DNA of 64,000 nt from Bdellovibrionales bacterium CG10_big_fil_rev_8_21_14_0_10_45_34 (lineage in GTDB: Bacteria > Bdellovibrionota > Bdellovibrionia > Bdellovibrionales > 1-14-0-10-45-34): positions 103,126 through 167,125 of the forward strand of contig PEZS01000002.1 in assembly GCA_002778785.1 (NCBI GenBank), given 5' to 3'. Positions 1 to 64,000 of the stretch are shown one piece after another; within the stretch, counting starts at the first letter, position 1; each line of letters begins with the position of its first letter. Made by a program: the position numbers and the translations under genes. The notes under the pieces are model-generated. The model had not been told where the DNA came from, did not search any database, and worked only from the letters and a program-made list of their open reading frames with translations.

Positions 1-71
1 ATACCTCCCACGAAAACCTGTCAGATCCTAGAAAAAAGCTCTCTTTTGGGGGGACCTCTGCGTAGATTTTT

Positions 72-938
72 TTATGAAGAAACTTTTTTTGCGGGGCGAT
101 AAAGAGAAAGCTCTCCATCAAGCTTTGCCCCAGCAAGTTCCCGGCCATCCAAGAAGAATGGGCCTTTATTGGCTTCGATCTCGGCCTGTAAATTCAGCAT
201 ACTCTTAACGGAGTCTCGTTTGACTGTGACTCCGCTGGCCACGTAACGGGATGAAAAGTCGCGCCGCCCTGGTTGACCATCCAAAAACGCATGCCACATT
301 ACGGTATCAACCTTTAATCTATAAGTGAGAGAGTCGGCCTTCGTGTGTATGGGTGTGTAAGCTGTGACGACCTCTAAGTCGCCATAATTGGCGTGAAATT
401 TTAGTGCCGGTCTATCCCACTGTGTGACTCCGTATAAATATTCTGCGTTCACATACCATAAACCAAAGGCTTTTGAGAGAAAGCCCAACCTGTGGACATG
501 ATAAGCCTTATCTACAAAGCTATTCATCGATATAAAGTTGTGAGCCATCCAGTGGCCAAGACGCATCGTTGGTATAATTGTAAAAAGCGATAGCGGGATC
601 CAATCCAGTTCGGCTGGAGGATTCAGTCGCTTTATTAGACCGGGTTCCATCGAGTCGCGCTCTACGCAAAATCCGCACACGACTCCAGGCATAAGTGCCG
701 CATCATAAAATACCCAGCCCGGCGTGGTGAGTCCGTCGCTTTTGAAAGCAAATTCATCGAGAACCAACAAAAATTTGCAGAATGGGGCATTCTTGAGTTC
801 TTGTGGATCCAAAATTAACGGCTGCGAAAAGAAGGGGAAAGAGTGTAAACTCCCCGGTCTTTCCACCCGATTGTCTTTACGAATAAGAATGTACGGTCTG
901 AGATTCGCCTCTTTTAGCCAGTCCACATTTGTGCTCAC
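72..938 (-). CDS. Hypothetical protein (288 aa)
   Basis: Function not recognised. The 288-residue product has no signal peptide or obvious membrane segment. Its composition, with many aromatic residues and scattered beta-rich stretches, suggests a globular cytoplasmic protein; a resemblance to acetoacetate decarboxylase-like folds is conceivable but I cannot show it. The start is a GTG that overlaps the TGA stop of fumC by four bases (GTGA), so it is very probably translated by coupling to fumC and belongs to the same minus-strand operon. It ends 71 bases from the window edge, so what lies downstream is unknown. Confidence 0.75.
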
Positions 939-2332
939 TTCAGTTTGGGCCCAATCATGTCTTCGGGTTTAACTAGGGAGTCAAATTTTTCTGCAGTTAA
1001 AAGTCCCATTTTTACCGCCTCTTCTTTGAGGGTTGTGCCGTTCACATAAGCCGCCTTAGCGATTTTTGCGGCATTGTCATAGCCGATATGAGGATTCAGA
1101 GCCGTTACCAACATTAATGAATTTTCAAGATGCCTTTTAATCGCAGAGTGGTTGGCTGCAATTCCCACCACGCAGTTAGACTGAAAACTTTCACAGGCAT
1201 CGGCAAGTAGACGGACTGAGTTGAGAACATTAAACACAATCACCGGCTTAAAGACATTAAGTTCAAAGTGTCCAGATGCTCCGGCGACTGTAACGGCTGT
1301 GTCGTTACCAATGACTTGAGCACAAACCATCGTCATGGCTTCACACTGAGTAGGATTCACTTTTCCTGGCATTATAGAACTTCCGGGCTCGTTCGCAGGG
1401 AGCACTATTTCGCAGAAACCTGATCGAGGACCACTCCCGAGAAGGCGAACGTCATTAGCAATTTTCATAAGAGATACAGCCGTCGTTTTCAAGGCTCCGC
1501 TTAGCTGGACAAGAGCATCATGTGCGGCAAGTGCTTCAAACTTATTGGGCGCAGAAACAAAAGGCAGTCCAGTTGTCTTTGCAACCGCCAGAGCCACTTT
1601 ATCTGCAAACTCTGGGTGGGTGTTAAGGCCAGTGCCAACAGCAGTGCCACCTTGAGCCAGTTCAAACACATCGGATAAGTTCTTTTCCACTCTCTCAATG
1701 TCTTTTTTGAGCTGATGGGCATATCCACCGAACTCTTGACCGAGAGTCAGCGGAGTCGCATCCATTAAATGGGTTCTTCCGATCTTAACGATGTCTTTAA
1801 ATTGCTGCGACTTAGCTTCAAGCCCAGCCTTCAACTTCGTCATTGCCGGAATTAAAGCATTCGTAACTTGAGTTGCCACTGCAATGTGCATAACCGTCGG
1901 AAAGCTATCATTTGAAGATTGACCTCGATTCACATCATCATTTGGATGAACCAGGTTTTTATCGCCCTTCTTACCCCCTAGAAACTCGGCGGCCCTGTTG
2001 GCGATCACTTCATTAGCATTCATATTTGACTGTGTACCACTTCCAGTTTGCCAAACAACCAACGGAAAATGCTCATCGAGCGTGCCAGCCATCACCTCTT
2101 CTGCCGCCGCTGTAATGGCCGTTGCTTTTTTGGATTCTAAAACTCCCAAGTCGGAGTTAACCTCTGCAGCACATTTTTTTAGAACACCGAAAGCGTATAT
2201 CACCTCACGCGGAAATCGATCTCCCCCAATTCTGAAATTCATAAGAGATCTTTCGGTCTGGGCTCCCCAGTACCTATCAGACTGCACTTTCATTTCACCC
2301 ATTGAGTCAGTTTCAATTCTGTATTCCATCAT
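935..2332 (-). CDS. fumC: Fumarate hydratase, class II
   Basis: Class II (iron-independent) fumarase converting fumarate to L-malate in the citric acid cycle. The 465-residue length is that of FumC. The superfamily signature [11 protein letters not shown] lies in the C-terminal half, and the segments [13 protein letters not shown] and [16 protein letters not shown] are the other conserved active-site blocks of the fumarase/aspartase family. It is the first gene of a two-gene minus-strand unit, and its stop overlaps the next start. Aspartase is the main alternative for this fold, but the sequence blocks fit FumC better. Aconitase is encoded further along the same window, also on the minus strand. 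Confidence 0.95.
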
Positions 2333-2428
2333 CGCTCCTCGGCGGCAAATGCCCGTTGCTAATTAACACATTCTCAAGAAACTGCCACTTTTACAGCAAC
2401 TTGTTATCTGACCGATTTTCTATAAACG

Positions 2429-3205
2429 CTAAAGGGATTTCTCCTCACCTTTGACTCTATGTACCTGTGTCACACTAGCTTGATCTGTAGGGTAGATGAC
2501 CATCTCTTGTATGTTCACGTGTTTTGGGCGATCAAGGCACCAGAAGATGCTCTCGGCGACGTCTTTTGCAGTCAACGCCGTCATACCTCTATAAACTTCT
2601 CCCGCCAATTTTTCGGAGCCAAACCTCACTTGGCTAAACTCCGTCTCTACCATGCCCGGTTCTATATTGCAGACTCGCACCGGGTTCCCTAGCAAATCCA
2701 TTCTGATTCCTTCTGAGAAAGCTCTCACTGCAAACTTCGTGGCACAGTAGACAGCGCCGCCCGGATAAGTCCAGCGACCCGCGACTGAGCCCACGTTAAC
2801 AATATCTGCACTCGGTTGCTTTGTTAAAAAGGGTAAACACAATTGAGTGACCTTCATCAATCCCAAAAGATTCACATCGACCATCCTTTGCCAGTCACTC
2901 CAGTTGGCGCTGTCGACAGGGTCTCGGCCTAAAGCTAAGCCAGCGTTATTAACTAAAACTGACAACTTTGGTGCCCACTCAGCGTCTTGAAATACCCTGG
3001 AGAGCTCTTTGTGATCAGTGATGTCTACTGAGTGCCCCCAAAATCGGCACGAAACATTCTGCTCTTTGAGTTCTTGCTCGAGTTCTTTAAGGCGATCAGT
3101 GCGTCTTCCGATAGCAACGATATCCCATTTCTGACCAAGAAGTTTAGCTGTTTGCCAGCCAATACCTGATGTAGCGCCGGTGACGAGAGCGACGGGTCGA
3201 CTCAC
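2429..3205 (-). CDS. SDR family NAD(P)-dependent oxidoreductase
   Basis: Short-chain dehydrogenase/reductase of 258 residues, the usual size for classical SDRs. It shows the cofactor-binding glycine motif TGATSGIG at the N-terminus, the NNAG motif (VNNAGLALG), a serine in the VGSVAGR segment and the catalytic pair in YCATK. An early Arg-Arg (GRRTD) after the second beta strand favours NADP. The overall pattern is like YdfG/serine or 3-hydroxy acid dehydrogenases, but the substrate cannot be read from sequence. It lies upstream of fumC on the same strand with about 96 bp between them, so co-transcription is possible but not shown. Confidence 0.88.
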   Translation of the reverse strand: MSRPVALVTGATSGIGWQTAKLLGQKWDIVAIGRRTDRLKELEQELKEQNVSCRFWGHSVDITDHKELSRVFQDAEWAPKLSVLVNNAGLALGRDPVDSANWSDWQRMVDVNLLGLMKVTQLCLPFLTKQPSADIVNVGSVAGRWTYPGGAVYCATKFAVRAFSEGIRMDLLGNPVRVCNIEPGMVETEFSQVRFGSEKLAGEVYRGMTALTAKDVAESIFWCLDRPKHVNIQEMVIYPTDQASVTQVHRVKGEEKSL

Positions 3206-3341
3206 TTAACCTCCATTGACTCAATGCATTTTTCGCGCAAAAACCACTAGAACCCAATTTGAATGTTTGTGATACCAGGGAGTTTCAATCGGTTGACCTA
3301 TGTGGTCAAGCTCCACTTTTGTGGCGCAAATGGAGATAGAA

Positions 3342-3872
3342 ATGAGCAAAAAATTTTGGCTGATGAAATCAGAGCCCAACGTCTACTCTATTGACGATCT
3401 TAAATCTGAAAAAAGGACCCTCTGGGACGGCGTACGAAATTATCAGGCCAGAAACTATATGATGAACGAGATGAGTCAGGGTGATGTTGTCTTTTTTTAC
3501 CATTCGAACACTGACCCTTCTGGCCTCGCGGGAATTGCAAAAGTGTCCAGTTCAAAGGCCGTAGCCGACCCCACTCAGTTTGACAAACGCAGCGATTACT
3601 ATGACGAAGCCGCGACTAAAGAGAAGCCAAGGTGGTTTTGCGTCGAGATATCTTATCAGGCTAAGTTCGAAACATTCGTTCCGCTTGCACAACTAAAAGA
3701 AGACCCACGTTTCAAAGAGCTTCCGCTCACTCAAAGGGGCTCGCGCCTTTCTGTGCAACCTGTCCCAGACAAGCTTGCGGAACTATTGCTAGATATGGGT
3801 CATGGTGCCTCCTCAGCTACGAGTCTCAAACAGAAAAGAAAATCCAAATTGTCTGAAACACTGCGAGGATAG
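3342..3872 (+). CDS. EVE domain protein
   Basis: EVE-domain protein related to thymocyte nuclear protein 1 and bacterial YcaQ-neighbour EVE proteins, a PUA-like fold thought to bind modified bases in nucleic acid. The opening KKFWLMKSEPN, the block LWDGVRNYQARNYM and the GDVVFFYHSN strand are typical. An upstream ATG at 3300 is open, but I chose the ATG at 3342 because GGAG lies six bases before it and the conserved domain begins immediately after. It is the first gene of a plus-strand operon: the dusC-like gene starts two bases after its stop. Pairing with a tRNA-modifying enzyme fits a role in RNA-base metabolism, which is inference. Confidence 0.88.
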   Translation: MSKKFWLMKSEPNVYSIDDLKSEKRTLWDGVRNYQARNYMMNEMSQGDVVFFYHSNTDPSGLAGIAKVSSSKAVADPTQFDKRSDYYDEAATKEKPRWFCVEISYQAKFETFVPLAQLKEDPRFKELPLTQRGSRLSVQPVPDKLAELLLDMGHGASSATSLKQKRKSKLSETLRG

Positions 3873-3874
3873 TT

Positions 3875-4927
3875 TTGCTTCTAGTTGATTCATCGAAGCC
3901 TAGAATTTTTCTTGCACCCATGGAGGGCGTGGTCGACTACCCATTGCGGCGTATCTATTCGCAAGTCGGTGGCTACGACATTTTTGTAACCGAGTTTATT
4001 CGCGTGCTCCAGGAGCCGGTCACTGAGCGCGAAATCTTCAAATACGCACCCGAGATGAGAGAGGGTTACTCGACAGCTGAAGGCATTCCTGTTCTGGTAC
4101 AGTTCTTAGGTAGTCATCCAGAAGCTTTGGCAGAGTCGGCTTTGGTAGCGGCGGATTCTGGGTGTGTTGGCATTGATCTCAATTTTGGTTGTCCCGCCAA
4201 AACTGTTAATCGACACGACGGAGGAGCAACGCTTCTAAAAGATCCCATGAGGATTCGCACAGTTGTCGAGACAGTAAGAAAGGCCTTACCGCCGAAGTAC
4301 TCGGTGAGCGCCAAAGTGCGTTTAGGGTTTGACAGCAAAGACCATGCAATGGAGATCGCGAAGGCGGCGGAAGATGGCGGTGCATCGTGGCTGACCGTTC
4401 ATGCACGCACAAAAATTCAAATGTACCAACCACCGGTTGATTGGCCGCTCCTCGGAAGAATGGCTCAGTCGGTGAAAATCCCGGTCGTTGCAAATGGAGA
4501 TATTTGGACGGCTCAAGACGCCGAACTCTGTCGCCAGACAACGGGATGTCAGCACCTCATGGTTGGCAGAGGTGCGTTTGCCGATCCATGGTTAGCCGAG
4601 CGTATTCGAGGGATCAGGCGAAGCGACTTCAATTTCGATACGAAAGAGCTTTTAGCGCTTGTCGAAAGATTTGCTGCCGTATCACTAGAACATGGGCCCG
4701 AGCGGTACGTCGTCAAGCGAGTTAAGCAATGGATTAAACATCTTGGGAGAAACTTTACACATTTTGCTTTGAATTTTGACACAATTAAGACTCTCGATAC
4801 AGTCGAAGGAATTCTCGAGCGGATGGCGCAAGATAATGCCCTGTTGTATGAGGCCCGTCAGGATAGTACGCCAGCGCGGGTTAAAGTATATGGCGCCTTG
4901 AACGAGGGAGTCGTCTTTGTATCTTAA
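3875..4927 (+). CDS. dusC: tRNA-dihydrouridine synthase, DusC-like
   Basis: FMN-dependent tRNA-dihydrouridine synthase reducing uridines in the tRNA D-loop. The N-terminal LAPMEGVVDYPLR followed by ITEF-like VTEFIRVLQEP is the arrangement of the DusC (U16) branch. DLNFGCPAKTVN carries the catalytic cysteine, and VSAKVRLGF and TVHARTK supply FMN and phosphate contacts. The 350-residue length is slightly longer than E. coli DusC. The start is TTG at 3875, with GCGAGGA five to six bases upstream and only two bases after the EVE gene stop. The gene overlaps the next one by 11 bases, consistent with a three-gene operon. Subfamily assignment is by motif reading, not alignment. Confidence 0.88.
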   Translation: MLLVDSSKPRIFLAPMEGVVDYPLRRIYSQVGGYDIFVTEFIRVLQEPVTEREIFKYAPEMREGYSTAEGIPVLVQFLGSHPEALAESALVAADSGCVGIDLNFGCPAKTVNRHDGGATLLKDPMRIRTVVETVRKALPPKYSVSAKVRLGFDSKDHAMEIAKAAEDGGASWLTVHARTKIQMYQPPVDWPLLGRMAQSVKIPVVANGDIWTAQDAELCRQTTGCQHLMVGRGAFADPWLAERIRGIRRSDFNFDTKELLALVERFAAVSLEHGPERYVVKRVKQWIKHLGRNFTHFALNFDTIKTLDTVEGILERMAQDNALLYEARQDSTPARVKVYGALNEGVVFVS

Positions 4928-6170
4928 AACACCTTTCGAAGGATTTTTTGGCTACGGCCTCGTTTTTTGGATCAGCCTATTGATCATCTTGGTTTATTTT
5001 GAATCTGGCTTCCGCTTAAGACAGATGTTTCGAGGACTGGGTTGGATGACTGCATCTACTCTGCTAGTTCTGTGGATGGTCGGCTCCCAACTTTTTTATT
5101 ATCTTCCCACCGGCAAGTACCTTGTCTTCACGCAAACCATGCAAACCGTGCTGATCGCATCAGTGTTCTTGAGCATGTTCCTGGTAATTTATCGACTTTT
5201 GCTTCAGGTACCAGATCTCTATACTCGGCTACTTAAAGGCTATTGGCCGTCGACATCGCCCAAGGTTATTCCAAACACTGGAATATTCTTTCACCTCATT
5301 GACGACAGGGGCATCCACGGAAACTCGAACCTTGAGAAAAGAGCTATTAGGGGGTCTTGGCTCTCCATAGCATCCTGCGGAGTCGTGTTGGCTTTTGGTA
5401 ATCACACTGCGAACGAAACTTTAACCGTAAGAGCTGAAGAAATATCCATCGTGGCTCAAGGGAGTGACGATGTATTTCGCATAGTCGTCTTTTCGGACTC
5501 TCACGTTCACTCAAATACACCAGCAAAAAGGATCGACAATTGGATCAATACGATAAATAAGCAGTCTGCCGACGTCGTCTTGATAACCGGAGACTTCTTT
5601 GACGGCAACACTTCCTCACTCGAGAATCAGCTAGCAAAGTTCAAAAACCTTCGCGCCAAAAAGGGAATTTACTTTGTTCCAGGAAACCATGAGTACTATT
5701 TCAATGCCCCGCGCAGTCCACTCAATCTCGACAAGTTTGGGATTCAAGATATCACCGATCAAATTCAGGATATTTCTGTGGCTGGTGTTTCGATTTCGAT
5801 CATAGGATCGGACGATTTGCGAGCCGTTAAGTCCGAGAAGAAATGGCGCAAGCGAGCCATCGACCTCGCTAAGAGCTCAGCTTCTCAGGTAAAAATTCTA
5901 GCGGTTCACCAGCCCCAAATCGCGAATACCGACATTAAAAAGGAATATGATCTCATTCTTGCTGGACACACTCACTGTGGGCAGTACTGGCCGTTAACAA
6001 TTTTGGGAAAGTTTCTAAATCCCAGCGAAAACAAAGAAGGAAATCTTTTTATTTCTTGCGGGGCCGGTCAACTTATTCCGGATTTTCGTTTAGGCACCAC
6101 ACCGGAAATACTTGTGGTTGATGTGGCGTTTGTAAGTGCCGCCGACACGACAAACCTTACTAACAAATAA
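4917..6170 (+). CDS. Membrane metallophosphoesterase
   Basis: Calcineurin-like metallophosphoesterase with an N-terminal membrane region. Roughly residues 8-100 contain three hydrophobic segments, a further one lies near 145-160, and the catalytic domain follows. Metal-binding motifs are seen in order: DSHVH (D-x-H), GDFFDG, GNHEYY and AGHTHCGQ. This arrangement is that of the YkuE/YaeI family, which includes UDP-diacylglucosamine or phospholipid headgroup hydrolases; the actual substrate is not known. The start is a TTG inside the end of the dusC-like gene (11-base overlap), so expression is probably coupled to it. It is the last gene of the operon, and a repeat array follows about 70 bases downstream. 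Confidence 0.85.
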   Translation: MYLKTPFEGFFGYGLVFWISLLIILVYFESGFRLRQMFRGLGWMTASTLLVLWMVGSQLFYYLPTGKYLVFTQTMQTVLIASVFLSMFLVIYRLLLQVPDLYTRLLKGYWPSTSPKVIPNTGIFFHLIDDRGIHGNSNLEKRAIRGSWLSIASCGVVLAFGNHTANETLTVRAEEISIVAQGSDDVFRIVVFSDSHVHSNTPAKRIDNWINTINKQSADVVLITGDFFDGNTSSLENQLAKFKNLRAKKGIYFVPGNHEYYFNAPRSPLNLDKFGIQDITDQIQDISVAGVSISIIGSDDLRAVKSEKKWRKRAIDLAKSSASQVKILAVHQPQIANTDIKKEYDLILAGHTHCGQYWPLTILGKFLNPSENKEGNLFISCGAGQLIPDFRLGTTPEILVVDVAFVSAADTTNLTNK

Positions 6171-6241
6171 GTACTACGATCCCAAGTATTAGAAAAGTGA
6201 GGGTAAAGATGAAGATGAGTGGGTGGCCGAGTTAATTATTT

Positions 6242-6325
6242 GGTATAGACAAGTTGTCGGTTAAGACAAACAGTTAGCATAGACAAGTTGTTAGCATAGA
6301 CAGGTGACGGTATAGACAAGTTGAC
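6242..6325. repeat. Five-unit degenerate tandem repeat upstream of glutaredoxin
   Basis: Five head-to-tail units of 15-18 bp occupy 6242-6258, 6259-6276, 6277-6293, 6294-6308 and 6309-6325. The shared core is TATAGACAAGTTG; unit 2 is the most diverged. The first unit contains the dyad GACAA-G-TTGTC, so each good unit is a potential half or full operator. The array ends 36 bases before the glutaredoxin start codon and lies in the only gap between two plus-strand genes, so a regulatory role is more likely than a structural one, but no binding protein can be named. Confidence 0.8.
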
Positions 6326-6361
6326 ACACCAAAACTGATAGAAATGTCAAAGGAGCCACGA

Positions 6362-6616
6362 ATGAAAAATGTGACTATTTACACGAAAGATTTTTGCCCT
6401 TTTTGTGACCGAGCTAAGGTTTTGCTCAATCAAAAAGGCGTTGATTTTGAAGAGATCAACGTAGAGACAAAGGGACCAAACTTCTACAACGAATTAAAGG
6501 CCAAGACAGGCCTGAGAACCGTGCCTCAAATTTTTATTGGCGACTCCCTCGTTGGTGGATACACCGAACTTAGGGCCCTAGAGGATGCCGACAAACTTGA
6601 TGAAATGTTAAAATAA
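6362..6616 (+). CDS. grxC: Glutaredoxin (Grx3/GrxC type)
   Basis: Dithiol glutaredoxin of about 84 residues. The active site CPFC is in the segment DFCPFCDRAK, the cis-proline loop is TVPQIF, and the glutathione-binding GGYTEL follows. It reduces glutathione-mixed disulfides in the cytoplasm. The reading frame is open from an ATG at 6344, but I place the start at the ATG at 6362 because AAGGAG (6350-6355) sits six bases before it and because the protein then begins at the first beta strand (KNVTIYTK). It stands alone behind the tandem repeat array and converges with the next minus-strand gene. Confidence 0.93.
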   Translation: MKNVTIYTKDFCPFCDRAKVLLNQKGVDFEEINVETKGPNFYNELKAKTGLRTVPQIFIGDSLVGGYTELRALEDADKLDEMLK

Positions 6617-6693
6617 CATCATGTTTTTTGCTCGTTGAACGTATCCGCAGTAGTTGGAAGAAACGCAATAGCCCCTTGGAATTCGCGTGATAT

Positions 6694-7887
6694 TTAACTG
6701 ATGTTTCGGGTATGCCCCAGCATACGAGGGCTTGTTTGTGAAAAACGTGCTAGCACTTCTTTGCATTCGCAGTAAGACTTAGCACCATTTACCCATTTCA
6801 TCAGGGTGTGTCCGTAGTCTAACCAAGAGGCTCCGTATCTGATGAGAAATCGAAACTTCCTACCGCCCACCGAAAAATCCAAATGGCCCTCAAGTTCGTC
6901 GATGATATGAGCCCAAAATCTTAAAGCCTCTTGGGCTTCTTCTTCAGCTGTGAAGGGTGGGGTTATTGCATTCCTCTTTTCAATCGAGATATCACTCACT
7001 CCCTCGAGATCTTCGTTTGTCACAAGGCGGGTCTCCTTTGCGTGAGACCAATTGTAGTGTCTGGCCCATTGACCGAGTAGCCACGGTCTTGCAGTAAGCG
7101 CTCTTCCAATCATCACGCCTGCAATTGGTAAATCCATCTGATCAATTTCATTAATTTGAGAAAGATTTTGCAGATCCCCATTTCCTATAACAGGCACACT
7201 CAGATTTTTGGCAACTTCACCTACGAGCTTCCAGTCGGCGACACCTCGTCGCATCTGATGGCTAAGTCTTGGATGAAGCACAATCCAGTCAGCCCCAGCA
7301 TCAACCAAAGACTGAATGAACTTTACCAGGTAGTCGACGCGCGACTCTTGAATATCATCTGAGCCTGCCCGTAACTTCACTGAAACCGGTAGTTTAGTAG
7401 AGTTTCTTACAAAATCGACGACCTGTTTGGCGTAATCAGGATCACCCATAAGTGCCACACCGTAATTGTGCCTAAGAGCTTTATTGACGGGGCAACCCAT
7501 GTTGATATCGATGCCGCAGACGCCCCAGTCTTCTAACTTTTTGACACTCAGGCGTATCGGTTCTTCTTCGTTTGCCAACAATTGCGGAAACAAATCGGAA
7601 TCAGACTCTAAAAACAAAGTCTCGGAGTTTGATCCCAACTTTTCATGGGGAAGCTTTCGACTATTGAGCATCTCAGTCGGCCACGGCAAGCGCGCACCCG
7701 CCGGCAAGTACCTTCTCACTGCCGATCTAAAAGCGAAATGAGTCAACCCCACCATCGGAGCCGGCCATATCGGAAAAAATCTACTACCGAAGGTTTTTTG
7801 TAGAATCTCAAAACGACGAAATTTAGATGAGTTAAGCGCTTTTTTACTGGCGGCTTTTTCGAAAACCTTTTCTTCTCTTACTTCCAT
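6694..7887 (-). CDS. dus: tRNA-dihydrouridine synthase family protein
   Basis: A second Dus-family flavoenzyme, longer (397 residues) than the DusC-like protein in this window. The TIM-barrel start is WPAPMVGLTHFAFR. DINMGCPVNKAL carries the catalytic cysteine, with LPVSVKLRAG, VLHPRLSHQ and GNGDLQ following. The first 30 residues, rich in Lys and Glu, are an extension with no recognisable motif. Which tRNA position it modifies cannot be decided from motifs; the PAPMVGLT start differs from both DusA and DusC, and a DusB-like role is possible. It is a monocistronic minus-strand gene facing glutaredoxin. Confidence 0.85.
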   Translation of the reverse strand: MEVREEKVFEKAASKKALNSSKFRRFEILQKTFGSRFFPIWPAPMVGLTHFAFRSAVRRYLPAGARLPWPTEMLNSRKLPHEKLGSNSETLFLESDSDLFPQLLANEEEPIRLSVKKLEDWGVCGIDINMGCPVNKALRHNYGVALMGDPDYAKQVVDFVRNSTKLPVSVKLRAGSDDIQESRVDYLVKFIQSLVDAGADWIVLHPRLSHQMRRGVADWKLVGEVAKNLSVPVIGNGDLQNLSQINEIDQMDLPIAGVMIGRALTARPWLLGQWARHYNWSHAKETRLVTNEDLEGVSDISIEKRNAITPPFTAEEEAQEALRFWAHIIDELEGHLDFSVGGRKFRFLIRYGASWLDYGHTLMKWVNGAKSYCECKEVLARFSQTSPRMLGHTRNIS

Positions 7888-8052
7888 GAGTGCAAAATCC
7901 CGAAGTTAGGCCGAAGCTAAAATTGCCATCTTACTTCAAATAAATCAATTTACATAAAACCGCGTAGAACGATCTAAAATCATTGATTAAAAATTTGGAG
8001 ATTTTTTGGCTGGCATGTCGGCCACTAAAGCGCCGACAGACAACTGAAAAAA

Positions 8053-8523
8053 CTAACGACGGCCAGACTTTATTTTTGCTTGCATGCGTGCAATCAAACT
8101 TACGGCCATTCTCTCATGGACTTCACACATCTTTAGCTCGTCTCTGCGGTAAGCCTTTTGACTCGGAGTCAACGTATCGAGCTCAAGCTCCATTTCATAG
8201 TCAAGTTTGCTCGCTCGAATTCCTTCAAGCTCTTTGCTCTGTTGTTTGAACAGCTTATTCACGCCGCTTAAAGGAGCAACTTCTAGCCATTCCTTCTTTT
8301 GTTTATACCAACTAATCATTCTCAAAAAACGGGCTTTATTCTTTGCTAAAGTAAATATCGGATAATCGTCTTCTGAGAGATTTAAAATATTCTCGGTCTC
8401 CCATTTCTCTCCCCATTTTTGTCCCCATTTGTTGAGGAACTTTTCTCGGGGAGCCGGAGCACCTGGTGTAAAGTTTTCACTTTTGTTAAGAGCCACTTCT
8501 TGAGTCTCGAAAGATTCTGTCAC
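8053..8523 (-). CDS. Hypothetical protein (about 156 aa)
   Basis: Not recognised. The product is hydrophilic, rich in Lys, Glu and Trp, with a C-terminal half (roughly residues 70-155) that looks like a long charged helix or coiled coil; there is no signal peptide and no catalytic motif. The segment KWGQKWGEKWE is an internal repeat of the unit KWG/E. The frame opens at a GTG at 8532, but a GAGG stretch overlaps that codon and lies eight bases before a second in-frame GTG at 8523, which I take as the start. The adjoining genes point to no pathway. Confidence 0.6.
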   Translation of the reverse strand: MTESFETQEVALNKSENFTPGAPAPREKFLNKWGQKWGEKWETENILNLSEDDYPIFTLAKNKARFLRMISWYKQKKEWLEVAPLSGVNKLFKQQSKELEGIRASKLDYEMELELDTLTPSQKAYRRDELKMCEVHERMAVSLIARMQAKIKSGRR

Positions 8524-8654
8524 GCTAGACACCTCATTATATTGAAGGGTTGACGGCCACCCGGGATTTCCCTATCCGAGTGACGTTTTTAGTCTATCAC
8601 ACTTTCGTCGAGATTTAAACGCACAGATTTCGTATAGTTAGAGCGTGTAAAATT

Positions 8655-9029
8655 TCAGACCATTTTGAGTATTATTTTCCCTATCCACGATCCAGCCAAA
8701 ATAAGTGCGCCACCGACGAATAAGCACCCAAATACGTAGAATAGGGCCCCTCTCCAGATTCCGGCCTCAAAAAGACGAAGCACTTCGCTCATCAAACCAG
8801 AAAATGTGGTCAGGCTGCCGCAGAGCCCCGCAAGGAGTATCCATCGCAGTTCTAATCCATTCCAATGCTCAGGCAGAATTTTATAGAAAACTCCGAACAT
8901 CAAACACCCTAGCGAGTTGGCGATCCAGCTCTCGGCGTGCACACCTCGGATCATCACTGAAAATTCATTAAGTCCACTTCGAACTCCCGCACCGACCGCT
9001 GCCGCAAGTGCAAATGCCAACCAGCTCAT
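8655..9029 (-). CDS. crcB: Fluoride exporter CrcB/FluC
   Basis: Small membrane protein of 124 residues with four hydrophobic segments, matching the CrcB (FluC) dual-topology fluoride channel that lowers cytoplasmic fluoride. Family marks are the N-terminal GAGVRSGLNE, the ANSLGCLMFGVF helix (the position of the conserved Asn in the pore) and GSLTTFSGL in the third helix. Its length is typical of a single-gene homodimeric FluC. I looked upstream (above 9029) for a fluoride riboswitch and saw no convincing one. It is a single minus-strand gene separated from its neighbours by more than 120 bp on each side. Confidence 0.88.
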   Translation of the reverse strand: MSWLAFALAAAVGAGVRSGLNEFSVMIRGVHAESWIANSLGCLMFGVFYKILPEHWNGLELRWILLAGLCGSLTTFSGLMSEVLRLFEAGIWRGALFYVFGCLFVGGALILAGSWIGKIILKMV

Positions 9030-9152
9030 TGATAAGTCCCCATCCTTTTTACAAAGTGTCTTAGTTTAAGAGTAACTGGTTTGTAAGTTTGTTACCAAGG
9101 ATCAACGTAGAAGGAAGATACAGTAACATCAGAGCTCCTCCGAGGTTAAGGC

Positions 9153-9181
9153 TGCGCCATTCATTTCTCACGGATGGCGCA
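9153..9181 (-). terminator. Stem-loop downstream of fadE
   Basis: Perfect 8-bp inverted repeat (TGCGCCAT at 9153-9160, ATGGCGCA at 9174-9181) with a 13-base loop, 13 bases beyond the fadE stop in the direction of transcription. There is no T-tract after it on either strand, so it may stabilise the 3' end or need Rho rather than act as a classical intrinsic terminator. Confidence 0.45.
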
Positions 9182-9194
9182 GGGTCGCCCCACT

Positions 9195-11639
9195 TTAGGA
9201 TTTGGCACCTCTTGAGACGTATTCTTCTTGAGTGAAGTCGTCGACTTGAATGGCATCGAGCCGAAGCTCTTCAGACTTCGAAAGTATTTCTTTTTCTTCG
9301 GCAGAGATAACATTTTTAGATACCGCTTCATCTATCAAATCGCGGACCTTCTTTTTAGGGAGCTGTTTTGTTCGTATTGCCTTTCTGATTTTTTTCTCTG
9401 CCGTTTCCGCCTTACATACTGCCGTGAAGGCTCGCTCCAAACGGGCCAAAGCTTGGTTCGGATCCGTCGGCATATAAATGCCCTCGCTCAAGCGATCACG
9501 AATATCAAAGTCGTTAAGAACCATATCGGAGATCTCGTGAGTTAGTGTGTCCGGCATTTCTCCACCAAGGGAGTTCAAACCAGACCATGACCGAATGACG
9601 CCTTTAAAAATCCAACTCAGCCCTGGCACAGACAAATTGGAATAAATGCCGTCAAAAGCCCTTTGGCATTCGTAGTAACAGGTGTTGGTAGCAAACTTGA
9701 CAAAAGGAATGTCAGATTCTCTGCGCCCATCGGCAATCCATCTTCTTAAAACTGCGGTCGTGATAAACATCCACGAAAGAATATCTGCAAATCGACCAGT
9801 GATTTTTTCTTTGGTTTTTAGTTTTCCGCCGAGCGTTCCCATAGCAATATCAGCCAAAATGGCGAAGGAAGCCGATATCCAGGCCAGCTTTTGAAAGTCT
9901 CGGCCAATTTTGGATTCTCCATTTCTCGAAGCCAAGTAACCACGCGAAACACTTAAGATGAGCGCACGACAAGTGTTGTTGATCACGTGACCAATATGGC
10001 CCCAAAATGCTCTATCGAAAGCTTTTAAATCGCCTCGTTCAATAGCATCAACTTCTTTATAGGCATAGGGATGCGCGCGGAGTGCACCTTGTCCAAAAAT
10101 AATGAGTGTGCGGGTTAAAATATTGGCGCCCTCGACTGTGATTCCAATTGGCATCGCCATGTAATAAGGAGCAAGGAGATTGCGGGGCCCTAAGCTGATT
10201 CCCGCACCACCCAAAATGTCGAGCGCATCGTTGACTCCTTTTCGGCCAAGTTCTGTCATGTGATATTTTGCAATAGCTGTAACGACCGGAGGCTTAAGGC
10301 CCTGATCAAGTCCGCCCAATACGTATCTTCGAAAACCTTCCATCAAATAAGTGTATCCTGCGATTCTGGCAAGAGGCTCTTCGATGCCCTCAAACTTACC
10401 AATGGAAAGTCCAAATTGTTTTCGGACTTTCGCATGTGCACTTACTGCTCTCATCGCCGCCTTGGTTCCACCAATGCTCTGTGCCGGCAAACTGATTCCA
10501 CGCCCGGCAGCAAGGGATTCCATCAGCATAAGCCAACCTTTGCCAGCCCCGCCTTCGAGTCCGCCAACGATGCAATCAACGGGCACGACAACATCGTGGC
10601 CTTGAGTGGGACAGTTATAAAAGGGAACTCCCAGAGGATCATGCCTTTTGCCTAAGACAACCCCTGGGGTGTTTGACGGAATCAACGCGCAGGTAATTCC
10701 GAGATCTTCGCCTTTGCCGAGTATGTTGTCGGGATCTTTCAACCTAAAAGCCAAACCTAAAGTTGTAGATATCGCGGCAAGAGTGATCCAGCGCTTATTC
10801 CAGTTGAGGCGCATCATCAGCTTGCCATCGGGGCCCTTAAAGATGATGCCTGAGGCTTGGATGGCTCCGGCATCGCTGCCTGCTGTTGGCTCAGTCAACG
10901 CAAAGCAAGGAATCTCTTCGCCAGTCGCTAACTTTGAAAGATACTTTTTCTTTTGCTCTTCAGTTCCGTAATGAACCAAAAGCTCAGCCGGTCCTAAAGA
11001 ATTAGGAACCATAATCGTGATTGTTGCAGGAATGGATCTGCTCGCCATTTTTGAAATAACTTCGGAATGAGCAAGGGCTGAAAAGCCGAGTCCACCGTAT
11101 TCCTTGGGAATGATCATGCCCAAGAACTTTTCTTTTTTTATGATATCCCAAGCTTCTTTAGAGAGCTCTCTTTTTTGCCAGACATCCCAGTCATCGATAG
11201 CCGCGCAAAGTCTCTCAACGGGCCCGTCCATGAAAGCTTTTTCTTCTGGCGTCAGCTGAGGATAGGGTTCATTCATGAGCCATGTAAAGTTGGGTTTACC
11301 TGAGAAGAGTTCACCTTCTGCCCAGACAACTCCAGCATCAAGAGCCGTCCGCTCGGTTTGCGAAATGTTGGGAACTATCTTTAAGGCTCTCATGATTTTC
11401 ATCACGATAGATGAAACCAGAACCTGCCGAATTGCAGGAATGTTAAAGAGAAGTGCCACAGCAAATACGACAAAAATAGCAACCGGGTCTACACCCAAAA
11501 GATACAGTCCGCCTAAAACCACAATGGACCAGACAATCAGTGGGACCCGCCAAAATCCCAGAAGCGCGAGTGTAGTTATCCAGATGACACAAGCAGCTGG
11601 TGTTTGCCCAAAGTGTCCGTAAAAAGCCAATTCTTCCAT
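9195..11639 (-). CDS. fadE: Acyl-CoA dehydrogenase, FadE type
   Basis: Large acyl-CoA dehydrogenase catalysing the first oxidation of fatty-acid beta-oxidation. Its 814 residues match the length of E. coli FadE. The first 90 residues hold hydrophobic segments as in FadE, followed by NISQTERTALDAG, PKEYGGLGFSA, PCFALTEPTAGSDAGA (FAD/substrate site), GITVEGANILTRTLIIFGQGA and a C-terminal helical extension ending in DDFTQEEY. This start has the conserved hydrophobic N-terminus. It lies 25 bp downstream of a TetR-family gene on the same strand, so the two are probably one operon and the regulator probably responds to acyl-CoA, as in other fad regulons (inference). Confidence 0.95.
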   Translation of the reverse strand: MEELAFYGHFGQTPAACVIWITTLALLGFWRVPLIVWSIVVLGGLYLLGVDPVAIFVVFAVALLFNIPAIRQVLVSSIVMKIMRALKIVPNISQTERTALDAGVVWAEGELFSGKPNFTWLMNEPYPQLTPEEKAFMDGPVERLCAAIDDWDVWQKRELSKEAWDIIKKEKFLGMIIPKEYGGLGFSALAHSEVISKMASRSIPATITIMVPNSLGPAELLVHYGTEEQKKKYLSKLATGEEIPCFALTEPTAGSDAGAIQASGIIFKGPDGKLMMRLNWNKRWITLAAISTTLGLAFRLKDPDNILGKGEDLGITCALIPSNTPGVVLGKRHDPLGVPFYNCPTQGHDVVVPVDCIVGGLEGGAGKGWLMLMESLAAGRGISLPAQSIGGTKAAMRAVSAHAKVRKQFGLSIGKFEGIEEPLARIAGYTYLMEGFRRYVLGGLDQGLKPPVVTAIAKYHMTELGRKGVNDALDILGGAGISLGPRNLLAPYYMAMPIGITVEGANILTRTLIIFGQGALRAHPYAYKEVDAIERGDLKAFDRAFWGHIGHVINNTCRALILSVSRGYLASRNGESKIGRDFQKLAWISASFAILADIAMGTLGGKLKTKEKITGRFADILSWMFITTAVLRRWIADGRRESDIPFVKFATNTCYYECQRAFDGIYSNLSVPGLSWIFKGVIRSWSGLNSLGGEMPDTLTHEISDMVLNDFDIRDRLSEGIYMPTDPNQALARLERAFTAVCKAETAEKKIRKAIRTKQLPKKKVRDLIDEAVSKNVISAEEKEILSKSEELRLDAIQVDDFTQEEYVSRGAKS

Positions 11640-11664
11640 GATGCGTCTCCCTTTTCGTTGCGCC

Positions 11665-12297
11665 TTATTCCTTTTTTCTTGCCCTAACTAACAAATCCAA
11701 AAAAGCCACATTGAATCGCCTATGGGCATTAGGATCTCTCAACATGCGAATTGAGTGATGATATCCTAAGACATAAGCATAAAGCTCCCAAGCAAACTGT
11801 CTACAGTTGAGCGATGAACAAAATTCATTTGAATCGACCCCTATCTTCGCCGCTTTCTCAAGGTTGGAGAGCAAATTCAACTGGGCATCCTTCACAAAAT
11901 CTCTCAATAAACCAGGACGCTCGTCGAGTTCGACAGAAGCAGAAATTAGGATACTACCCCCTGGAAGAGTGCTCTTATCATTAAGGTATTGAATCCAGTT
12001 CTTCACAAGAGCGCGAATTCTCTTTTCACCCTTTGGTTGTTCAAATGCGGGCAGCATCACATTATCAATAAAAATCTGCGTCGCCCTTTTTAAGACGTCG
12101 AGTTGTAGCTGATCCTTTGAACCAAAGTGTGCAAAAAGGCCACTCTTCGACATACCAACCGCCTTAGCGAGCTCGCCGATAGTTAGGCCGTCAATGCCCT
12201 CTTTGCTGGCCATTTTTAAGGCGGTATTGAGAATTTTGATCTTTTTTTCGGAATAAACCTGAGTCACGTGAAGATTGTAGCACGACCGTTCGGTCAA
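11665..12297 (-). CDS. TetR-family transcriptional regulator of fadE
   Basis: TetR-family repressor with the DNA-binding helix-turn-helix in the segment LTIGELAKAVGMSKSGLFAHFGSK and an all-helical ligand-binding remainder. The frame opens at TTG 12297, but the first ten codons include a dyad and a -10-like TACAAT, so the GTG at 12267 (six bases after TACAAT) is the more likely start and would give 200 residues from a leaderless message. The operator-like dyad lies within this region, indicating autoregulation and control of fadE 25 bp downstream. The ligand is unknown; an acyl-CoA is plausible from context only. Confidence 0.88.
   Translation of the reverse strand: MTERSCYNLHVTQVYSEKKIKILNTALKMASKEGIDGLTIGELAKAVGMSKSGLFAHFGSKDQLQLDVLKRATQIFIDNVMLPAFEQPKGEKRIRALVKNWIQYLNDKSTLPGGSILISASVELDERPGLLRDFVKDAQLNLLSNLEKAAKIGVDSNEFCSSLNCRQFAWELYAYVLGYHHSIRMLRDPNAHRRFNVAFLDLLVRARKKE
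12284..12295. promoter_or_regulatory. TetR-type operator at tetR-fadE promoter
   Basis: Palindrome GACCG-TT-CGGTC, of the form often bound by TetR-family repressors (ACCGNNCGGT core). It lies four bases upstream of a minus-strand -10-like TACAAT (12274-12279), so binding would block RNA polymerase. No good -35 is seen 17 bases away. Confidence 0.6.
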
Positions 12298-12327
12298 GGT
12301 AGCAAAGAATCTTTCGAGCGACGCAAA

Positions 12328-12435
12328 TTAGACCCATTCACTCAGGTAATCGAGCTCCGGGCAATCGCCGAGAAGTAAAAAAATTTTCTTTAGCTCAGCG
12401 CCCCACGCATCTTCCAAACCAAAGCCAAGTATCAC
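12328..12435 (-). other. Possible small ORF or gene remnant (35 codons)
   Basis: A GTG-initiated frame of 35 codons lies between greA and tetR, too short for normal calling. The predicted peptide begins VILGFGLEDAWG, continues through ELKKIFLLLGDCPEL and ends YLSEWV. Its composition resembles real protein rather than random translation. A stop codon directly precedes the GTG and no clear ribosome binding site is present. It may be the surviving C-terminus of a lost gene or a small protein. Confidence 0.3.
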
Positions 12436-12522
12436 TTAATGGGTAGGTAATGGGTAAACAATGCCTACGACACAGCGAACTAGGTCAAAAATAAAAACGC
12501 GCAGTGAACTGGGTACTTCAAA

Positions 12523-12999
12523 TCATTCAAAGCGAAAGCTGAGGATTTCATACTCTTTTTCGCTGGCCGGCGTCTTCACTTCAACGACGTCACCGGCGAC
12601 CTTACCAATTAGAGCTCTCGCCAGCGGTGAAACAATTGAAATCTTTCCTTGATTAACGTCTGCCTCGTCGACTCCGACAATTTGATAGGTGTACTGCTTG
12701 TCATCTTCTTGGTCCATAATCTTAACGTGAGCGCCAAATACTACACGATCCGATTTGATTTTCGAAGTGTCGACAACTTCTGCTCCGGCAAGATGGTTCT
12801 GAATTTCTTGTACACGGCTTTCTATCCAAGCTTGCCGCTCTTTTGCCGCATCGTAGTCGGCATTCTCACTCAAATCACCATTTGCTCGTGCAGCCTCAAT
12901 GAGCCGAATCACTTCCGGTCTTTCAATAGACACTAGCTTTTTTAGTTCATCTTCCAACTTCTTTTTACCGCGCAACGTTATTGGCAAAGTATCTTTCAT
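12523..12999 (-). CDS. greA: Transcription elongation factor GreA
   Basis: GreA-type cleavage factor that rescues backtracked RNA polymerase. The start at ATG 12999 gives 158 residues, the standard GreA length, and has AAGGA seven bases upstream; an in-frame start at 13023 would add eight residues before MKDTLPITLRG. The N-terminal coiled coil carries the acidic tip LSENADYDAAKERQ, and the C-terminal FKBP-like domain ends with VVEVKTPASEKEYEIL. The gene is divergent from mgtE, with 54 bp between the start codons as annotated. GreB is less likely given the DLSENADY tip. Confidence 0.93.
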   Translation of the reverse strand: MKDTLPITLRGKKKLEDELKKLVSIERPEVIRLIEAARANGDLSENADYDAAKERQAWIESRVQEIQNHLAGAEVVDTSKIKSDRVVFGAHVKIMDQEDDKQYTYQIVGVDEADVNQGKISIVSPLARALIGKVAGDVVEVKTPASEKEYEILSFRFE

Positions 13000-13053
13000 A
13001 CCGAGTCCTTTCGACCGCAACAAAATTAAAGCTACCTGTTATATCTAATTCCT

Positions 13054-14478
13054 TTGACGCTAGCAACGCCTCCTGTGAACATTGACTTGAATCTATATAA
13101 TTATTCAATATCACTTAGGAATATGCAGCTTAATCCAACCAATGCCGCGATCATACGTCGACTTCTTGGGGGTCGCAACACCCGCCCTCTTAGAGGTATC
13201 CTCAAAAAAGTACCCCCAGCGGACTTGGCAAAGCTATTTTCTAAACTGAATGACCTAGAAATCAAGCATCTTGTGGATGCGCTACTTGCCATAGATAAAG
13301 CTAGTCTTACTCTGAAAGAAATCCCCGAGATACATCTCCAAGAGATTTTGCACAGTCTAGATCGGGCGAAAATTCTGGCACTACTCAATTACTCCCCCGA
13401 GGATCATGCACTCTACTTTCTTGAGGTTTTAGAGGAAGACGCCCAACCCCTTCTAGAACTTACCGAGGCTCCGAGACGAAGACGACTTCAACAGCTCTTA
13501 AGCTACCCTGAAGATTCAGCTGGTCGTGATATGGAGACCAACGTCTTCGTAGTCCCCATCGATCTCACGGCTCAACAAGTTATTGATCTTATCCGTGAGA
13601 GCATCGCAAGCACTCCTTTTTACTATATATACTGTGTGGATGAAGAAAGGCGGCTTGTCGGTGTTGCATCGCTGAGAATGTTGGTTACTGCTCCAGCTAA
13701 AACTCCGCTGAAAGAAATCGTAAAGAAAGAGATCGTTAGTGTGCGCCCGCAGACGCCCTCTGAAGAAGTGGCTCGGCTCGTGAGTCACTACGACATTATC
13801 GCGATCCCGGTAGTCAGTGATTCTCACCAGATTCTTGGTGTCATTTCCGTCGACGACGTTATCGATATTATACAAGATCAAGCCACGGCAGATATTTACG
13901 CTAGCGTTGGTCTACAGGAGGGCGACAAGGTATATACCCCCGCCCTACAGAGTTTAAAAACACGAATGCCTTGGATCTTTTTAAACCTGGCAACGGCCAT
14001 TGTGGCGAGTTCAGTAGTTAGCCTCTTTGAAGAGACTATGACGGAACTTATCGTTCTTGCGACACTTAACAATATCGTCGCAGGGCTGGGCGGTAACACA
14101 GCCATTCAAGCACTCACAGTAGTCACACGCGGCCTAGCCTTAGGTGACTTTGAATTTACAACTCTCAAGAGAGCACTGACGAAGGAGATTTTTGTCGGAC
14201 TGTCTATGGGCATGATTACCGGATTCTTTGCAGGGATCTTAGTCTGGTTTTGGAAAGGCAGCTTCGGCGTGGGCGTTGTGATTTGCCTAGCGATGATACT
14301 CAATTTTCTGATTGCATCGACCGTGGGTTCACTCACGCCAGTGCTATTAAAAAGAGTCGGGGTAGATCCTGCTGCTGGTAGCGGCGTTATTTCAACCGCT
14401 GTGACAGATAGCTTTGGATTTTTCAGTTTTTTAGGGATCGCGACTTTAGGCCTTCATTACTTTGGTCCATTTTCTTAG
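13054..14478 (+). CDS. mgtE: Magnesium transporter MgtE
   Basis: MgtE-family Mg2+ channel. Residues about 30-155 form the helical N domain, ending in the YPEDSAGRDM motif. Residues about 160-280 are a pair of CBS domains that sense cytoplasmic Mg2+. The C-terminal 200 residues contain five hydrophobic helices, with the pore segment GLGGNTAIQALTVVTRGLALGD. The frame opens at TTG 13054; an internal ATG at 13123 (AGGA two to three bases before it) gives about 451 residues, close to the family norm, and could be the true start. The gene stands alone between greA (divergent) and the DHH phosphoesterase gene. Confidence 0.93.
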   Translation: MTLATPPVNIDLNLYNYSISLRNMQLNPTNAAIIRRLLGGRNTRPLRGILKKVPPADLAKLFSKLNDLEIKHLVDALLAIDKASLTLKEIPEIHLQEILHSLDRAKILALLNYSPEDHALYFLEVLEEDAQPLLELTEAPRRRRLQQLLSYPEDSAGRDMETNVFVVPIDLTAQQVIDLIRESIASTPFYYIYCVDEERRLVGVASLRMLVTAPAKTPLKEIVKKEIVSVRPQTPSEEVARLVSHYDIIAIPVVSDSHQILGVISVDDVIDIIQDQATADIYASVGLQEGDKVYTPALQSLKTRMPWIFLNLATAIVASSVVSLFEETMTELIVLATLNNIVAGLGGNTAIQALTVVTRGLALGDFEFTTLKRALTKEIFVGLSMGMITGFFAGILVWFWKGSFGVGVVICLAMILNFLIASTVGSLTPVLLKRVGVDPAAGSGVISTAVTDSFGFFSFLGIATLGLHYFGPFS

Positions 14479-14522
14479 TCTTTTAGTGTCAGCTTCATGG
14501 AATCACGAAAAAATGATAAGTA

Positions 14523-15533
14523 ATGTCTAATCACCACGAAACCTGCCGTGCCATCAGGGAAGCTCAAAGTATATTGCTAACAACCCACCGCGAAGGAGAC
14601 GGCGATGGAATTGGATCGCAAGTTGCCCTTTATACAGCGCTAAAGAAACTCGGCAAAACAGTCCGCATGATGAATGTGGATTTGCCGGCCCCGAGATATC
14701 ATTTTGTCAAAGGCGTCGAAAAGATCGAAGTCTTCAACCCCGCGGTAAAAATCTTAAAGCCCGATCTCGTAATTGTTTTCGACACAAATGATTTGCGATA
14801 CTTTGAACCCTTTTCGAGTCATCTTGTGAAAATGGGGGCTCGCATCGTGTTTATTGACCACCATCCCCATTCCGCTCCGATACGACCTGCAGCAAGTTCG
14901 TTCAATAGCGCAAGTGTGATCGACACCAAAGCTGCTAGTACGGGAGAGATCACATTCGATATTATAAAGGGTTTGGGCGTGAGTCTGGATCCCGTAATCG
15001 CTGGTGCACTTTACACAAGCATTGTGTTTGACACACAACTCTTTAGATTTATTCGCGGCTCTAAAAAGTCTCACGTAATCGCCGCTGAAATTCTAGAGTT
15101 CGTAAATGATCCCGAACAGATCCACGTTGAACTATTTGGCCGACAAACACCAAATAAAATGAAGCTTTTGAGTGAAGTCTTATCTTCAGTGGACTACACT
15201 CACGGTGACCGGGTTGCTTGGATCAAGGTAAAGCTGTCGCAGCTTAACGAACATCAGCTCGATACGGAAGCCTCTCGAGATATCGTCGATATGATAATGG
15301 CGATTGATAGTATCAGCGTGGCCGTACTCATCCGAGAAGATGCTCCAGAGGAATTCAAAATTAGCCTTCGTAGTAAAGTCGATTTTGAAGTTCTTCCGAT
15401 CGCAGAAACACTTGGAGGCGGCGGGCACAGGCAAGCGGCAGGAGCCTATTTTTCTGGCCCCTATGACGACCTTAGAGCGCTCATTACCGAAACCCTGAGC
15501 GAATCGTTTAACGAAGAGCGACCAGCAGTCTAA
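14523..15533 (+). CDS. nrnA: DHH phosphoesterase, NrnA-like
   Basis: Bifunctional nanoRNase/pAp-phosphatase of the DHH-DHHA1 family, degrading short oligoribonucleotides and 3'-phosphoadenosine 5'-phosphate. The 336-residue length is right for NrnA. The metal-binding motifs are HREGDGDGIGS, VFDTND, the signature FIDHHPH, and DTKAASTGE; the C-terminal DHHA1 substrate-binding motif GGGGHRQAAG is intact. The start at ATG 14523 is 44 bases after mgtE. An organism with this gene may lack the E. coli-type Orn, but that cannot be tested within the window. Confidence 0.92.
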   Translation: MSNHHETCRAIREAQSILLTTHREGDGDGIGSQVALYTALKKLGKTVRMMNVDLPAPRYHFVKGVEKIEVFNPAVKILKPDLVIVFDTNDLRYFEPFSSHLVKMGARIVFIDHHPHSAPIRPAASSFNSASVIDTKAASTGEITFDIIKGLGVSLDPVIAGALYTSIVFDTQLFRFIRGSKKSHVIAAEILEFVNDPEQIHVELFGRQTPNKMKLLSEVLSSVDYTHGDRVAWIKVKLSQLNEHQLDTEASRDIVDMIMAIDSISVAVLIREDAPEEFKISLRSKVDFEVLPIAETLGGGGHRQAAGAYFSGPYDDLRALITETLSESFNEERPAV

Positions 15534-15546
15534 CTGCAAGCGAGCT

Positions 15547-15738
15547 ATGAAAAATAAGAGTAAAGATCCGCGCAAAGAAATCATCTGCCTCTGTAATGGT
15601 GTAACTCGAAAAACCATTCAAGATGCTATTGATAGAGGCGCTAAAACCCCCAACTCGGTATTTGACGCCACAACAGCTGGCGTCGGCCCCTGTGGCGGAA
15701 GCTGCCGAAAAAAAATCATTGAAATGCTCAAGAAATAA
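15547..15738 (+). CDS. BFD-like [2Fe-2S]-binding protein
   Basis: Small 63-residue protein of the bacterioferritin-associated ferredoxin-like family. Four cysteines are arranged as CLC near residue 15 and CGGSC near residue 50, the usual pattern for a helical [2Fe-2S] domain, with a lysine-rich C-terminus. Such proteins shuttle electrons for iron release or act as small redox modules. The gene lies 13 bases after nrnA and is probably co-transcribed. Its last codons run directly into a long palindrome: the last two bases of the TAA stop are the first two bases of the left arm. Confidence 0.85.
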   Translation: MKNKSKDPRKEIICLCNGVTRKTIQDAIDRGAKTPNSVFDATTAGVGPCGGSCRKKIIEMLKK

Positions 15739-15793
15739 GGTGCCAGGTCCTATTTGCGGACGCACCGCATCCGCAAATAGGACCTGGCACCTT
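15737..15793. repeat. Long perfect palindrome (24-bp arms, 9-base loop)
   Basis: Arms 15737-15760 and 15770-15793 are exact reverse complements, starting AAGGTGCCAGGTCC on the left and ending GGACCTGGCACCTT on the right, around the loop CGCACCGCA. A second element of the same design, with AAGGTAC ends, occurs at 35337-35397. The form resembles REP-type palindromes mobilised by RAYT transposases in other bacteria (established for that class); no such transposase is in this window. As RNA it would fold into a very stable hairpin and could also end transcription after the ferredoxin gene. Confidence 0.85.
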
Positions 15794-15982
15794 CCTCTTT
15801 ACCTCGTTGTCAACGAAGGCGGTAGAATCTACGTTCCAAGGCTAAAACCAAATTCAACGATTTACTATGATGGTAGCACTGCGGACCTATATCTTGAGCC
15901 TAGTCAGCGTGAATCTGGTGAGCGTGTTTTGATCCGCTCTGATCGCGAGAATTATCTAAATACTTACCATGGGGCCCGCTAG
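15791..15982 (+). pseudogene. C-terminal gene remnant after the palindrome
   Basis: The frame running out of the palindrome's right arm stays open for about 63 codons to a TAG and reads like real protein: LPLYLVVNEGGRIYVP, then PNSTIYYDGSTADLYLEP, ending YLNTYHGAR. There is no start codon or ribosome binding site at its head, so it is best explained as the surviving end of a gene whose front is gone, perhaps lost when the palindrome arrived. The family is not recognised. Confidence 0.45.
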
Positions 15983-15993
15983 ATCCTGATTGC

Positions 15994-16827
15994 CTACTTC
16001 TCGATAGCAACGGAACCGAACACAATCATCATTGACCCTGCAATTTGCGCGACCGTGAGCGATTCATTGAAGAACATTACACCAATCGCGAATCCAAAGA
16101 TCGGTTCAAGATATTGAGCCACGATACTGAACCTTGGCAAGGTTCGTAAGCAGGCCGTGAATCCAAAATAAGCAAGGGGAGTGAGGATTCCGAGCGCCAA
16201 AATTGATACCCCTTCTGCCTGAGTTGGAATTTTGAAAAATGCGCCATCTGCCAACCAGATAAACGTGCACGCCATTAACGATAAAATCTGCGTAATGCCG
16301 GTCACTTCCAGACTTGAGTAAACGGTCTGAAATTTTTTAACTAAAACGGTGTAAGCGACCCAGGTGAGCATGCCGATGGTCAGGAAGAGGAAGGGAAGCG
16401 GGCCATATGATCCGGTTACTTCTTTCCAATCTAAAAAAAGAAAAGTGCCGATCATCGACATTAAAAGTCCAATCACCAGTTTGCGATTAAATTTAACCCC
16501 GATGAAGAACAGCGCGAGTGCTGGATTCAAACAGAAAATAACCAAGTACCAACTAACCGGCAAATGAATCATCGCAAGGCCCTGAAAATAGAAATTTGCA
16601 CCGAGACTGACGAGTAAGATGATCCAATATTTCGTCTGAACCCGAGGGACGAGACGGATCAGCTTAGGAACTAGCGTGATAAAGAACACGCTAGCTAATA
16701 AAAATCTGAGAGTTAGAAGAAAAGGAAGTGACTCCGCATCGCTTCCGGTTTTAACGAAGGCCGGGATCGCAGACCAGAGGCCGACAGCAAAGAGACCAAG
16801 CAATATACTTTTTGCTTTATTTTCCAT
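15994..16827 (-). CDS. EamA/DMT family transporter
   Basis: Drug/metabolite transporter superfamily permease, probably exporting an amino acid or other small metabolite. About ten hydrophobic segments form two EamA repeats. The start of the first (LLGLFAVGLWSAIPAF) and the end of the second (VAQYLEPIFGFAIGVMFFNE) are characteristic. The frame is open from 16878, but I use the ATG at 16827 (MENKAKS), which has GGAG nine bases before it and puts the first helix at the N-terminus; the upstream gene would then overlap by 11 bases. The substrate is unknown. Confidence 0.88.
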   Translation of the reverse strand: MENKAKSILLGLFAVGLWSAIPAFVKTGSDAESLPFLLTLRFLLASVFFITLVPKLIRLVPRVQTKYWIILLVSLGANFYFQGLAMIHLPVSWYLVIFCLNPALALFFIGVKFNRKLVIGLLMSMIGTFLFLDWKEVTGSYGPLPFLFLTIGMLTWVAYTVLVKKFQTVYSSLEVTGITQILSLMACTFIWLADGAFFKIPTQAEGVSILALGILTPLAYFGFTACLRTLPRFSIVAQYLEPIFGFAIGVMFFNESLTVAQIAGSMMIVFGSVAIEK

Positions 16828-17899
16828 TTTGAATTGCTCCGATGAAAGATTCCATTTGTGAATAAGGAAAGGGTGCATGAAAGTGCGGGATTTCAGGAAT
16901 TTCCTGAAGATCCTCTAAAAGAACTCGAAAGCTATCGGGCAACTGAAATTTTCCTTCCGTATACTTCACTTGTTGCTTCATCCAACGATCGATCTGTTGG
17001 TTTTGGTCGTCTGCATTTTTATGTAATGACAAGAGTGAATCGACTTCTTGTGTAAGATCCGCAAAGATCGTCGGAAATAATGAAAAATCAATCTCGAGAC
17101 GTCCATGATCTGCAAAAATGGCGCCTGCGGCAGTTAAGCGATTCCATAGGAGAGAACCAATCCAGCTATCGTTATCGATAGTTGTTTGACCTGAAATAGG
17201 ATCGTCTTTAAAGCCCAGCCGACCGAACCAAAAAAGACGTTGCATGATAACAAAAGTGGCGATTTCGGGGAATTCTGATAGATGGCGAATTAATAATGAA
17301 TCTGTTGAGATCTCTCCCATGACGTCCAAGAAATAGGGATTGATTTTCAAATTTGGTCGTAATTGTGGGGACACGCGATAAGGTCCGACTCGATGGCCGA
17401 CCTCATGAAAAACGGAAGCTAAATAAATTGTCTTATCGAGATTGTTGTAAAGGGAGAGGAGCCTAGTGCCTGTAGAAGGACCAAAGCTACGACGTACAAT
17501 TGGAAAAATAACGGAGGTAAAAATATTGCTCCAGATATCGATGAACTCAATTCCAAAAACCTCATTTTCATTTGCGGCCACTTGGCCTATTGCCTGTGGA
17601 AAAAACATAAAAATGTTCTGGCCCGAACAAATTGAGCCTGAGCCAATGATGACATTTGCGGCAAAGTGCTGAGGATTTGAGAAGTCTTCAAGTTCGTGGT
17701 CATAAGCTTTATACTTCTCGATGAGAGATCGGTAAGATGTTCGTTGTTCGATCCAGGAAAAGACGGCATCTTCGAGTTCGCGATCACGACGGATTAAGAC
17801 ATCAGCAAAGTTGAACTCGGATTTTGTAAGTTTAAAGTGCCCCTGGATGCGGCTGTACTCTTCATTTTTAACAGATTCTAAAATATTCTGCGCTTCCAT
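16817..17899 (-). CDS. Putative zinc peptidase-like protein (HExxH)
   Basis: Family not recognised with confidence; it may belong with DUF6421-type proteins. The 360-residue, soluble-looking product has no signal peptide. It contains SVFHEVGHRVG, an HExxH zinc motif at residues 165-169, and a glutamate in the GEISTDS segment at residue 196, spaced as the third ligand would be in a gluzincin. This suggests an intracellular metallopeptidase or an inactive relative. It sits directly upstream of the EamA permease, overlapping its start, so both are probably one operon. Confidence 0.65.
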   Translation of the reverse strand: MEAQNILESVKNEEYSRIQGHFKLTKSEFNFADVLIRRDRELEDAVFSWIEQRTSYRSLIEKYKAYDHELEDFSNPQHFAANVIIGSGSICSGQNIFMFFPQAIGQVAANENEVFGIEFIDIWSNIFTSVIFPIVRRSFGPSTGTRLLSLYNNLDKTIYLASVFHEVGHRVGPYRVSPQLRPNLKINPYFLDVMGEISTDSLLIRHLSEFPEIATFVIMQRLFWFGRLGFKDDPISGQTTIDNDSWIGSLLWNRLTAAGAIFADHGRLEIDFSLFPTIFADLTQEVDSLLSLHKNADDQNQQIDRWMKQQVKYTEGKFQLPDSFRVLLEDLQEIPEIPHFHAPFPYSQMESFIGAIQNGK

Positions 17900-18076
17900 G
17901 ATAAAGCTCCTTTAACGGATAGAGCCCAGAGCAACCTCCATGCCCTAGAAATCATGATTTAAAGTGAGTTTAATGTGATCTGAGCGCCCGAGTTGTCTCA
18001 GTTTTCGGATTCGTCCAGGACTTAAGACTGTTTAATTTAGATCAAGGAGTTCCCGGCGAAATGAGTTCCCGGACTT

Positions 18077-18475
18077 TTAAGCAATTTGTTCGGGCTGGGA
18101 AGAAGAAGCACGATCCGCAATGTCGACGGCGACACCGAGGCTTTCAAACGCTATCGCCAGTGCTCTCTGATCCTTTAAATCAAGGTAATTCAAAACGTCC
18201 GTCACAGATCTGTTGGCTACCTCGTTAATCGTAACTACGGCTTTTTTACCACCGGCCGTTAAGGCCAGAAACTTTGATCTACCATCTGCCGGGTCATCAG
18301 AAACATTGATTAACTTATTCTCATGTAAAACATCGACCATACGACTTACTGAAAACTTATTTAGACGCAGCAACCGAGCAAGATCATTCGGCTTTAGTTT
18401 TCCAAAACGTCCTATATCGACCAATGCGCTACTTTGTGAAAGCGATAGGCCAATTCCATATGGATCCGACTTCAA
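18077..18475 (-). CDS. MarR-family transcriptional regulator
   Basis: Winged-helix regulator of the MarR family. The DNA-recognition helix region LARLLRLNKFSVSRMVDVL is followed by the wing DDPADGRSKFLALT. The first conventional start is a TTG at 18475, giving 132 residues, but the frame continues upstream for 17 codons reading IEAIREALRKFNRRAG, which looks like the normal first helix of MarR proteins. No ATG, GTG or TTG exists there; an ATT at 18526 lies seven bases after a TATAAA, so either an unusual start is used or the start codon has been lost. Divergent to a decayed FosA-like gene, with paired dyads between them. Confidence 0.82.
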   Translation of the reverse strand: MKSDPYGIGLSLSQSSALVDIGRFGKLKPNDLARLLRLNKFSVSRMVDVLHENKLINVSDDPADGRSKFLALTAGGKKAVVTINEVANRSVTDVLNYLDLKDQRALAIAFESLGVAVDIADRASSSQPEQIA

Positions 18476-18533
18476 GACTCCAGCCCTACGGTTAAACTTC
18501 CTCAGAGCTTCGCGTATCGCTTCAATATCAATC

Positions 18534-18575
18534 TTTATAGTTGCAAATTACAACTATCTGGTTGTATTAAGCAAC
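18534..18575. promoter_or_regulatory. Paired MarR-type operators and -10 box
   Basis: Two dyads with the same half-sites: AGTTG...CAACT at 18539-18555 and GTTG...CAAC at 18561-18575, with centres 21 bp apart (two helical turns). A minus-strand TATAAA (18534-18539) abuts the first. They lie in the divergent region between the marR-like gene and the FosA remnant, the expected place for autoregulation. Confidence 0.6.
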
Positions 18576-18597
18576 TAATTACTTGTTGGAGAATACG

Positions 18598-18868
18598 ATG
18601 ACGGGCCTCACAGACCCGACACGCTCCGCTCCCAGATTACACTCATTTCGCGTTCTCAGTAGCGCAGCGAGATTTCAAGGACTTGTCAGACCGAATTACA
18701 AATTCAGGCGCAAAGATTTGGAAAGACAATAAGTCTGAAGGCATCTCACTTTATTTCATGGATCCGGATGGTCATAAACTTGAAGTTCATGTCGGAGAAT
18801 GGAAGTCGCGCTTAGATGAATACAAACAGAATGCTAAGTATGAGCACATGACTTTCTTTTCCGAATGA
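18598..18868 (+). pseudogene. Decayed FosA-like glutathione transferase/glyoxalase-fold gene
   Basis: The C-terminal half of a FosA-type fosfomycin-resistance or related glyoxalase-superfamily protein is clear: DYTHFAFSVA (from 18635), then a segment like SGAKIWKDNKSEG, the metal-binding YFMDPDGHKLEVHVG and a short tail. An ATG at 18598 with GGAGA upstream begins MTGL, as FosA proteins do, but it is in a different frame, and about 60 codons of the N-terminal half are missing. The gene therefore seems to have suffered an internal deletion with frameshift. An ATG-less downstream frame from 18683 could only make a 61-residue fragment. Confidence 0.7.
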
Positions 18869-18881
18869 AAGTTCCATCCTA

Positions 18882-21557
18882 TTAGCACAGCTTTCGGAGT
18901 ACGTAGTGGAGTATGCCTTCATTTTTGAAGTACTCGAGCTCATCTAGTGTGTCGATACGGCAAAGCAGTTTTACGTTTTTCTTACTCCCGTTTTCGTAAG
19001 TGATCTCGCAATCAATTTGGCTGCGCGGCTTTAAACCACTGGCGATCCCTGCGATCCTTACAATCTCTTTACCTGTAAGATTTAAGCTCTTTCTCGTTTC
19101 CTCATTTTGAAAAACGAGCGGCAAAACTCCCATGCCTATCAAATTTGATCTGTGAATTCGCTCGAAGCTTTCTGCGATGACAGCCCGAACTCCCAGTAGT
19201 CTTGTTCCCTTAGCGGCCCAATCGCGCGACGAACCAGTTCCGTATTCTTTGCCCGCAAAAACAACCAGCGGTGTTTTTGTTTTTTGGTATTCCATGGCGA
19301 TATCGTAGATGGCCTTTACCTCATCACTCTGAAAGTGTTTTGTAAAACCACCTTCCTTTTCGGGATTCATCTCGTTGCGAAGGCGAATATTCGCAAACGT
19401 ACCACGCATCATGATTTCGTGATTCCCACGGCGAGCCCCATAAGAGTTAAAATCTCTCTGCTGAATTCCGTGCTGCTGTAGGTATTTGCCTGCCGGGCTA
19501 TCTAGTTTGATTGATCCCGCCGGAGAGATGTGATCTGTCGTTACCGAATCACCCAGTAAAGCGAGAATTCTTGCTCCTTCAATGTTACTAGGAGGTGCCG
19601 GCTGCTTCTTCATTCCTTCGAAATACGGAGGATGTTTCACATAGGTGCTCTTTTCATCCCAGCTATAGAGCTCTCCCCCACCAATGGCGATTTTCTGCCA
19701 TTGGATCGGACCTTTAAATACATCACTATAACGACTCGAAAACATTTCTGAAGTTAAACCCTCGTTAATCGCATCTTTTATTTCTTTATTTGATGGCCAG
19801 ATATCCTTCAAGAAAACATCTTTGCCGTCAGCACCTCTCCCTACGGGATCTTTTGACATATCGACATTGAGATCACCCGACAGGGCATACGCGACTACGA
19901 GTGGCGGTGAGGCCAAATAGTTGGCGCGTACGTGCGGATTAATTCTTCCTTCAAAATTGCGATTTCCAGAGAGCACTGAAGCCACAACAAGATTGTTCTT
20001 CTCAACAGACTTAGCAATTGGCTCGGGAAGTGGGCCTGAATTTCCTATACAAGTTGTGCAGCCATAACCTACTAACTGAAATCCCATAGCATCTAAATCT
20101 TCTGTCAGCCCGGCTTTGTTAAGATAATCAGTCACAGTTTGCGATCCGGGTGCTAATGAAGTCTTTACCCAAGGCTTTACTTTTAGTCCCAGTTTACGTG
20201 CTTTCCTTGCGACAAGACCTGCAGCCAACATAACCGACGGATTCGATGTGTTCGTGCAACTCGTAATTGCCGCAATTACAACACTTCCGTTTTTAAGTTT
20301 ATAATCAGCGCCGTCGACGTCGCACATTTTTTGTGTAAGGTCGGTATTTGAGGATCCAAGAATTTCAGGCAGTACTTTTTTAAATTCGGTGGTCACGTCT
20401 GTAAGGAGAACACGATCTTGAGGTCTCTTCGGCCCTGCCATCGACGGCTTAACTTCAGAAATATTTAAACTTAGGGTGTCTGAAAATATGGGCTCAATTT
20501 TTGAATCTCTCCATAGACCTTGTTCTTTTGCATAGGCTTCGGCAAGTGCCACTGTCTCTGGGCTTCTACCCGAAAACTTCAAGTAATTAATTGTCTCGTT
20601 ATCAATCGGAAAAAATCCGCAGGTAGCACCATATTCAGGCGCCATGTTAGCAATCGTAGCTCGATCTGGAAGACTCAGTCCATCAAGTCCCGGTCCGAAA
20701 AATTCCACAAACTTACCGACGACACCCTTTTTGCGAAGCATCTGAGTAACTAATAAAACTAAGTCCGTTGCCGTCACACCTTCTTGAAGTTTTCCTTCGA
20801 GACGAAAGCCAACAACATCAGGAATCAACATTGAGATAGGTTGCCCGAGCATGGCAGCTTCAGCCTCAATGCCACCTACTCCCCAACCGAGCACGGCCAG
20901 TCCATTCACCATGGTCGTGTGACTGTCTGTACCAACTACCGTATCCGGACAGGCAACAACACCATCAGAGCTGTTCATATGAGCCACGCAGCTTGCTAGA
21001 TATTCGAGGTTAACTTGGTGACATATTCCTGTGCCCGGCGGCACGACTCGAAAGTTTTCAAAAGACTTTTGGCCCCACTTCAAAAACTCATAGCGTTCTT
21101 GATTGCTTTCAAACTCTCTTTGCACGTTTTTCTCAAAAGCATCCTTCGTACCAAATGCGTCCACTGTGACAGAGTGATCAATGACAAGATCGACCTGATT
21201 GAGCGGATTAATTTTTTTCGGATCTCCGCCCAAGTCTTTCATGGCAGCTCGCATAGCGGCCAGGTCAACAACGGCAGGAACTCCCGTAAAATCCTGCATC
21301 AACACTCTTACGGGATGAAAGGCGATTTCACGATCACTGTGTTTGTTTTTCGTCCAGTCTTTAAAAGCTCCAATATCATCTTTCGAAACGCTCTGATTAT
21401 TTTCATGTCTCAAAAGGTTTTCTAAAAGTACCTTCAAACTCAGTGGAAGCTTTTCGATATCTTTCGCGAATGGTAAGGAGTTTAAATGATAATAGGTGTA
21501 AGATCGCGATCCCACTTTGAGCTGTTTTTTTGTCTTAAAGCTGTCCACTGTACTCAT
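18882..21557 (-). CDS. acnA: Aconitate hydratase A
   Basis: Aconitase of the AcnA/IRP1 type, converting citrate to isocitrate with a [4Fe-4S] cluster. The start at ATG 21557 has GGAGG five bases upstream and gives 891 residues, the length of E. coli AcnA; the frame is open further up but without similarity. Cluster ligands are in AITSCTNTSNP and GYGCTTCIGNSG. Other blocks are TVVGTDSHTTMVNGL, GDSVTTDHISPAGS and the C-terminal swivelling domain with EYGTGSSRDWAAKG. A 19-bp dyad lies just upstream and may be a regulatory site. It belongs with fumC to the citric acid cycle. Confidence 0.96.
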   Translation of the reverse strand: MSTVDSFKTKKQLKVGSRSYTYYHLNSLPFAKDIEKLPLSLKVLLENLLRHENNQSVSKDDIGAFKDWTKNKHSDREIAFHPVRVLMQDFTGVPAVVDLAAMRAAMKDLGGDPKKINPLNQVDLVIDHSVTVDAFGTKDAFEKNVQREFESNQERYEFLKWGQKSFENFRVVPPGTGICHQVNLEYLASCVAHMNSSDGVVACPDTVVGTDSHTTMVNGLAVLGWGVGGIEAEAAMLGQPISMLIPDVVGFRLEGKLQEGVTATDLVLLVTQMLRKKGVVGKFVEFFGPGLDGLSLPDRATIANMAPEYGATCGFFPIDNETINYLKFSGRSPETVALAEAYAKEQGLWRDSKIEPIFSDTLSLNISEVKPSMAGPKRPQDRVLLTDVTTEFKKVLPEILGSSNTDLTQKMCDVDGADYKLKNGSVVIAAITSCTNTSNPSVMLAAGLVARKARKLGLKVKPWVKTSLAPGSQTVTDYLNKAGLTEDLDAMGFQLVGYGCTTCIGNSGPLPEPIAKSVEKNNLVVASVLSGNRNFEGRINPHVRANYLASPPLVVAYALSGDLNVDMSKDPVGRGADGKDVFLKDIWPSNKEIKDAINEGLTSEMFSSRYSDVFKGPIQWQKIAIGGGELYSWDEKSTYVKHPPYFEGMKKQPAPPSNIEGARILALLGDSVTTDHISPAGSIKLDSPAGKYLQQHGIQQRDFNSYGARRGNHEIMMRGTFANIRLRNEMNPEKEGGFTKHFQSDEVKAIYDIAMEYQKTKTPLVVFAGKEYGTGSSRDWAAKGTRLLGVRAVIAESFERIHRSNLIGMGVLPLVFQNEETRKSLNLTGKEIVRIAGIASGLKPRSQIDCEITYENGSKKNVKLLCRIDTLDELEYFKNEGILHYVLRKLC

Positions 21558-21604
21558 GAGAACCTCCAGAAAATGGTTCTGGCACAATGAAAAGATCATC
21601 TCTA

Positions 21605-21623
21605 CCTAGCAGTAACTGCTAGG
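21605..21623. promoter_or_regulatory. 19-bp dyad upstream of acnA
   Basis: Perfect inverted repeat CCTAGCAGT-A-ACTGCTAGG, 47 bases upstream of the acnA start codon and not followed by a T-tract on either strand. Its position fits an operator or an untranslated-leader hairpin for aconitase rather than a terminator of the gene beyond. Confidence 0.5.
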
Positions 21624-21739
21624 CGCCGATGAACGCTGTATGGGCAAATCTTTTTGATGAACCTACACAGTAGAAAATCTCTTTACAACGTTCCAGGATT
21701 CACTTTTACGCTACTCTTCAATTTATGAATGAGCAAGTA

Positions 21740-22711
21740 TCAGCGGATGAGATCTTTGACGACTTCTGCTGCGCAAACAAGCCCAAAGGTGCCAGTAACG
21801 AACCCGGCAGTTCCCATTATAAGGTTTCGGCTGTCGCACGAAAAAAACGGATTGGCCCCTTGGGGGCAAACACATTTAAACCCCTGACCATTGTCGTATT
21901 TCAGTTCTTCTGGCCAAGTAGCCTCCTCAACCGAATACACTGCCTTAACGCCAAACTTTCCTTTTCGAGGAAAGTCGTACTTTTGCCTCAAAATTTTTCG
22001 AACGCTTTTGGCAAGAGGGTCAACCGTGGTTTGCGATAGGTCGCTCACTTTTATGTTAGTTGGGTCTAGTCTGCCACCTGAGCCTGTTGAGGACACGACA
22101 GGTATCTCGCGCTTAAAGCACTCAGCAATGAGGTGACATTTCGAAGTGACACTATCGATGGCGTCCACAACGTAATCTGGTCTTTGAGCCAATATTTTTT
22201 CGGAAGTGTCCTCGTTGTAGAACTCCACAAGAACATCTACCTCTCCTTGAGGATTAATTTTGCGAAGTCGCTCTGCCAAAACCTCTGCTTTCTTTTTACC
22301 AACAGTGCCGGTGAGACTGTGAATTTGGCGGTTGAAGTTCGTGATGCAAATATCGTCAAAATCTACGATGGTTAGGTGCCCTACCCCACTGCGCATAAGT
22401 GCCTCTGCAGCCCACGATCCAACACCTCCTAAGCCAACAACCATTACGTGTGAGCCAAGAAGTTTTTTTATTTTTGCATCGCCAATGAGCCTACCAAGGC
22501 GGTCAAATCGCCGGTGAAGTCGATAAGTTTCAAATGCCTGATCCATAGGCACTTCGACTCCCTGCTCAGGTTGTGCAGATGGCATTGGGGCAGCCTTGAC
22601 GTCGACACTACGGCCTAGATCGCGCTCAAATAATTCGGCGCCAATTGTCGTGGTCGCGGATTGCGCAGGAGAAAGTTCTGACAGGTTTTGCATAGAAATG
22701 TTATGTAACAT
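21740..22711 (-). CDS. tcdA: tRNA threonylcarbamoyladenosine dehydratase (TcdA-like)
   Basis: E1-like ThiF/MoeB-superfamily enzyme that cyclises t6A at tRNA position 37. The nucleotide-binding motif GLGGVGSWAAEAL is preceded by the RFDRLGRLIG block typical of the TcdA/CsdL branch and followed by DFDDICITNFNRQ and DAIDSVTSKC. FKCVCPQGANPF and the final hydrophobic segment complete it. The first 60 residues, before the conserved domain, are low in structure; the true start could be the ATG at 22693 or the one at 22546 (MDQAFETYRLHRRF). It is upstream of acnA on the same strand with 182 bp between. Confidence 0.88.
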   Translation of the reverse strand: MLHNISMQNLSELSPAQSATTTIGAELFERDLGRSVDVKAAPMPSAQPEQGVEVPMDQAFETYRLHRRFDRLGRLIGDAKIKKLLGSHVMVVGLGGVGSWAAEALMRSGVGHLTIVDFDDICITNFNRQIHSLTGTVGKKKAEVLAERLRKINPQGEVDVLVEFYNEDTSEKILAQRPDYVVDAIDSVTSKCHLIAECFKREIPVVSSTGSGGRLDPTNIKVSDLSQTTVDPLAKSVRKILRQKYDFPRKGKFGVKAVYSVEEATWPEELKYDNGQGFKCVCPQGANPFFSCDSRNLIMGTAGFVTGTFGLVCAAEVVKDLIR

Positions 22712-22783
22712 TCCCCGAGACGAAACTCCAGCTGAAGTTGACCGAAAGTGTGATTGTGAACTTCATGGTGGACTGGTTGATGG

Positions 22784-23725
22784 CTACTGAATGCTCTTTT
22801 TAGAAAAAAGTGACTCTAGCGCCTGTGCCGAGTAACCAAGAACTTCTTCTTCTGATAGGCCCAGTGCCGACCCGGCAGCTTTAGCTACCCGAAACAAAGT
22901 TTTTGGGTCGTAATCCCCTAGGCCTTCCCCAGAGAAATCCGTCTCCACGAGCATCCTCGCCGGATTTACTTCTTTTAGCGCAGCCGCAAGCTCTAGCCGA
23001 GATTTCTTAAGAATGGACGGTCCAAAACTGACCAAAAGCCCTCTTCTTTGAAACTCATATATCCATTCTCGCTTGGCAGGACACGAATGAACTATGCCCA
23101 AAACATCATTTCTTTTCGATGATTTTAGTGTGGCAGTGGCAAGCTCTGCGGTACTATTCGGAGGATTTTCGTATCTTTCTGGCGCAATCCGATATTTAAC
23201 TTTCGGATCTCTATTGAGCAGGTCACATGTCTGAGTCACTTGGCACTTCGTCTCATCAATTGCTTTTAGTGCGGGCTCAAGCGCTTTGACGATATGAAGT
23301 ACCGCGGGTTTTTGATACTTCTGAGCAAGCTCTAGCTGTTCGGCAAAAAGCTCGAACTGCAAAGCTTTGAGGTAATCTTTATCAATTGGCCCTTTATTTC
23401 CCGCCAGCTTTTCGATGTAGAAATAATCAAGACCACATTCGCCGAGTGCATCCGCCTGGGGGAGCATTTCTGCAAGCAACTGGATGGCTTCTTTTGATTT
23501 GTCAGGATTATCCGCTATCCACCAAGGATGTAGGCCAAAGGAATTTTTTAACTTACCTTGAAAACTCAATTTTAACGTTAGCTGTCTCTGCCAATCCGCA
23601 GGATCGTAGCCTCCTGCAAAGAAGTGCGTTAACCCTTCAGCTTCACATCTACTAAGAAAGACTGATAAGTCTTCCTGGCCGCGACGTGGAATATGAAAAT
23701 GCGCATCCCAATAAGATCGCTGCAT
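22784..23725 (-). CDS. TatD-family hydrolase
   Basis: Metal-dependent hydrolase/deoxyribonuclease of the TatD family. It has the N-terminal WDAHFHIP (D-x-H-x-H variant), GLHPWWI, LGECGLDYFY, a histidine in VLHIVKAL and the final aspartate in VETDFSGEG, all at expected spacing in a 313-residue chain. It is longer than typical TatD (about 260), with an insertion around residues 175-205. These enzymes act on 3' ends of DNA or on other esters; the substrate is unknown. It lies 72 bp upstream of tcdA and is divergent from the next plus-strand operon. Confidence 0.87.
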   Translation of the reverse strand: MQRSYWDAHFHIPRRGQEDLSVFLSRCEAEGLTHFFAGGYDPADWQRQLTLKLSFQGKLKNSFGLHPWWIADNPDKSKEAIQLLAEMLPQADALGECGLDYFYIEKLAGNKGPIDKDYLKALQFELFAEQLELAQKYQKPAVLHIVKALEPALKAIDETKCQVTQTCDLLNRDPKVKYRIAPERYENPPNSTAELATATLKSSKRNDVLGIVHSCPAKREWIYEFQRRGLLVSFGPSILKKSRLELAAALKEVNPARMLVETDFSGEGLGDYDPKTLFRVAKAAGSALGLSEEEVLGYSAQALESLFSKKSIQ

Positions 23726-23812
23726 ATCCGCAAGGCCTCCTCTATGCCTAACTTAAATATAATAATTTATAAATAGCGTTAATTAATACTTACAATTGGT
23801 ATCGGAGTTGGA

Positions 23813-23828
23813 CTGATATATATATCAG
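23813..23828. promoter_or_regulatory. 16-bp perfect palindrome in divergent region
   Basis: CTGATATATATATCAG lies in the 183-bp gap between tatD (minus) and the cyclase operon (plus), 80 bases upstream of the first start. The surrounding DNA is very A+T rich. It could be an operator for the cyclase operon; no protein can be named. Confidence 0.4.
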
Positions 23829-23908
23829 CTCTTCCAAGACGAAAGTTGGGCGATTCAAGAGAATTTACTGTTTTACCGAAACCGAACTGAAGAACTAGGG
23901 GTGACAAC

Positions 23909-24514
23909 ATGGCAAAGCTTCGAGTGATTAAAGAGCGTTCACAAAATTTGTACGTCGAAAATGACTTAAGAGGGTTAGGCCCCGACCACCTCCTCACTCA
24001 CTCAGAAAGCTTCGCGTTTTTAGCCGTCAAAACTCACGACTCCAAGGTTATTCATGAGGCAGCCGGGCATTTTCAATGCCTAGTAAGTCATAAACAAAAC
24101 GAACAAATTGTTCTCAGATTAGAAAACAGCAATGGCTTAAAACCAGATCTGCTATCACTTTTTGCCACTGGAATCTATATATCTAGTAAGGCGCCCGAGT
24201 CCTACCTACTTGTTTCAGAAGCAAGAGTGCTCGCGGCGATTCTGAAAGATAGACTAAATGTCTCTAGTGGCACAAAGAACTCTGTAGAAGATATGAAGGA
24301 CTTCGCTCTCAGCCAAGCCTGTAAAGATTGGCAGCCTGACAAAGGCGTATTAGGACTTTGTGGGCTCACACAATGGACGCTGAATCACGCAGGTTTTCCG
24401 CTCACACCTACTGAAGCTCTCCTCTACTTTGGTGAATCTGACATTCGAGATGTTCGTGAATACTGGTTATCACTGACTCAATCGAATGCTTTTTGGGCAG
24501 AGAAGGTAGGTTGA
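23909..24514 (+). CDS. Hypothetical protein (201 aa), first gene of cyclase operon
   Basis: Not recognised. The 201-residue product is soluble and of mixed composition. Two halves are visible: about residues 1-95, beta-rich, and about residues 100-200, helical, with two cysteines near 148-160. No signal peptide or known catalytic motif. The next gene starts one base after its stop and the third overlaps the second, so this is a tight operon with an acyltransferase-like protein and a membrane nucleotide cyclase. Confidence 0.65.
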   Translation: MAKLRVIKERSQNLYVENDLRGLGPDHLLTHSESFAFLAVKTHDSKVIHEAAGHFQCLVSHKQNEQIVLRLENSNGLKPDLLSLFATGIYISSKAPESYLLVSEARVLAAILKDRLNVSSGTKNSVEDMKDFALSQACKDWQPDKGVLGLCGLTQWTLNHAGFPLTPTEALLYFGESDIRDVREYWLSLTQSNAFWAEKVG

Positions 24515-24515
24515 T

Positions 24516-25409
24516 ATGTTGAACACTCTGCCTGCTCTTTTGCTGACTATTTTGTGGGGCACTTCTTTCGCTGTATCGTCCACACCAATACTCATGTTTG
24601 AAAATGAAATACTACCGATTCGCTTTTTTTCAGTCTCTCTCGTTCCAATGATATTTACTGTAACGTTTGTGACGTTGGCCGGGCTTCTGAGTCAATTCTC
24701 ACAAAAAGGAATTATTCGGGGAAAGTTCCCAAGAGAGGCCCTACACCCGGTTTACCTACAAAGAAGAATTTACGGGATGATGTGGACTCAGGTTTACTAT
24801 TTTAAGCCCCTTTATGCCGTGGTGCTTGCGATCCCCTTTTTTAAAACCTACGTATTGAGACTCTTTGGTTACAGAGGTGACACGGATTTTGTATTGTACC
24901 CAGATACATGGATCAGAGACCTCCCAATCCTTAAGGTCGGATCGGGCGCCTACTTGTCTAATAAGTCGACTATCGGCACAAACATATGTCTGACCGACGG
25001 CTCTGTGCTGGTTGATCGCGTGATACTTGAGCAAAAGTCTTTAGTCGGCCATTTAGCGATGGTTGCCCCAGGCGTTAAACTTGGCCCCTCAGCAGAAGTT
25101 GGAGTGGGCTGCGCCATTGGAATAAGAGTGAGAATGGCGGAAGGTGCAAAGGTCAACCCTTCCTGTACTCTGAATCACGGCTCTATAATAGGAAGCCACT
25201 CAGAAATAGGCACTTACGCCAACGTCGGCCTTCGCACAGAGGTAGGCCCTGGGCTCAAAGTTCCCTCGGGAACGGTGCTGCCCCCCGGGATGGTCTTTCA
25301 AACTCAGCAAGATGTGGACAGAATTGTCGAGAGCCAACGCTTGGATCTTTTCAATCAAAAAGAAAGTTTAGCACAAATATTACAAAGAACCCTGGAACAT
25401 GTTTCTTGA
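24516..25409 (+). CDS. Left-handed beta-helix acyltransferase-like membrane protein
   Basis: Residues 1-65 contain two hydrophobic segments and 85-120 another (YFKPLYAVVLAIPFF). From about residue 140 to 260 the chain has hexapeptide-type repeats such as IGTNICL, VGHLAMVAPGVKLGPSAEVG, IGIRVRM, IGSHSEIG and YANVGLRTEVG, the left-handed beta-helix of bacterial acyl- or acetyltransferases. The fold and the membrane half recall the C-terminal acyltransferase-like part of some NRPS-associated (Pls/PosA/gfo-type) proteins. The acceptor is unknown. It overlaps the cyclase gene by 11 bases. Confidence 0.75.
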   Translation: MLNTLPALLLTILWGTSFAVSSTPILMFENEILPIRFFSVSLVPMIFTVTFVTLAGLLSQFSQKGIIRGKFPREALHPVYLQRRIYGMMWTQVYYFKPLYAVVLAIPFFKTYVLRLFGYRGDTDFVLYPDTWIRDLPILKVGSGAYLSNKSTIGTNICLTDGSVLVDRVILEQKSLVGHLAMVAPGVKLGPSAEVGVGCAIGIRVRMAEGAKVNPSCTLNHGSIIGSHSEIGTYANVGLRTEVGPGLKVPSGTVLPPGMVFQTQQDVDRIVESQRLDLFNQKESLAQILQRTLEHVS

Positions 25410-26820
25410 AAACCTAAAGGGGCAACTCAATTCTGAAGAGCTCAAACAAGTTGAGCTAAAAATTCTTAAGGGCGCGGTTGATCGCGCTAAGCTTCTAAGT
25501 TTGGTATTTGCTTTAAGTTTTTTTGTTTATGGGTTTACAAGTTTAGAGTTCATCAAGCAATTTGATTCTAATGCCACTCTTCTTAACAATGTGTTGCCTA
25601 GGTTCGTAACAAATACATTGCCCTTCCTACTACTGGCGTACTGGTTTCGCAATCACGAGTCTCGCGTTCGATTCAAAGTGATCGCTTGGATTATTTTACT
25701 GCCCCTCATTTTTAGCGCGGCCGCCATGGTAAATGTGTGGCCGACAATGTTTAACGGTAAGTCTGAAATCTTTCTCTACGTTCACGCCGCCAATGCCCAG
25801 ATTATAGCTATGAGTCTGCTAATTACAGCCGCCCCCCTCAAATACCTACTTGGACAAATCGTCGCGATTTGCGTGTTGTTCCTAGCTCCCATTGCATGGT
25901 TACTTGGCAGGCACAATCAAAATGTATTGCTGGATATGTTCTCAGGCGATATGGCCATATTTATAATATGTACCGCCTATGCTACGAACCTCACCTATCG
26001 ACTTCGTCATAAGCTGGCATGCATGGATGTCATGATGAAGAAGAAAGCAGCTCCCTTTCTTGGTGCCACACTAACAAGTGCCATTTACGACCAAAAGGAT
26101 GAGTTGCTCCGCGATCGAATGGTACCTGCTGTCGTAGTCATGATCGATATAAGAAGCTACACGGAATTTGTAAAATCCAATGATGAAACTCTTGTGCAAA
26201 GCTTTATGGAGGCTTATCACACTCTCGTTCAAAGAACCGTCGGAGAGCACAAAGGCTGTTGTCACAAGTCTAATGGCGATGGGCACATGATTTCTTTTGG
26301 TGCTATGGATTTAGACGTTGATCTGTCTGACATACCCGGCATAGAGGGCGAAGCTGAAGCGGCAAGCTTCAATCGTGCGAAAACTTACACCCAACGCGCG
26401 CTCGAGAGCATAACAAAGTTGGCATTCAGCTTTGAAGACTTAAAAGAACAGTTTGATATTCTCGATTCAATAAGCTTGGGTGTGGGGATTGCCTTTGGAG
26501 AAGTCAAAGTCGGAGTTTTAGGCGACGATGAATTTAAAAAAGAGCTCGATATTAATGGCAGATGCATAATTCGCGCGGCAAGATTGGAAGCGTACTCTAA
26601 GATCATTCGCAACGAGCTAGCTCCAGATAGGTCTGTTGCTGTTTTAGGCCCTGAACTTGAACCATTTATTGATAGTGAATTGAGAATGTTCCAACATTGG
26701 CAGACTACGCTTCCTCAAAAGAAAGTCCCAAACTTCCATGAACTTGAACACGTTCTCTATCACGTATTCCGCAACTCTTCAGAGCGCAGAAAACACATTG
26801 TCAAATTGCGCGCTAGTTAA
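25399..26820 (+). CDS. Membrane class III adenylate/guanylate cyclase
   Basis: About six hydrophobic segments in residues 25-215 form an N-terminal membrane sensor, followed by a class III cyclase homology domain (about 235-460). The first metal-binding aspartate is in VMIDIRSYTEF and the second in KSNGDGHMISFGA. The segment LDINGRCIIRAARLEAYSK carries the Asn and Arg of the transition-state loop. The domain thus looks catalytically complete, and the product is probably cAMP, though substrate-specifying residues cannot be judged by eye. It is the third gene of a tight operon; its stop abuts the stop of the convergent gene with no gap. Confidence 0.85.
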   Translation: MFLENLKGQLNSEELKQVELKILKGAVDRAKLLSLVFALSFFVYGFTSLEFIKQFDSNATLLNNVLPRFVTNTLPFLLLAYWFRNHESRVRFKVIAWIILLPLIFSAAAMVNVWPTMFNGKSEIFLYVHAANAQIIAMSLLITAAPLKYLLGQIVAICVLFLAPIAWLLGRHNQNVLLDMFSGDMAIFIICTAYATNLTYRLRHKLACMDVMMKKKAAPFLGATLTSAIYDQKDELLRDRMVPAVVVMIDIRSYTEFVKSNDETLVQSFMEAYHTLVQRTVGEHKGCCHKSNGDGHMISFGAMDLDVDLSDIPGIEGEAEAASFNRAKTYTQRALESITKLAFSFEDLKEQFDILDSISLGVGIAFGEVKVGVLGDDEFKKELDINGRCIIRAARLEAYSKIIRNELAPDRSVAVLGPELEPFIDSELRMFQHWQTTLPQKKVPNFHELEHVLYHVFRNSSERRKHIVKLRAS

Positions 26821-27402
26821 CTATTCGCTTTGGCAGCTCGCAAGCAATCCGGTTTTTAAACTTTCATTAGGAGGCTTCGGGCCCAAAAAAACTGCTGTAA
26901 TATATTTATCTGCATTGGCAGATTTCACAGAGCCAACTTTTTCGCCCCCAAGTAATACGTCTACTTCGCCCGGCCGCGTATCAAATGCCAGAGTCTTGCC
27001 GGGGCCCATGTCCTTCATCAATGAATTTAATGGCGATATAACCTCTTTTGCTTCGTCACAACTACCCGCCCACTTACAATTGTCGAGAATGCCGGTCCGC
27101 CAAGCCGCAGTAATCTTGTCTTTGGGAACACTCATTAAAAAATTGAGAAAAATTCTCTTTGGGGAGGTCAAATCTCTTATCTCCTCGGCTTTCAGTGGAC
27201 TCTTTTCAGTATAGAGAGCTCCTACATAAACCTTTGCCAAAAGCATGTATGTCCTCACGCCCATTCCATGACAAACTAGTTTTGTGCCATCAACTTCAAC
27301 GGACTCTGGAACCTCTGCTCCCTTCATTTTAAAGTCAGCCTGAGCTACCCCACTTGCAACCAAAACAACCGCAAAGAATACTGTTTTCATAAAAGACTTC
27401 AC
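26821..27402 (-). CDS. Secreted chalcone isomerase-like protein
   Basis: A signal peptide is present (MKSFMKTVFFAVVLVASGVAQA) and the mature 170-residue domain resembles the bacterial chalcone isomerase-like family. Marks are the segments VPESVEVDGTKLVCHGMG, RTYMLLAKVYVGALYTEKS and PKRIFLNFLMSVPKDKI. In bacteria these are periplasmic proteins of unknown, probably lipid-binding function; chalcone isomerase activity is not expected. It is a single minus-strand gene sharing a divergent 149-bp region with the catalase-like gene. Confidence 0.78.
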   Translation of the reverse strand: MKSFMKTVFFAVVLVASGVAQADFKMKGAEVPESVEVDGTKLVCHGMGVRTYMLLAKVYVGALYTEKSPLKAEEIRDLTSPKRIFLNFLMSVPKDKITAAWRTGILDNCKWAGSCDEAKEVISPLNSLMKDMGPGKTLAFDTRPGEVDVLLGGEKVGSVKSANADKYITAVFLGPKPPNESLKTGLLASCQSE

Positions 27403-27551
27403 CTAACCTCCCGTAAAACGAATGTGATAGAGCCGGAGCCGCTTTGCCTTCGACTGCCTTCGGCTGTTAATGCTCCAGCCATTCGTGTAATGATTACCCT
27501 CACACCCTATTTCTCGTTCTGAAAACCCTAAAGGCAAGTAAAATTCTCAAA

Positions 27552-29162
27552 ATGCTTGGATTCGAACCTTCTCTAAAACCATCGAAGATTTTTTGTAAAC
27601 TGCTTGTGATCCCCTTGGTCGTTTTAACTTGTGGCTTTGGCGCATTGGTCAACTTTGGGCTCGATGAAAATAGGCTTGGGCCTTTGGACCCAGCCTTAGA
27701 GACGATTCAAGCCGATGAGGCCTCAAAGTTTAAAAAGGTCGCCGCTGTTATACAGGCTTTTGTGGCCAAACAATTCCTAATAAATTCACGCAAAGCCGCA
27801 ACCTCTAGCGAAAACCATTCTCTCACATCCAACGCAATAGATTCTCGCGATCTTCTGCCGGCAAAGCCCGATGCACACAGGAAGTCCCACGGTTGCTACC
27901 CGTCGACTCTAGAAGTTCGCCCAGATATTCTCTCTGTGATAAATCGTGCTATCGACACTTTGATAAACGAAAGAAATTCAGAGGCAAAACTGGGAAAAGT
28001 CAAACCCGGCCCCATGCCAGAAATCTTGCACTCTGAGTCAGACCTGGGGGTTTTTCAGCCTGGGCAGATCTACAACTCCATTGTGCGCTTTTCAAATGCT
28101 AACCCTAAAAATCGTCACGACCGTACGCCAGATGTGAGAGGTATTGCGGTGAAATTACTCCGCGCCGTTGACAAAGATCGGCTAACTAACTTGTCATCTG
28201 CCGAGTTGAATTCCAACACCGCTTTAGACATTTTAGCGAACAACTTTCCCACTTTTTTCCTGACCGAACAGAACCCGGCGGAGAATTACGCTAAGCTGAC
28301 TTCTTATTTTTTGAGAGGAACTCTCGACGATAACCAGAGTAGATTCAAGGAAAGGTGGTTTGCAGGGCTCTCACTTTTTAAAAACAATTTCAATGCGATG
28401 GAGGTTAATCTCGGCATGATTCTGGATGGAAGTGTTATCCGATCAGCTCTCGCCGAAAACTATTTTTCAATGACGGCTTATAGACTCGGCACTCATGGCA
28501 GCCACCGAGCAGTGAAATACATCTGGAAGCCGGAGCCCTGTCAGGCTGAACAACAAAGTGAATTAGAGCGGTTTTTAAAGACAAACCGCCCTGACTGGGC
28601 CACAGAGCGTAACTACTCAGACCCCCGCTACATCTTAAAGCTTCGACAAATCCCGCCCTATAAGAAAAAATATAGAAAGCAGTTTCCTTCAAATTACCTA
28701 CGTAAAAACATCGAAGAAACTCTCGCGCGCGATAGTTTTTGCTACAGCCTCTATCTACAATTTTACCGAGACCAAATAAGCACCAACATCGAAGATTCTT
28801 CAGATCTTTGGGCAGAAAGCGTTGATGACATCAGCTGGTGGAAACGCGAGGTCATTCCGAGTTCACTTAACCCACTTTGGAAAATCTATCCTATGGATAG
28901 ATCTGCGTATCTTAAAAAAATTGAGGCCAAATCTCCTGTGCGCCCGGTCAAGGTGGCGCAACTTAGGATTAACCAGACTGTTGGCCCAGCATTAGGGCAA
29001 AATCTCTGTGATAGCCTCAGTTTCAATTCTTGGAATGGCAATATCGAGCACCACAAACCGCTTGGAGTCGTCAATCGCATGAGAAGAGAAGCCTACTTTG
29101 CTTCAAGAAAAATACGCCAATTTTTGAATAGCTTTTCGCTAAACAGCAAAGATTCGCCCTAG
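27552..29162 (+). CDS. Catalase-like heme-protein domain protein
   Basis: A membrane-anchor or signal-like segment (about residues 15-33) is followed by a catalase-superfamily domain. HGCYPSTLEVRPD, PGQIYNSIVRFSNANP and the DVRGIAVKLL block correspond to the N-terminal catalase fold, and YRLGTHGSHRAVKY is where the fold continues. A catalytic-looking His and Asn are present, but the proximal-tyrosine motif of true catalases is not obvious, so activity is uncertain. The gene lies 77 bp upstream of the Fur-like gene in an oxidative-stress cluster, supporting a peroxide-related role (inference). Confidence 0.7.
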   Translation: MLGFEPSLKPSKIFCKLLVIPLVVLTCGFGALVNFGLDENRLGPLDPALETIQADEASKFKKVAAVIQAFVAKQFLINSRKAATSSENHSLTSNAIDSRDLLPAKPDAHRKSHGCYPSTLEVRPDILSVINRAIDTLINERNSEAKLGKVKPGPMPEILHSESDLGVFQPGQIYNSIVRFSNANPKNRHDRTPDVRGIAVKLLRAVDKDRLTNLSSAELNSNTALDILANNFPTFFLTEQNPAENYAKLTSYFLRGTLDDNQSRFKERWFAGLSLFKNNFNAMEVNLGMILDGSVIRSALAENYFSMTAYRLGTHGSHRAVKYIWKPEPCQAEQQSELERFLKTNRPDWATERNYSDPRYILKLRQIPPYKKKYRKQFPSNYLRKNIEETLARDSFCYSLYLQFYRDQISTNIEDSSDLWAESVDDISWWKREVIPSSLNPLWKIYPMDRSAYLKKIEAKSPVRPVKVAQLRINQTVGPALGQNLCDSLSFNSWNGNIEHHKPLGVVNRMRREAYFASRKIRQFLNSFSLNSKDSP

Positions 29163-29206
29163 ACCGCCAGATGACACGGATACTCCATAGTGAAATATGG
29201 TCATAT

Positions 29207-29241
29207 TTAGAATTGACATAATTTTAGACTTATTCTAATTT
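29207..29241 (+). promoter_or_regulatory. Promoter and dyad of the fur-like gene
   Basis: A perfect -35 TTGACA (29213-29218) is followed after 17 bp by a -10-like TAATTT (29236-29241). Seven-base inverted repeats TTAGAAT (29207-29213) and ATTCTAA (29232-29238) bracket the promoter and resemble halves of a PerR/Fur box. The -10 ends seven bases before the ATG at 29249, which implies a leaderless message. Confidence 0.55.
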
Positions 29242-29701
29242 GGTGCCTATGGCACCACTTCGTAAAGATGCACAACAAGTAAGTAACGAGAAGATCGTCG
29301 ATTGGCTTAAGGCAGCAGGGCTTAGTGCCACTAGCCAGCGAATAGCTATCACTCGTTTCGTGCTCTGCGAAGCCGACCATCCTACTGCCGATGAAGTTCA
29401 TAGATGGACTGAGAATTATTTACCTAAGGTGAGTCTTGCCACCGTCTACAACACGCTGGGAACTTTGGTTCAAGCAGGACTTCTAAAGGAAGTTCGATTG
29501 GCTGGCAGTGATCGAGTTATTTATGACTGCAAAACTCACGATCACTTTCACTTTCTAGATGAAGCAAGTGGCCAAATTTACGATTTGGATTCGCGCGATG
29601 TAGAACTTAATTTTAAAGACAAAAAGATGTTTAATATATCAAGTTTCGACCTCTTGATTAGAGGTCGTGTTAACAAGAACAGAGTAACAAAAAAACAATG
29701 A
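29240..29701 (+). CDS. Fur-family regulator (PerR-like)
   Basis: Ferric-uptake-regulator family protein. The winged helix is HPTADEVHRWTENYLP with the recognition part SLATVYNTLGTLVQAGLLKEV, as in PerR and Irr, and THDHFHF is the regulatory metal site. The structural CxxC zinc motifs of many Fur proteins are missing. ORF begins at TTG 29240; the ATG at 29249 is the better start and no ribosome binding site precedes it. Location directly ahead of ahpC and behind a catalase-like gene indicates a peroxide-sensing repressor of this cluster; true identity as PerR is inferred from context. Confidence 0.85.
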   Translation: MVPMAPLRKDAQQVSNEKIVDWLKAAGLSATSQRIAITRFVLCEADHPTADEVHRWTENYLPKVSLATVYNTLGTLVQAGLLKEVRLAGSDRVIYDCKTHDHFHFLDEASGQIYDLDSRDVELNFKDKKMFNISSFDLLIRGRVNKNRVTKKQ

Positions 29702-29711
29702 GGAGGACTTT

Positions 29712-30257
29712 ATGGTTCGTATGTTAGGAATTGGTGAAAAATTTCCGGAATTTAAACTCAACAGCGTCGTATCGCTTGAAAAGGGCAAAGAATTTAAAGA
29801 AATTTCTAGCTCTGATATGAAGGGCAAGTGGTCAGTTGTTTTCTTTTGGCCTATGGACTTTACATTCATTTGTCCTACAGAACTAGCGCAGTTTAACCAA
29901 GATCTGCCGCAGTTCAGAGATCGTGAAGCACAAGTTTACGGAGTAAGCACAGACACTCACTTTGTGCACTTGGCCTGGCGAACTCATCATCCAGACTTGA
30001 AAGACCTTAAGTATCCGATGCTCGCTGATCACAAGAAGGAGCTCAGTCAAGCCCTGGGTATTCTGCATCCGACAGAGCAAGTTGCACTTCGTGCGACTTA
30101 CATTGTTGATCCAGACGGCATAGTTCGATGGGTAAGTGTGAATGATTTGAGCGTTGGCCGAAACGTAAAAGAAGTAGTTCGCACTCTCGATGCGCTTCAA
30201 TCTGACGAGCTTTGCCCTTGCAATTGGGAAAAGGGTCAGCCCACTTTGAATGTTTAA
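29712..30257 (+). CDS. ahpC: Peroxiredoxin AhpC
   Basis: Typical 2-Cys peroxiredoxin reducing hydrogen and organic peroxides. The peroxidatic cysteine is in DFTFICPTE and the resolving cysteine in DELCPCNW near the C-terminus; this CPCNW ending is that of AhpC enzymes reduced by AhpD, as in mycobacteria. A strong ribosome binding site (GAGGAGG) precedes ATG 29712. The gene follows the Fur-like regulator by 10 bases and ahpD lies downstream, so the three form a peroxide-defence cluster. Confidence 0.93.
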   Translation: MVRMLGIGEKFPEFKLNSVVSLEKGKEFKEISSSDMKGKWSVVFFWPMDFTFICPTELAQFNQDLPQFRDREAQVYGVSTDTHFVHLAWRTHHPDLKDLKYPMLADHKKELSQALGILHPTEQVALRATYIVDPDGIVRWVSVNDLSVGRNVKEVVRTLDALQSDELCPCNWEKGQPTLNV

Positions 30258-30284
30258 AGACTAAACGTTCGAAGAGGTATCGAC

Positions 30285-30359
30285 AAAAATGGGAGCAGGA
30301 GCGAAGTTGGCTGGTTTCAGCCTGACGGCGCTTTAGCTCCCTTCAGTGTCCATTTTTTT
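30285..30359 (+). terminator. Structured attenuator/terminator between ahpC and ahpD
   Basis: Downstream of ahpC, GGGAGC (30291-30296) can pair with GCTCCC (30336-30341), with an inner GGCTG/CAGCC stem. AAAAATGG (30285-30292) can alternatively pair with the CCATTTTT that ends the structure (30350-30359). It may lower ahpD relative to ahpC or mark the end of the ahpC transcript. Confidence 0.45.
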
Positions 30360-30438
30360 GCAGCTTGATGCCTCCAATCAAAAGCAATCAGCAAAAGATT
30401 TTTCAGCGTCAAGCCTTTTACTTAAATAGGAGATGATT

Positions 30439-31002
30439 ATGCCGTTTGATCTCAGCACCCTACAGTTTGAAAGCCGGATTTTTGCAGCGGATACCGCAAT
30501 TGAGAGAGATTTAAAGCTCAACTTTCAGAAGTTAACTCAAGAAAGTTCCCTTGAAACCAACGAAAAGCTCTTCGCTCTCTATGCTCTTGCACAAGCCTGC
30601 CACCACTCTGCTCTAAAAACTTCAGTACGTGAGTTACTCCAAAAGAGTGATGAAATATCGAACGAGCAGATAACAGAGATCGAACAAAGTGCCGGCATTA
30701 TGGCAATGCTAAACACCTACTATCGCTTTCGCCACTTTATGAAAGAGACACATGGCGGCGAGTTAGATCCGAGCTTTAATCGCGCTGGTCTAAGAATGAA
30801 TTCTCTTTCGAATCCTGTGATTGGAAAGACAAACTTTGAAATGCTCGCATTTGCCCTATCAGTCATCAATGGGTGCCAAGATTGTGTTGGGTCGCACGCT
30901 AAGACTTTAGCTCAGCACGGTGTTTCAAATGAAAAAATTCATGACTTAGCCCGCTTAGCCAGTGTGGTTAAGGCAATTTCTGTTCTGGATGAAACAGTCT
31001 AG
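30439..31002 (+). CDS. ahpD: Alkyl hydroperoxidase D
   Basis: AhpD-family thioredoxin-like reductase that recycles AhpC. The catalytic cysteine pair is in the segment INGCQDCVGSHAKTL (C-x-x-C), followed by the conserved His about three residues on. The 187-residue all-helical chain has the family length. I place the start at ATG 30439, because AGGAG ends six bases before it; the frame opens at 30433 but that ATG would touch the ribosome binding site. Pairing with an AhpC that has the CPCNW ending supports the assignment. Confidence 0.92.
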   Translation: MPFDLSTLQFESRIFAADTAIERDLKLNFQKLTQESSLETNEKLFALYALAQACHHSALKTSVRELLQKSDEISNEQITEIEQSAGIMAMLNTYYRFRHFMKETHGGELDPSFNRAGLRMNSLSNPVIGKTNFEMLAFALSVINGCQDCVGSHAKTLAQHGVSNEKIHDLARLASVVKAISVLDETV

Positions 31003-31044
31003 GGCGCTTTTGCAGTAGTTCGACCAAATGAGGACACGCCCTAG
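30999..31044. terminator. Inverted repeat between convergent ahpD and XRE gene
   Basis: Eight-base arms CTAGGGCG (30999-31006) and CGCCCTAG (31037-31044) lie exactly between the two convergent stop codons, with a 30-base loop and no T-tract. It could act as a weak bidirectional terminator. Confidence 0.35.
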
Positions 31045-31302
31045 TTATTGCTTAAGTATGTCGCTAAGAGCTTTTTTTTCTTCTTTTAAAATAAGATCAA
31101 TCAGCTCATCGGGAGAGATTTTGTAAAGTCTTACAATCTCTGCAAGTTTTTTTGAGGGCGGCGGAGATATTCCTCTCTCCCAGTTCGAAACGTATTGGGG
31201 AGAGGTGTATTGCAACGCCTCGCTCACTTGTTTTTGACGCAGCCCGCAAGCCACTCTTCTTTGCTTCAAAAATTCGCCTAAGGCTTTGGGTGATGAAAAC
31301 AT
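31045..31302 (-). CDS. Small XRE-family helix-turn-helix regulator
   Basis: A lambda-Cro/CI type helix-turn-helix domain in about 85 residues: LGEFLKQRRVACGLRQKQVSEAL for the first helices and YVSNWERGISPPPSKKL for the recognition and following helix, then a short C-terminal helix. I use the ATG at 31302 (MFSSPKAL), just before the domain; the frame is open to 31443, but the extra N-terminal stretch does not look like protein. Target unknown. It converges with ahpD. Confidence 0.7.
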   Translation of the reverse strand: MFSSPKALGEFLKQRRVACGLRQKQVSEALQYTSPQYVSNWERGISPPPSKKLAEIVRLYKISPDELIDLILKEEKKALSDILKQ

Positions 31303-31480
31303 ATACATCGAGTTTTTCAATCGATTCCCATGACCGCAATCTATCTTCTGAATATAGTCCGTCTTTAAGTGTAAACTGCTTAAATTTTGCGCAAATACAT
31401 ACTGTAGTTGAACCGGGCTCGAAACCAGTTTCGTTGATTCCATCGGCCAACGCTTTCGCTTTTGGGTCGGTAGGCGGCAT
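31106..31480 (-). other. Possible overlapping ORF upstream of XRE gene
   Basis: A second frame opens at ATG 31480 with AGGA eight bases before it and reads naturally for its first 60 codons (MPPTDPKAKALADGINETG...) before running antisense-free but out of frame over the XRE gene. It might be a small gene with a frameshift, or the N-terminal part of a former longer protein. The overlap part does not look like protein. Confidence 0.25.
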
Positions 31481-31726
31481 CTAAAGGTCCTACTCGAAAT
31501 GGGATCTTTTTGACATCAATTTACCCCTGATGAGATTCGGCGCAGAGTAGTTCTTGTCAAAAGATTTTCGCCTGCGCCATTTCTGAAATTTGTTGGGCGA
31601 TATTTGAATCGTATTGTTGAGTTTCACAAATAACCCGATAATCTCATATCGATAACGCCTTTTTGCACCCACAACTGGTACCGATAACCATACACATGTG
31701 CTCAGAACTTTTGGGAGAATTCGGAA

Positions 31727-32911
31727 ATGTTAAGAATAGCCCGCCAAAAAATGAAAATTGATTGGGTTACCACATTATTTTTAGTCGTGACGCCAATAGG
31801 GTCGGCTATAACACTTTGGTTGGTTCCGCCCTCGACAATATCTGCTTCCATACTTGTGGCGGCGGCCATTTATCTTTATCTAACGGGAATGAGTATTACC
31901 GGGGGATACCATCGCCTTTTCGCACACAAGACCTATAGCGCCAACAAGGTTGTCGAATGGGCCTATCTTTTATTTGGGGCAGGAGCGTTTCAAGGGTCCG
32001 CGCTGAAATGGGGCGCAGATCACAGAATTCATCATCGTTTTGTAGACGGCGAAAAGGATCCCTATAGCATAAACAAAGGTCTTTGGTATGCCCATATTGG
32101 CTGGCTGTTTGATAAGCTACCGGAGCCAGATTACCAAAAGTGGGCACCCGACCTTTTAAAAAATCCCAGAGTGAAGTTTCAACACAAGCATTTCGTTTTA
32201 ATCGGAAGTTTTATGGCTTTTCTCTTACCTGGCTTCATCGGGCTGGTAATTGCAGATTCTTTTTTATTAGGCGCACTTTATATCGGCTTGATTCGATTGG
32301 TGGTTCTTCATCACACGACTTTTTTTATTAACAGTCTCTGCCACTTTTGGGGTAAGCAACCTTACAGTGATGCCCACACAGCAAGAGATTCCCATATTCT
32401 TGCAGTCCTGACATACGGAGAAGGCTACCACAACTTTCATCATGAATTTCAGGGCGACTATAGAAATGGAGTGAAGTGGTATCAGTGGGATCCAACCAAG
32501 TGGTTAATTCTTTCACTTCATAAATTGGGCTGGGCCAATGGACTCAAAGAAGTCTCTCCATTCAAGATCCTTGAAGCTCAGATTCAGCAGCGCAAAAAAA
32601 GAGCCCTTTCTAGTGGAGTGCGTTCGGACGTATTGGAACAGTGGGCACAAAGAACAGAGAGTGCGCGGGCTCGATGGAAAGAAACGTTTGAGAATTATCA
32701 CAAGGCCAAAGAAAGTTTCAAACTCTCACTGAGAGAAAAACACAATGACAACATGGTCGCCTTTCACCAAAAGGTTGAAGACTTCCATACCTGGGAAGAA
32801 CTAAAAAAATCCGAATTTCGCAAGAAAATCCAAGAACTCAAACGCGATATGAGGCAGGCAAGAAAAGAATATAAAAGATCTTGGGCCAGCCTGACAACGG
32901 CGACGGCCTAA
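31727..32911 (+). CDS. Acyl-CoA/fatty-acid desaturase with charged C-terminal tail
   Basis: Membrane delta-9-type fatty-acid desaturase introducing a double bond into acyl chains. The three histidine boxes are HRLFAH, HRIHHR and GEGYHNFHH, with hydrophobic helices between them at expected spacing. After about residue 280 a 110-residue highly charged helical extension, rich in Lys, Arg and Glu (for instance RQARKEYKRSW), is added that most desaturases lack. A GGGA precedes the ATG. The gene stands alone; a terminator-like hairpin lies 120 bp downstream. Confidence 0.9.
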   Translation: MLRIARQKMKIDWVTTLFLVVTPIGSAITLWLVPPSTISASILVAAAIYLYLTGMSITGGYHRLFAHKTYSANKVVEWAYLLFGAGAFQGSALKWGADHRIHHRFVDGEKDPYSINKGLWYAHIGWLFDKLPEPDYQKWAPDLLKNPRVKFQHKHFVLIGSFMAFLLPGFIGLVIADSFLLGALYIGLIRLVVLHHTTFFINSLCHFWGKQPYSDAHTARDSHILAVLTYGEGYHNFHHEFQGDYRNGVKWYQWDPTKWLILSLHKLGWANGLKEVSPFKILEAQIQQRKKRALSSGVRSDVLEQWAQRTESARARWKETFENYHKAKESFKLSLREKHNDNMVAFHQKVEDFHTWEELKKSEFRKKIQELKRDMRQARKEYKRSWASLTTATA

Positions 32912-33032
32912 GCTTATTTGCTTGCAGCGGCAAAAGTCATTTGTTCCATCCAAGGGGCAAAACACTCCCACATCCTTACTGAGTTATAGCGAGTCCGCAT
33001 GAGGCATAAACTGTTTGCCACTGATGTGAAAC

Positions 33033-33062
33033 AGAGTCCGCAGAGCGGCTCTCTTCTGTTTT
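33033..33062 (+). terminator. Terminator-like hairpin after the desaturase gene
   Basis: AGAG-T-CCGC pairs with GCGG-CTCT around an AGA loop, followed by a T-rich TCTTCTGTTTT, about 120 bases beyond the desaturase stop. This fits an intrinsic terminator with one bulged base. Confidence 0.5.
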
Positions 33063-33444
33063 AAGTATAATTTCTTTTTATGTGAGAGATTCGAACTTTG
33101 AATCGCTGGTTGCCAATGAGCCCGCCGCTTGCAAACAAATACTAGTCTCTAGTGCCGGCTTACCTATTGGAATTACTACTAATCTACAAAACAAATTTCC
33201 ACAACAAAAGGGCGACTACTCATTAAAAGTTGAATCGCAAGATCAGCGGTTCCAAATTGGCGCCACGAATCAATGTTGGTTTTTCACTAGCGACCCAGCC
33301 CAAAGTTGGGGACGATTCATATGGGGGATGTTCGTGCTGATCAAAAAAACAAAGTTCTCTTATTCGTCACATCGCTCAAAGGCTCTTTGTTTTCTAGAGG
33401 TTACTGAACATCGAAGATGAACGATTCCAAAGGAGGGAGTCCAT
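33063..33444. other. Intergenic stretch, no supported gene
   Basis: Between the desaturase terminator and the M4-like protease. A GTG-started frame of 112 codons (33082-33420) lies here, but it has no ribosome binding site, resembles no family I know and its second half has unlikely composition. I see no RNA gene or repeat. Confidence 0.5.
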
Positions 33445-35241
33445 ATGGGGAAGTTATTAGGCTTAAGAATGGTCGTTATGGCGTTGCTATTGGCAGGAGC
33501 AGGAGCTCAGTCCCAAGAAGGCGCAAACAATGTCTCCGATAAAGTAGACGCAAGTGGTAGGATTCGCATCGGATACTATCCGAAAGCATTTGCTGGGAAG
33601 CAACTTACCGATTTGAAAAAAATCGAGTCCTCTCTATCGCAGTGGCTGTTGTCACAGAATTCAAAACTCACTGCAGAGAACTTTGAATTAAGAAACGTGA
33701 GGGAATCCCTAACAGCAAAGCACTTTTATTTTCAGCAAAAACAAGACGGATTAGTTGTTGAGAGTGCTGAAGTCATTGTGTCTGTTGATAACAGCACACA
33801 AGAGATGTACAGAATATTCGATAACTCGACTGAGAGTAAACCGGCTGTTGCCAAAGCAGGTAGTCAGCTCACTTCTGAAAAAGCTGTCGATATAGCTTGG
33901 AAGCATATTTGGGTAAGCGGCAGATTACTCGCAGACGTCAAATCGGAAAAACTATTTATTGAACAAGACGGAACTCTGCGACTCACCTACAGAGTTGAAA
34001 TTGATACTGTAGAACCTGCAGGTTCGTGGGAAGTTATCCTCGATGCCTACACGGGTGAAATTGTAAGAACACAGGATCTACGAAAAGATGCAAAACATGA
34101 CGATAGCAAACCCGTGTTTGGCAGAACGCCTGGTAAAAAGCTTCTGGATTATAGAGAGGCAGTTAAAGCTCTGGACGCAAAAAAATCGATCTCACTACTC
34201 TCAAACGGGAATCGCAGAGATGCCACAGCACTTGTGTTTGATCCAGATCCAAGAACAACACTTACCGACAACACACTTCTTGACAGTTCACCAAAGAGTG
34301 CTTTTGAGCCCGCGTATAAAAGTGTCGTGCTAAAGGATGTTACTGAAGTTGCAGGAGTGCTAAAGCTTTCGGGCCCCTGGGTGACATTGGTAGACTTCGA
34401 AGCACCCGTGAACACGCCCTACACAGTTCAAAACGGAGAGTTCAAGGGTAAACGAGGAGATCAAAGTTTTAACGACGCCATGACTTATTACCACCTCGAT
34501 AAGAATCAACGCTATATGCAGTCGTTAGGTTTTTTTGGGAGCCGAGGCATCCAGTACCTCTCGATCACAGTAGATTCGAACGGAGCTAACGGTGCCGACA
34601 ACTCTTACTATCGACCAAGCGCAAATCACCTCGCTTTTGGCTGGGGCTGTGTTGATGACAACGAAGACGCTGATGTGATCTTGCACGAGTACAATCATGC
34701 GATTAACCACAGTATCAATAGCAACTTCAGCGGCGGCGATACGGGCGCTATGGGCGAGGGGTTTGGTGACTACTGGGCTCAGTCTTATAGCATCAGCACA
34801 GAGAACGGAATGACGTTTAACCCTTTTCACGTTTTTAACTGGGATGCGCACTCAGATCCAAACAATGAAGAGGGCTGTTGGCCGGGTCGACGCCTAGATA
34901 AAACCCAAGCGCAATACGTCCATAGCCAGAACTATTACGCCCATAGCCGGCACGACTCCTTTGTTTCTGATGAATTGTGGTCAACTCCCATCTTCCAGGC
35001 ACTTTATGAGGCAGTGAAGACAAAACAGGCAACTCGAGAAGAAATGGATAGAATTATTCTTGAGGCCCAGTTTGGCCTAGGGTACGGACTCAAGATGCGA
35101 GACATGGCAAACTCCATTGTTTCCAATGCGAAGAGACTCTATCCGCAGGGCAAGCATGCTGAAATCTACGCAAGAAAGTTTGCAGCCCAAAACATCATTG
35201 AAAGACAAAGTTCTCTTGTGCCCTTGGCAAAAGCTAATTAA
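33445..35241 (+). CDS. Secreted M4/M36-like zinc metalloprotease
   Basis: Secreted thermolysin-like protease, probably degrading extracellular protein. After a signal peptide (residues about 1-22) come an FTP-type and a PepSY-type propeptide (about 60-215), a linker and the catalytic domain (about 330-590). The zinc motif is HEYNH at 414-418 and the third ligand glutamate is E438 in GAMGEGFGDY, 20 residues on, as in M4/M36 gluzincins. A strong AGGAGG lies before ATG 33445. The absence of a typical M4 neutral-protease C-terminal half suggests a fungalysin-like (M36) or divergent member. It may serve in prey or biopolymer digestion. Confidence 0.85.
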   Translation: MGKLLGLRMVVMALLLAGAGAQSQEGANNVSDKVDASGRIRIGYYPKAFAGKQLTDLKKIESSLSQWLLSQNSKLTAENFELRNVRESLTAKHFYFQQKQDGLVVESAEVIVSVDNSTQEMYRIFDNSTESKPAVAKAGSQLTSEKAVDIAWKHIWVSGRLLADVKSEKLFIEQDGTLRLTYRVEIDTVEPAGSWEVILDAYTGEIVRTQDLRKDAKHDDSKPVFGRTPGKKLLDYREAVKALDAKKSISLLSNGNRRDATALVFDPDPRTTLTDNTLLDSSPKSAFEPAYKSVVLKDVTEVAGVLKLSGPWVTLVDFEAPVNTPYTVQNGEFKGKRGDQSFNDAMTYYHLDKNQRYMQSLGFFGSRGIQYLSITVDSNGANGADNSYYRPSANHLAFGWGCVDDNEDADVILHEYNHAINHSINSNFSGGDTGAMGEGFGDYWAQSYSISTENGMTFNPFHVFNWDAHSDPNNEEGCWPGRRLDKTQAQYVHSQNYYAHSRHDSFVSDELWSTPIFQALYEAVKTKQATREEMDRIILEAQFGLGYGLKMRDMANSIVSNAKRLYPQGKHAEIYARKFAAQNIIERQSSLVPLAKAN

Positions 35242-35297
35242 GCGCAAGATCATCTTGGTCACGCGGCAGCAAGCAAATTGCTACTGCGCTAATAAAA

Positions 35298-35322
35298 AAA
35301 GGCGGGCCAAACCCGCCTTTTT
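35298..35322. terminator. Bidirectional intrinsic terminator
   Basis: AAAGGCGGG and CCCGCCTTT form a 9-bp stem with a five-base loop. It is followed by Ts on the plus strand and preceded by As, so it can end both the protease transcript and, on the other strand, the peptidase transcript. Confidence 0.8.
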
Positions 35323-35336
35323 CATTTGGTAAATCA

Positions 35337-35397
35337 CTAAAGGTACGGAGTCACTTGTGGGACGCGGCGCGTCCCACAAGTGACTCCGTACCTTTAG
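35337..35397. repeat. Long perfect palindrome (29-bp arms, 3-base loop)
   Basis: Arms 35337-35365 and 35369-35397 are exact reverse complements, with the left end CTAAAGGTACGGAGTC and the right end GACTCCGTACCTTTAG, around the loop GGC. It lies between two convergent genes, next to a separate terminator, and is followed by a further short copy of the end motif (TACCTTTAGGACC). It shares its AAGGTNC end with the palindrome at 15737-15793, so both probably belong to one dispersed repeat family. Confidence 0.85.
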
Positions 35398-35419
35398 TAC
35401 CTTTAGGACCTTTATCAAA

Positions 35420-37501
35420 TTATTGGCGAATACCGAGTTTCTTGAAAAAAGCTTTTTGGTTAGGAACGCGCCCTAAAAATTCTGTGGCAAGGGCTAAAGC
35501 GTCTTTCATCTTTCCAGGCTCAAGAATGTTTTTTCGATAGCTCAAACCCGTTTTCGAATCCAAAAGGCCCGCTTTTTCGAAGCGAGTAAACATGTCAGCC
35601 GCGTAAACCTCCGACCAAATATAGCCGTAGTATCCAGCATCGTATCCACCCATAAGGTGCCCGAATCCTGCCGAAAATGCTCCACCCTTTATCGGATCAA
35701 GACCAATGATCTCTTTGTAGAGCTGGTCATGCACCTTTCGAGAATCGACTGCACCCGAAGCCGTGTGCAAAGTCATATCGAGCGTACCAAGCATCAGTTG
35801 ACGCGTGTAATGATAACCTCGGTTGAAATCACGACCCTGTAGCATTCGCTCTATCAGGTCATCCGGAAGCGACTCCCCTGTTTTGTAGTGACGCGAAATT
35901 TTCTTGAGCATCTGCTTGTCCCAAACCCAGTCTTCGAGCATTTGTGACGGAGCTTCGACAAAATCGCGTGCCACAGATGTGCCAGAAAGACTTGCATATG
36001 GTGCCCGAGTCAACGTTTGGTGCATAATGTGTCCAAATTCGTGAAAAAAAGTTTCCACTTCATCATGGCTTAAGAGTGAGGGGCGGTCTTTTGAGGGCGG
36101 AGTGAAGTTTGTTACCATCGCGCTCACAGGCTTATTGTAAACTCCGTCTAAAAGCCTACCGTTAATGAGGGTAAAAGCTGCCGCATGTCCATATTTACCC
36201 TCACGTGGATAAAGATCCGCCATAAAGTACGCTATTGTGCTCTTACTCTCCTTATCTTTGATCCGGTAGAGATCAACTAGTGAACTCCAAACAGCGGCAC
36301 CCTTCACTTTCTCAAATTCAACTCCTAAAAGAGTCGAGTAGATCTCAAATATTCCCTCTACGACTACGTCTTTTGGGAAGTAACTTCGAACGACCTCATC
36401 ATCTATCGAGTACGTCTGTCTTTTGATGCGATTTACATAGAACGCTAAGTCCCACGGTTCAAGCTTCGCCTTAGGATTAGTTGTGTGCTTCCTTTTTTCT
36501 TCAAGCAAAAGATTGAGATCTTTCTGATTGCGAATCGAAAGTTTGGACTTTAAACCGTTGATCATGTTCCAAACGTTCTTCGTGTTTTTGGCCATTCTTT
36601 TTTGAAGGCGATAGTCTGCCCAGGATTTAAAGCCAAGAATCTTAGCTGTTTTCTGCCGAAGTAACAGATTTTCTTCTAATAGCTTGGTATTTTCTACTGC
36701 AGCTCTTGTATTGTAGGTCTCAATCAATTTCTTTCTTATTTGTTCGTCTTCGACGTTTTCCATCGCCGGAATGAAATCAGCGTACTTCATTGTAACGACC
36801 AACTTGCCATCGCGCTTTTCGAGCCGTGACATGACAGATTCGGGCAAGCCTTTCAGCTCCTCGGCACTTAAGAGAACGAATGAGGTGTCGTTGTTGAGGT
36901 TTTTTGAAAACTCGTTACTCTTGGAGCTCATTTCTTTCATCAGTTCGCGCACTTGATCGAGCTTCTCTTGCGGAAGCTTCAAACCGTTCTCTTCAAAAGC
37001 TAGTAGCATTTCTTTGTGCAGTACTTTTTCTTCTTCTTTTCCGGGGACGACGGCCTTCAATGCCGCGTACAACTGAGGGCGGGTAAACACTTCGACGAGA
37101 TACTGAGAAAGCTTCTCTTCACAGGCTCCCGAATCTTCTCGTAGCTGCGAATTGGGAGTTACGTACTTCATGAAGGTGAGCCCGGCAGTTTCATCCGACA
37201 ACTCAGAAAGTGCTAACTCGAAGGCAAGCTGGGTGTTAGCGAAATTTCTCTCTGACGCTCCCCTAGATGCGATAGACTTCAGCGCACCTTCGGCCTTAGT
37301 CATGGATTCTTCGCACTCTTTAACAAGAGTACCTTTTTTATAGTTCGAAGGTGCCGACTGATAGGCAATAAGAGTCGACTCTGTATCATTGGCGGCAACG
37401 TCACCTTCTGTAACATGCTTTGTTGTTGAGCATCCAGAGAGGGCCAATGCCAATACTGAAAAGACAAATTTGGTAAAAGTAGATGGCTTAAAGTTCTTCA
37501 C
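35420..37501 (-). CDS. M3-family metallopeptidase lipoprotein
   Basis: Thimet-oligopeptidase-family (M3) zinc peptidase anchored to a membrane. The GTG at 37501 has AGGAG six bases upstream and begins MKNFKPS-like; a lipoprotein signal ends at LALSGC. The zinc motif is HEFGH in FFHEFGHIMH, with H at about residue 487 of 693, and a downstream EAPSQMLEDW supplies the third ligand. The frame opens upstream to 37591 but lacks a ribosome binding site. M3 enzymes degrade short peptides; a lipoprotein form would act in the periplasm. It lies 112 bp downstream of icmF on the same strand. Confidence 0.88.
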   Translation of the reverse strand: MKNFKPSTFTKFVFSVLALALSGCSTTKHVTEGDVAANDTESTLIAYQSAPSNYKKGTLVKECEESMTKAEGALKSIASRGASERNFANTQLAFELALSELSDETAGLTFMKYVTPNSQLREDSGACEEKLSQYLVEVFTRPQLYAALKAVVPGKEEEKVLHKEMLLAFEENGLKLPQEKLDQVRELMKEMSSKSNEFSKNLNNDTSFVLLSAEELKGLPESVMSRLEKRDGKLVVTMKYADFIPAMENVEDEQIRKKLIETYNTRAAVENTKLLEENLLLRQKTAKILGFKSWADYRLQKRMAKNTKNVWNMINGLKSKLSIRNQKDLNLLLEEKRKHTTNPKAKLEPWDLAFYVNRIKRQTYSIDDEVVRSYFPKDVVVEGIFEIYSTLLGVEFEKVKGAAVWSSLVDLYRIKDKESKSTIAYFMADLYPREGKYGHAAAFTLINGRLLDGVYNKPVSAMVTNFTPPSKDRPSLLSHDEVETFFHEFGHIMHQTLTRAPYASLSGTSVARDFVEAPSQMLEDWVWDKQMLKKISRHYKTGESLPDDLIERMLQGRDFNRGYHYTRQLMLGTLDMTLHTASGAVDSRKVHDQLYKEIIGLDPIKGGAFSAGFGHLMGGYDAGYYGYIWSEVYAADMFTRFEKAGLLDSKTGLSYRKNILEPGKMKDALALATEFLGRVPNQKAFFKKLGIRQ

Positions 37502-37613
37502 AATGTTCTCCTGATTAAAACGAAATAGAAAAGTGAATAGACCAGGAGCTGATGCCATTTCGCCCAAACTACTGCGCAAACGAAATGGCAACAGCCCCTA
37601 GATTTTATCTATT

Positions 37614-40600
37614 TTAGACGTTACGCCTGTATTTGCCACCCACTTCATAAAGGGCGCCAGTCATCTGACCTAAGGTGCAGTACCTGGATGCGCTCATAAG
37701 TGCCGCAAAGACGTTGTTGCCAGCGAGCGCTGCTGATTTAAGATCATTAAGAGCTTTATCTGCCAACTGAGAATCTCTACTTTGGACCTGCTGGGCTTGC
37801 TTAAGTTGACGCATCTTTTCTTCACCTGTTGCCCTTGCGAGTTCAATTTTTGGCGCCACATAACCTTGTTGAAGAGTTTTCGGATCTATAAAAGTGTTAA
37901 CACCAATGATGGGTAATTCACCTGTGTGCTTCAGGCGTTCGTAGTAAAGCGATTCATCCTGAATCTGCCCTCTTTGATACTGAGTCTCCATAGCCCCAAG
38001 CACTCCACCTCTTTCGTTAATTCGTAAGAACTCAGTGAGCACGGCCTCTTCTACTAAGTCCGTTAGTTCTTCAAAGAAGTAACTACCCTGATTGGGGTTC
38101 TCGTTTTTCGTCGTGCCAAACTCCCTGTTGATAATCATTTGAATCGCCATTGCTCGCCTAACCGATTCTTCAGTAGGAGTTGTGATAGCCTCATCATACG
38201 CATTTGTGTGCAAACTGTTGCAGTGATCGTAAACGGCTAAAAGTGCCTGGAGCGTAGTTCGAATGTCGTTGAAATCAATTTCTTGTGCGTGGAGCGAGCG
38301 CCCCGAAGTCTGAATATGATATTTGAGTTTCTGAGACCTTTCACTCGCACCATAGAGTTCACGCATAGCAACGGCCCAAATCCTGCGTGCCACTCTTCCC
38401 ATCACAGAATATTCCGGGTCAAGTCCGTTACTAAAGAAGAAACTTAGGTTTGGCGCAAAATCGTCAATCTTCATTCCGCGAGACAAATAGTACTCCACAT
38501 AGGTGAATCCATTGGCCAACGTGAACGCTAATTGGGAAATCGGGTTAGCTCCCGCCTCTGCAATATGATAGCCTGATATACTGACTGAATAAAAATTTCG
38601 CACTTTATGATCGATAAAATATTCTTGCACGTCGCCCATCATCTTTAGAGCGAAATCTGTAGAGAAAATACAAGTGTTCTGGGCCTGATCTTCTTTGAGA
38701 ATATCCGCCTGCACAGTTCCACGAACCTGCGACAGGGTCGAAGCTTTTACTGCATCGTACTCTGTGTTCGTTAGTTCTCTGTTCAATGATTTCTTTTTAA
38801 GATCGATTTGCTGATCAATCGCCGTGTTCAAAAAATAGGCTAAGATCATTGGCGCAGGGCCGTTTATCGTCATACTAACGCTTGTGCTAGGGGAACAAAG
38901 ATCGAAACCTGCGTAAAGAATCTTCATATCCTCAAGGCAACAAATACTCACACCGCTCTCACCAACTTTGCCGTAAATATCGGGACGCACAGCCGGATCT
39001 TCACCGTAGAGAGTTACGCTATCAAAAGCAGTCGATAATCTCTTCGCCGGATCATGAGCACTCAAAAAGTGAAATCGACGATTCGTTCGTGCTGGATCAC
39101 CTTCTCCTGCAAACTGCCGCCGAGGCTCCTCCTCGGAACGCTTAAGCACAAACACGCCCGAAGTAAACGGAAACTCTCCGGGAACATTCTCTAGCCTCAA
39201 ATAGCGAACCTGATCGCCCAGGTTTGTAAGCCTAGGTACGGCCACTCTTTTGACGCGAGTTCCACTTAAACTCGTCGTTGTCAGCGCACTCTTAAATTCT
39301 TTTCCCCGAATGGCGTAAGCAAGCTCGTCACTTTGGTAAGAATCATAAAGTTTCTTATAGTTCGCTCGAAGTTCACTGATGATCCCGCCCTTTTCAGTTT
39401 TCAACAGCTCCGAAAGTTTGCTGTGAATCTTTTCTTCATTTATATGGCCGGCAACACACTCAAACGCTCCAATGTCATTAGCCACCTGAGCCAGCTCTTG
39501 AGTTTCTGACTTGTAACTTCTTACTGATTTAACAATCTCACTGAGATAATTCTGCCTCTCAGGAGGTATGATTGTTTGCTTTTTTGTGCTAGCAAGATTT
39601 TGACGAATTGCTGAACTCAAACCCCATTCTTTAGAAGGGTCGTACTCGGCCAATTTGTCTGAGAGTGCAAAAAACAGTTGGTTAACACCTTGATCATTAA
39701 AATTCGAAGCTTGAGTGAGAAAGACAGGATACCCCTCGCCGTCAGCGTCTGGCGGCAGCTGCCTTGAACGCCGGTACTGCTTTCTCACATCCCTCAAAGC
39801 ATCCTGAGAGCCTTTTCTATCAGCCTTATTGATTGCAATGAGGTCCGCATAGTCGATCATGTCGATCTTTTCTAACTGGCTTTGAGCCCCAAACTCGCTC
39901 GTCATAACGTAAAGTTTGACATCTGCTATGTCGCTAACCGCACTGTCAGCCTGACCGATACCGGAGGTTTCAACTACCAGCAAATCATCAGAAGATTTTT
40001 TCAAAAACTCGATCATCGCAGGCAAACACTTTGCGGTCTCGTTTCCAGACCCCCTGCTAGCAATTGACCTCATATACGTTCGTTCACGCTCTAATGAGTT
40101 CATTCGAATGCGATCACCCAACAGCGACCCACCAGTGCGCTTCTTGGTAGGATCAACGCAAAGCAGAGAGATTTTTTTGTTCGAATAGAGGTTTAAGAAC
40201 CTCTGAGTGATCTCATCTAAAAGAGAAGACTTACCGGCCCCTCCCGTTCCTGTGACACCGAGAACTGGAGGGTTTGCTGATCCTCTCATCGGCAGTTGCT
40301 TCTTTAACCAATCCGGAATTTCTTGACCGAGCTCAATGGCGGTAAGCGCCAGGCCTCTCGCACGATCTTCAATTTTTCGCTGGAAGGTTACTTGATCAAC
40401 AAGTTTCTGCTGATCATCTGCTCGCCATTCTTTAGCCTGAGCAAGCAAATCAAAATCACTGCCCTCAACAACGAGTTGAATCATTCCGTTTAAGCCCAGC
40501 CTGCGACCATCTTCAGGGTGAAAGATCTGATCGATACCGTATGCTTCTAGCTCTTTCTTCTCGTCAGGAACAATGACTCCACCACCGCCTCCGTAAATTT

Positions 40601-40877
40601 TCACATATCCAGCACCAAAGGCTTTGAGCAAGTCTTTCATGTATTTGAAAAACTCCATGTGGCCGCCCTGATAAGAGCTAATACAAACTCCCTGCGCTCC
40701 CTCTTGTAAAATGGTCGTTACGATGTCCATAACCGATCTGTTATGGCCTAAATGAATAACTTCAGCACCTGCATCTTGAATGAGGCGTCTCATAATGTTG
40801 ATGCTGGCATCATGCCCATCAAATAAGCTGGCAGCCGTAACTATTCGAACTGGGTTCTTAAGATTTAGTTTGTTCAT
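37614..40877 (-). CDS. icmF: Fused isobutyryl-CoA mutase IcmF
   Basis: B12-dependent acyl-CoA mutase fused to its own G-protein chaperone, isomerising isobutyryl- and butyryl-CoA. Order: an N-terminal cobalamin-binding domain (about 1-140) with FDGHDASINIM, a MeaB-like GTPase (about 180-420) with TGTGGAGKSSLLD (P-loop) and INKAD, then the large mutase barrel (about 520-1087), including GPAPMILAYFLNTAIDQQ. Its 1087 residues match IcmF. Its start codon overlaps the stop of the enoyl-CoA hydratase gene by four bases, in an operon with a 3-hydroxyacyl-CoA dehydrogenase, so it belongs to short-chain or branched acyl-CoA metabolism. Confidence 0.95.
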   Translation of the reverse strand: MNKLNLKNPVRIVTAASLFDGHDASINIMRRLIQDAGAEVIHLGHNRSVMDIVTTILQEGAQGVCISSYQGGHMEFFKYMKDLLKAFGAGYVKIYGGGGGVIVPDEKKELEAYGIDQIFHPEDGRRLGLNGMIQLVVEGSDFDLLAQAKEWRADDQQKLVDQVTFQRKIEDRARGLALTAIELGQEIPDWLKKQLPMRGSANPPVLGVTGTGGAGKSSLLDEITQRFLNLYSNKKISLLCVDPTKKRTGGSLLGDRIRMNSLERERTYMRSIASRGSGNETAKCLPAMIEFLKKSSDDLLVVETSGIGQADSAVSDIADVKLYVMTSEFGAQSQLEKIDMIDYADLIAINKADRKGSQDALRDVRKQYRRSRQLPPDADGEGYPVFLTQASNFNDQGVNQLFFALSDKLAEYDPSKEWGLSSAIRQNLASTKKQTIIPPERQNYLSEIVKSVRSYKSETQELAQVANDIGAFECVAGHINEEKIHSKLSELLKTEKGGIISELRANYKKLYDSYQSDELAYAIRGKEFKSALTTTSLSGTRVKRVAVPRLTNLGDQVRYLRLENVPGEFPFTSGVFVLKRSEEEPRRQFAGEGDPARTNRRFHFLSAHDPAKRLSTAFDSVTLYGEDPAVRPDIYGKVGESGVSICCLEDMKILYAGFDLCSPSTSVSMTINGPAPMILAYFLNTAIDQQIDLKKKSLNRELTNTEYDAVKASTLSQVRGTVQADILKEDQAQNTCIFSTDFALKMMGDVQEYFIDHKVRNFYSVSISGYHIAEAGANPISQLAFTLANGFTYVEYYLSRGMKIDDFAPNLSFFFSNGLDPEYSVMGRVARRIWAVAMRELYGASERSQKLKYHIQTSGRSLHAQEIDFNDIRTTLQALLAVYDHCNSLHTNAYDEAITTPTEESVRRAMAIQMIINREFGTTKNENPNQGSYFFEELTDLVEEAVLTEFLRINERGGVLGAMETQYQRGQIQDESLYYERLKHTGELPIIGVNTFIDPKTLQQGYVAPKIELARATGEEKMRQLKQAQQVQSRDSQLADKALNDLKSAALAGNNVFAALMSASRYCTLGQMTGALYEVGGKYRRNV

Positions 40878-41656
40878 TTTCCGACAAAGTGGGCAGGGCG
40901 TTTTTCCATAAATGCGGCAGTCCCCTCTTTGGAATCTTGGGTTCTAAAGAGATCTCCAAAAGCGGTTCTTTCAAGTATAAATCCCTCGTCAATCGGTAGA
41001 TCTAAACCGATACGAATGGATTCCTTTGCTGCCGCAATGGCCTTTGGTCCCCGAGAAGAGATCATTTTTGCAAGTTCCATACAAGTTCCGATAAGCTCTG
41101 ATGGCTCCACGACATCGTTCACAAGTCCATATTGTAGTGCTCTGTCGGCATCATAATGTTTACCTGTAAAAATCATTTCGCTGGCGCGTGCGGCTCCCAA
41201 CTTTCGAGGAGCCCTTTGAGTTCCACCAAAAGCAGGTATGATCCCTAATGAAACTTCAGGAAGACCGAACTTAGCATTCTTGCTGGCAATAATAAAATCG
41301 CAAGCCAGCGCGAGCTCACATCCGCCTCCTAGCGCAAATCCGTTCACCGCCGCAATAACCACCATCGGGAGCGTCTCTAATCTTCGAAAGACTTTTTGGC
41401 CTTTCTCAGAAAAAGATTTGGCGGCCGACGGATCTAACGACGACATTTCTTTGATGTCAGCTCCGGCAACAAATGCCTTATCGCCTTCTCCGGTAAGAAT
41501 AAGGCAGCGCAAATCTTGCTCTCTTTCTATGTGATTGAGCATTTCATTGAGCTCATCAAGAAGCTGGTTATTGAGAGCATTGAGTGCTTTTGGCCGGTTT
41601 AGAGTTAATAGCCCAATACACTCGTTGATTTCAAATTTTAAACACTCAGTTTGCAC
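40874..41656 (-). CDS. Enoyl-CoA hydratase/isomerase (crotonase family)
   Basis: Crotonase-fold hydratase of about 260 residues. The oxyanion-hole blocks are AFVAGADIKEM and ALGGGCELALACD, with a catalytic Glu in GLPEVSLGIIPAFGGTQ. I place the start at a GTG at 41656, with GGGGG five bases before it, which gives the normal 258-261 residues; the open frame reaches 41731 but those codons overlap the end of the dehydrogenase gene. It adds water across the double bond of a 2-enoyl-CoA. The gene lies between the dehydrogenase and icmF in one operon. Confidence 0.9.
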   Translation of the reverse strand: MQTECLKFEINECIGLLTLNRPKALNALNNQLLDELNEMLNHIEREQDLRCLILTGEGDKAFVAGADIKEMSSLDPSAAKSFSEKGQKVFRRLETLPMVVIAAVNGFALGGGCELALACDFIIASKNAKFGLPEVSLGIIPAFGGTQRAPRKLGAARASEMIFTGKHYDADRALQYGLVNDVVEPSELIGTCMELAKMISSRGPKAIAAAKESIRIGLDLPIDEGFILERTAFGDLFRTQDSKEGTAAFMEKRPAHFVGK

Positions 41657-42524
41657 GAGCACCCCCACCATTTTGATCATAATTATAAAACCCGCGCCCC
41701 GTCTTTTTACCGAGCCATCCTGCTTCAACATATTTTACTAGCAGCGGACACGGTCGATACTTTGAGTCACCAAGTCCATCATAGAGAACATTCATAATCG
41801 CCAAACAAGTATCAAGTCCGATAAAGTCTGCGAGTGTCAGTGGACCCATTGGTTGATTCGTCCCAAGCTTCATCGCTTGATCGATGTCGGAAACAGAGCC
41901 AATTCCCTCATAGAGTGTGTAAACTGCCTCGTTGATCATCGGCATGAGAATACGATTGACGATAAAACCCGGGAAATCTTTTGCCTCAACAAATGTCTTA
42001 CCCATTGCTTCTGCAACTCGTCGAACTTGAGCAAACGTTTCTTGTGAAGTTTGTAATCCTTGAATACCTTCGACTAATTTCATCAAAGGAACTGGATTCA
42101 TAAAATGCATTCCCGCCACGAGTTCTGGTCGACGAGTTGCTGCTGCTATCTTCGTGATCGAGATCGATGAAGTGTTAGTACACAAAATCGCATCTTTTTT
42201 GACGATCTCATCCAAGTTTCTAAATATCTTCAGCTTAAGGTCGATGTTCTCCGTGGCTGCTTCGACAATAAAATCGCAATCCAACAATGTGTTAAGGTCT
42301 GTCGACCAAGAAATGCGACTTTGTACGACTGCCGCGTCTTCGGAACTTAAAATTTCCTTCTTTACTAGGCGGGCCAAACTACTCTGAACAGCCTGTTTGC
42401 CTTTTTCTAAACTTTCAGAGGTAATGTCGTAAACTTGAGTGCGCCAACCTGTTTGTGCACTCACTTGTGCGATGCCGCTTCCCATCTGACCTGCGCCAAC
42501 AATTCCGAACTTTGCTACCGACAT
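41646..42524 (-). CDS. hbd: 3-hydroxybutyryl-CoA dehydrogenase
   Basis: NAD(P)-dependent 3-hydroxyacyl-CoA dehydrogenase acting on short chains. The Rossmann motif is GIVGAGQMGSG. NTSSISITKIAAATRRP and HFMNPVPLMKLVE carry the catalytic His, and the C-terminal helical domain ends in KTGRGFYNYD. 292 residues is the Hbd length. GGAGG six bases before the ATG is a good ribosome binding site. It is the first gene of the hbd/crotonase/icmF operon; it overlaps the crotonase start by 11 bases. Confidence 0.94.
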   Translation of the reverse strand: MSVAKFGIVGAGQMGSGIAQVSAQTGWRTQVYDITSESLEKGKQAVQSSLARLVKKEILSSEDAAVVQSRISWSTDLNTLLDCDFIVEAATENIDLKLKIFRNLDEIVKKDAILCTNTSSISITKIAAATRRPELVAGMHFMNPVPLMKLVEGIQGLQTSQETFAQVRRVAEAMGKTFVEAKDFPGFIVNRILMPMINEAVYTLYEGIGSVSDIDQAMKLGTNQPMGPLTLADFIGLDTCLAIMNVLYDGLGDSKYRPCPLLVKYVEAGWLGKKTGRGFYNYDQNGGGARAN

Positions 42525-42615
42525 TATTCCTCCAGCGATCCTACACTAGCACTATTGAAATAAGGAGCAAGCTTCGTCGCCCCGCCAACTAAGAGTCGAT
42601 GAGGATTTGAAGGTG

Positions 42616-44352
42616 CTAATCGATCCAAGGCACGCTTGAAAAGCGCCACTCTACTCTTAACTCGTCATCCACTTGCTCGATGGGACTAGACCAGCGACGA
42701 ATAGCCCACAGGTGGATGGCCGACATCCTTTCATCTAAGGACCATCGAAATCCAAACGTAGACTCCTCATCTTGCCGAGACGGAGATTTCATTGTGTCAA
42801 AACGGGCTATTAGATCGAGTTCTGAAAACAATCGGTGAAAGACGTCGATGTGGCCCGATGTTATTGAACCACTTCCCAAATACAAATCATCCGACTCGCC
42901 GTAATGGAATTGACCCGCAAACCCGACACCTTTAATTCTTGTCCTCAGAACGGCAAGTGCAGAGCGAATTTTTGTTCGACGAGAGAGCTGAGTGCTGTCT
43001 CCGTAAACGCCCGATACAAAACCTATAAATCCAAATCTATCTCGCCAGCCTAGCGTGGAGGCTAGTAAATAGCGATTATCTTGAGGGGAGTCAGTCACGC
43101 CCTCGAACACGGCAGTTTGTGTCCATATGCCTGCTGAGGGTTCAAAAGAGTAGGAGGCTCCCTGACTCCGTAAAGGAACGAGCCCACTTTGGTAAATAAG
43201 CGACCGCGGAAAGTAGAGATCTCGCTCGTGAAAAATAGATTCATCCCCATGATAAATCGGAATCTGACCGACAGAAATCTTACCCAATGAGGTCTCTGTG
43301 TGAGCGAAGGCCTCAATAATTCCAAACTCCTGATGGCTCGGAGCAGGAGCCGTAGCAGAGTCTCTCTGTAGAAAACTTGAATCTAGCGGATCAATTAATC
43401 GTGGACCGCCAGCACTCAGTTTTACGCCCCACTGAAGCGCCGGCGAAAGCTCTAGATCCACACGAGATGGTCCAAAATAAAAGCCGCTAAGAGTTTTTTC
43501 TTCAGACAACCGAAACTGAGGTGCAAGAAGCGCCGACATCTCTTTAGTTGTCTCAGCTTGACCTCTTACTGAGTAACCTGAAAACCCAGCCGCCCAAAAA
43601 CACAACAGCAGAGATGGCGCACTTTTTTTGAGTTCGTTAAGTGCCACGATCATTCTCTCTCTCACGCGATTCTTCAGATCCCGCCTGCCATCGTCGGTAT
43701 ATCCTTCGGTTGACTCGCTTTGAAGAATTCGCATTTTTACGGTGTGGACGGCTCTCGTTGAGAGCCGAATACCTCGTGGTGGCAGCACGCTGCTAACACC
43801 ATGCAAGACAACGGGAACAACTGGGCACTTCGCTTGAGCAGCCAAAACAAAAGGACCGCTTTTAAATGCCCCAATTTGTTCTTGCATCTGGCGGGTTCCT
43901 TCGGGGGCGAGTATAAAACACTCACCTCGCTTTACTCTTTCTCGCGCACTTTCGTAAACGGCAAGTACATCTTTGAGGTTATTTCTTGCGATCGGCAAAG
44001 CCCCCGCCACCCTCATAGCTTTGGAGAATATGGGTATTTTAAAAAGTTCAATTTTAGCCCCGAAACGAATTTTCTTGGGAATTCCCTTATGGCACACAGG
44101 GATATCAAGCAGCGATGTATGGTTGAATACGAATATGCAGCCGCCGTCCGGAAGAGGAGCCTCAAAACTCACATCTAGTTTCACGCGAGCGATTTTGAGG
44201 AGTCCCTTGGACCAATTCTGCACCAAAGACTCTCGCATCTCAGAGCGGCCCAATAGTGCTTCAATGACTGCTGAAGCAGAAATAATTAATGTCCAACCAC
44301 CCAGTGCGGCGAGACGAAAATAAGACCAAATACGACCCACGATGTTCCTCAA
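42616..44352 (-). CDS. PlsC-like acyltransferase fused to a beta-barrel-like domain
   Basis: Residues 1-240 are a 1-acylglycerol-3-phosphate acyltransferase domain: an N-terminal membrane segment, the HX4D motif in FNHTSLLD, and EGTR in APEGTRQ. The rest (about 260-578) is beta-rich and alternating, like an outer-membrane barrel or porin, and begins with a signal-peptide-like stretch: SAPSLLLCFWAAGFSG then a small-residue end RGQA. An in-frame ATG at residue 234 (43653) has a purine-rich GAGAGAGAG before it, so the second half might be translated on its own and exported. As one chain the topology is hard to understand. It follows the phosphorylase gene by 13 bases. Confidence 0.8.
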   Translation of the reverse strand: MRNIVGRIWSYFRLAALGGWTLIISASAVIEALLGRSEMRESLVQNWSKGLLKIARVKLDVSFEAPLPDGGCIFVFNHTSLLDIPVCHKGIPKKIRFGAKIELFKIPIFSKAMRVAGALPIARNNLKDVLAVYESARERVKRGECFILAPEGTRQMQEQIGAFKSGPFVLAAQAKCPVVPVVLHGVSSVLPPRGIRLSTRAVHTVKMRILQSESTEGYTDDGRRDLKNRVRERMIVALNELKKSAPSLLLCFWAAGFSGYSVRGQAETTKEMSALLAPQFRLSEEKTLSGFYFGPSRVDLELSPALQWGVKLSAGGPRLIDPLDSSFLQRDSATAPAPSHQEFGIIEAFAHTETSLGKISVGQIPIYHGDESIFHERDLYFPRSLIYQSGLVPLRSQGASYSFEPSAGIWTQTAVFEGVTDSPQDNRYLLASTLGWRDRFGFIGFVSGVYGDSTQLSRRTKIRSALAVLRTRIKGVGFAGQFHYGESDDLYLGSGSITSGHIDVFHRLFSELDLIARFDTMKSPSRQDEESTFGFRWSLDERMSAIHLWAIRRWSSPIEQVDDELRVEWRFSSVPWID

Positions 44353-44365
44353 AAAATAGACTTAA

Positions 44366-45121
44366 TCACAACCCTACGTTCTTGAGCAATACATCAACAA
44401 CAACGGGAAGAGTCTTTTTCAAAACTGGCGCAGCACGTTTAAGATTGTTCTTGAGATTCTTCTGTAGAGCGCCCCCTTGTTTACTCACCTCAGCCATGGG
44501 GTAGTGAAGACCATCTTGAGTTGCAACGGCCTTAGAATTTATGTCGGGAAGAGCCGTTCGCGAGTCATCTAAGATGGCTTTGACAACTACCACTGAGATT
44601 TTATGTCGCCTGAGCGCTCTTACAAGCGGGAAGACCTCCATATCGACAGCCTCTGCGCCCGTGCTTCTAAATAGGTTAATTTTATCCTCTGGCGACTGAA
44701 CTACTTTTTCGGCGGTGACAAGCGGACCAACTCGGTAAGTAATGCCCTCTTTTAATAGTGAGCGACCGAGCTCGTCACATAGCTCCATGTCAAGATGAAG
44801 ATCAACAGGTCCTTCTTTGCGAACCGCGTCCTCTGCAATAACTCTTTCAGGAATAAAAACATCTCCAAGCCGAAGCGTTGGTCTTAAACCTCCGCAATAT
44901 CCGAATACGAGAGCGTGATCCACCGCGAGATTTGCAAATAGACTCTGATTTATTTCGAACTTCTTGAGAGCCAGTTCGTGGCCCATTCCCAATTCCCAAA
45001 GTAAAACTTCGTGACCAGAGTCGTGAGTGCCACGCCAAATTTTATCCTGATCTTTCTTAAGATCGTAGACTTCGAGGACAACTTCGGTTTCGGGCCTAAT
45101 AGCAGTTAAAATAAGGATCAT
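44366..45121 (-). CDS. Nucleoside phosphorylase superfamily protein
   Basis: Purine/uridine phosphorylase-fold enzyme (MTA/SAH nucleosidase or hopanoid-associated phosphorylase type). Visible blocks are FGYCGGLRPTLRLGDVFIP and AEAVDMEVFPLVRAL, where DME carries the ribose-binding Glu. 251 residues. The C-terminal 40 residues are a basic amphipathic tail. The substrate is not determined. It sits two bases from the next gene upstream and 13 from the PlsC fusion, so the three genes are one operon. Confidence 0.78.
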   Translation of the reverse strand: MILILTAIRPETEVVLEVYDLKKDQDKIWRGTHDSGHEVLLWELGMGHELALKKFEINQSLFANLAVDHALVFGYCGGLRPTLRLGDVFIPERVIAEDAVRKEGPVDLHLDMELCDELGRSLLKEGITYRVGPLVTAEKVVQSPEDKINLFRSTGAEAVDMEVFPLVRALRRHKISVVVVKAILDDSRTALPDINSKAVATQDGLHYPMAEVSKQGGALQKNLKNNLKRAAPVLKKTLPVVVDVLLKNVGL

Positions 45122-45123
45122 GA

Positions 45124-46200
45124 TTACGCCTCTGAAAACAAGCGCGCTTTGGCGGCTTCTTTTTGTCTTAGCTTATAGGCCATATGCGAAGTTGGGCCCT
45201 TGAGCGTTCGAGCATGGGTGTCGTAGTCCATTATCTGAACTTCATAAGGAAAGAAAAACCTAGAAGTGCGCCCGTCGATAGGAAGGCGAATCAGCTGCCT
45301 TGAAATAAACTTAATGACTCGGTAATCGTCAGCCGAGAACTCATTTTCACGATCTCGAAAGAGTGCCCTATGGGAATCGGTTTGCAGCTTCTGCTCAAGT
45401 TGTTTTTCGATTTCATCCGAGTCTAACATACCCTTGGTCTCGGCTAGAGTTTCAAGAAGTAAGTTGACGGGATACAATGTATTTTTCGACTGATCCGGCA
45501 AAATATTCGGAAAACTAACGAGCTCTTCAGCCACCAGATAGCGAACCACTCGAAATGCTTCAAAAATATTTCGTGAGACAAACCGAACTCCCATCTTGTC
45601 GTAGATTGATATAGCGACCGCCTGTGGCTTTGAGAGAAATTTTGTCACCGCGCTATCGGTGGCCTTAAAAGGTTTTACGTCAAACCTCTTAATAGGAATC
45701 TGATCCGCCCGAGATGTCCCGCCCAAAACGGTTCCCATAATGGGGTCTTGGATAAGATGCGGCCGGAAATTAGCCAGCACCTGCTCTTGAATCAGATCAG
45801 AAAAAGTAAAGAAGAGATCGTGCTCTATGTGCGAGATCACATGCATCGCTCTGAGGGTCGCGCAACTCCAACGGCGAACAGCCCGATCTACTTGATCTCT
45901 TGGTAGGCTGCAATAAACGATGAGTTGACTAGGGTCTCCCAATTTTTGGATGTCAGAGACTTCCGAAGGAGGGGCGCCCACCTCAGCCTGATAGTTTTCT
46001 TTAAGGTAAGTGATTGCACGAAGAAAGAGTGCCACCAAGCGATCGCGATCTTCTGCTTCTTCAAGATCATAACCGTAGGTCTTTAAAAATCGATGCGCTT
46101 TTTCAATGGTATCAAGATGCAGTGAGCGCAAATCGACCGCCGATTCTCCGCCAATCACACATCCTAGTATTTCTTCATTAAATTCTTCGGGTCCAAACAT
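45124..46200 (-). CDS. TIGR04552-like conserved protein
   Basis: A 358-residue soluble protein that I associate with the TIGR04552 family of unknown function, found in deltaproteobacteria and Bdellovibrionota; this recognition is tentative. No signal peptide. Conserved-looking parts are VRFVSRNIFEAFRVVRYL and DYRVIKFISRQLIRLP, which are reminiscent of RelA/SpoT-like or nucleotidyltransferase folds, but no catalytic residues can be named. First gene of the minus-strand unit continuing into the phosphorylase gene. Confidence 0.6.
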   Translation of the reverse strand: MFGPEEFNEEILGCVIGGESAVDLRSLHLDTIEKAHRFLKTYGYDLEEAEDRDRLVALFLRAITYLKENYQAEVGAPPSEVSDIQKLGDPSQLIVYCSLPRDQVDRAVRRWSCATLRAMHVISHIEHDLFFTFSDLIQEQVLANFRPHLIQDPIMGTVLGGTSRADQIPIKRFDVKPFKATDSAVTKFLSKPQAVAISIYDKMGVRFVSRNIFEAFRVVRYLVAEELVSFPNILPDQSKNTLYPVNLLLETLAETKGMLDSDEIEKQLEQKLQTDSHRALFRDRENEFSADDYRVIKFISRQLIRLPIDGRTSRFFFPYEVQIMDYDTHARTLKGPTSHMAYKLRQKEAAKARLFSEA

Positions 46201-46263
46201 GACCCCAGGTTACCCGCCGCTATTCTTTGTTGGCAAGTTTAACAATTTCCCAAACTCGCCCGA

Positions 46264-46290
46264 AATATTTGGCCAGGAATATTTGGCCAG
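46264..46290. repeat. Two-copy 14-bp tandem repeat
   Basis: AATATTTGGCCAG occurs at 46264-46276 and 46278-46290, separated by one G. It lies in the 159-bp region upstream of the TIGR04552-like gene and downstream of the lipoprotein gene; it could be a binding site or a chance duplication. Confidence 0.4.
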
Positions 46291-46359
46291 AGAGGTGTAT
46301 CCTAAGCATCTAAGCCCAAGACAATTGCCTCAGAGACAGTTCCGCCAGACATTTGCGAT

Positions 46360-47313
46360 TTAATTGCAAGCAAACATGCGGCAGGCCTCTATCGCGAAAC
46401 CACCTATGTTTCCGCTCATTACGAGCCCCTGAGTATTCGTATAATTATTCTGCCCGTTGTCATACGAAATATTGCCTTGATAATAGATAACGCCGTTATT
46501 CTGTTTAAAATACCCGGTGAGCGTGACTGAACCGACGTTGTCTTGAAAAATGATATAGGCACCAATTCCATCCGACGCAGAAAACAGATTGCTATTAGAA
46601 ACTATCTGTCCTTGCGAGGATGGGGTGAGCGCAACAGAAACCGCATCAAGAAAGTTGCCCGCCTGATCTGTCATGTCGTCGTTGATAGCAAGAACAAGAC
46701 TCCCCTGCGGGCTAAGATTTAGCTGCATCCCTAAACTAGAAGTCAGCATATCGATAGCCTGAGTGAGATTTACGATGCCATTACCCGATCTGATTTGCAC
46801 GTCTGCTTTTAAATACCCCTCAATTGGCAACTCCTGAGATCTCATATTCCCAAAATCTCCTCCGTAGGTAGCTCCCATAAAGTGCGCTAACATTTGCCAG
46901 GCGCTTCCCTGATCGCCATTCGAGTAAATATATCCCCAGCCTTTATTAGGTAGCGGATCTTGAAAAGTAGATTGACCTTGGCCAGCCCCGGGCACACCGG
47001 GCACTCCGCCAGGTCCTACTGCACCTCTATCGGTTGTCGGGCGAACCTGAACGCTACCGCCTTGCTTCTTTCTCTCGCCGCATGCCGATAGTACAGCGAT
47101 CGCTGCAAAGGATACGATCAGCCATTTCAGAGTCTTGGCACTTTGCTTCCAATTCCCAGCGCCGAAAACACTGAAATTGCAATTGAGATAAGACACTCTT
47201 TCGACATGTACTTGCTTCTTCGCTTCTTTATGGCTCATCGTGCGCCCCGCTTTTTTGGTCATAGGTGAGGCTCTGCCTCTAATAATTAAGTTTGAAGGTA
47301 CGTGCTGCCTCAA
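46360..47313 (-). CDS. Putative lipoprotein with collagen-like linker
   Basis: Not recognised as a family. A lipoprotein signal ends in the lipobox AVLSAC at about residue 77, and the mature part opens with a Gly/Pro-rich, collagen-like GPGGVPGVPGAGQGQ linker followed by a beta-rich domain of about 200 residues ending in a cysteine pair (CRMFAC). The frame begins at 47313, but the n-region before the lipobox is then far too long; a start near 47238 or 47196 is more plausible. The neighbouring genes are not related in pathway. Confidence 0.65.
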   Translation of the reverse strand: MRQHVPSNLIIRGRASPMTKKAGRTMSHKEAKKQVHVERVSYLNCNFSVFGAGNWKQSAKTLKWLIVSFAAIAVLSACGERKKQGGSVQVRPTTDRGAVGPGGVPGVPGAGQGQSTFQDPLPNKGWGYIYSNGDQGSAWQMLAHFMGATYGGDFGNMRSQELPIEGYLKADVQIRSGNGIVNLTQAIDMLTSSLGMQLNLSPQGSLVLAINDDMTDQAGNFLDAVSVALTPSSQGQIVSNSNLFSASDGIGAYIIFQDNVGSVTLTGYFKQNNGVIYYQGNISYDNGQNNYTNTQGLVMSGNIGGFAIEACRMFACN

Positions 47314-47486
47314 AACATCCTAACTTCAAAGGACGTGCCATTTGTAAGCGGCACTGGGCCGCTGAGCCCACCACTTAGTCGAGCTGACCTGGGGAATCCT
47401 TTACCTCATCTACTCTAGCGATGAAGACGAGCAAATTGCGCCCAACGACTGTCTAACTTTTCGACAGCCCGGCGCCTCCGGGATTT

Positions 47487-47540
47487 TTTGTAATTCTCCA
47501 GCGACTTTGACCGGTTCTAATTTGCCAGGGACTTTGACCG
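47487..47540. repeat. Imperfect 27-bp tandem duplication at the HNH gene end
   Basis: Units 47487-47513 and 47514-47540 match at 22 of 27 positions. The first (coding-direction) unit contains the TAG stop of the HNH gene; in the second the corresponding codon is TAC and the frame stays open for a further 34 codons. Confidence 0.65.
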
Positions 47541-48791
47541 CTTTAGTCCCATATCTTCTGTTTCTGTATGTCTTCCACCTTCGTGATGCTGCAAGTGGTG
47601 GGACTTACAAAGAATAGTGACATTCTCTGGATTGTCTTTTCCTCCGTGTGATACAGGCTGGATGTGATGAAAATCTAACCACTTTTTTTCATGGCAGCGT
47701 ATTCCTCGCTTGTTTATGTGAGTGCAGCGATTTCCATCGCGTAGAAGCACCTTATGACGAACCTCAGCCGGAAGGTTTTTGCGATGACTTCGCTTCTCGC
47801 GGTTTAAGGATCTTCTTGTCAGCCTTAATTTTACTGTTCTTGTGAACAATTGACCTTCGCCAGCTTCGCATTCGCTATTTAGACTGTACCTTTGATGTTC
47901 ACTCTCGCGCTCTAAGGTTTGGTTTTTAAGCCTACGGCGTACTGTGCTTGTGAAAAGTACATTTGAAACACTATCGCTTAACCTCTTTGAACTGTCCTCT
48001 TTGTTTTTATGAACGTCTGCTTCGTATATTGCATTTTTCGCCGCAGCTACTTTGTGGGCGCTCTCTGGTCGACGATAGTTGTCAATTTTAGTTTTAGATT
48101 CTTCTTGCCCTGTTTTCTCAGTTACTGCCTTTTCTGAATGTCTCGAGCGACCGCTTTCGCCGCTTGACCTTTGACTTTTTGCCACGGCCCTTTGGGCTTT
48201 TCTTATAGGGTCTACTTTTTCGACAAAAAACTCCACGATTTGCTCAAGCGTTGCTTCGTAGCTAAGTGGTCGCTGAGTTCTTTGACATAAAATGTCTTGG
48301 GCTCTTTGAAACTTCTCATAAAGCTCTTCGCTGACACCAATCGTTAGCTTGATGCGATTTTCTTGCACTGGCTTAGCTGCTTCATGGACGACTTCTTTCG
48401 GGTTAACAAGCACGACTTCTTTTTCAAGTTTTTTGCACGGGAGGGTTTTACACAGCTCAATCCATGTCTGCTTGTTTTCAGGGGTGATGACGCTGACAAT
48501 TTTTCTCGCTTTTGACACCGAGAAGTCGCCTGCTCGAATAGCCGCTTTCAACTCAGGCACTTCTCGAGATTTTCTCATAACACCAATGAAGCTTGCCGCT
48601 ACGGACTCCGACAGTTTCAAAGCTTCTGTGCAATAGGTCCAAAGACTTCCGTAACCGAGGCGAATAAAGGCTCTATGTTTTTCAACTTCGTCTAAAGCCT
48701 CAATAAGTTCTGCTTCGGCAGTAAGGTACTTTGCAGTTTTTTCGACGGCGTTAATGTGAATCTTTCTTAAAAAGACATTGTCTGGCTTCAT
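47517..48791 (-). CDS. HNH endonuclease domain protein
   Basis: 424-residue protein with an HNH nuclease at the C-terminus: VRHKVLLRDGNRCTH, a four-cysteine-type zinc site, FHHIQPVSHGGKDN and NVTILCKSHHLQHHEGG. The N-terminal 200 residues are helical and resemble the DUF222-like region often found before such domains in Bdellovibrionota. The long middle part (about 200-330) is basic, low-complexity and rich in Lys, Ser and Glu. The substrate is not known; such genes are often multi-copy and mobile-looking. The end of the gene carries a tandem duplication that sets the stop. Confidence 0.82.
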   Translation of the reverse strand: MKPDNVFLRKIHINAVEKTAKYLTAEAELIEALDEVEKHRAFIRLGYGSLWTYCTEALKLSESVAASFIGVMRKSREVPELKAAIRAGDFSVSKARKIVSVITPENKQTWIELCKTLPCKKLEKEVVLVNPKEVVHEAAKPVQENRIKLTIGVSEELYEKFQRAQDILCQRTQRPLSYEATLEQIVEFFVEKVDPIRKAQRAVAKSQRSSGESGRSRHSEKAVTEKTGQEESKTKIDNYRRPESAHKVAAAKNAIYEADVHKNKEDSSKRLSDSVSNVLFTSTVRRRLKNQTLERESEHQRYSLNSECEAGEGQLFTRTVKLRLTRRSLNREKRSHRKNLPAEVRHKVLLRDGNRCTHINKRGIRCHEKKWLDFHHIQPVSHGGKDNPENVTILCKSHHLQHHEGGRHTETEDMGLKRSKSLAN

Positions 48792-49116
48792 CGCGTCTCC
48801 TTTGCGTTTCTAGTTTCGAAGTCATTCTACACCTGGCTTTTAAAACACTGGTTTTTCGCTCTATACGAGTTCAGCAAGGGCGATGAAAACGTAGCTAAGG
48901 AGCGAGACAATTGGGTTTTAATAAATGGCGAGACGTAGCTTCTGGGCTGTTAAAGCGAAAGCAGATAAGAGGTCTAAGTCGTAGGTCAACGTTACGAAAA
49001 ACGACAGAATTACTCGTCAAGTCCGAAGGCTGAGCGTCACGTAATTTTCCAGTGATTTTGTTGCGGCGTAAAAGACCTAATACAGCGGCTAGAGGTTTAT
49101 TCCGTCAAATCTGTTT
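48792..49116. other. Intergenic region, no gene seen
   Basis: About 325 bp between the HNH gene and sixA. I see no open frame with a start signal, no stable hairpin with a T-tract and no repeat. The HNH promoter is expected here. Confidence 0.5.
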
Positions 49117-49602
49117 TTAGGTACTGGCGCCTTTTGGCGCGAAAGAGGCAATGACTTTACCAATCGGGCGAGAGAGATCTTTCGTTTCGACGAGTGTAAA
49201 TTGTGCCTTCTTGAAAGAATTAATCGCGTTTCGTTTTTCGGTAGAAACAAATGCTTCCAGAAGTTCAGAGCAATATGGTTGATGACCCACGACAACTACA
49301 TTCTCAATCTCTGAATATTCGTTAATTGCATCAAAGACAGTTGAAAAAGAGTTGTGCGAGCCCAACCGCTCATCAAAAGTTGGCTCTGGCCAGCCTAAAC
49401 ACTGACACAGTCCTTTCGAAGTTTGTGCACAGCGAACATAAGGACTTGAAAGAACAACATCTGGATGAAAGTTCACCTTCTTCAACATTTCACTAAGATC
49501 TGTAACTTGAGTTTGCCCTTTTTCTGTCAGCTTCCGACTAGAGTCTTTGCCGTCAGCAGAGAGATTTTCTGCGTGTGCGTGGCGAATGATGGCTAGTTTC
49601 AT
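49117..49602 (-). CDS. sixA: SixA-type phosphohistidine phosphatase
   Basis: Histidine phosphatase superfamily member of 161 residues. The catalytic IIRHAHAEN opens the protein (RHG-type motif), and the second His is in VVVGHQPYCSELL. The short length without an alpha-helical cap is that of SixA, which dephosphorylates phosphohistidine on HPt domains. A GAGGAG lies before the ATG. It is a single gene with no two-component genes near. Confidence 0.88.
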   Translation of the reverse strand: MKLAIIRHAHAENLSADGKDSSRKLTEKGQTQVTDLSEMLKKVNFHPDVVLSSPYVRCAQTSKGLCQCLGWPEPTFDERLGSHNSFSTVFDAINEYSEIENVVVVGHQPYCSELLEAFVSTEKRNAINSFKKAQFTLVETKDLSRPIGKVIASFAPKGAST

Positions 49603-49742
49603 TGGCAGGCTCCTCGATCAGCGGGTTGCTGGCTCCAAAAATCTCATTATTGGTAAACTCATGCAGTCGGTTGCTTAGGTAATTAACTCCTAACTTTAAA
49701 GTATCGTTAGGAAGGTCATTGGTTCAACAAGAAGTTGATCCG

Positions 49743-51425
49743 TTATTTTACTCCCTTTCCCTGGGGTTGGCTCTGACTACTACTCTCACCACTGTTGTTT
49801 CGCCCATTTCGTCGTCGCTCCTCAATGACATCTCTCTCAGTGGCCATCGTAAAGGCGTCTAAACAAACCATTTTCGTGATACCTCTTGTTCCATTCAAAT
49901 ACTCCGAGATCGCCTTCTGATAATCAGTTGCTGTCGCCCAAGGACCGAGGCCCTCAATAAACTTTCGTGATCCTCCGGAACCATTGCAAGCCAAACATCC
50001 CAACTGATGTTTTACCTTTCGAAGAGTTTCTGCCGAAAGCTGATCAGAACCAATTCGTTTATTTGCCGTGTTTCTAGAGCCAGTTGATAGACTGAGGCCA
50101 GGATAGCAGCAAGAACTTGCCGAGTGACGAAGAGCCCCTAGGTGGAGCAAACCATTTTCTTTTATTAGCGCTATCTCTTTTTCAAGCTCTACGGAAGAAT
50201 CTCTGTCGATGGCGTCTTTGTACTGCTTACTGTCGTAAAAGTCTCGTCGAGTTTTCCGAAAACCGCTAAATGCCGTTCCGCAATTGAAGAAACGACTGTA
50301 TTCTATCGCACCAAGTTTCACTTTTTGCCTTCTATCAGCAACATCCGTAGAACTCCAGAACTTCTGACTTTGAGACGGCTCACCGTCAGTAGATGGGGTT
50401 ACACCTAAGAAGGGACCAAATCCCTTTTGAACTTCGTAACCCTCAAAGCCACTTCCTCCATGCGATTTGAAAGTTTCATATTTTATTGGGCCTAAATAGG
50501 TCATTCCAAAATAGTTACCTCGCTGACCACCTCTTTTGCCATAAGTTGACTCTTTGGCGGCTTGGGCAAAACGCAAACCCAAAGGAATTGAATCCGTCGA
50601 GTAATCCAGCAATAATTCGTAAGCTTTAAGAGCATCTAGGCCTTCAGTGAGATCCCCAAGAGATCTGCTTTGATCCGAACTCGCTGAACCAGCTGATGTT
50701 TTAGTTATTTCAACTTTGTCTTTTCGCTCAGTGCCCGAAAGGAGGCCTGACTCCTGCGAAGTTCCAGAAGTGCATCTTTGTCGTTTTTGGCTTTTTTCTG
50801 AAGGAGACTTCCAGTTTTCGTATTCGCCAAGAACAAGACACTTATAATATTTCTTTGTGGCATCTCTTTTTTCTTGTGTGATATTTACTTGCGGCAAAGC
50901 TGAGTTGTAGAGATCCTCAAGCAAAGCGTCACTCAAATAGTTAGAACCTGTCTCGTCTGCCCTCTTGCCACAATTTGCCATGTAGATTGCGATATATTTT
51001 TCAAGAAGCTTTTTTGCCTGAAGAGTGTAGTCCTCAATCTCATTATCAGTGGATTCACTATTTATTTTAGCCGCCTGAGATCGCAGGTTCATCGCTTCAA
51101 CCCTAAGCTCTAGAAACTCTAGTCGAAGCGATGTTAAAGTGCCTGTAATCTCTCGGTCGGCAAAAGCAGAATCACACAGTGCCTGATTAATGTGGGCCAA
51201 ATCAGTCCCTGATTTTTCGCGAGGTTTTAAACCAATTTGATCTCTTATTGTGTTAATTCGCGCATCATCACAGTTGAGAAACTTCTCAGACTCCGCGCGT
51301 TCACCCAGAGGACTCGCCGCTGGCCTTTGGCAGAGCCTGGCTGTATCGGCCTCGGTCAAGAGACAATACAATACTAATGTAGCTGCTAAAAAAATATTAC
51401 GAGGCCAAAAACAAGAACGCGACAT
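49743..51425 (-). CDS. Secreted protein with lysozyme-like domain (putative)
   Basis: A signal peptide (residues about 1-27) is followed by a helical, cysteine-containing region and, at about residues 270-400, a domain with FAQAAKESTYGKRGG and NYFGMTYLG. These resemble the FlgJ/glucosaminidase-type pattern (QAALESGWG ... NLFGI) in which Glu is catalytic, so a peptidoglycan hydrolase is possible; I cannot confirm it. Several cysteine pairs, some close together (CC at SASSCCYPG and CLAC), suggest disulfides in the periplasm. It lies 60 bp downstream of the next gene on the same strand, so they could be co-transcribed. Confidence 0.6.
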   Translation of the reverse strand: MSRSCFWPRNIFLAATLVLYCLLTEADTARLCQRPAASPLGERAESEKFLNCDDARINTIRDQIGLKPREKSGTDLAHINQALCDSAFADREITGTLTSLRLEFLELRVEAMNLRSQAAKINSESTDNEIEDYTLQAKKLLEKYIAIYMANCGKRADETGSNYLSDALLEDLYNSALPQVNITQEKRDATKKYYKCLVLGEYENWKSPSEKSQKRQRCTSGTSQESGLLSGTERKDKVEITKTSAGSASSDQSRSLGDLTEGLDALKAYELLLDYSTDSIPLGLRFAQAAKESTYGKRGGQRGNYFGMTYLGPIKYETFKSHGGSGFEGYEVQKGFGPFLGVTPSTDGEPSQSQKFWSSTDVADRRQKVKLGAIEYSRFFNCGTAFSGFRKTRRDFYDSKQYKDAIDRDSSVELEKEIALIKENGLLHLGALRHSASSCCYPGLSLSTGSRNTANKRIGSDQLSAETLRKVKHQLGCLACNGSGGSRKFIEGLGPWATATDYQKAISEYLNGTRGITKMVCLDAFTMATERDVIEERRRNGRNNSGESSSQSQPQGKGVK

Positions 51426-51485
51426 ATAAGATCATTGTAGATATCATTCCAGATAAGGCGACCAATTTTGCAGATCTTTTTGCGA

Positions 51486-52754
51486 TCAGTTCCTTTTTAG
51501 CAACACGACGATGGGCCAGTGATCTGAAACCCCGAGATATTTGCCGCTAACCACGCTTTGACTGTAAGGAAAGCCTTGTGCGTCCCGCTGGAAGTCCTGA
51601 TCATTCACTACTCTCGTGACTGAGTCCTGAACTTGCCACTTCGAATGCTGACTCTGCACGAGCACCTTGTCTAAAAACGACCAAGACTTCTTGGGAGGAT
51701 AATACGTAGTGCCACGGCATTTTTCTAATTTCTTCGCAGCAGCTGCGGCTGTCGCTTTTGACGTCGCCATCGCCGAAATGTCTAATCCATTTGCTCTATA
51801 GGATTCCTTACACTCGGATTCCGCAGCATTGTTCCACACTGAGATTTTGTGCTCTTCATCACTAGGAACATTAAAATCTCCCGCGGCAATTACTAGTCTC
51901 CCCTTCGCACGCTCCACTGCTGCAAGTTCACCTAAAAACTTAAAAGCTTGAATGCGAGAAACCTTTGGATGAAAGGGCGCTGGAAAATGAACCCCAAAAA
52001 CTGTTACTAGCTCGTCTCCACCTAACTCAAAAGTCGCCTTAAGAATACCTCGAGAGTCGCCCACAACCTTTTTTGCTTTGCCGCGAAAAGGAATCTCCCG
52101 CAGTTGTGGTACCTCCACTAGATTCAACCTAGACAACATCGCGACGTCTATGCCCCTCTTATCATGGCCTTCAATGAGAATTGGCTCCGAGTAACCGCAC
52201 TCACCCAAGTGTTTGTCATTGAATCTACGAAGAACCTCGATGTTCTCCACCTCTTGCAAAACCAACACATCTGGGCACCTTGGAGTCGAATTTGGATTTG
52301 GATTTGGATTTGGAATCTGATTTGGATTTGGATGCTGATTCTGATTTGGACTCTGACTCTGACTCTGACTCTGATTGTGATCGGAAGTATTCACAGAAAC
52401 TATCACTGCGGCAAGCCTTCGCATTTTCTCTTCTAAGACTTCTTCGCTCCAATCAAGATAGAGACACTCGTCACGCCATGACTTTTTTGAGATTTTGCGG
52501 CAGAAGTTTTTATGCGCAACCGACTGCTTTTTTGCTAGAGGCAAAAACGTCTGGTCATTCTTTGCAGGATCATCTTGAGTGTCAAAAAAATTCTCTACGT
52601 TGTAGGTCATAAGTGAAAAGCTTTTACGAACATCTTTTGACGAGAAGCCGTGCTCCACACCTTGATCTTTTGGACTGTCCTTTGGCGATACGCATCCGGC
52701 AGTTAAAATGGCTAGCCCCGCTAATATGACTATAGCGCGAAAAAACAATTTCAT
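51486..52754 (-). CDS. Endonuclease/exonuclease/phosphatase-family lipoprotein
   Basis: DNase I/EEP-fold protein with a lipoprotein signal (lipobox LTAGC near residue 21). Catalytic blocks are SLMTYNVENFFDT (metal Glu), VLQEVENIE, VTVFGVHFPAPFH, AAGDFNVPSD and the final SDHWPIVV (general base His). A low-complexity Gln/Pro/Asn/Ser stretch inserted after residue 125 is coded by hexanucleotide repeats. A secreted nuclease or phosphodiesterase is likely. Confidence 0.85.
   Translation of the reverse strand: MKLFFRAIVILAGLAILTAGCVSPKDSPKDQGVEHGFSSKDVRKSFSLMTYNVENFFDTQDDPAKNDQTFLPLAKKQSVAHKNFCRKISKKSWRDECLYLDWSEEVLEEKMRRLAAVIVSVNTSDHNQSQSQSQSPNQNQHPNPNQIPNPNPNPNSTPRCPDVLVLQEVENIEVLRRFNDKHLGECGYSEPILIEGHDKRGIDVAMLSRLNLVEVPQLREIPFRGKAKKVVGDSRGILKATFELGGDELVTVFGVHFPAPFHPKVSRIQAFKFLGELAAVERAKGRLVIAAGDFNVPSDEEHKISVWNNAAESECKESYRANGLDISAMATSKATAAAAAKKLEKCRGTTYYPPKKSWSFLDKVLVQSQHSKWQVQDSVTRVVNDQDFQRDAQGFPYSQSVVSGKYLGVSDHWPIVVLLKRN
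52288..52378. repeat. Hexanucleotide microsatellite inside a coding region
   Basis: Runs of TTTGGA and of GACTCT or CTCTGA hexamers fill this stretch. On the coding strand they give alternating SQ, NP and NQ codons in the EEP-family lipoprotein. Length changes by six bases would stay in frame and vary the linker length. Confidence 0.75.
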
Positions 52755-52892
52755 CTTGACGATTTCCCTTCAAGGCAAATGATTCAATCCCCCCCCTACC
52801 AGATCGCCATGATGTGGTCAGTCTGGGACCGCGATTGCAATAGCCAATTTTTATTAAGACAATTACAATAAGAATTCAACAAGGAGATTTTC

Positions 52893-54950
52893 ATGTTCAA
52901 CCTAAAGGTTCAAGGCCAGCGCGTTTCTCATCTTCCTTTTGAAGAACTAAAAACGCAGGGATATCTTGAATGTATCGAATCCGCCATTCGGATCGCCAAG
53001 GAGAAGCTAGACAAAATTAAGTCTCTTCCTGCTGGCTTTGATAATACGATCTTAGGTCTTGACGAATGCTCAGATGACCTGCGCATTGCTTCGAATCTCT
53101 ATCATGCTATTTTTGCGGCACACGGGAATGAACGCATTCGAGCGTTGGCCGCGCCAATTAGTCAAAAGATTACAGAGTTTTCAAATGACTTACTTTTAGA
53201 CGAAGCATTGTTCGGCAAAGTCGAAGCCGTCTACCAGAACAAGACTCAGCTTTCGCTGGGCACAGAGCACACGACTTTGTTAGAAAAAACTTATCGCGAC
53301 TTTGTACGTAATGGAGCGCAGTTAAACATCGAACAGAAATCGCAATTGCGAAAGATTGATGACGAGCTTTCTAAGTGTGCGCCAGAGTTTTCAAATCGAG
53401 TATTGAAGGCAACTAATAGTTTTGAACTTCATATCACTCTTGAGAAGGATCTCGAGGGAATCCCCCAAGATGCCATAGCAGAAGCGAAGGCCAAAGCGGC
53501 AGACCGTGGTGGTTGGATATTTACACTACAGGCACCGAGCCTAACGCCTTTTTTGACTTACTGTAAAAATCGAGAACTCAGAAAACAAATGTGGCTTCAG
53601 TACAACTCGAGATGCTTGGTTGGCGAAGAGACGACCGTCGAGCTTGTTAAAGAGATAGTGAAATTGCGGCACCAAAGAGCGCACCTACTCGGCTTTAAAT
53701 CTCACGCTGAATATGTATTAGAAGAGCGCATGGCGAAGTCTGCACACCAAGTGAATAACTTTTTACAAGAGCTCAAGCAAGCTTACCTACCTGCAGCCAA
53801 ACGCGAAATGGATGAACTCAACACCTTTGCTAAAAACGAATTAGGTTTTAAGGATGATGTTGCGCCCTGGGACGTGAGCTTTTTGATCGAGAAGAAGAAA
53901 GAGAAAGACTTTCACTTTAGCGAAGAAGAACTTCGTCCCTACTTTGAACTTAGACAAACGCAAAAAGGGTTGATGGACCTTACAGAAAAGCTCTTTAAGG
54001 TGCGGTTTCAAAAAACAAGTTTTGCTCTTTATCACGATCTCATCGAAAGCTACGAAGTGCTCGAAGCAAGCGGAGAGCACTTAGGTTTTATTCACTTGGA
54101 TCTTTTTGCCCGCGATACAAAGCAAGGTGGTGCTTGGATGACGGCTTGGGTTGATCAAGGCAAATTCGACCAAAAAATCGTGCGACCTCATATTGCCATT
54201 GTGTGCAACTTCCGCCAGCCTTCTGAGGAACATAAGACTCTTCTTAATTTTATAGAAGCGCGCACACTCTTTCATGAGTTCGGCCATGCTCTTCACGGGT
54301 TGTTTTCAAAGTGTACCACCAACAGTTTGAGCGGCACCAACGTCTATTGGGATTTTGTGGAGCTGCCATCACAGTTTATGGAAAACTGGTTACTAGAACA
54401 AGACGTTGTGAACAAGTTTGCGACCCATTACAAAACCGGAGAAACCTTGCCACCGCAGTTGTTAAAGAAACTGCGCGATTCACAGCACTTCATGGCTGGC
54501 TACTATGGCGTCAGGCAGCTGAGCTTTGGAACTCTCGATATGGCCTGGCACTCTAAATCTTTAAACGAGCTTGAAGGTAGTGTTTTAGGTTCTCAAGATT
54601 TTCAACCTTTTGAAAAAGAATCTCTACAAGACTTACTTCTTATGCCGCAGGTGCCTGGCACGTCCATGTCTGCAGCCTTCTCGCACATTTTTGCTGGAGG
54701 TTACTCAGCCGGCTATTACTCTTACAAGTGGGCCGAAGTGATGGATGCAGATGCCTTTGAAGCTTTCAAAGAAAAGGGTCTGTTTGATCCAGCGGTGGCT
54801 CAGTCGTTTAAATCAGAGATTCTCGAGCGCGGCGGCAGCGAGCATCCAGAAACTTTGTACAAACGATTTCGCGGAAGACTCCCCACCCCCGACGCGCTTT
54901 TGCGCCGGGATGGAATCGCAAGTTTTGAAGAACAAAAATCTGAGAGCTAA
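52893..54950 (+). CDS. M3-family oligopeptidase
   Basis: Thimet-oligopeptidase/PrlC-like cytoplasmic zinc endopeptidase of 685 residues that cleaves short peptides. The zinc motif is HEFGH in LFHEFGHALHGLF (H at residue 461), followed by a Glu in VELPSQFMENW. No signal peptide is present, in contrast to the M3 lipoprotein at 35-37 kb. A clear AAGGAG precedes the ATG. The last 84 bp of the gene are repeated 2.9 kb downstream, suggesting its 3' end has been used as an insertion site; the C-terminus now ends ASFEEQKSES. Confidence 0.92.
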   Translation: MFNLKVQGQRVSHLPFEELKTQGYLECIESAIRIAKEKLDKIKSLPAGFDNTILGLDECSDDLRIASNLYHAIFAAHGNERIRALAAPISQKITEFSNDLLLDEALFGKVEAVYQNKTQLSLGTEHTTLLEKTYRDFVRNGAQLNIEQKSQLRKIDDELSKCAPEFSNRVLKATNSFELHITLEKDLEGIPQDAIAEAKAKAADRGGWIFTLQAPSLTPFLTYCKNRELRKQMWLQYNSRCLVGEETTVELVKEIVKLRHQRAHLLGFKSHAEYVLEERMAKSAHQVNNFLQELKQAYLPAAKREMDELNTFAKNELGFKDDVAPWDVSFLIEKKKEKDFHFSEEELRPYFELRQTQKGLMDLTEKLFKVRFQKTSFALYHDLIESYEVLEASGEHLGFIHLDLFARDTKQGGAWMTAWVDQGKFDQKIVRPHIAIVCNFRQPSEEHKTLLNFIEARTLFHEFGHALHGLFSKCTTNSLSGTNVYWDFVELPSQFMENWLLEQDVVNKFATHYKTGETLPPQLLKKLRDSQHFMAGYYGVRQLSFGTLDMAWHSKSLNELEGSVLGSQDFQPFEKESLQDLLLMPQVPGTSMSAAFSHIFAGGYSAGYYSYKWAEVMDADAFEAFKEKGLFDPAVAQSFKSEILERGGSEHPETLYKRFRGRLPTPDALLRRDGIASFEEQKSES
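54833..54916 (+). repeat. 84-bp gene-end repeat, copy 1
   Basis: The 3' end of the oligopeptidase gene. Matches 57717-57800 at 80 of 84 positions; the first 63 bases are identical. A 21-bp part (54901-54921) is also found at 57032-57052. See copy 2 for the comparison. Confidence 0.9.
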
Positions 54951-55012
54951 ATACGATCTTCAAAAAGAGCGCCGCGATGAGATCCAACCAAGCACATTGT
55001 GATCAACGAATG

Positions 55013-56050
55013 TTATTCATTCGTAGGTTCTGGTAATCTCTCAAAGTAATAGCAGAATTTGCTATCTTGCTCACCAGGAGGGAGTACTTCAAAACTTTTG
55101 GTCACAGTTCGGAACTCAGTAACACCTGTTAGCAAATAATCGCCGAATTGACGAACTCCGATTAGCGTTGGGTAATAATGAAGCGAGAATGGAACGATAA
55201 GCGCTTCAAGTTTAGGATCAAACCTAGCATGGTTCCTGTGATAATGATGAACTCCTACGTCACGATCAATCGTCATAAGTCTTACGTTGATATATTGCCA
55301 TGTGTTCGTATGACAACTAGATTGCCAATTGTCCGGATCACAATACTGGGTTGCTTCTAATTGCCACCCCTGATAAACCTCTGGATCCGAAAAAAGCGGC
55401 CCTGCATCTGGGGCTTTAGAGGGCTTTCTCAAGCGAAAATAATAGCGGTCAGGCAACAAATTCCCCCTTGCCCAACAGCGTCCCTCCCAGGACCCAGCAA
55501 TCTCTGCGGGGTTGGGTCGAGTCGAAAGATTCTTATTAAGGAACAATTCGTAAAGATGCTCCTGGGGTCGTTGGGCTTGAGCCGCCTCTTGCAACGCTTG
55601 CTTCGATTGTTGAGCTAGTAGATCTCTTCCCAACTGATCTAAAAACTGATGGTCCGGTATACCAACAAGATGTCCCGTCTCGTGGACTGCAAGTACAAAA
55701 GCTTCATCTGGCGTCACTCCATGGGTTTCAAAAAAGGGAACGCTGAGCACTATATGATCTGGTTTCTCAAGCGGTAGCGCTAAAGCCGCCTTTTCTTGAC
55801 CCTCGTCGAACAGACGTTCCCGCTCCGATCGCTTAATGGGCTTACTTCTAACAGCTTCAATCTTTCCCAACCAGTTGCCCCTAAGGACTTCGTCATTAAT
55901 CGATTTACTGGATCGAATAGCAACGTGAGCGCGATCAAGAGCAAAGTGAAACCGGGTCTCGTATATGTCGGCTCCACCGCCTTCCTTTCCTGCCATGGCA
56001 CAAAGGGGGGTTAGCCAAAGAAGGCTTACACTTAGAAGTTTTGTCTTCAT
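55013..56050 (-). CDS. Secreted metzincin-like protein, partner of TIGR02147 regulator
   Basis: A signal peptide ends near residue 20 (CAMA). The zinc-binding motif is HETGHLVGIPD at residues 123-133, that is HExxHxxGxxD, a metzincin pattern; the third ligand could be D133 or H134. The remaining chain is of mixed composition with several cysteines and no known domain. It may be a secreted protease. Its start overlaps the stop of the TIGR02147 gene by four bases, so the two are translationally coupled, and it lies inside the inserted-looking segment. Confidence 0.7.
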   Translation of the reverse strand: MKTKLLSVSLLWLTPLCAMAGKEGGGADIYETRFHFALDRAHVAIRSSKSINDEVLRGNWLGKIEAVRSKPIKRSERERLFDEGQEKAALALPLEKPDHIVLSVPFFETHGVTPDEAFVLAVHETGHLVGIPDHQFLDQLGRDLLAQQSKQALQEAAQAQRPQEHLYELFLNKNLSTRPNPAEIAGSWEGRCWARGNLLPDRYYFRLRKPSKAPDAGPLFSDPEVYQGWQLEATQYCDPDNWQSSCHTNTWQYINVRLMTIDRDVGVHHYHRNHARFDPKLEALIVPFSLHYYPTLIGVRQFGDYLLTGVTEFRTVTKSFEVLPPGEQDSKFCYYFERLPEPTNE

Positions 56051-56838
56051 TTCATTCTCCTCATTTTTATTTCCTTATTAGAGTTCGCTGTTACTGGATA
56101 AAGCGAAACCCCCAGATGATAGACTCGAGTGGGTTTCTTGTTTCTTTCAAAAAAATTGCACAAGTCTCGTCGAAAGTTCTTAATTATTTCTCGCGCCTCA
56201 TCTAGGTCTTCAGGATTAACTGCCATGGTCATTGAGGTATGACTCCTCAGATCGACGGGAACCTCTTCAAGTGCTCGAATAGACATTTCAAGAACCTGTC
56301 GCTGCAGGTTTCTAGCGGCTTTGCTTGTTAAATTTCCGTTGATATTTGTCGCTCGCGCATTCTTTGAAGTGTCTACCCATGATCCATCTGGCTTGATCTT
56401 TAGCAGACCAACTCGCTGGAGCCGCTCAACTGCAATTCGCACTTCAGTTTGGGATATCCCAAGGGTTTTTGCTAGGTACTTACAGTCGGGCTTGAAGTCG
56501 ACGGCCCGGATGAGTTCAAGGATTGCATAGTGATACCAATCGGATATGATCGCATACGTATCAAGAGTGATTTGCTGATAACCATCGTTTTTTCTTCTTT
56601 GATGAGATGCTCGTTCATTAAGCTCCTCAAGCTTCATACCCAAGGCAAGTCCCAATCGTTCACGCATTTTTTTTGTGATGGGCCGCTTTCCTCTGAGCAT
56701 GGCAGATAAAGGTGACGCCTCTACTCCTAGGGATCGTGCAAACGCTCTCAGGGAGTAGCTAGAGTTCTTTCGACATCGCTCTACAAACTCTTTCTGAAGC
56801 AGCATGCGAAATTCAGATTTATCTTTCGACATTTCCAT
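56047..56838 (-). CDS. TIGR02147-family regulator 1
   Basis: Member of the TIGR02147/DUF4423 family, known from Fibrobacter and Bdellovibrio, with unknown biological role. The N-terminal 60 residues form an XRE-like helix-turn-helix (YSLRAFARSLGVEASPL, SAMLRGKRPITKKM), and the C-terminal part has a second winged-helix-like segment (YLAKTLGISQTEV, RIAVERLQRVGLLKI). I use the ATG at 56838, 41 bases downstream of a 21-bp dyad and seven bases after a TATTCT; the frame continues to 56862. The product gene is coupled to the secreted metzincin-like gene, suggesting dedicated control. Confidence 0.82.
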   Translation of the reverse strand: MEMSKDKSEFRMLLQKEFVERCRKNSSYSLRAFARSLGVEASPLSAMLRGKRPITKKMRERLGLALGMKLEELNERASHQRRKNDGYQQITLDTYAIISDWYHYAILELIRAVDFKPDCKYLAKTLGISQTEVRIAVERLQRVGLLKIKPDGSWVDTSKNARATNINGNLTSKAARNLQRQVLEMSIRALEEVPVDLRSHTSMTMAVNPEDLDEAREIIKNFRRDLCNFFERNKKPTRVYHLGVSLYPVTANSNKEIKMRRMK

Positions 56839-56879
56839 GGTGCAGAGAATACACAATCTCATTGCGCCCCGCGACTCAT

Positions 56880-56900
56880 TTTGTCACAAAGTGTGACAAA
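56880..56900. promoter_or_regulatory. Operator-like dyad of TIGR02147 gene 1
   Basis: TTTGTCAC, spacer AAAGT, GTGACAAA. It lies 41 bases upstream of ATG 56838. A further half-site (TTGTCAC, 56905-56911) continues at the 12-bp spacing. The layout matches the dyad of gene 2 at 60113. Confidence 0.7.
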
Positions 56901-57031
56901 CCAATTGTCACAGGTAATTTCTTCATTTGAAAAACACCGGAAGAACTTAAAAAACTCGCGCAGAGCTAGTGAGTATCCAAAAAGCTAGGATTAACGTTAT
57001 AGCCTAAGCCATCCAACACTAGGCTCACTAG

Positions 57032-57052
57032 TGCGCCGGGATGGAATCGCAA
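57032..57052. repeat. 21-bp fragment of the oligopeptidase gene end
   Basis: Exact copy of 54901-54921 (TGCGCCGGGATGGAATCGC, then AA), lying between the TIGR02147 gene and the BrnT promoter. Together with copies 1 and 2 it divides the accessory segment into two modules. Confidence 0.8.
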
Positions 57053-57142
57053 ATCGATAATCTCTTCATCTTGAAGTGAAGTCTTGAAGAAGTTCGTTTG
57101 ACCTGTAGCCTCCCTACGGTCTCTGCCGCGTAATTCATTGTA

Positions 57143-57171
57143 TTGACATTGGAGCTACGCTGTTGTACCAT
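57143..57171 (+). promoter_or_regulatory. Promoter of brnTA
   Basis: TTGACA (57143-57148), 17-bp spacer, TACCAT (57166-57171). The predicted start of transcription falls at the ATG of brnT (57177), so the message is probably leaderless. Confidence 0.7.
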
Positions 57172-57176
57172 TGCTT

Positions 57177-57461
57177 ATGATCTTCGATTGGGACGACCTT
57201 AAAGCCGAATCCAACAAGAGTAAGCACGGAGTGAGTTTTTCAGAGGCCGCAACTAGTTTTTCTGATCCAAACGCCATCGAGTTTCTCGACGGAAAGAACT
57301 CTGACAAAGAGGACCGATGGATATTGGTGGGACTCTCATCAAAGCTCCAGCTTCTTCTGATCGTTTTTGTAGAGCGAGAAGAAAAGGTCATTCGTATTGT
57401 CTCGGCGCGAAAGGCAGTTAAAGACGAGATTAACCAATATTTTTCAAGGATAAAAAAGTGA
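57177..57461 (+). CDS. brnT: BrnT family toxin
   Basis: Toxin of the BrnT/BrnA type II toxin-antitoxin system, a RelE-fold ribonuclease that cuts RNA and stops translation. Family features: FDWDDLKAESNKSKHGVSF, the acidic/Asn region before it, a basic RIVSARKAVKDE near the C-terminus, and about 94 residues. The start at ATG 57177 lies six bases after the -10 box; a TTG at 57171 is possible. It overlaps brnA by four bases (GTGA). Toxin first, antitoxin second is the normal order for this family. Confidence 0.9.
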   Translation: MIFDWDDLKAESNKSKHGVSFSEAATSFSDPNAIEFLDGKNSDKEDRWILVGLSSKLQLLLIVFVEREEKVIRIVSARKAVKDEINQYFSRIKK

Positions 57462-57703
57462 AAGTTAAATACGATCTTTCAAAAGCGAAAAGTGCAAAGA
57501 AGCGTCGAGGCTTAAAAGTTCAGAAAAGCTTTCGGCTCGATCCTGAGGTCTTGCTGTGGCTCGAAGAACAGGGTGAAAAACAAGGCATGGGATACCAGAC
57601 TTTTCTTAACTGGTATCTAAACCGACAAATAGCTGAGGAGAAGACAACCAGCGAGCGGCTTGCTGCCCTCGAGGCTGAGATCTTTAAGAAGAAAAGAGCT
57701 TGA
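57458..57703 (+). CDS. brnA: BrnA family antitoxin
   Basis: Antitoxin of 81 residues that binds BrnT and represses the promoter through a ribbon-helix-helix-like domain: the basic N-terminus and RGLKVQKSFRLDPEVLLWLEEQG, then FLNWYLNRQIAEE. It starts with GTG overlapping the toxin stop. The end of the gene is followed after 13 bases by the repeat of the oligopeptidase gene end. Confidence 0.88.
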   Translation: MKVKYDLSKAKSAKKRRGLKVQKSFRLDPEVLLWLEEQGEKQGMGYQTFLNWYLNRQIAEEKTTSERLAALEAEIFKKKRA

Positions 57704-57716
57704 AACGAAGGCATAA

Positions 57717-57800
57717 CGGCAGCGAGCATCCAGAAACTTTGTACAAACGATTTCGCGGAAGACTCCCCACCCCCGACGCACTACTTCGCCGGGATGGAAT
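57717..57800 (+). repeat. 84-bp gene-end repeat, copy 2 (displaced 3' end)
   Basis: Matches the 3' end of the oligopeptidase gene at 80 of 84 positions. The first 63 bases are identical to copy 1; the four differences (GCG/GCA, CTT/CTA, TTG/CTT) are all synonymous, and the reading frame continues in this copy as RRDGIKVLPGTN to a different stop at 57822-57824. It thus looks like the displaced original end of such a gene, not a random piece. Confidence 0.85.
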
Positions 57801-57955
57801 AAAGGTTTTGCCCGGGACAAACTAACTAGGTTCGTACCAACCATTGAAACTGCACCAACATCCGACTCCGAGTCAGACCAAGAAGCACACACAGTATAGA
57901 CGCGCGAACAGGCTTCAAAAACACAACTCGCGCGCATCTAAACATGGGCAAGTAA

Positions 57956-59161
57956 TTACTTAAATCGGCTTGCGTAGTCTTCAAAAACTTTTTGAATCTT
58001 TTCTAACTTCTCTAGGCATTCTTCTTTAGTGCCGCTCAAAGAAATCCGCTGTTCGGGTACAAGTTTCTCTGTCGCAAGAGTACAGTATCCCGAAGACCAA
58101 GCAACCCCTCCGAACTTTAGGTATTGTACGCTCGCGGCGAAAGGATCTTTAAGTTCAAGCCATTCAGGCTTGTTTCTCTGAGCATTAATTTTATACACAA
58201 AAGAAGATGATTTACCGCACTCGCGTCGAACATATTCCAGCTCTTTGGTTAAATCGGCGCCGTCATACAATTTGATTTCTCGCGCAGTCACAAAGAGATT
58301 CGGATGCTGGACGTAGGAATATGCTGTAGCCCCAGTAAGAAAAGATGAACCTTCTCTTCTGTAGACTCCATCTTTAAAAGCACATAACTCAGAGAAAATT
58401 CCAACCTGCACTCTTGGACTAATAGACTGTTGAAGTTGCTTTAAACCTTCTCTAAATCGTGTGGAAAAAGTAAGAGCAGTTGCAGAACGAGCATGCTTTC
58501 CTTCCTGTATCCAAACCGTCCTCACATCGTTTGTGGTCTCATCTTTATACTTATATTCGGCGTGATACGTCAGAGAATAGTAAACTTCATGAAAGATAAG
58601 AGCTGCTTGATTATTGCCGTCCATAAGGTCTATTCCGGCAGCATTCACCGTTATCGACCGGTCCTGCCTGGTCGCAAGCTGGTAGAGTTTTCCGCCACCT
58701 CTTCTATAGGCCTCCCAGTCCACAATCGTATCGTGTAACTCAATCTGAGCCAAAGGCAGCGGCGACCGATACCACTGATGCATTTCGATAGTCAAGAGTA
58801 GCCCCTCGTAGCTCATTGGATCGAGTAGTTCAATTTCATAAAGCTTGACTGCAATTTTCTCTAACGCCTCGGGCTTGAGACCTAGATCGCCCAAAGCGAA
58901 CTTTAGTCTCTCGACGTCAGCGCCCCTGGCCGTTAGGTTGGCAAAATACGGATTCAAATGAAGTCCCTTTTCATAGAGGTCTACCAGGTAAAGCTTGGAT
59001 CTGTCGCCGGGCGGAAAAATCCCTACGCCTCCATGAGTGCCGGTTCCCCAGCGAGGCGCAGACATTTTCTGGGCCTGTACAGCCTGCCCAGTTAATAGCT
59101 CGAACACAATCGCTGTGACACTTGCTAATACTAGATTTTTTAAATTTGATCTAAGTTTCAT
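57956..59161 (-). CDS. Secreted protein, partner of TIGR02147 regulator 2
   Basis: A signal peptide (about 30 residues, ending VQA) precedes a 370-residue chain not recognised as a known family. A degenerate zinc-type motif is present in LIFHEVYYSLTYH: HE followed by five residues and no HxxH partner, so catalysis is doubtful. Three cysteines are near the C-terminus. It lies 28 bp after the second TIGR02147 gene and is probably its target, in the same arrangement as the first module. Confidence 0.6.
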   Translation of the reverse strand: MKLRSNLKNLVLASVTAIVFELLTGQAVQAQKMSAPRWGTGTHGGVGIFPPGDRSKLYLVDLYEKGLHLNPYFANLTARGADVERLKFALGDLGLKPEALEKIAVKLYEIELLDPMSYEGLLLTIEMHQWYRSPLPLAQIELHDTIVDWEAYRRGGGKLYQLATRQDRSITVNAAGIDLMDGNNQAALIFHEVYYSLTYHAEYKYKDETTNDVRTVWIQEGKHARSATALTFSTRFREGLKQLQQSISPRVQVGIFSELCAFKDGVYRREGSSFLTGATAYSYVQHPNLFVTAREIKLYDGADLTKELEYVRRECGKSSSFVYKINAQRNKPEWLELKDPFAASVQYLKFGGVAWSSGYCTLATEKLVPEQRISLSGTKEECLEKLEKIQKVFEDYASRFK

Positions 59162-59189
59162 GTCTCGTTACTCCAATTTCTTTTGGTTA

Positions 59190-60071
59190 TTAATCTTGTA
59201 TTGTTTCAAGAGGGAACAAACTCAACGACAACTGATAAACCTGCCTGGATCTGCCGCCCTCCAAAAAGGTGCACAGCTCTTCGCTAAACTTTTGAATCAT
59301 TTGCTTCGCCTTCGGGATCAACCTTGGGTCAATGTTCATTGTCATTCCAATCTGAGATCTGCACTCGATCGGCACTTCATCTAGAGCATCAATTGCCTTT
59401 GTCAGCATTTGTTTTTGATGAATTCGGTGAGCTGAAGTCGTTGTGGCCTTATCGTCAGTCGTCATATCTTTTCGCTTCTTTTTGTATCCCGCTTTTACTG
59501 GTTCGATATAACCAAGCTCAACAAGTCTTTGCATAGCAGCTGTCGACTGAGCTTCAGAGATCTTCAGGCGTTTGGAAATGTATTTCGCAGTTGGCTCGAA
59601 CCTGGGGTTTTGACACATTTCCATAAGAGCTATGTGATACCAATCTGCGATAACCTGAAATTCTTCTAGCGAAATAGTTGTTTGCACATTTTCTTGAGTC
59701 TTTTTTGCGTGAGAGCGAGAACCACTTAGGAGGGCCGAACCACCGGGCCCAACTGAAATTCCATCACGACTCTCGGCTTTGCTTCCAGCGGTGAACGACT
59801 TTGGCTTCGAATTCCTTTTAGAATTCTGAACATCGTGCAAAGAAAGCCAAAACCTTTGGGCGTTAACGGGATCCAGTTCCAAGGCCATCATAAGTTTTTT
59901 TGAAGTACGGTCTGATGGGACTCTTTTACCAGAGATAATTTGTGAAAGAGCTCCGTCGTTGACACCTATACTGCGGGCAAAAGCGCGAATAGAATACCTG
60001 GGGTTCTGTTCGCATCGTCTTTCAAGCTCACGTCTGAGAGCCAGTCTGTAAAATGGGGCTGGAGTAGTCAT
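59190..60071 (-). CDS. TIGR02147-family regulator 2
   Basis: Second TIGR02147/DUF4423 paralogue, 293 residues. The N-terminal helix-turn-helix is YSIRAFARSIGVNDGAL, SQIISGKRVPSDRT, near-identical in the scaffold to paralogue 1 but different at the recognition part (NDGALSQII against EASPLSAML). The C-terminal half has the helix-turn-helix-like YISKRLKISEAQSTAAM and RLVELGYIEP. A Gly/Ser/Lys-rich linker (SKPKSFTAGSK) joins them. A 21-bp dyad sits 41 bases upstream of the ATG. The partner is the secreted protein 28 bp downstream. Confidence 0.82.
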   Translation of the reverse strand: MTTPAPFYRLALRRELERRCEQNPRYSIRAFARSIGVNDGALSQIISGKRVPSDRTSKKLMMALELDPVNAQRFWLSLHDVQNSKRNSKPKSFTAGSKAESRDGISVGPGGSALLSGSRSHAKKTQENVQTTISLEEFQVIADWYHIALMEMCQNPRFEPTAKYISKRLKISEAQSTAAMQRLVELGYIEPVKAGYKKKRKDMTTDDKATTTSAHRIHQKQMLTKAIDALDEVPIECRSQIGMTMNIDPRLIPKAKQMIQKFSEELCTFLEGGRSRQVYQLSLSLFPLETIQD

Positions 60072-60112
60072 GCGGACTGTTGTACACGGGCTGGCGAAAC
60101 CCTCAAATCATT

Positions 60113-60133
60113 TTTGAAGCAAAGTGCTTCAAA
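60113..60133. promoter_or_regulatory. Operator-like dyad of TIGR02147 gene 2
   Basis: TTTGAAGC, spacer AAAGT, GCTTCAAA. It is 41 bases upstream of ATG 60071, with a minus-strand TACAAC (4 of 6 with the -10 consensus) seven bases before the ATG and TTGAGG 16 bases before that. Confidence 0.7.
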
Positions 60134-60240
60134 CTGCAGAATCCCGCCGAAGCAGGTAGGAATTACATTAAGTTTAGGCCAGCCTTTCATAATTATGATC
60201 GCCTCTCTTTAGAAGGCAGCTAAACGGCAACCTTTCGGAG

Positions 60241-60546
60241 TGAGTAGAATGGAAAAGCTTCGCTGCTAGATTCGCACGAGTGATTGATATTTTTCTGACA
60301 AAATACATAAAGCTTAAGGTACTTATAAATGATCCTGGATTCGATGGAACGTTGCGAGACTACTTAAACCACGCCGAAAAAATGCGAATTCTCAATGAGC
60401 CCGAGAAATGGATGGCGCTCAGAGAACTACGAAACATTCAGGCACATGATTATACCGAAGACGATTTGGAACGCTTTCTTACTTCACTAGAACTTGAGTC
60501 CGAATTTGTAATCCATGCGATTGGGAATGTTGAAATTGAGAATTAG
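60241..60546 (+). pseudogene. Truncated HepT/HI0074-like gene
   Basis: A GTG-started frame at 60280 makes an 88-residue protein resembling the C-terminal part of the nucleotidyltransferase-partner/HepT family (helical, about 135-140 residues in full). The RNase motif R-x4-H-x-Y is present in RNIQAHDY. The frame extends upstream to a TGA at 60241 with family-like FAARFARVIDIF, but no start codon and no space for the missing 50-60 residues, so the N-terminal half is lost; the usual MNT partner gene is also absent. Confidence 0.6.
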
Positions 60547-60764
60547 TGAAAGTGAAGTGAACAACATTTTAAAGGGGCTTCGGGAGGCCACCTTTCTCGG
60601 GGAAGGTCACTAAGACCTCATGTCAGTGGAAAAAGCTACTCCGAACAGTGGATATGCTATGACGTGGGCTTCGGCCACATATGTTCTTTAGCCCCAGGCC
60701 TTCCCATTCCCCCTTGTCTGTGGCTAAAATGCCAGGAATAAAGTGAATTTAAAGTGAGGCGCAA
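60547..60764. other. Intergenic region before the sugar operon
   Basis: About 218 bp. I see several GC-rich short inverted repeats (for example around GGGGCTTCGGG), no ORF and no clear promoter. The epimerase gene begins at 60765. Confidence 0.4.
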
Positions 60765-61718
60765 ATGAAAGTTTTAGTGACGGGAGGGGCTGGGTTTATC
60801 GGAAGCCACCTTTGTGAAAAATTACTTAACGAAGGTCACAAAGTAACCGCATATGACAACTTACTCTTAGGAAGAAGAGAGTTTTTGTCTCAGTGCGAAC
60901 GCTCGGAGAATTTTCAATTCCTTCAAGAAGACTTGCTCAATTTAGACATCCTTGTCTCAGTAATGAAGGGGCACGACCTGGTTTTTCACATGGCTGCCAA
61001 TTCGGACATCTCTCAAGGAGCCAAACAAACCGATGTCGATCTTAAGAACGGCACGTTTGCGACCTATAATGTTTTAGAAGCGATGAGATTAAATCAAGTC
61101 AAAAACCTTGTCTTCGCATCGAGCTCTGCGATTTACGGCGAGGCTGATGTGATGCCAACCCCCGAAAATTACGGGCCACTGATGCCAATTTCTTTGTATG
61201 GCGCGAGTAAATTGGCATGTGAAGCCCTGTGCACCGCGTTTGCTCACAATTTTAACATAAATATTTGGATGTACAGATTTGCCAATATTGTCGGATCTCA
61301 CTCCACGCATGGAGTTATTTACGACTTTGTTGATAAACTTAAGAAAGACTCAAAGAGTCTCCATGTTCTTGGTGATGGAAGCCAAAGAAAATCTTATTTG
61401 CACGTTTCTGACTGCGTTGACGGAATGCTTTACGGTTACAAAAACCTCAAAAACGAGTGCGAAGTTCTAAACCTTGCTAGTCGGGGCGTTACGAACGTGA
61501 AGTTCATCGCCGAAGAGGTGGTTCGGCAAATGGCGGCACGAAGCGGCAACAAAGCAGAACTACATTACGGCGAAGGCCAAAGAGGGTGGCGAGGCGATGT
61601 GCCTTACACCCATTTAGAAGGTGCGAAGTTTGAAAAACTAGGTTGGTCAGCAAAAATGACAAGCGACGAAGCCGTAGTTTTAGCTGTTCAAGAAATTATT
61701 TCAGAAAAGATGGGCTAA
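60765..61718 (+). CDS. NAD-dependent epimerase/dehydratase
   Basis: Extended-SDR nucleotide-sugar enzyme of 317 residues. The cofactor motif is TGGAGFIGSHLCE, the catalytic serine region SSSAIYGE and YGASKLACE give the YxxxK pair. This is the set expected for UDP-glucose/GlcNAc 4-epimerase-like or dehydratase enzymes; the product cannot be assigned. It starts the plus-strand sugar cluster, which is heptose-related, so a GDP-heptose-modifying role is possible. Confidence 0.88.
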   Translation: MKVLVTGGAGFIGSHLCEKLLNEGHKVTAYDNLLLGRREFLSQCERSENFQFLQEDLLNLDILVSVMKGHDLVFHMAANSDISQGAKQTDVDLKNGTFATYNVLEAMRLNQVKNLVFASSSAIYGEADVMPTPENYGPLMPISLYGASKLACEALCTAFAHNFNINIWMYRFANIVGSHSTHGVIYDFVDKLKKDSKSLHVLGDGSQRKSYLHVSDCVDGMLYGYKNLKNECEVLNLASRGVTNVKFIAEEVVRQMAARSGNKAELHYGEGQRGWRGDVPYTHLEGAKFEKLGWSAKMTSDEAVVLAVQEIISEKMG

Positions 61719-61879
61719 GGTTTCTTGACCACGAAAGTAGGGGCAAAAAATATGGCAAAGCTTAACCTCAGTGATTTTAACTACTTTGGTTTGTTGGTTT
61801 GTGTAGTTTTTTCGGTTTAACTGTTTTGGAGTAATTGTTTTAGAGCGAAACTTTAGAATGCGAACAAAGGGCTGCCGAA

Positions 61880-62605
61880 ATGTCAGATTCTCCTTCAACG
61901 AATACCCAAGTCGTGATTCTTGCCGGGGGCCTCGGTACGCGTCTACGCCCCATTACTGAGAAAATTCCTAAGCCCCTGGTAGAAGTGGCGGGTCGACCCT
62001 ATTTAGAGTGGCAGCTGCTAGATCTTAAGAAACAAGGATTCCGACGGATTCTGCTTTTGGTTTCTCATCTTGGGGAAATGATCAAAGCCACCTTTGGCGA
62101 TGGCTCGTCGCTTGGTATGAAAATCGATTATTGCTTTGAGGAAACTCCCCTTGGCACCGGCGGTGCAATCAAAAATGCGTTAAAGCAACTCGACCCACAC
62201 TTTTTGCTATTGAACGGAGATAGCTTTTTGCCGCTAGATTTTAAAAAATTTGCGACTTTTGCCGAAACTGGCGGATTTGAGGCCTGCTTGTGTGCCTACG
62301 ACAATCGCACTCCGACTAACGTCCCCGAGAATTTGAATGTCACAGGCGGCACTGTTAGTGCCTATGCGAAGGGAGCGGGCCGCCAGGGAGGAATGAATCA
62401 TGTTGATGCAGGCGCCTATTACCTCAGCAAGACAATTTTTGAAAAGATTCGAAAGAGTGAGTTTCAACTTGAAGATTTGTGGCCCGAATTGATTGCCAAA
62501 AAACACCTAGGCGCTTACATAGTAAACGAGCGGTTCTACGATATTGGGACTCTAGAAAGACTTCAGGATTTTTCACGATTTCTTTCTGATCCTACTTTAG
62601 AGTAG
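61880..62605 (+). CDS. hddC: Sugar-1-phosphate nucleotidyltransferase (HddC-like)
   Basis: GT-A nucleotidyltransferase of 241 residues. The nucleotide-binding VVILAGGLGTRLRPITEKIPKP-type opening (quoted here as LAGGLGTRLRP), GTGGAI and the metal-binding LLNGDSF are intact. The short form next to a GHMP heptose kinase and a SIS isomerase fits a D-glycero-alpha-D-manno-heptose-1-phosphate guanylyltransferase. The assignment to HddC is by context; another NDP-sugar specificity is possible. It is 25 bp upstream of the kinase. Confidence 0.8.
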   Translation: MSDSPSTNTQVVILAGGLGTRLRPITEKIPKPLVEVAGRPYLEWQLLDLKKQGFRRILLLVSHLGEMIKATFGDGSSLGMKIDYCFEETPLGTGGAIKNALKQLDPHFLLLNGDSFLPLDFKKFATFAETGGFEACLCAYDNRTPTNVPENLNVTGGTVSAYAKGAGRQGGMNHVDAGAYYLSKTIFEKIRKSEFQLEDLWPELIAKKHLGAYIVNERFYDIGTLERLQDFSRFLSDPTLE

Positions 62606-62630
62606 GCGGATTAGTTATCAGGAGTACTTA

Positions 62631-63623
62631 ATGATTATTTCAAGAACGCCTTTTCGGATCAGTTTTTTTGGCGGCGGCACAGACTTACCCTCTTTTTATA
62701 AAGACGAAGAAGGCGAAGTGCTTTCGGTCACAGTCAACAAATACATGTACATCACGGTGAACGACCGATTTGACGCAAGCTACAGGCTCTCTTATAGCAA
62801 AACAGAGATTCGCGAGAAAGTTTCAGACATTGACCACCCGATTCTCAAAATAGCTCTTACAAAGTACGGCCCTCTAGCCCAAAATCTTAATGGCGGGCGA
62901 GGGCTTGAGATTCTTTCTATGGCGGATATTCCCTCGGGCACGGGTCTTGGTAGCTCTTCGAGTTTCACGGTCGGACTTTTACATGCGTTAAAAGCGCACA
63001 TAGGTGTTTTTCAATCGGCAGAACAGCTTGCACACGAAGCTTCTCATATCGAAATTGAAGAGCTTGAGGAGCCCATCGGCAAGCAAGATCAATACGCAGC
63101 TGCATACGGCGGTCTCCAATCTTTTAAGTTTAAGCCCGATGGAGCGGTTGCGGCAGATCCAGTGGTCTGTTCCGCCAATACTTTTTCTGAGCTCGAGAGT
63201 TCAATTCTCTTATTTTACACAGGAATGCACAGGCCTGCTTCGCAAATACTTACAGAACAAAAAGCAAACACGGAAAGCAAGCGCGAAACTTTAAGAAAAA
63301 TGAAAGTCATGGCAGAGCAGGCTCGCACGCTTTTATCGGATGGTCGTTCTATCTCTGATTTTGGGGCATTGCTCGATGAAGGGTGGCGTCTTAAGAAAAC
63401 CTTGGCAAGCGGCGTGAGCTTACCGCTGATCGACTCATGGTACGCGTCCGCCTTAAAAGCAGGAGCCTGGGGCGGCAAACTTCTTGGCGCCGGGGGCGGA
63501 GGTTTCTTAATGCTTTTATGCCCGCAAGAGAGACAAGAACAAGTGAAACAAGCGCTCGGAGAACTCAAGCAGGTGCCTGTCTCTTTTGATCGCTGGGGCA
63601 GCAAAATCATCTTTGTAGGGTGA
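62631..63623 (+). CDS. hddA: D-glycero-alpha-D-manno-heptose-7-phosphate kinase (HddA-like)
   Basis: GHMP-family kinase of 330 residues. It opens with ISRTPFRISFFGGGTD, a hallmark of the HddA branch, with the ATP-binding PSGTGLGSSSSF and the C-terminal KLLGAGGGGFLMLL. It phosphorylates C1 of heptose 7-phosphate in the route to GDP-heptose. A GGAG lies eight bases before the ATG. It lies between hddC-like and gmhA-like genes, which supports the pathway. Confidence 0.88.
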   Translation: MIISRTPFRISFFGGGTDLPSFYKDEEGEVLSVTVNKYMYITVNDRFDASYRLSYSKTEIREKVSDIDHPILKIALTKYGPLAQNLNGGRGLEILSMADIPSGTGLGSSSSFTVGLLHALKAHIGVFQSAEQLAHEASHIEIEELEEPIGKQDQYAAAYGGLQSFKFKPDGAVAADPVVCSANTFSELESSILLFYTGMHRPASQILTEQKANTESKRETLRKMKVMAEQARTLLSDGRSISDFGALLDEGWRLKKTLASGVSLPLIDSWYASALKAGAWGGKLLGAGGGGFLMLLCPQERQEQVKQALGELKQVPVSFDRWGSKIIFVG

Positions 63624-63669
63624 CTTGATTGTTGGCGGGAGGTAAGATTTCCTGTAGGGTGGCGCCAGT

Positions 63670-64000
63670 ATGGTAAGTGTAAAAGAATTCACAGAATCGT
63701 ATTTAAAAGAAGTACTTCCTCTTTTTAAAGAGTATGAGACTGAGGTATTTCAAAACGCAATGAAGTGTTTGGTAGAGGCCTATCAACGCGACTCAACTAT
63801 CTACATCTGCGGTAACGGCGGTTCAGCCGGCACAAGTAACCATATGGTGAACGATCTTAGCAAAGGCAGCGTCGTTGAGGGCAAAAACCGACTTCGCGTT
63901 TTGGGCCTTGCAGACAACATGAGCCTTTTAACCGCATACGCTAACGACTGTGGCTATGAAACAATTTTTGAAGAGCAGCTAAAAAGTTTGTGGCGACCGG
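63670..64000 (+). CDS. gmhA: SIS-domain isomerase, GmhA-like (cut by window end)
   Basis: The first 110 codons of a sugar isomerase: an N-terminal helix, then YICGNGGSAGTSNHMVNDLSKG (quoted in part, ICGNGGSAGTSNHM), the phosphosugar-binding motif of sedoheptulose-7-phosphate isomerase GmhA. The frame is open to the edge of the window. It completes the isomerase, kinase and nucleotidyltransferase set of GDP-heptose synthesis; the GmhB phosphatase is not in the window. Start ATG 63670 has a GGGTGG upstream. Confidence 0.85.
   Translation, partial: MVSVKEFTESYLKEVLPLFKEYETEVFQNAMKCLVEAYQRDSTIYICGNGGSAGTSNHMVNDLSKGSVVEGKNRLRVLGLADNMSLLTAYANDCGYETIFEEQLKSLWRP

Follow-up and report, generated by a model that had tools for sequence, protein, structure and literature searches.

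The closest described counterparts of the operons analysed here are those of the C proteins of type II restriction-modification systems, of which we compared C.PvuII, C.AhdI, C.Esp1396I and C.Csp231I (PMC4824078). The window, by which we mean the whole 64,000-nucleotide stretch of the genome of Bdellovibrionales bacterium CG10_big_fil_rev_8_21_14_0_10_45_34 that was analysed, contains two regulator genes that share with the C proteins an XRE helix-turn-helix (HTH) and palindromic operators upstream of their own gene. A further likeness is an effector on the same message; a leaderless transcript, predicted here from sequence signs, and autogenous control would be others. C proteins are small, single-domain proteins that use two palindromes, one of them overlapping the -35 element, whereas the operators here have three half-sites, none of which lies on the -35, and the regulators possess a winged-helix/DUF4423 domain in addition, are paired with an exported protein and occur in a genome as up to tens of paralogs that differ in their half-sites. 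Two C-protein hallmarks were looked for and not found: the linked gene encodes an exported protein instead of an endonuclease and methyltransferase, and there is no second operator on the -35, all half-sites ending upstream of it. By analogy, the operons would work like those of the C proteins while falling outside the C-protein family.

Regulator families that co-evolve with their DNA motifs have been described for LacI (PMC4052901), GntR (PMC4494728), IclR (PMC8222616), and MerR (PMC5045206). The regulators studied here resemble them in being mostly local and, by prediction, autoregulated, in their residue-to-base correlations, and in their palindromic sites. Those families regulate mainly metabolic operons; unlike them, the present regulators are of the DUF4423 family and combine a fixed three-half-site leaderless design with one dedicated target and many paralogs per genome. 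Among solved structures, the nearest sequence match of the HTH is HigA (2icp, E 5e-7). Unlike HigA antitoxins, the regulators carry an extra domain and have a downstream, exported partner; the partners have signal peptides, and none of the 54 scanned matched a HigB/RelE toxin family. For the model of the complete regulator, no fold match below E 0.001 was obtained. The family TIGR02147, to which the regulators belong, is not named in the open-access literature that we searched (subscription papers were outside its scope); a DUF4423 protein, Bd3700, is listed among the proteins upregulated during growth inside prey (PMC12546842).

Two regulator modules and their operators

Both window regulators exceed the curated TIGR02147 cut-off of 50 bits (121.3 and 100.8 bits), as had been predicted, and both contain PF14394 (DUF4423; E 4e-41 and 7e-38). 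The original prediction had placed dyads at 56880-56900 and 60113-60133, each at the same distance from the ATG and each followed by a -10-like hexamer, and all of these elements were found (Table 1). The dyads had been read as 8-bp arms around an AAAGT spacer; because the outer A and T of AAAGT pair, the arms are in fact 9 bp and the spacer 3 bp, which gives TTTGTCACA-ctt-TGTGACAAA for operator 1 and TTTGAAGCA-ctt-TGCTTCAAA for operator 2 on the coding strand. The two-arm dyad is real but incomplete, since a third half-site upstream had been overlooked. It is clear in operator 1, where the complete coding-strand operator reads TGTGACAA-ttggt-TTGTCACA-ctt-TGTGACAA, and weak in operator 2. Both genes have the three half-sites, 39 to 46 bp before the start codon, that define a self-operator in the subtype with the SLRAFA signature, the h1 half-site of operator 2 being distant and weak. 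The two upstream regions are 71% identical within the dyad and 22% identical outside it; the two modules are therefore not recent duplicates, a possibility that the prediction had itself raised.

Table 1. Positions of the regulators, operator elements and exported partners in the window
Feature	Position	Strand	Remarks
Regulator 1, TIGR02147/DUF4423	56047..56838	-	ATG 56838, start predicted to be leaderless; recognition segment V39 E40 A41 S42 P43 L44 S45 A46
Operator 1, half-site h3	56880..56888	-	TGTGACAAA on coding strand; ends 41 bp before ATG 56838
Operator 1, half-site h2, inverted	56892..56900	+	TGTGACAAA on + strand
Operator 1, half-site h1	56905..56912	-	TGTGACAA on coding strand; h1 obeys the code family-wide
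-10-like hexamer TATTCT	56846..56851	-	seven bases before the ATG of regulator 1; compare the family-wide -10 signal at -13/-12
Exported protein 1	55013..56050	-	4-bp overlap with regulator 1; has a signal peptide, mature AGKEGGG... and a HETGHLVGIPDH motif
Regulator 2, TIGR02147/DUF4423	59190..60071	-	ATG 60071; recognition segment V N D G A L S Q
Operator 2, half-site h3	60113..60121	-	TGCTTCAAA on coding strand; ends 41 bp before ATG 60071
Operator 2, half-site h2, inverted	60125..60133	+	TGCTTCAAA on + strand
Operator 2, possible distant h1, weak	60149..60154	-	TGCTTC, gap 14
-10-like hexamer TACAAC	60079..60084	-	seven bases before the ATG of regulator 2
Exported protein 2	57956..59161	-	begins 28 bp beyond the stop of regulator 2; GTGTHGG near mature N terminus, ALIFHE motif

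The surroundings of module 1 contain repeats. The 84-bp 3' end of an oligopeptidase-like gene (54833-54916) recurs with 95% identity at 57717-57800, on the far side of the module, and a further 21-bp copy lies at 57034-57054, where it separates the regulator module from a BrnT/BrnA-like pair; together these repeats bear signs of stepwise insertion at the gene end. The pair itself occupies 57171-57703, between the two modules, and consists of a toxin, BrnT (PF04365, E 2e-25), and a BrnA-like antitoxin whose score misses the Pfam cut-off. A similar 89-bp repeat flanks another module (L006). The dyads might be recombination sites, repeats of mobile modules or RNA structures instead of operators, and the direct repeats around these two modules speak for this, but such flanking repeats occur at only 7 of 193 tested genes and are distinct from the dyads, the dyad would not be transcribed, given its place upstream of the predicted start, and its bases covary with the recognition helix (see below). 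We regard this explanation as extremely improbable.

Operator design and recognition code across the subtype

The subtype was defined as TIGR02147 genes with the SLRAFA HTH signature and was sampled in over 50 genomes of this order and at 54 named loci, with 207 non-duplicate genes making up the full set. Named matches come from Bdellovibrionales, Bacteriovoracaceae and similar genomes, including Bdellovibrio bacteriovorus kdesi, in which a related regulator (L163) has a partial operator; the source genome has 14 TIGR02147 genes and its relatives have 1 to 31. The shared design is TGnnnnnn-(1-7)-nnnnnnCA-ctt-TGnnnnnn, located 39 to 46 bp (mode, 42) before the predicted leaderless start codon, and the gap between h1 and h2 ranges from 1 to 7 bp, a variation that a rigid dimer would not tolerate. 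With a threshold chosen after seeing the training set and then left unchanged, 109 of 207 subtype genes passed, with about 2 expected from dinucleotide-shuffled upstream regions; at the next threshold, 86 of 207 passed, with 0 expected. Since the 39- to 46-bp window is part of this final rule, distances under it are not independent evidence. The first 68 genes do provide such evidence: 36 of them scored ≥13 (2 expected), and the best sites of 25 of these 36 lay 41 to 45 bp before the start although no distance was imposed. The expectation that the dyad would recur upstream of other TIGR02147 genes at a fixed distance thus holds across families of the order within the SLRAFA subtype, but not in other subtypes, in which 1 of 20 genes passed; the design therefore belongs to one subfamily. 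The strict search was failed by 98 of the 207 subtype genes, including many of the sampled genes of genus g14, which means that the operator is variable or that part of the subtype functions differently. A scan with the conserved-core pattern (TTGnnnCACTTTGnnnCAA, 2 mismatches) was unspecific (154 matches versus 97 in a reversed control), and the design must therefore be located by palindromy and distance.

For comparison of operators with regulators, half-sites are written TG-b3-b4-b5... and the residues of the recognition segment are numbered x1 to x8; the HTH aligns without gaps. Residue x3 goes with base b3, Pro, Val or Ala being paired with T, Gln with A, His with G, and Asp or Ser with C. 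This rule was recorded first and was then tested on genes not yet fetched, with the operator located while ignoring b3. Blind predictions were correct for 15 of 16 and 17 of 19 genes and, after the rule had been restated, for 30 of 30 (62 of 65 in total); among the informative predictions of a base other than T, 4 of 5, 2 of 4, and 11 of 11 were correct in the three rounds. All three misses have Ser at x3, a residue that seems to accept C or T and that is not clean in the data (13 C, 2 T, 1 G). A second rule, that x8 = E/D/N with x2 other than H gives b5 = C, was right in 28 of 31 cases. The two window regulators agree with the code (x3/x4/x8 of A/S/A versus D/G/Q, b3-b5 of T-G-A versus C-T-T). 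When the b3 code was checked for each half-site with b3 left free, it held in 81 of 87 cases for h1, 100 of 106 for h2, and 89 of 106 for h3, the least faithful of the three; each half-site, h1 included, thus obeys the code by itself, and the third half-site is therefore real. Covariation of the variable triplet with the recognition helix, which the original prediction had proposed as a check, is thus present, and blind predictions built on it hold.

Such a correlation could also arise from common descent alone, if related regulators simply kept related upstream DNA; some test genes are indeed related to training genes, and near-identical helices have common operators. Descent would spread the signal over all columns, however, whereas among 253 protein columns and 109 pairs the best predictors were x3 for b3 (z 26), x4 for b4 (z 14), and x8 for b5 (z 11.5), and the runner-up column with a finite z for b3 reached 8.4. 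In addition, x3 and b3 change together across a set of 54 nearest-relative pairs (Fisher p = 4e-6), b3 changing when x3 changes class, and similar helices from genomes that belong to different families go with one and the same half-site: DPSLLSK (L069) and DVSLLSK (L114) both with TGTGGACA, and HPATLSQ (L139) and HPSSLSQ (L109) both with TGTAGCAA. Descent alone is thus very unlikely to account for the code, and there is strong reason to think that each regulator binds its own operator directly. In an AlphaFold model (mean pLDDT 89), x3 is predicted to be the first residue of the recognition helix, a position equivalent to Gln28 of the 434 repressor, where Gln goes with A. The residue-to-base chemistry is sensible and in agreement with the 434 repressor, which is a phage repressor with a different operator geometry; unlike in 434, seven residues are common at x3 here and select among four bases.

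Promoter position and exported partners

In 78 operator-bearing genes, the promoters show a -10 element at -13/-12 together with a weakly conserved TTG at -36, and only 5 of the 78 have an SD-like tetramer; for these reasons, the messages look leaderless. About 6 bp separate the end of half-site h3 from the -35 that follows it, and no half-site overlaps the -35 or the -10. The weak -35 still matches better than shuffled sequence (3.1 versus 2.6 matches), and basal activity without an activator would therefore be possible. The activator position that had been proposed is borne out in its geometry, with the dyad centred near -52 directly upstream of the weak TTG at -36, while activation itself is an inference. 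Autorepression is common among XRE and MarR/ArsR-type regulators, and with the same private recognition, the regulators might instead keep their operon repressed until the winged-helix/DUF4423 domain receives a signal; the additional ArsR/MarR-like domain and the partial -35 would fit such a scheme. Against it, the half-sites are clear of both promoter elements, and the C proteins, XRE-type controllers with leaderless messages, act as activators when bound upstream and as repressors when bound to the operator on the -35 (PMC4824078). We consider autorepression possible but rather unlikely, and on promoter geometry we favour, with moderate confidence, activation of the regulator's own promoter.

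A secreted-protein gene had been expected at once after each regulator. Both genes are there, the first overlapping its regulator and the second starting somewhat past the stop (Table 1). Among the 78 operator-bearing genes, the next gene starts within 30 bp of the regulator stop in 76, and in 45 the two genes overlap by 1 or 4 bp. A crude rule assigns a signal peptide to 61 of the 78 partners, and inspection by eye suggests that most of the remainder are exported too. Their mature N termini carry a GxxGxGG-like motif, an HE motif recurs, and HExxH or metzincin-like forms are kept in a few, including exported protein 1; the partners are possibly degenerate metallopeptidases. When 54 exported partners were scanned against Pfam and NCBIfam, no common family emerged, and no restriction or toxin family was matched. 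Recognizable relatives were found in only 2 other genomes of 141 for exported protein 1 and in 18 genomes for exported protein 2; the regulators, by contrast, were found at E < 1e-50 in 93 genomes. Judged by these searches, the partners are an undescribed, fast-diverging group.

Several related arrangements were seen in the source genome. Three more modules of a regulator and an exported protein lie within about 13 kb (L021, C6:236000-254000). A near-palindrome resembling the dyads, TCGTCTCActtTGAGACAA, precedes the gene of a trypsin-like exported protein that has no TIGR02147 gene next to it (L039, G000:C6:217591-217609). Two TIGR02147 genes of another subtype (L029 and L030, on C1 and C6) do not precede the gene of a similar exported GGGG-protein but are oriented divergently from it.

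Insulation and proposed mechanism

Each exact window operator occurs once in the 3.06-Mb genome, in which no site with 1 or 2 mismatches to either was found; sites with 3 mismatches are barely above the control. In one relative (G007), 21 operators use 20 distinct b3-b7 words. The proposal of paralogous regulators that each read their own half-site and each control their own exported protein is supported, on sequence grounds, by recurrence, covariation and blind predictions. The comparisons establish the operator, its geometry, its covariation with the helix, the coupling of the genes, and the uniqueness of the two window operators as features of the DNA, and the operons are probably self-addressed, auto-activating and leaderless.

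We propose that a SLRAFA-subtype regulator consists of an N-terminal XRE/HigA-like HTH followed by the winged-helix/DUF4423 domain. The HTH would bind a private operator in which h1 and h3 are oriented along transcription and h2 is inverted, and whose end lies about 42 bp from the regulator's own leaderless start, directly upstream of a weak -35. Recognition would rest mainly on x3 reading b3, x4 (with x2) reading b4, and x8 reading b5. Binding would most likely activate the promoter, a positive autoregulation that would co-express the exported protein whose gene follows on the shared transcript, and different code residues would prevent cross-talk between the paralogs of one genome. We hold this model as a whole, in which a private three-half-site operator, its own regulator, a probably auto-activated leaderless operon and an exported partner form one unit, to be very likely. 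Counting against it are the subtype genes that fail the strict search, the variable gap between h1 and h2, the ambiguity of Ser at x3, and the better-than-shuffled match of the weak -35. With little more than even confidence, we further suggest an order-wide, self-expanding orthogonal system of paralogs, to which new exported proteins can be added singly without cross-talk and in which each member auto-activates a private leaderless promoter through a helix-to-half-site code that is largely readable.

The model would provide the first function hypothesis for the TIGR02147 family, for which no role is described in the open-access papers searched. The data set offers more than 100 regulators matched in nature to their operators and, for an XRE-type helix, a recognition code that was tested blind; it also yields predictions of the exported protein that each regulator controls in bacterial predators and their relatives. 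If the model is true, these bacteria would hold a natural library of regulator-promoter pairs insulated from one another and coupled to a rapidly evolving arsenal of exported proteins.

Follow-up and report, generated by a model that had tools for sequence, protein, structure and literature searches.

The window analysed here is a stretch of 64,000 nt (contig 2, positions 103126-167125, of a 3.06-Mb genome), and all coordinates refer to it unless another locus is named. Its features around an M3 peptidase gene, a brnTA toxin-antitoxin (TA) pair and two modules, each of a regulator and a predicted exported protein, are as follows.

52893-54950, forward strand: M3 peptidase gene, the anchor (PF01432, 8.8e-127)
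54833-54921, forward strand: E1, the peptidase gene end in situ, source of both scraps
54923-54967, forward strand: relic of a second brnTA (brnT end and brnA start), 80% identical to 57441-57485 over 45 nt
55013-56050, reverse strand: module A, predicted exported protein of 345 aa (no Pfam or NCBIfam match)
56047-56862, reverse strand: module A, TIGR02147/DUF4423 regulator
57032-57052, forward strand: E2, 21-bp scrap of the peptidase end, identical to 54901-54921
57143-57171, forward strand: brnTA promoter, TTGACA-17-TACCAT
57177-57461, forward strand: brnT, predicted ribonuclease toxin gene (PF04365, 1.8e-25, over 1-77 of 77)
57458-57703, forward strand: brnA, predicted antitoxin gene (PF14384, 2.4e-4, 21.9 bits, below the 26.1-bit cut-off)
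57717-57800, forward strand: E3, 84-bp scrap of the peptidase end, 95% identical to 54833-54916
57956-59161, reverse strand: module B, predicted exported protein of 401 aa
59190-60071, reverse strand: module B, TIGR02147/DUF4423 regulator

Both genes of the brnTA pair are intact and overlap by 4 nt, confirming the complete pair described in the initial annotation. BrnT matched PDB 7vd7 (3.2e-12) and has the size of its toxin family (~90 aa). Position and overlap of brnA fit a BrnA-type antitoxin; its PF14384 match lies below the cut-off, and the nearest brnTA relative found (genome G098, BrnT 75% identical) has a matching partner gene. NCBIfam returned no match for BrnT or BrnA. Like known BrnTA type II systems (PDB 7vd7 and 3u97), the pair has the toxin gene first and the antitoxin gene second, overlapping; it shows nothing unusual. 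The near-consensus promoter that had been noted is present and, as a pattern, occurs no more often than by chance (1 found, 1.1 expected), yet G098 keeps TTGACA-17-TACAAT at the equivalent place. The −10 hexamer and the brnT ATG are 5 nt apart (57143-57177), as they also are in the G098 relative (L332), which suggests that the brnTA transcript may be leaderless or near-leaderless. The DNA conserved with the G098 copy comprises 57140-57705 only, from the promoter to the brnA stop, with no shared cassette ends; the G098 pair has no framing repeats. Transposase-like ORFs, identified by eye, lie near it. BrnT was represented by one weak record in phages and by 650 records in plasmids, all below 60% identity. 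The pair itself is ordinary and was most likely the cargo of an insertion.

The repeats framing the pair, a 21-bp copy at 57032 and an 84-bp copy at 57717, were correctly recognized as gene-end repeats; both come from the peptidase gene, whose 3′ end they repeat. In the whole window, the only direct repeats of at least 38 bits were E2, E3 and a 45-bp match (54923-54967/57441-57485). A 100-nt query found no further convincing copy of the peptidase end in the 3.06-Mb genome (next match 16 nt, E 0.27), and the stretch 50000-61000 held no additional convincing scraps. E1 and E3 agree completely over 63 nt, after which mismatches occur only at 54896, 54899, 54900 and 54902; these four mismatches in 84 nt all fall within 7 nt (p 0.0007 for the clustering, by simulation), and all are synonymous. 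TG before the core and CGCAA after it are common to E1 and E2 and absent from E3, and the sequence after the core is unlike in all three copies. The scraps start at sites that map to peptidase positions 54833 (E3) and 54901 (E2), 68 nt apart.

Directly after E1 lies a feature that the initial annotation had overlooked, namely the 45-nt match to the brnT end and brnA start of the window's own pair. Because this segment is 80% identical to the intact counterpart and its score of 45 was reached in none of 300 shuffles of both regions (maximum 30), we conclude that a second brnTA decayed there. Among 219 sequences, made up of the window and of 109 other brnT entries compared on both strands (some of them duplicates, and almost all from further genomes of the order), the best match of the relic was the window's own brnTA (41.9 bits, versus 27.4 bits for the next). 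The short peptide translated from it had no Pfam match. The relic encodes the C-terminal tail of the peptidase, SFEEQKSES; most relatives stop at RRDGL(I/L) or a few residues later. E1 thus looks like a peptidase-end-plus-brnTA unit that would have lost ~390 bp between the peptidase end and the brnT end and then decayed. Since E1 carries a relic of the window's own brnTA, two versions of a peptidase-brnTA arrangement appear to have met at this locus.

The exported protein of module A, used as a tracer, gave only two weak matches in 139 other genomes. The genome contains 14 TIGR02147 genes (16 matches, with two genes split), only two of which flank the brnTA pair, and the earlier suggestion that the pair stabilizes the adjoining TIGR02147 module is unsupported. 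A phrase search of limited scope returned no paper on TIGR02147. Beyond module B, an 88-aa ORF (60280-60546) resembles the C-terminal half of HI0074/HepT-type proteins (TIGR01987, 4.8e-4) and is perhaps a remnant of another TA pair. Elsewhere in the window, two long, near-perfect inverted self-matches (35336-35398, 63 nt, and 15737-15793, 57 nt) are probably strong hairpins or terminators. A search with PF00589 (Phage_integrase) yielded no match on contig 2 and none among the scanned genes of 52893-60546, the four matches of the genome being on contigs 1 and 10; in the sense of this search the pair has no recombinase beside it, as had been stated. A ComEC-family match is present in the genome; since an E. 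coli control also scored, natural competence of the host is only possible.

We searched for comparable arrangements at 117 peptidase loci from other genomes (37 genomes of the order, and 80 retained from 558 confirmed candidates in GTDB; none from the same family), with 180 to 12,000 bp of downstream DNA per locus. No locus (0/117) had a comparable downstream end repeat, weak matches reaching 36.5 bits with the top two inverted; at least 4 of 37 ends (L159, L163, L169 and L172) had been called off the natural stop, so that their tails are not true gene ends. The peptidase end as an insertion hotspot was rejected on this count.

Repeats were more frequent around brnT itself. Direct repeats of at least 50 bits spanned the pair within 1.5 kb at 9 of 104 unique other brnT loci, including loci cut by contig ends, versus 3 of 479 control intervals, which were tiled every 1.5 kb with shared flanks (Fisher p 2e-5). 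The controls comprised 239 intervals from one conserved neighbourhood (none with repeats) and 240 from 20 stretches at round coordinates (three with repeats). With a stricter filter (at least 85% identity and at least 40 nt), the counts were 7/104 and 0/479 (p 5e-6). Of the 30 ParE loci returned by the search, with coordinates set at 1501 or the contig start, 3 were framed, no different from brnT (p 0.73).

Clear 3′-end or terminator cases among the nine were L128 (= L255), L264 and L142/L149 (one syntenic pair). At L128, in genome G012, brnTA has an intact tRNA-Leu on one side and 73-74 bp from the 3′ part of that tRNA on the other, an arrangement that resembles an ordinary integrase-type tRNA site; at L264 the pair lies between tRNA-like 3′ ends, and at L142/L149 between two terminator copies. 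At L191 the repeat is a gene duplication, those at L221 and L235 have the look of dispersed repeats, and L124 (= L274) and L224 belong to no assigned class; the repeats of L264 and L235 are below 85% identity. The terminator case, which is comparable to that of the window, was followed at ten loci (L363-L372) of the 24 genomes found. In G027 and G013, brnTA sits between two convergent genes together with two terminators, whereas in G030 and G042, which have the most similar neighbouring genes among the loci that lack brnTA, a single terminator and no brnTA lie between the same two genes (loci of this comparison: L142, L149, L364 and L366). This shows insertion of brnTA with doubling of a gene-end terminator, precise loss in G030 and G042 being less likely. 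A phrase search of limited scope for TA insertion at terminators returned no paper.

Within the same genome, we sampled 353 kb including the window, in stretches chosen because they surround TA or TIGR02147 genes and in one more set by a round coordinate; gene names at the two loci below were read by eye from ORF lists. At L353 (G000:C6:232001-252000), a pair of TIGR02147 and exported-protein genes downstream of a histidine kinase lies, with no TA pair, between the copies of an 89-bp repeat (6804-6892/8912-9000, 99%) from the end region of this kinase, and the displaced copy has a further 61-bp block (80%) of the histidine kinase 3′ part. Two full copies of the 89-bp stretch exist in the genome, and three more copies, partial and less alike, cover its final 35 bp; part of the repeat is therefore dispersed. 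We count L353 as a second locus with the same plan as the window. Since its TIGR02147 module is framed by gene-end repeats without a TA pair, such scraps are not a TA property. At the same locus, an exact 38-bp repeat (9179-9216/11526-11563) of part of a 399-aa ATPase-like gene follows the stop codon of a predicted exported protease at a distance of 8 nt. At L325 (G000:C1:212001-232000), part of an HNH-like gene is duplicated over 311 bp, with a third copy of 48 bp, which may reflect ordinary gene duplication; a 49-bp repeat there (10871-10919/11571-11619, 88%) with a palindrome frames a ParE-type TA pair.

With moderate confidence, we interpret the peptidase locus as a stack of neighbourhoods that are alternatives to one another downstream of the peptidase gene, built by homology-facilitated illegitimate recombination or a close kin of it (single crossover of an end-joined fragment). 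This reading starts from features that were observed or computed: the repeats, the relic, the clustered synonymous differences and the absence of a Phage_integrase match on the contig. According to parts of PMC3240628, homology-facilitated illegitimate recombination has one homologous and one illegitimate border, the latter usually with 3-10 bp of microhomology. At our locus, the peptidase end common to E1, E2 and E3 places one border in homologous sequence, as such insertion requires, and the other border occurs at varying positions (54833 and 54901), as random non-homologous joints would give; because the two positions differ, they fit non-homologous joints rather than a fixed attachment site. 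Likewise, the four differences between E1 and E3, being clustered and synonymous, fit a homologous allele met at the exchange. Synonymous changes can, however, also occur where a phage-type attachment site lies within a gene end (e14/icd), which counts against the stacking reading.

The stack would consist of a decayed brnTA plus TIGR02147 module A, then brnTA, then the second TIGR02147 module B. In the history that we infer, including its order of events, its donors, a RecA pathway and a route of DNA entry, the oldest state was probably the peptidase gene followed by module B, with the gene end that is now E3. Peptidase-brnTA DNA of a relative would have entered first, by homologous exchange inside the peptidase gene, its far end meeting the old peptidase end in a non-homologous joint 84 bp short of the divergence point, which left E3. 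The peptidase would thereby have acquired the donor tail now visible in E1 and E2, the old tail staying behind as E3. The 21-bp E2 would stem from a second entry, whose donor had a decayed brnTA and, behind it, module A. Foreign DNA would thus have been added at least twice, with brnTA as cargo, and every addition would have had its anchor in the peptidase end and, at the opposite border, a non-homologous joint. No relative with just one of these neighbourhoods was found in the genomes searched, which include none of the same family. If the stacking history is correct, the locus preserves, in unusually legible form, a fossil of one-sided recombination events that followed each other at one gene end, and the decayed second brnTA is its key witness. 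Homology-facilitated illegitimate insertion with stacking is known; what is new is its setting at a peptidase gene, with a TA pair and with TIGR02147 modules.

Integrases insert at the ends of tRNA genes and some protein genes, and a recombinase acting in trans or since lost could have used an attachment site in the peptidase end to insert one or two small elements. Each such insertion would add one core copy and restore the gene end, in keeping with the 21 bp common to E1 and E2, and the tRNA-Leu locus of G012 has just this integrase-type look. However, the scraps start 68 nt apart, the contig lacks a PF00589 match, the site recurred at 0/117 other loci (none of the same family), and the brnTA relic after E1 is left unexplained. 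We regard site-specific integration as rather unlikely. Hardly better placed is local duplication, in which an older peptidase-end and brnTA unit was copied in place, one copy decayed and module A was inserted later by an unrelated event. In its favour, the relic behind E1 finds its best match in the brnTA of the same locus, but the mosaic of E1 and E3, identical over 63 nt and then with four clustered synonymous differences, together with the unlike ends after the core in all three copies, calls for divergent donors rather than copying in place, and we rank this account as unlikely as well, next after integration. That brnTA is a minimal mobile addiction cassette which targets gene ends and stabilizes the adjoining module, moving as a unit as first proposed, is very improbable: direct repeats do frame brnT loci more often than control intervals (9/104 versus 3/479) and G027 and G013 do carry an insertion with a doubled terminator, but ParE loci are framed at the same rate (3/30), conservation with the repeat-free G098 copy (57140-57705) stops at the promoter and the brnA stop without common ends, the targets (protein gene, tRNA, terminator) and the borders differ among brnTA loci, and the TIGR02147 pair at L353 is framed alike without a TA pair.

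More broadly, recombinase-free stacking at gene ends might be a regular route by which TA pairs and pairs of TIGR02147 regulator and exported protein accumulate in the order, each arrival leaving a readable scrap of its anchor, so that such loci would be ordered records of DNA uptake, like an integron array without the integrase; we offer this as a speculative generalization that is fairly unlikely to hold. If the stacking reading of the window is right, gene-end scraps would serve as bookmarks of DNA uptake, showing the last-arrived neighbour and the donor allele that accompanied it, and TA pairs and regulator modules could spread without a mobility gene of their own. As a caution, a TA pair between direct repeats is not necessarily mobile itself.

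One known resemblance is to e14 and phage 21 at the icd end, where the gene end is replaced by a near-copy with synonymous changes and the displaced end is left behind. Both e14 and phage 21 encode an integrase and cross over at a constant site; in the window, neither an integrase (PF00589, contig 2) nor a constant crossover site was seen. Small variable segments, as treated in parts of PMC2884548, are similar in that short variable DNA lies between direct repeats, which flank 10-18% of segments in E. coli, S. aureus and S. pyogenes; the repeats reported there are mostly <30 bp, in contrast to the 84 bp of gene end found here together with a second scrap and a relic. For the immunity-gene arrays of the Vibrio cholerae T6SS, a process akin to homology-facilitated illegitimate recombination has been proposed, with no fixed integration site in the account given in parts of PMC5361080. 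As described there, successive homology-anchored additions push back the older neighbours and displace a 3′ gene end as a scrap, as in our reading of the window. The anchor in Vibrio is the effector cluster, and the old immunity genes are kept (parts of PMC5361080); in the window, by contrast, a peptidase gene serves as anchor, and the cargo comprises a TA pair and modules of a regulator and an exported protein.
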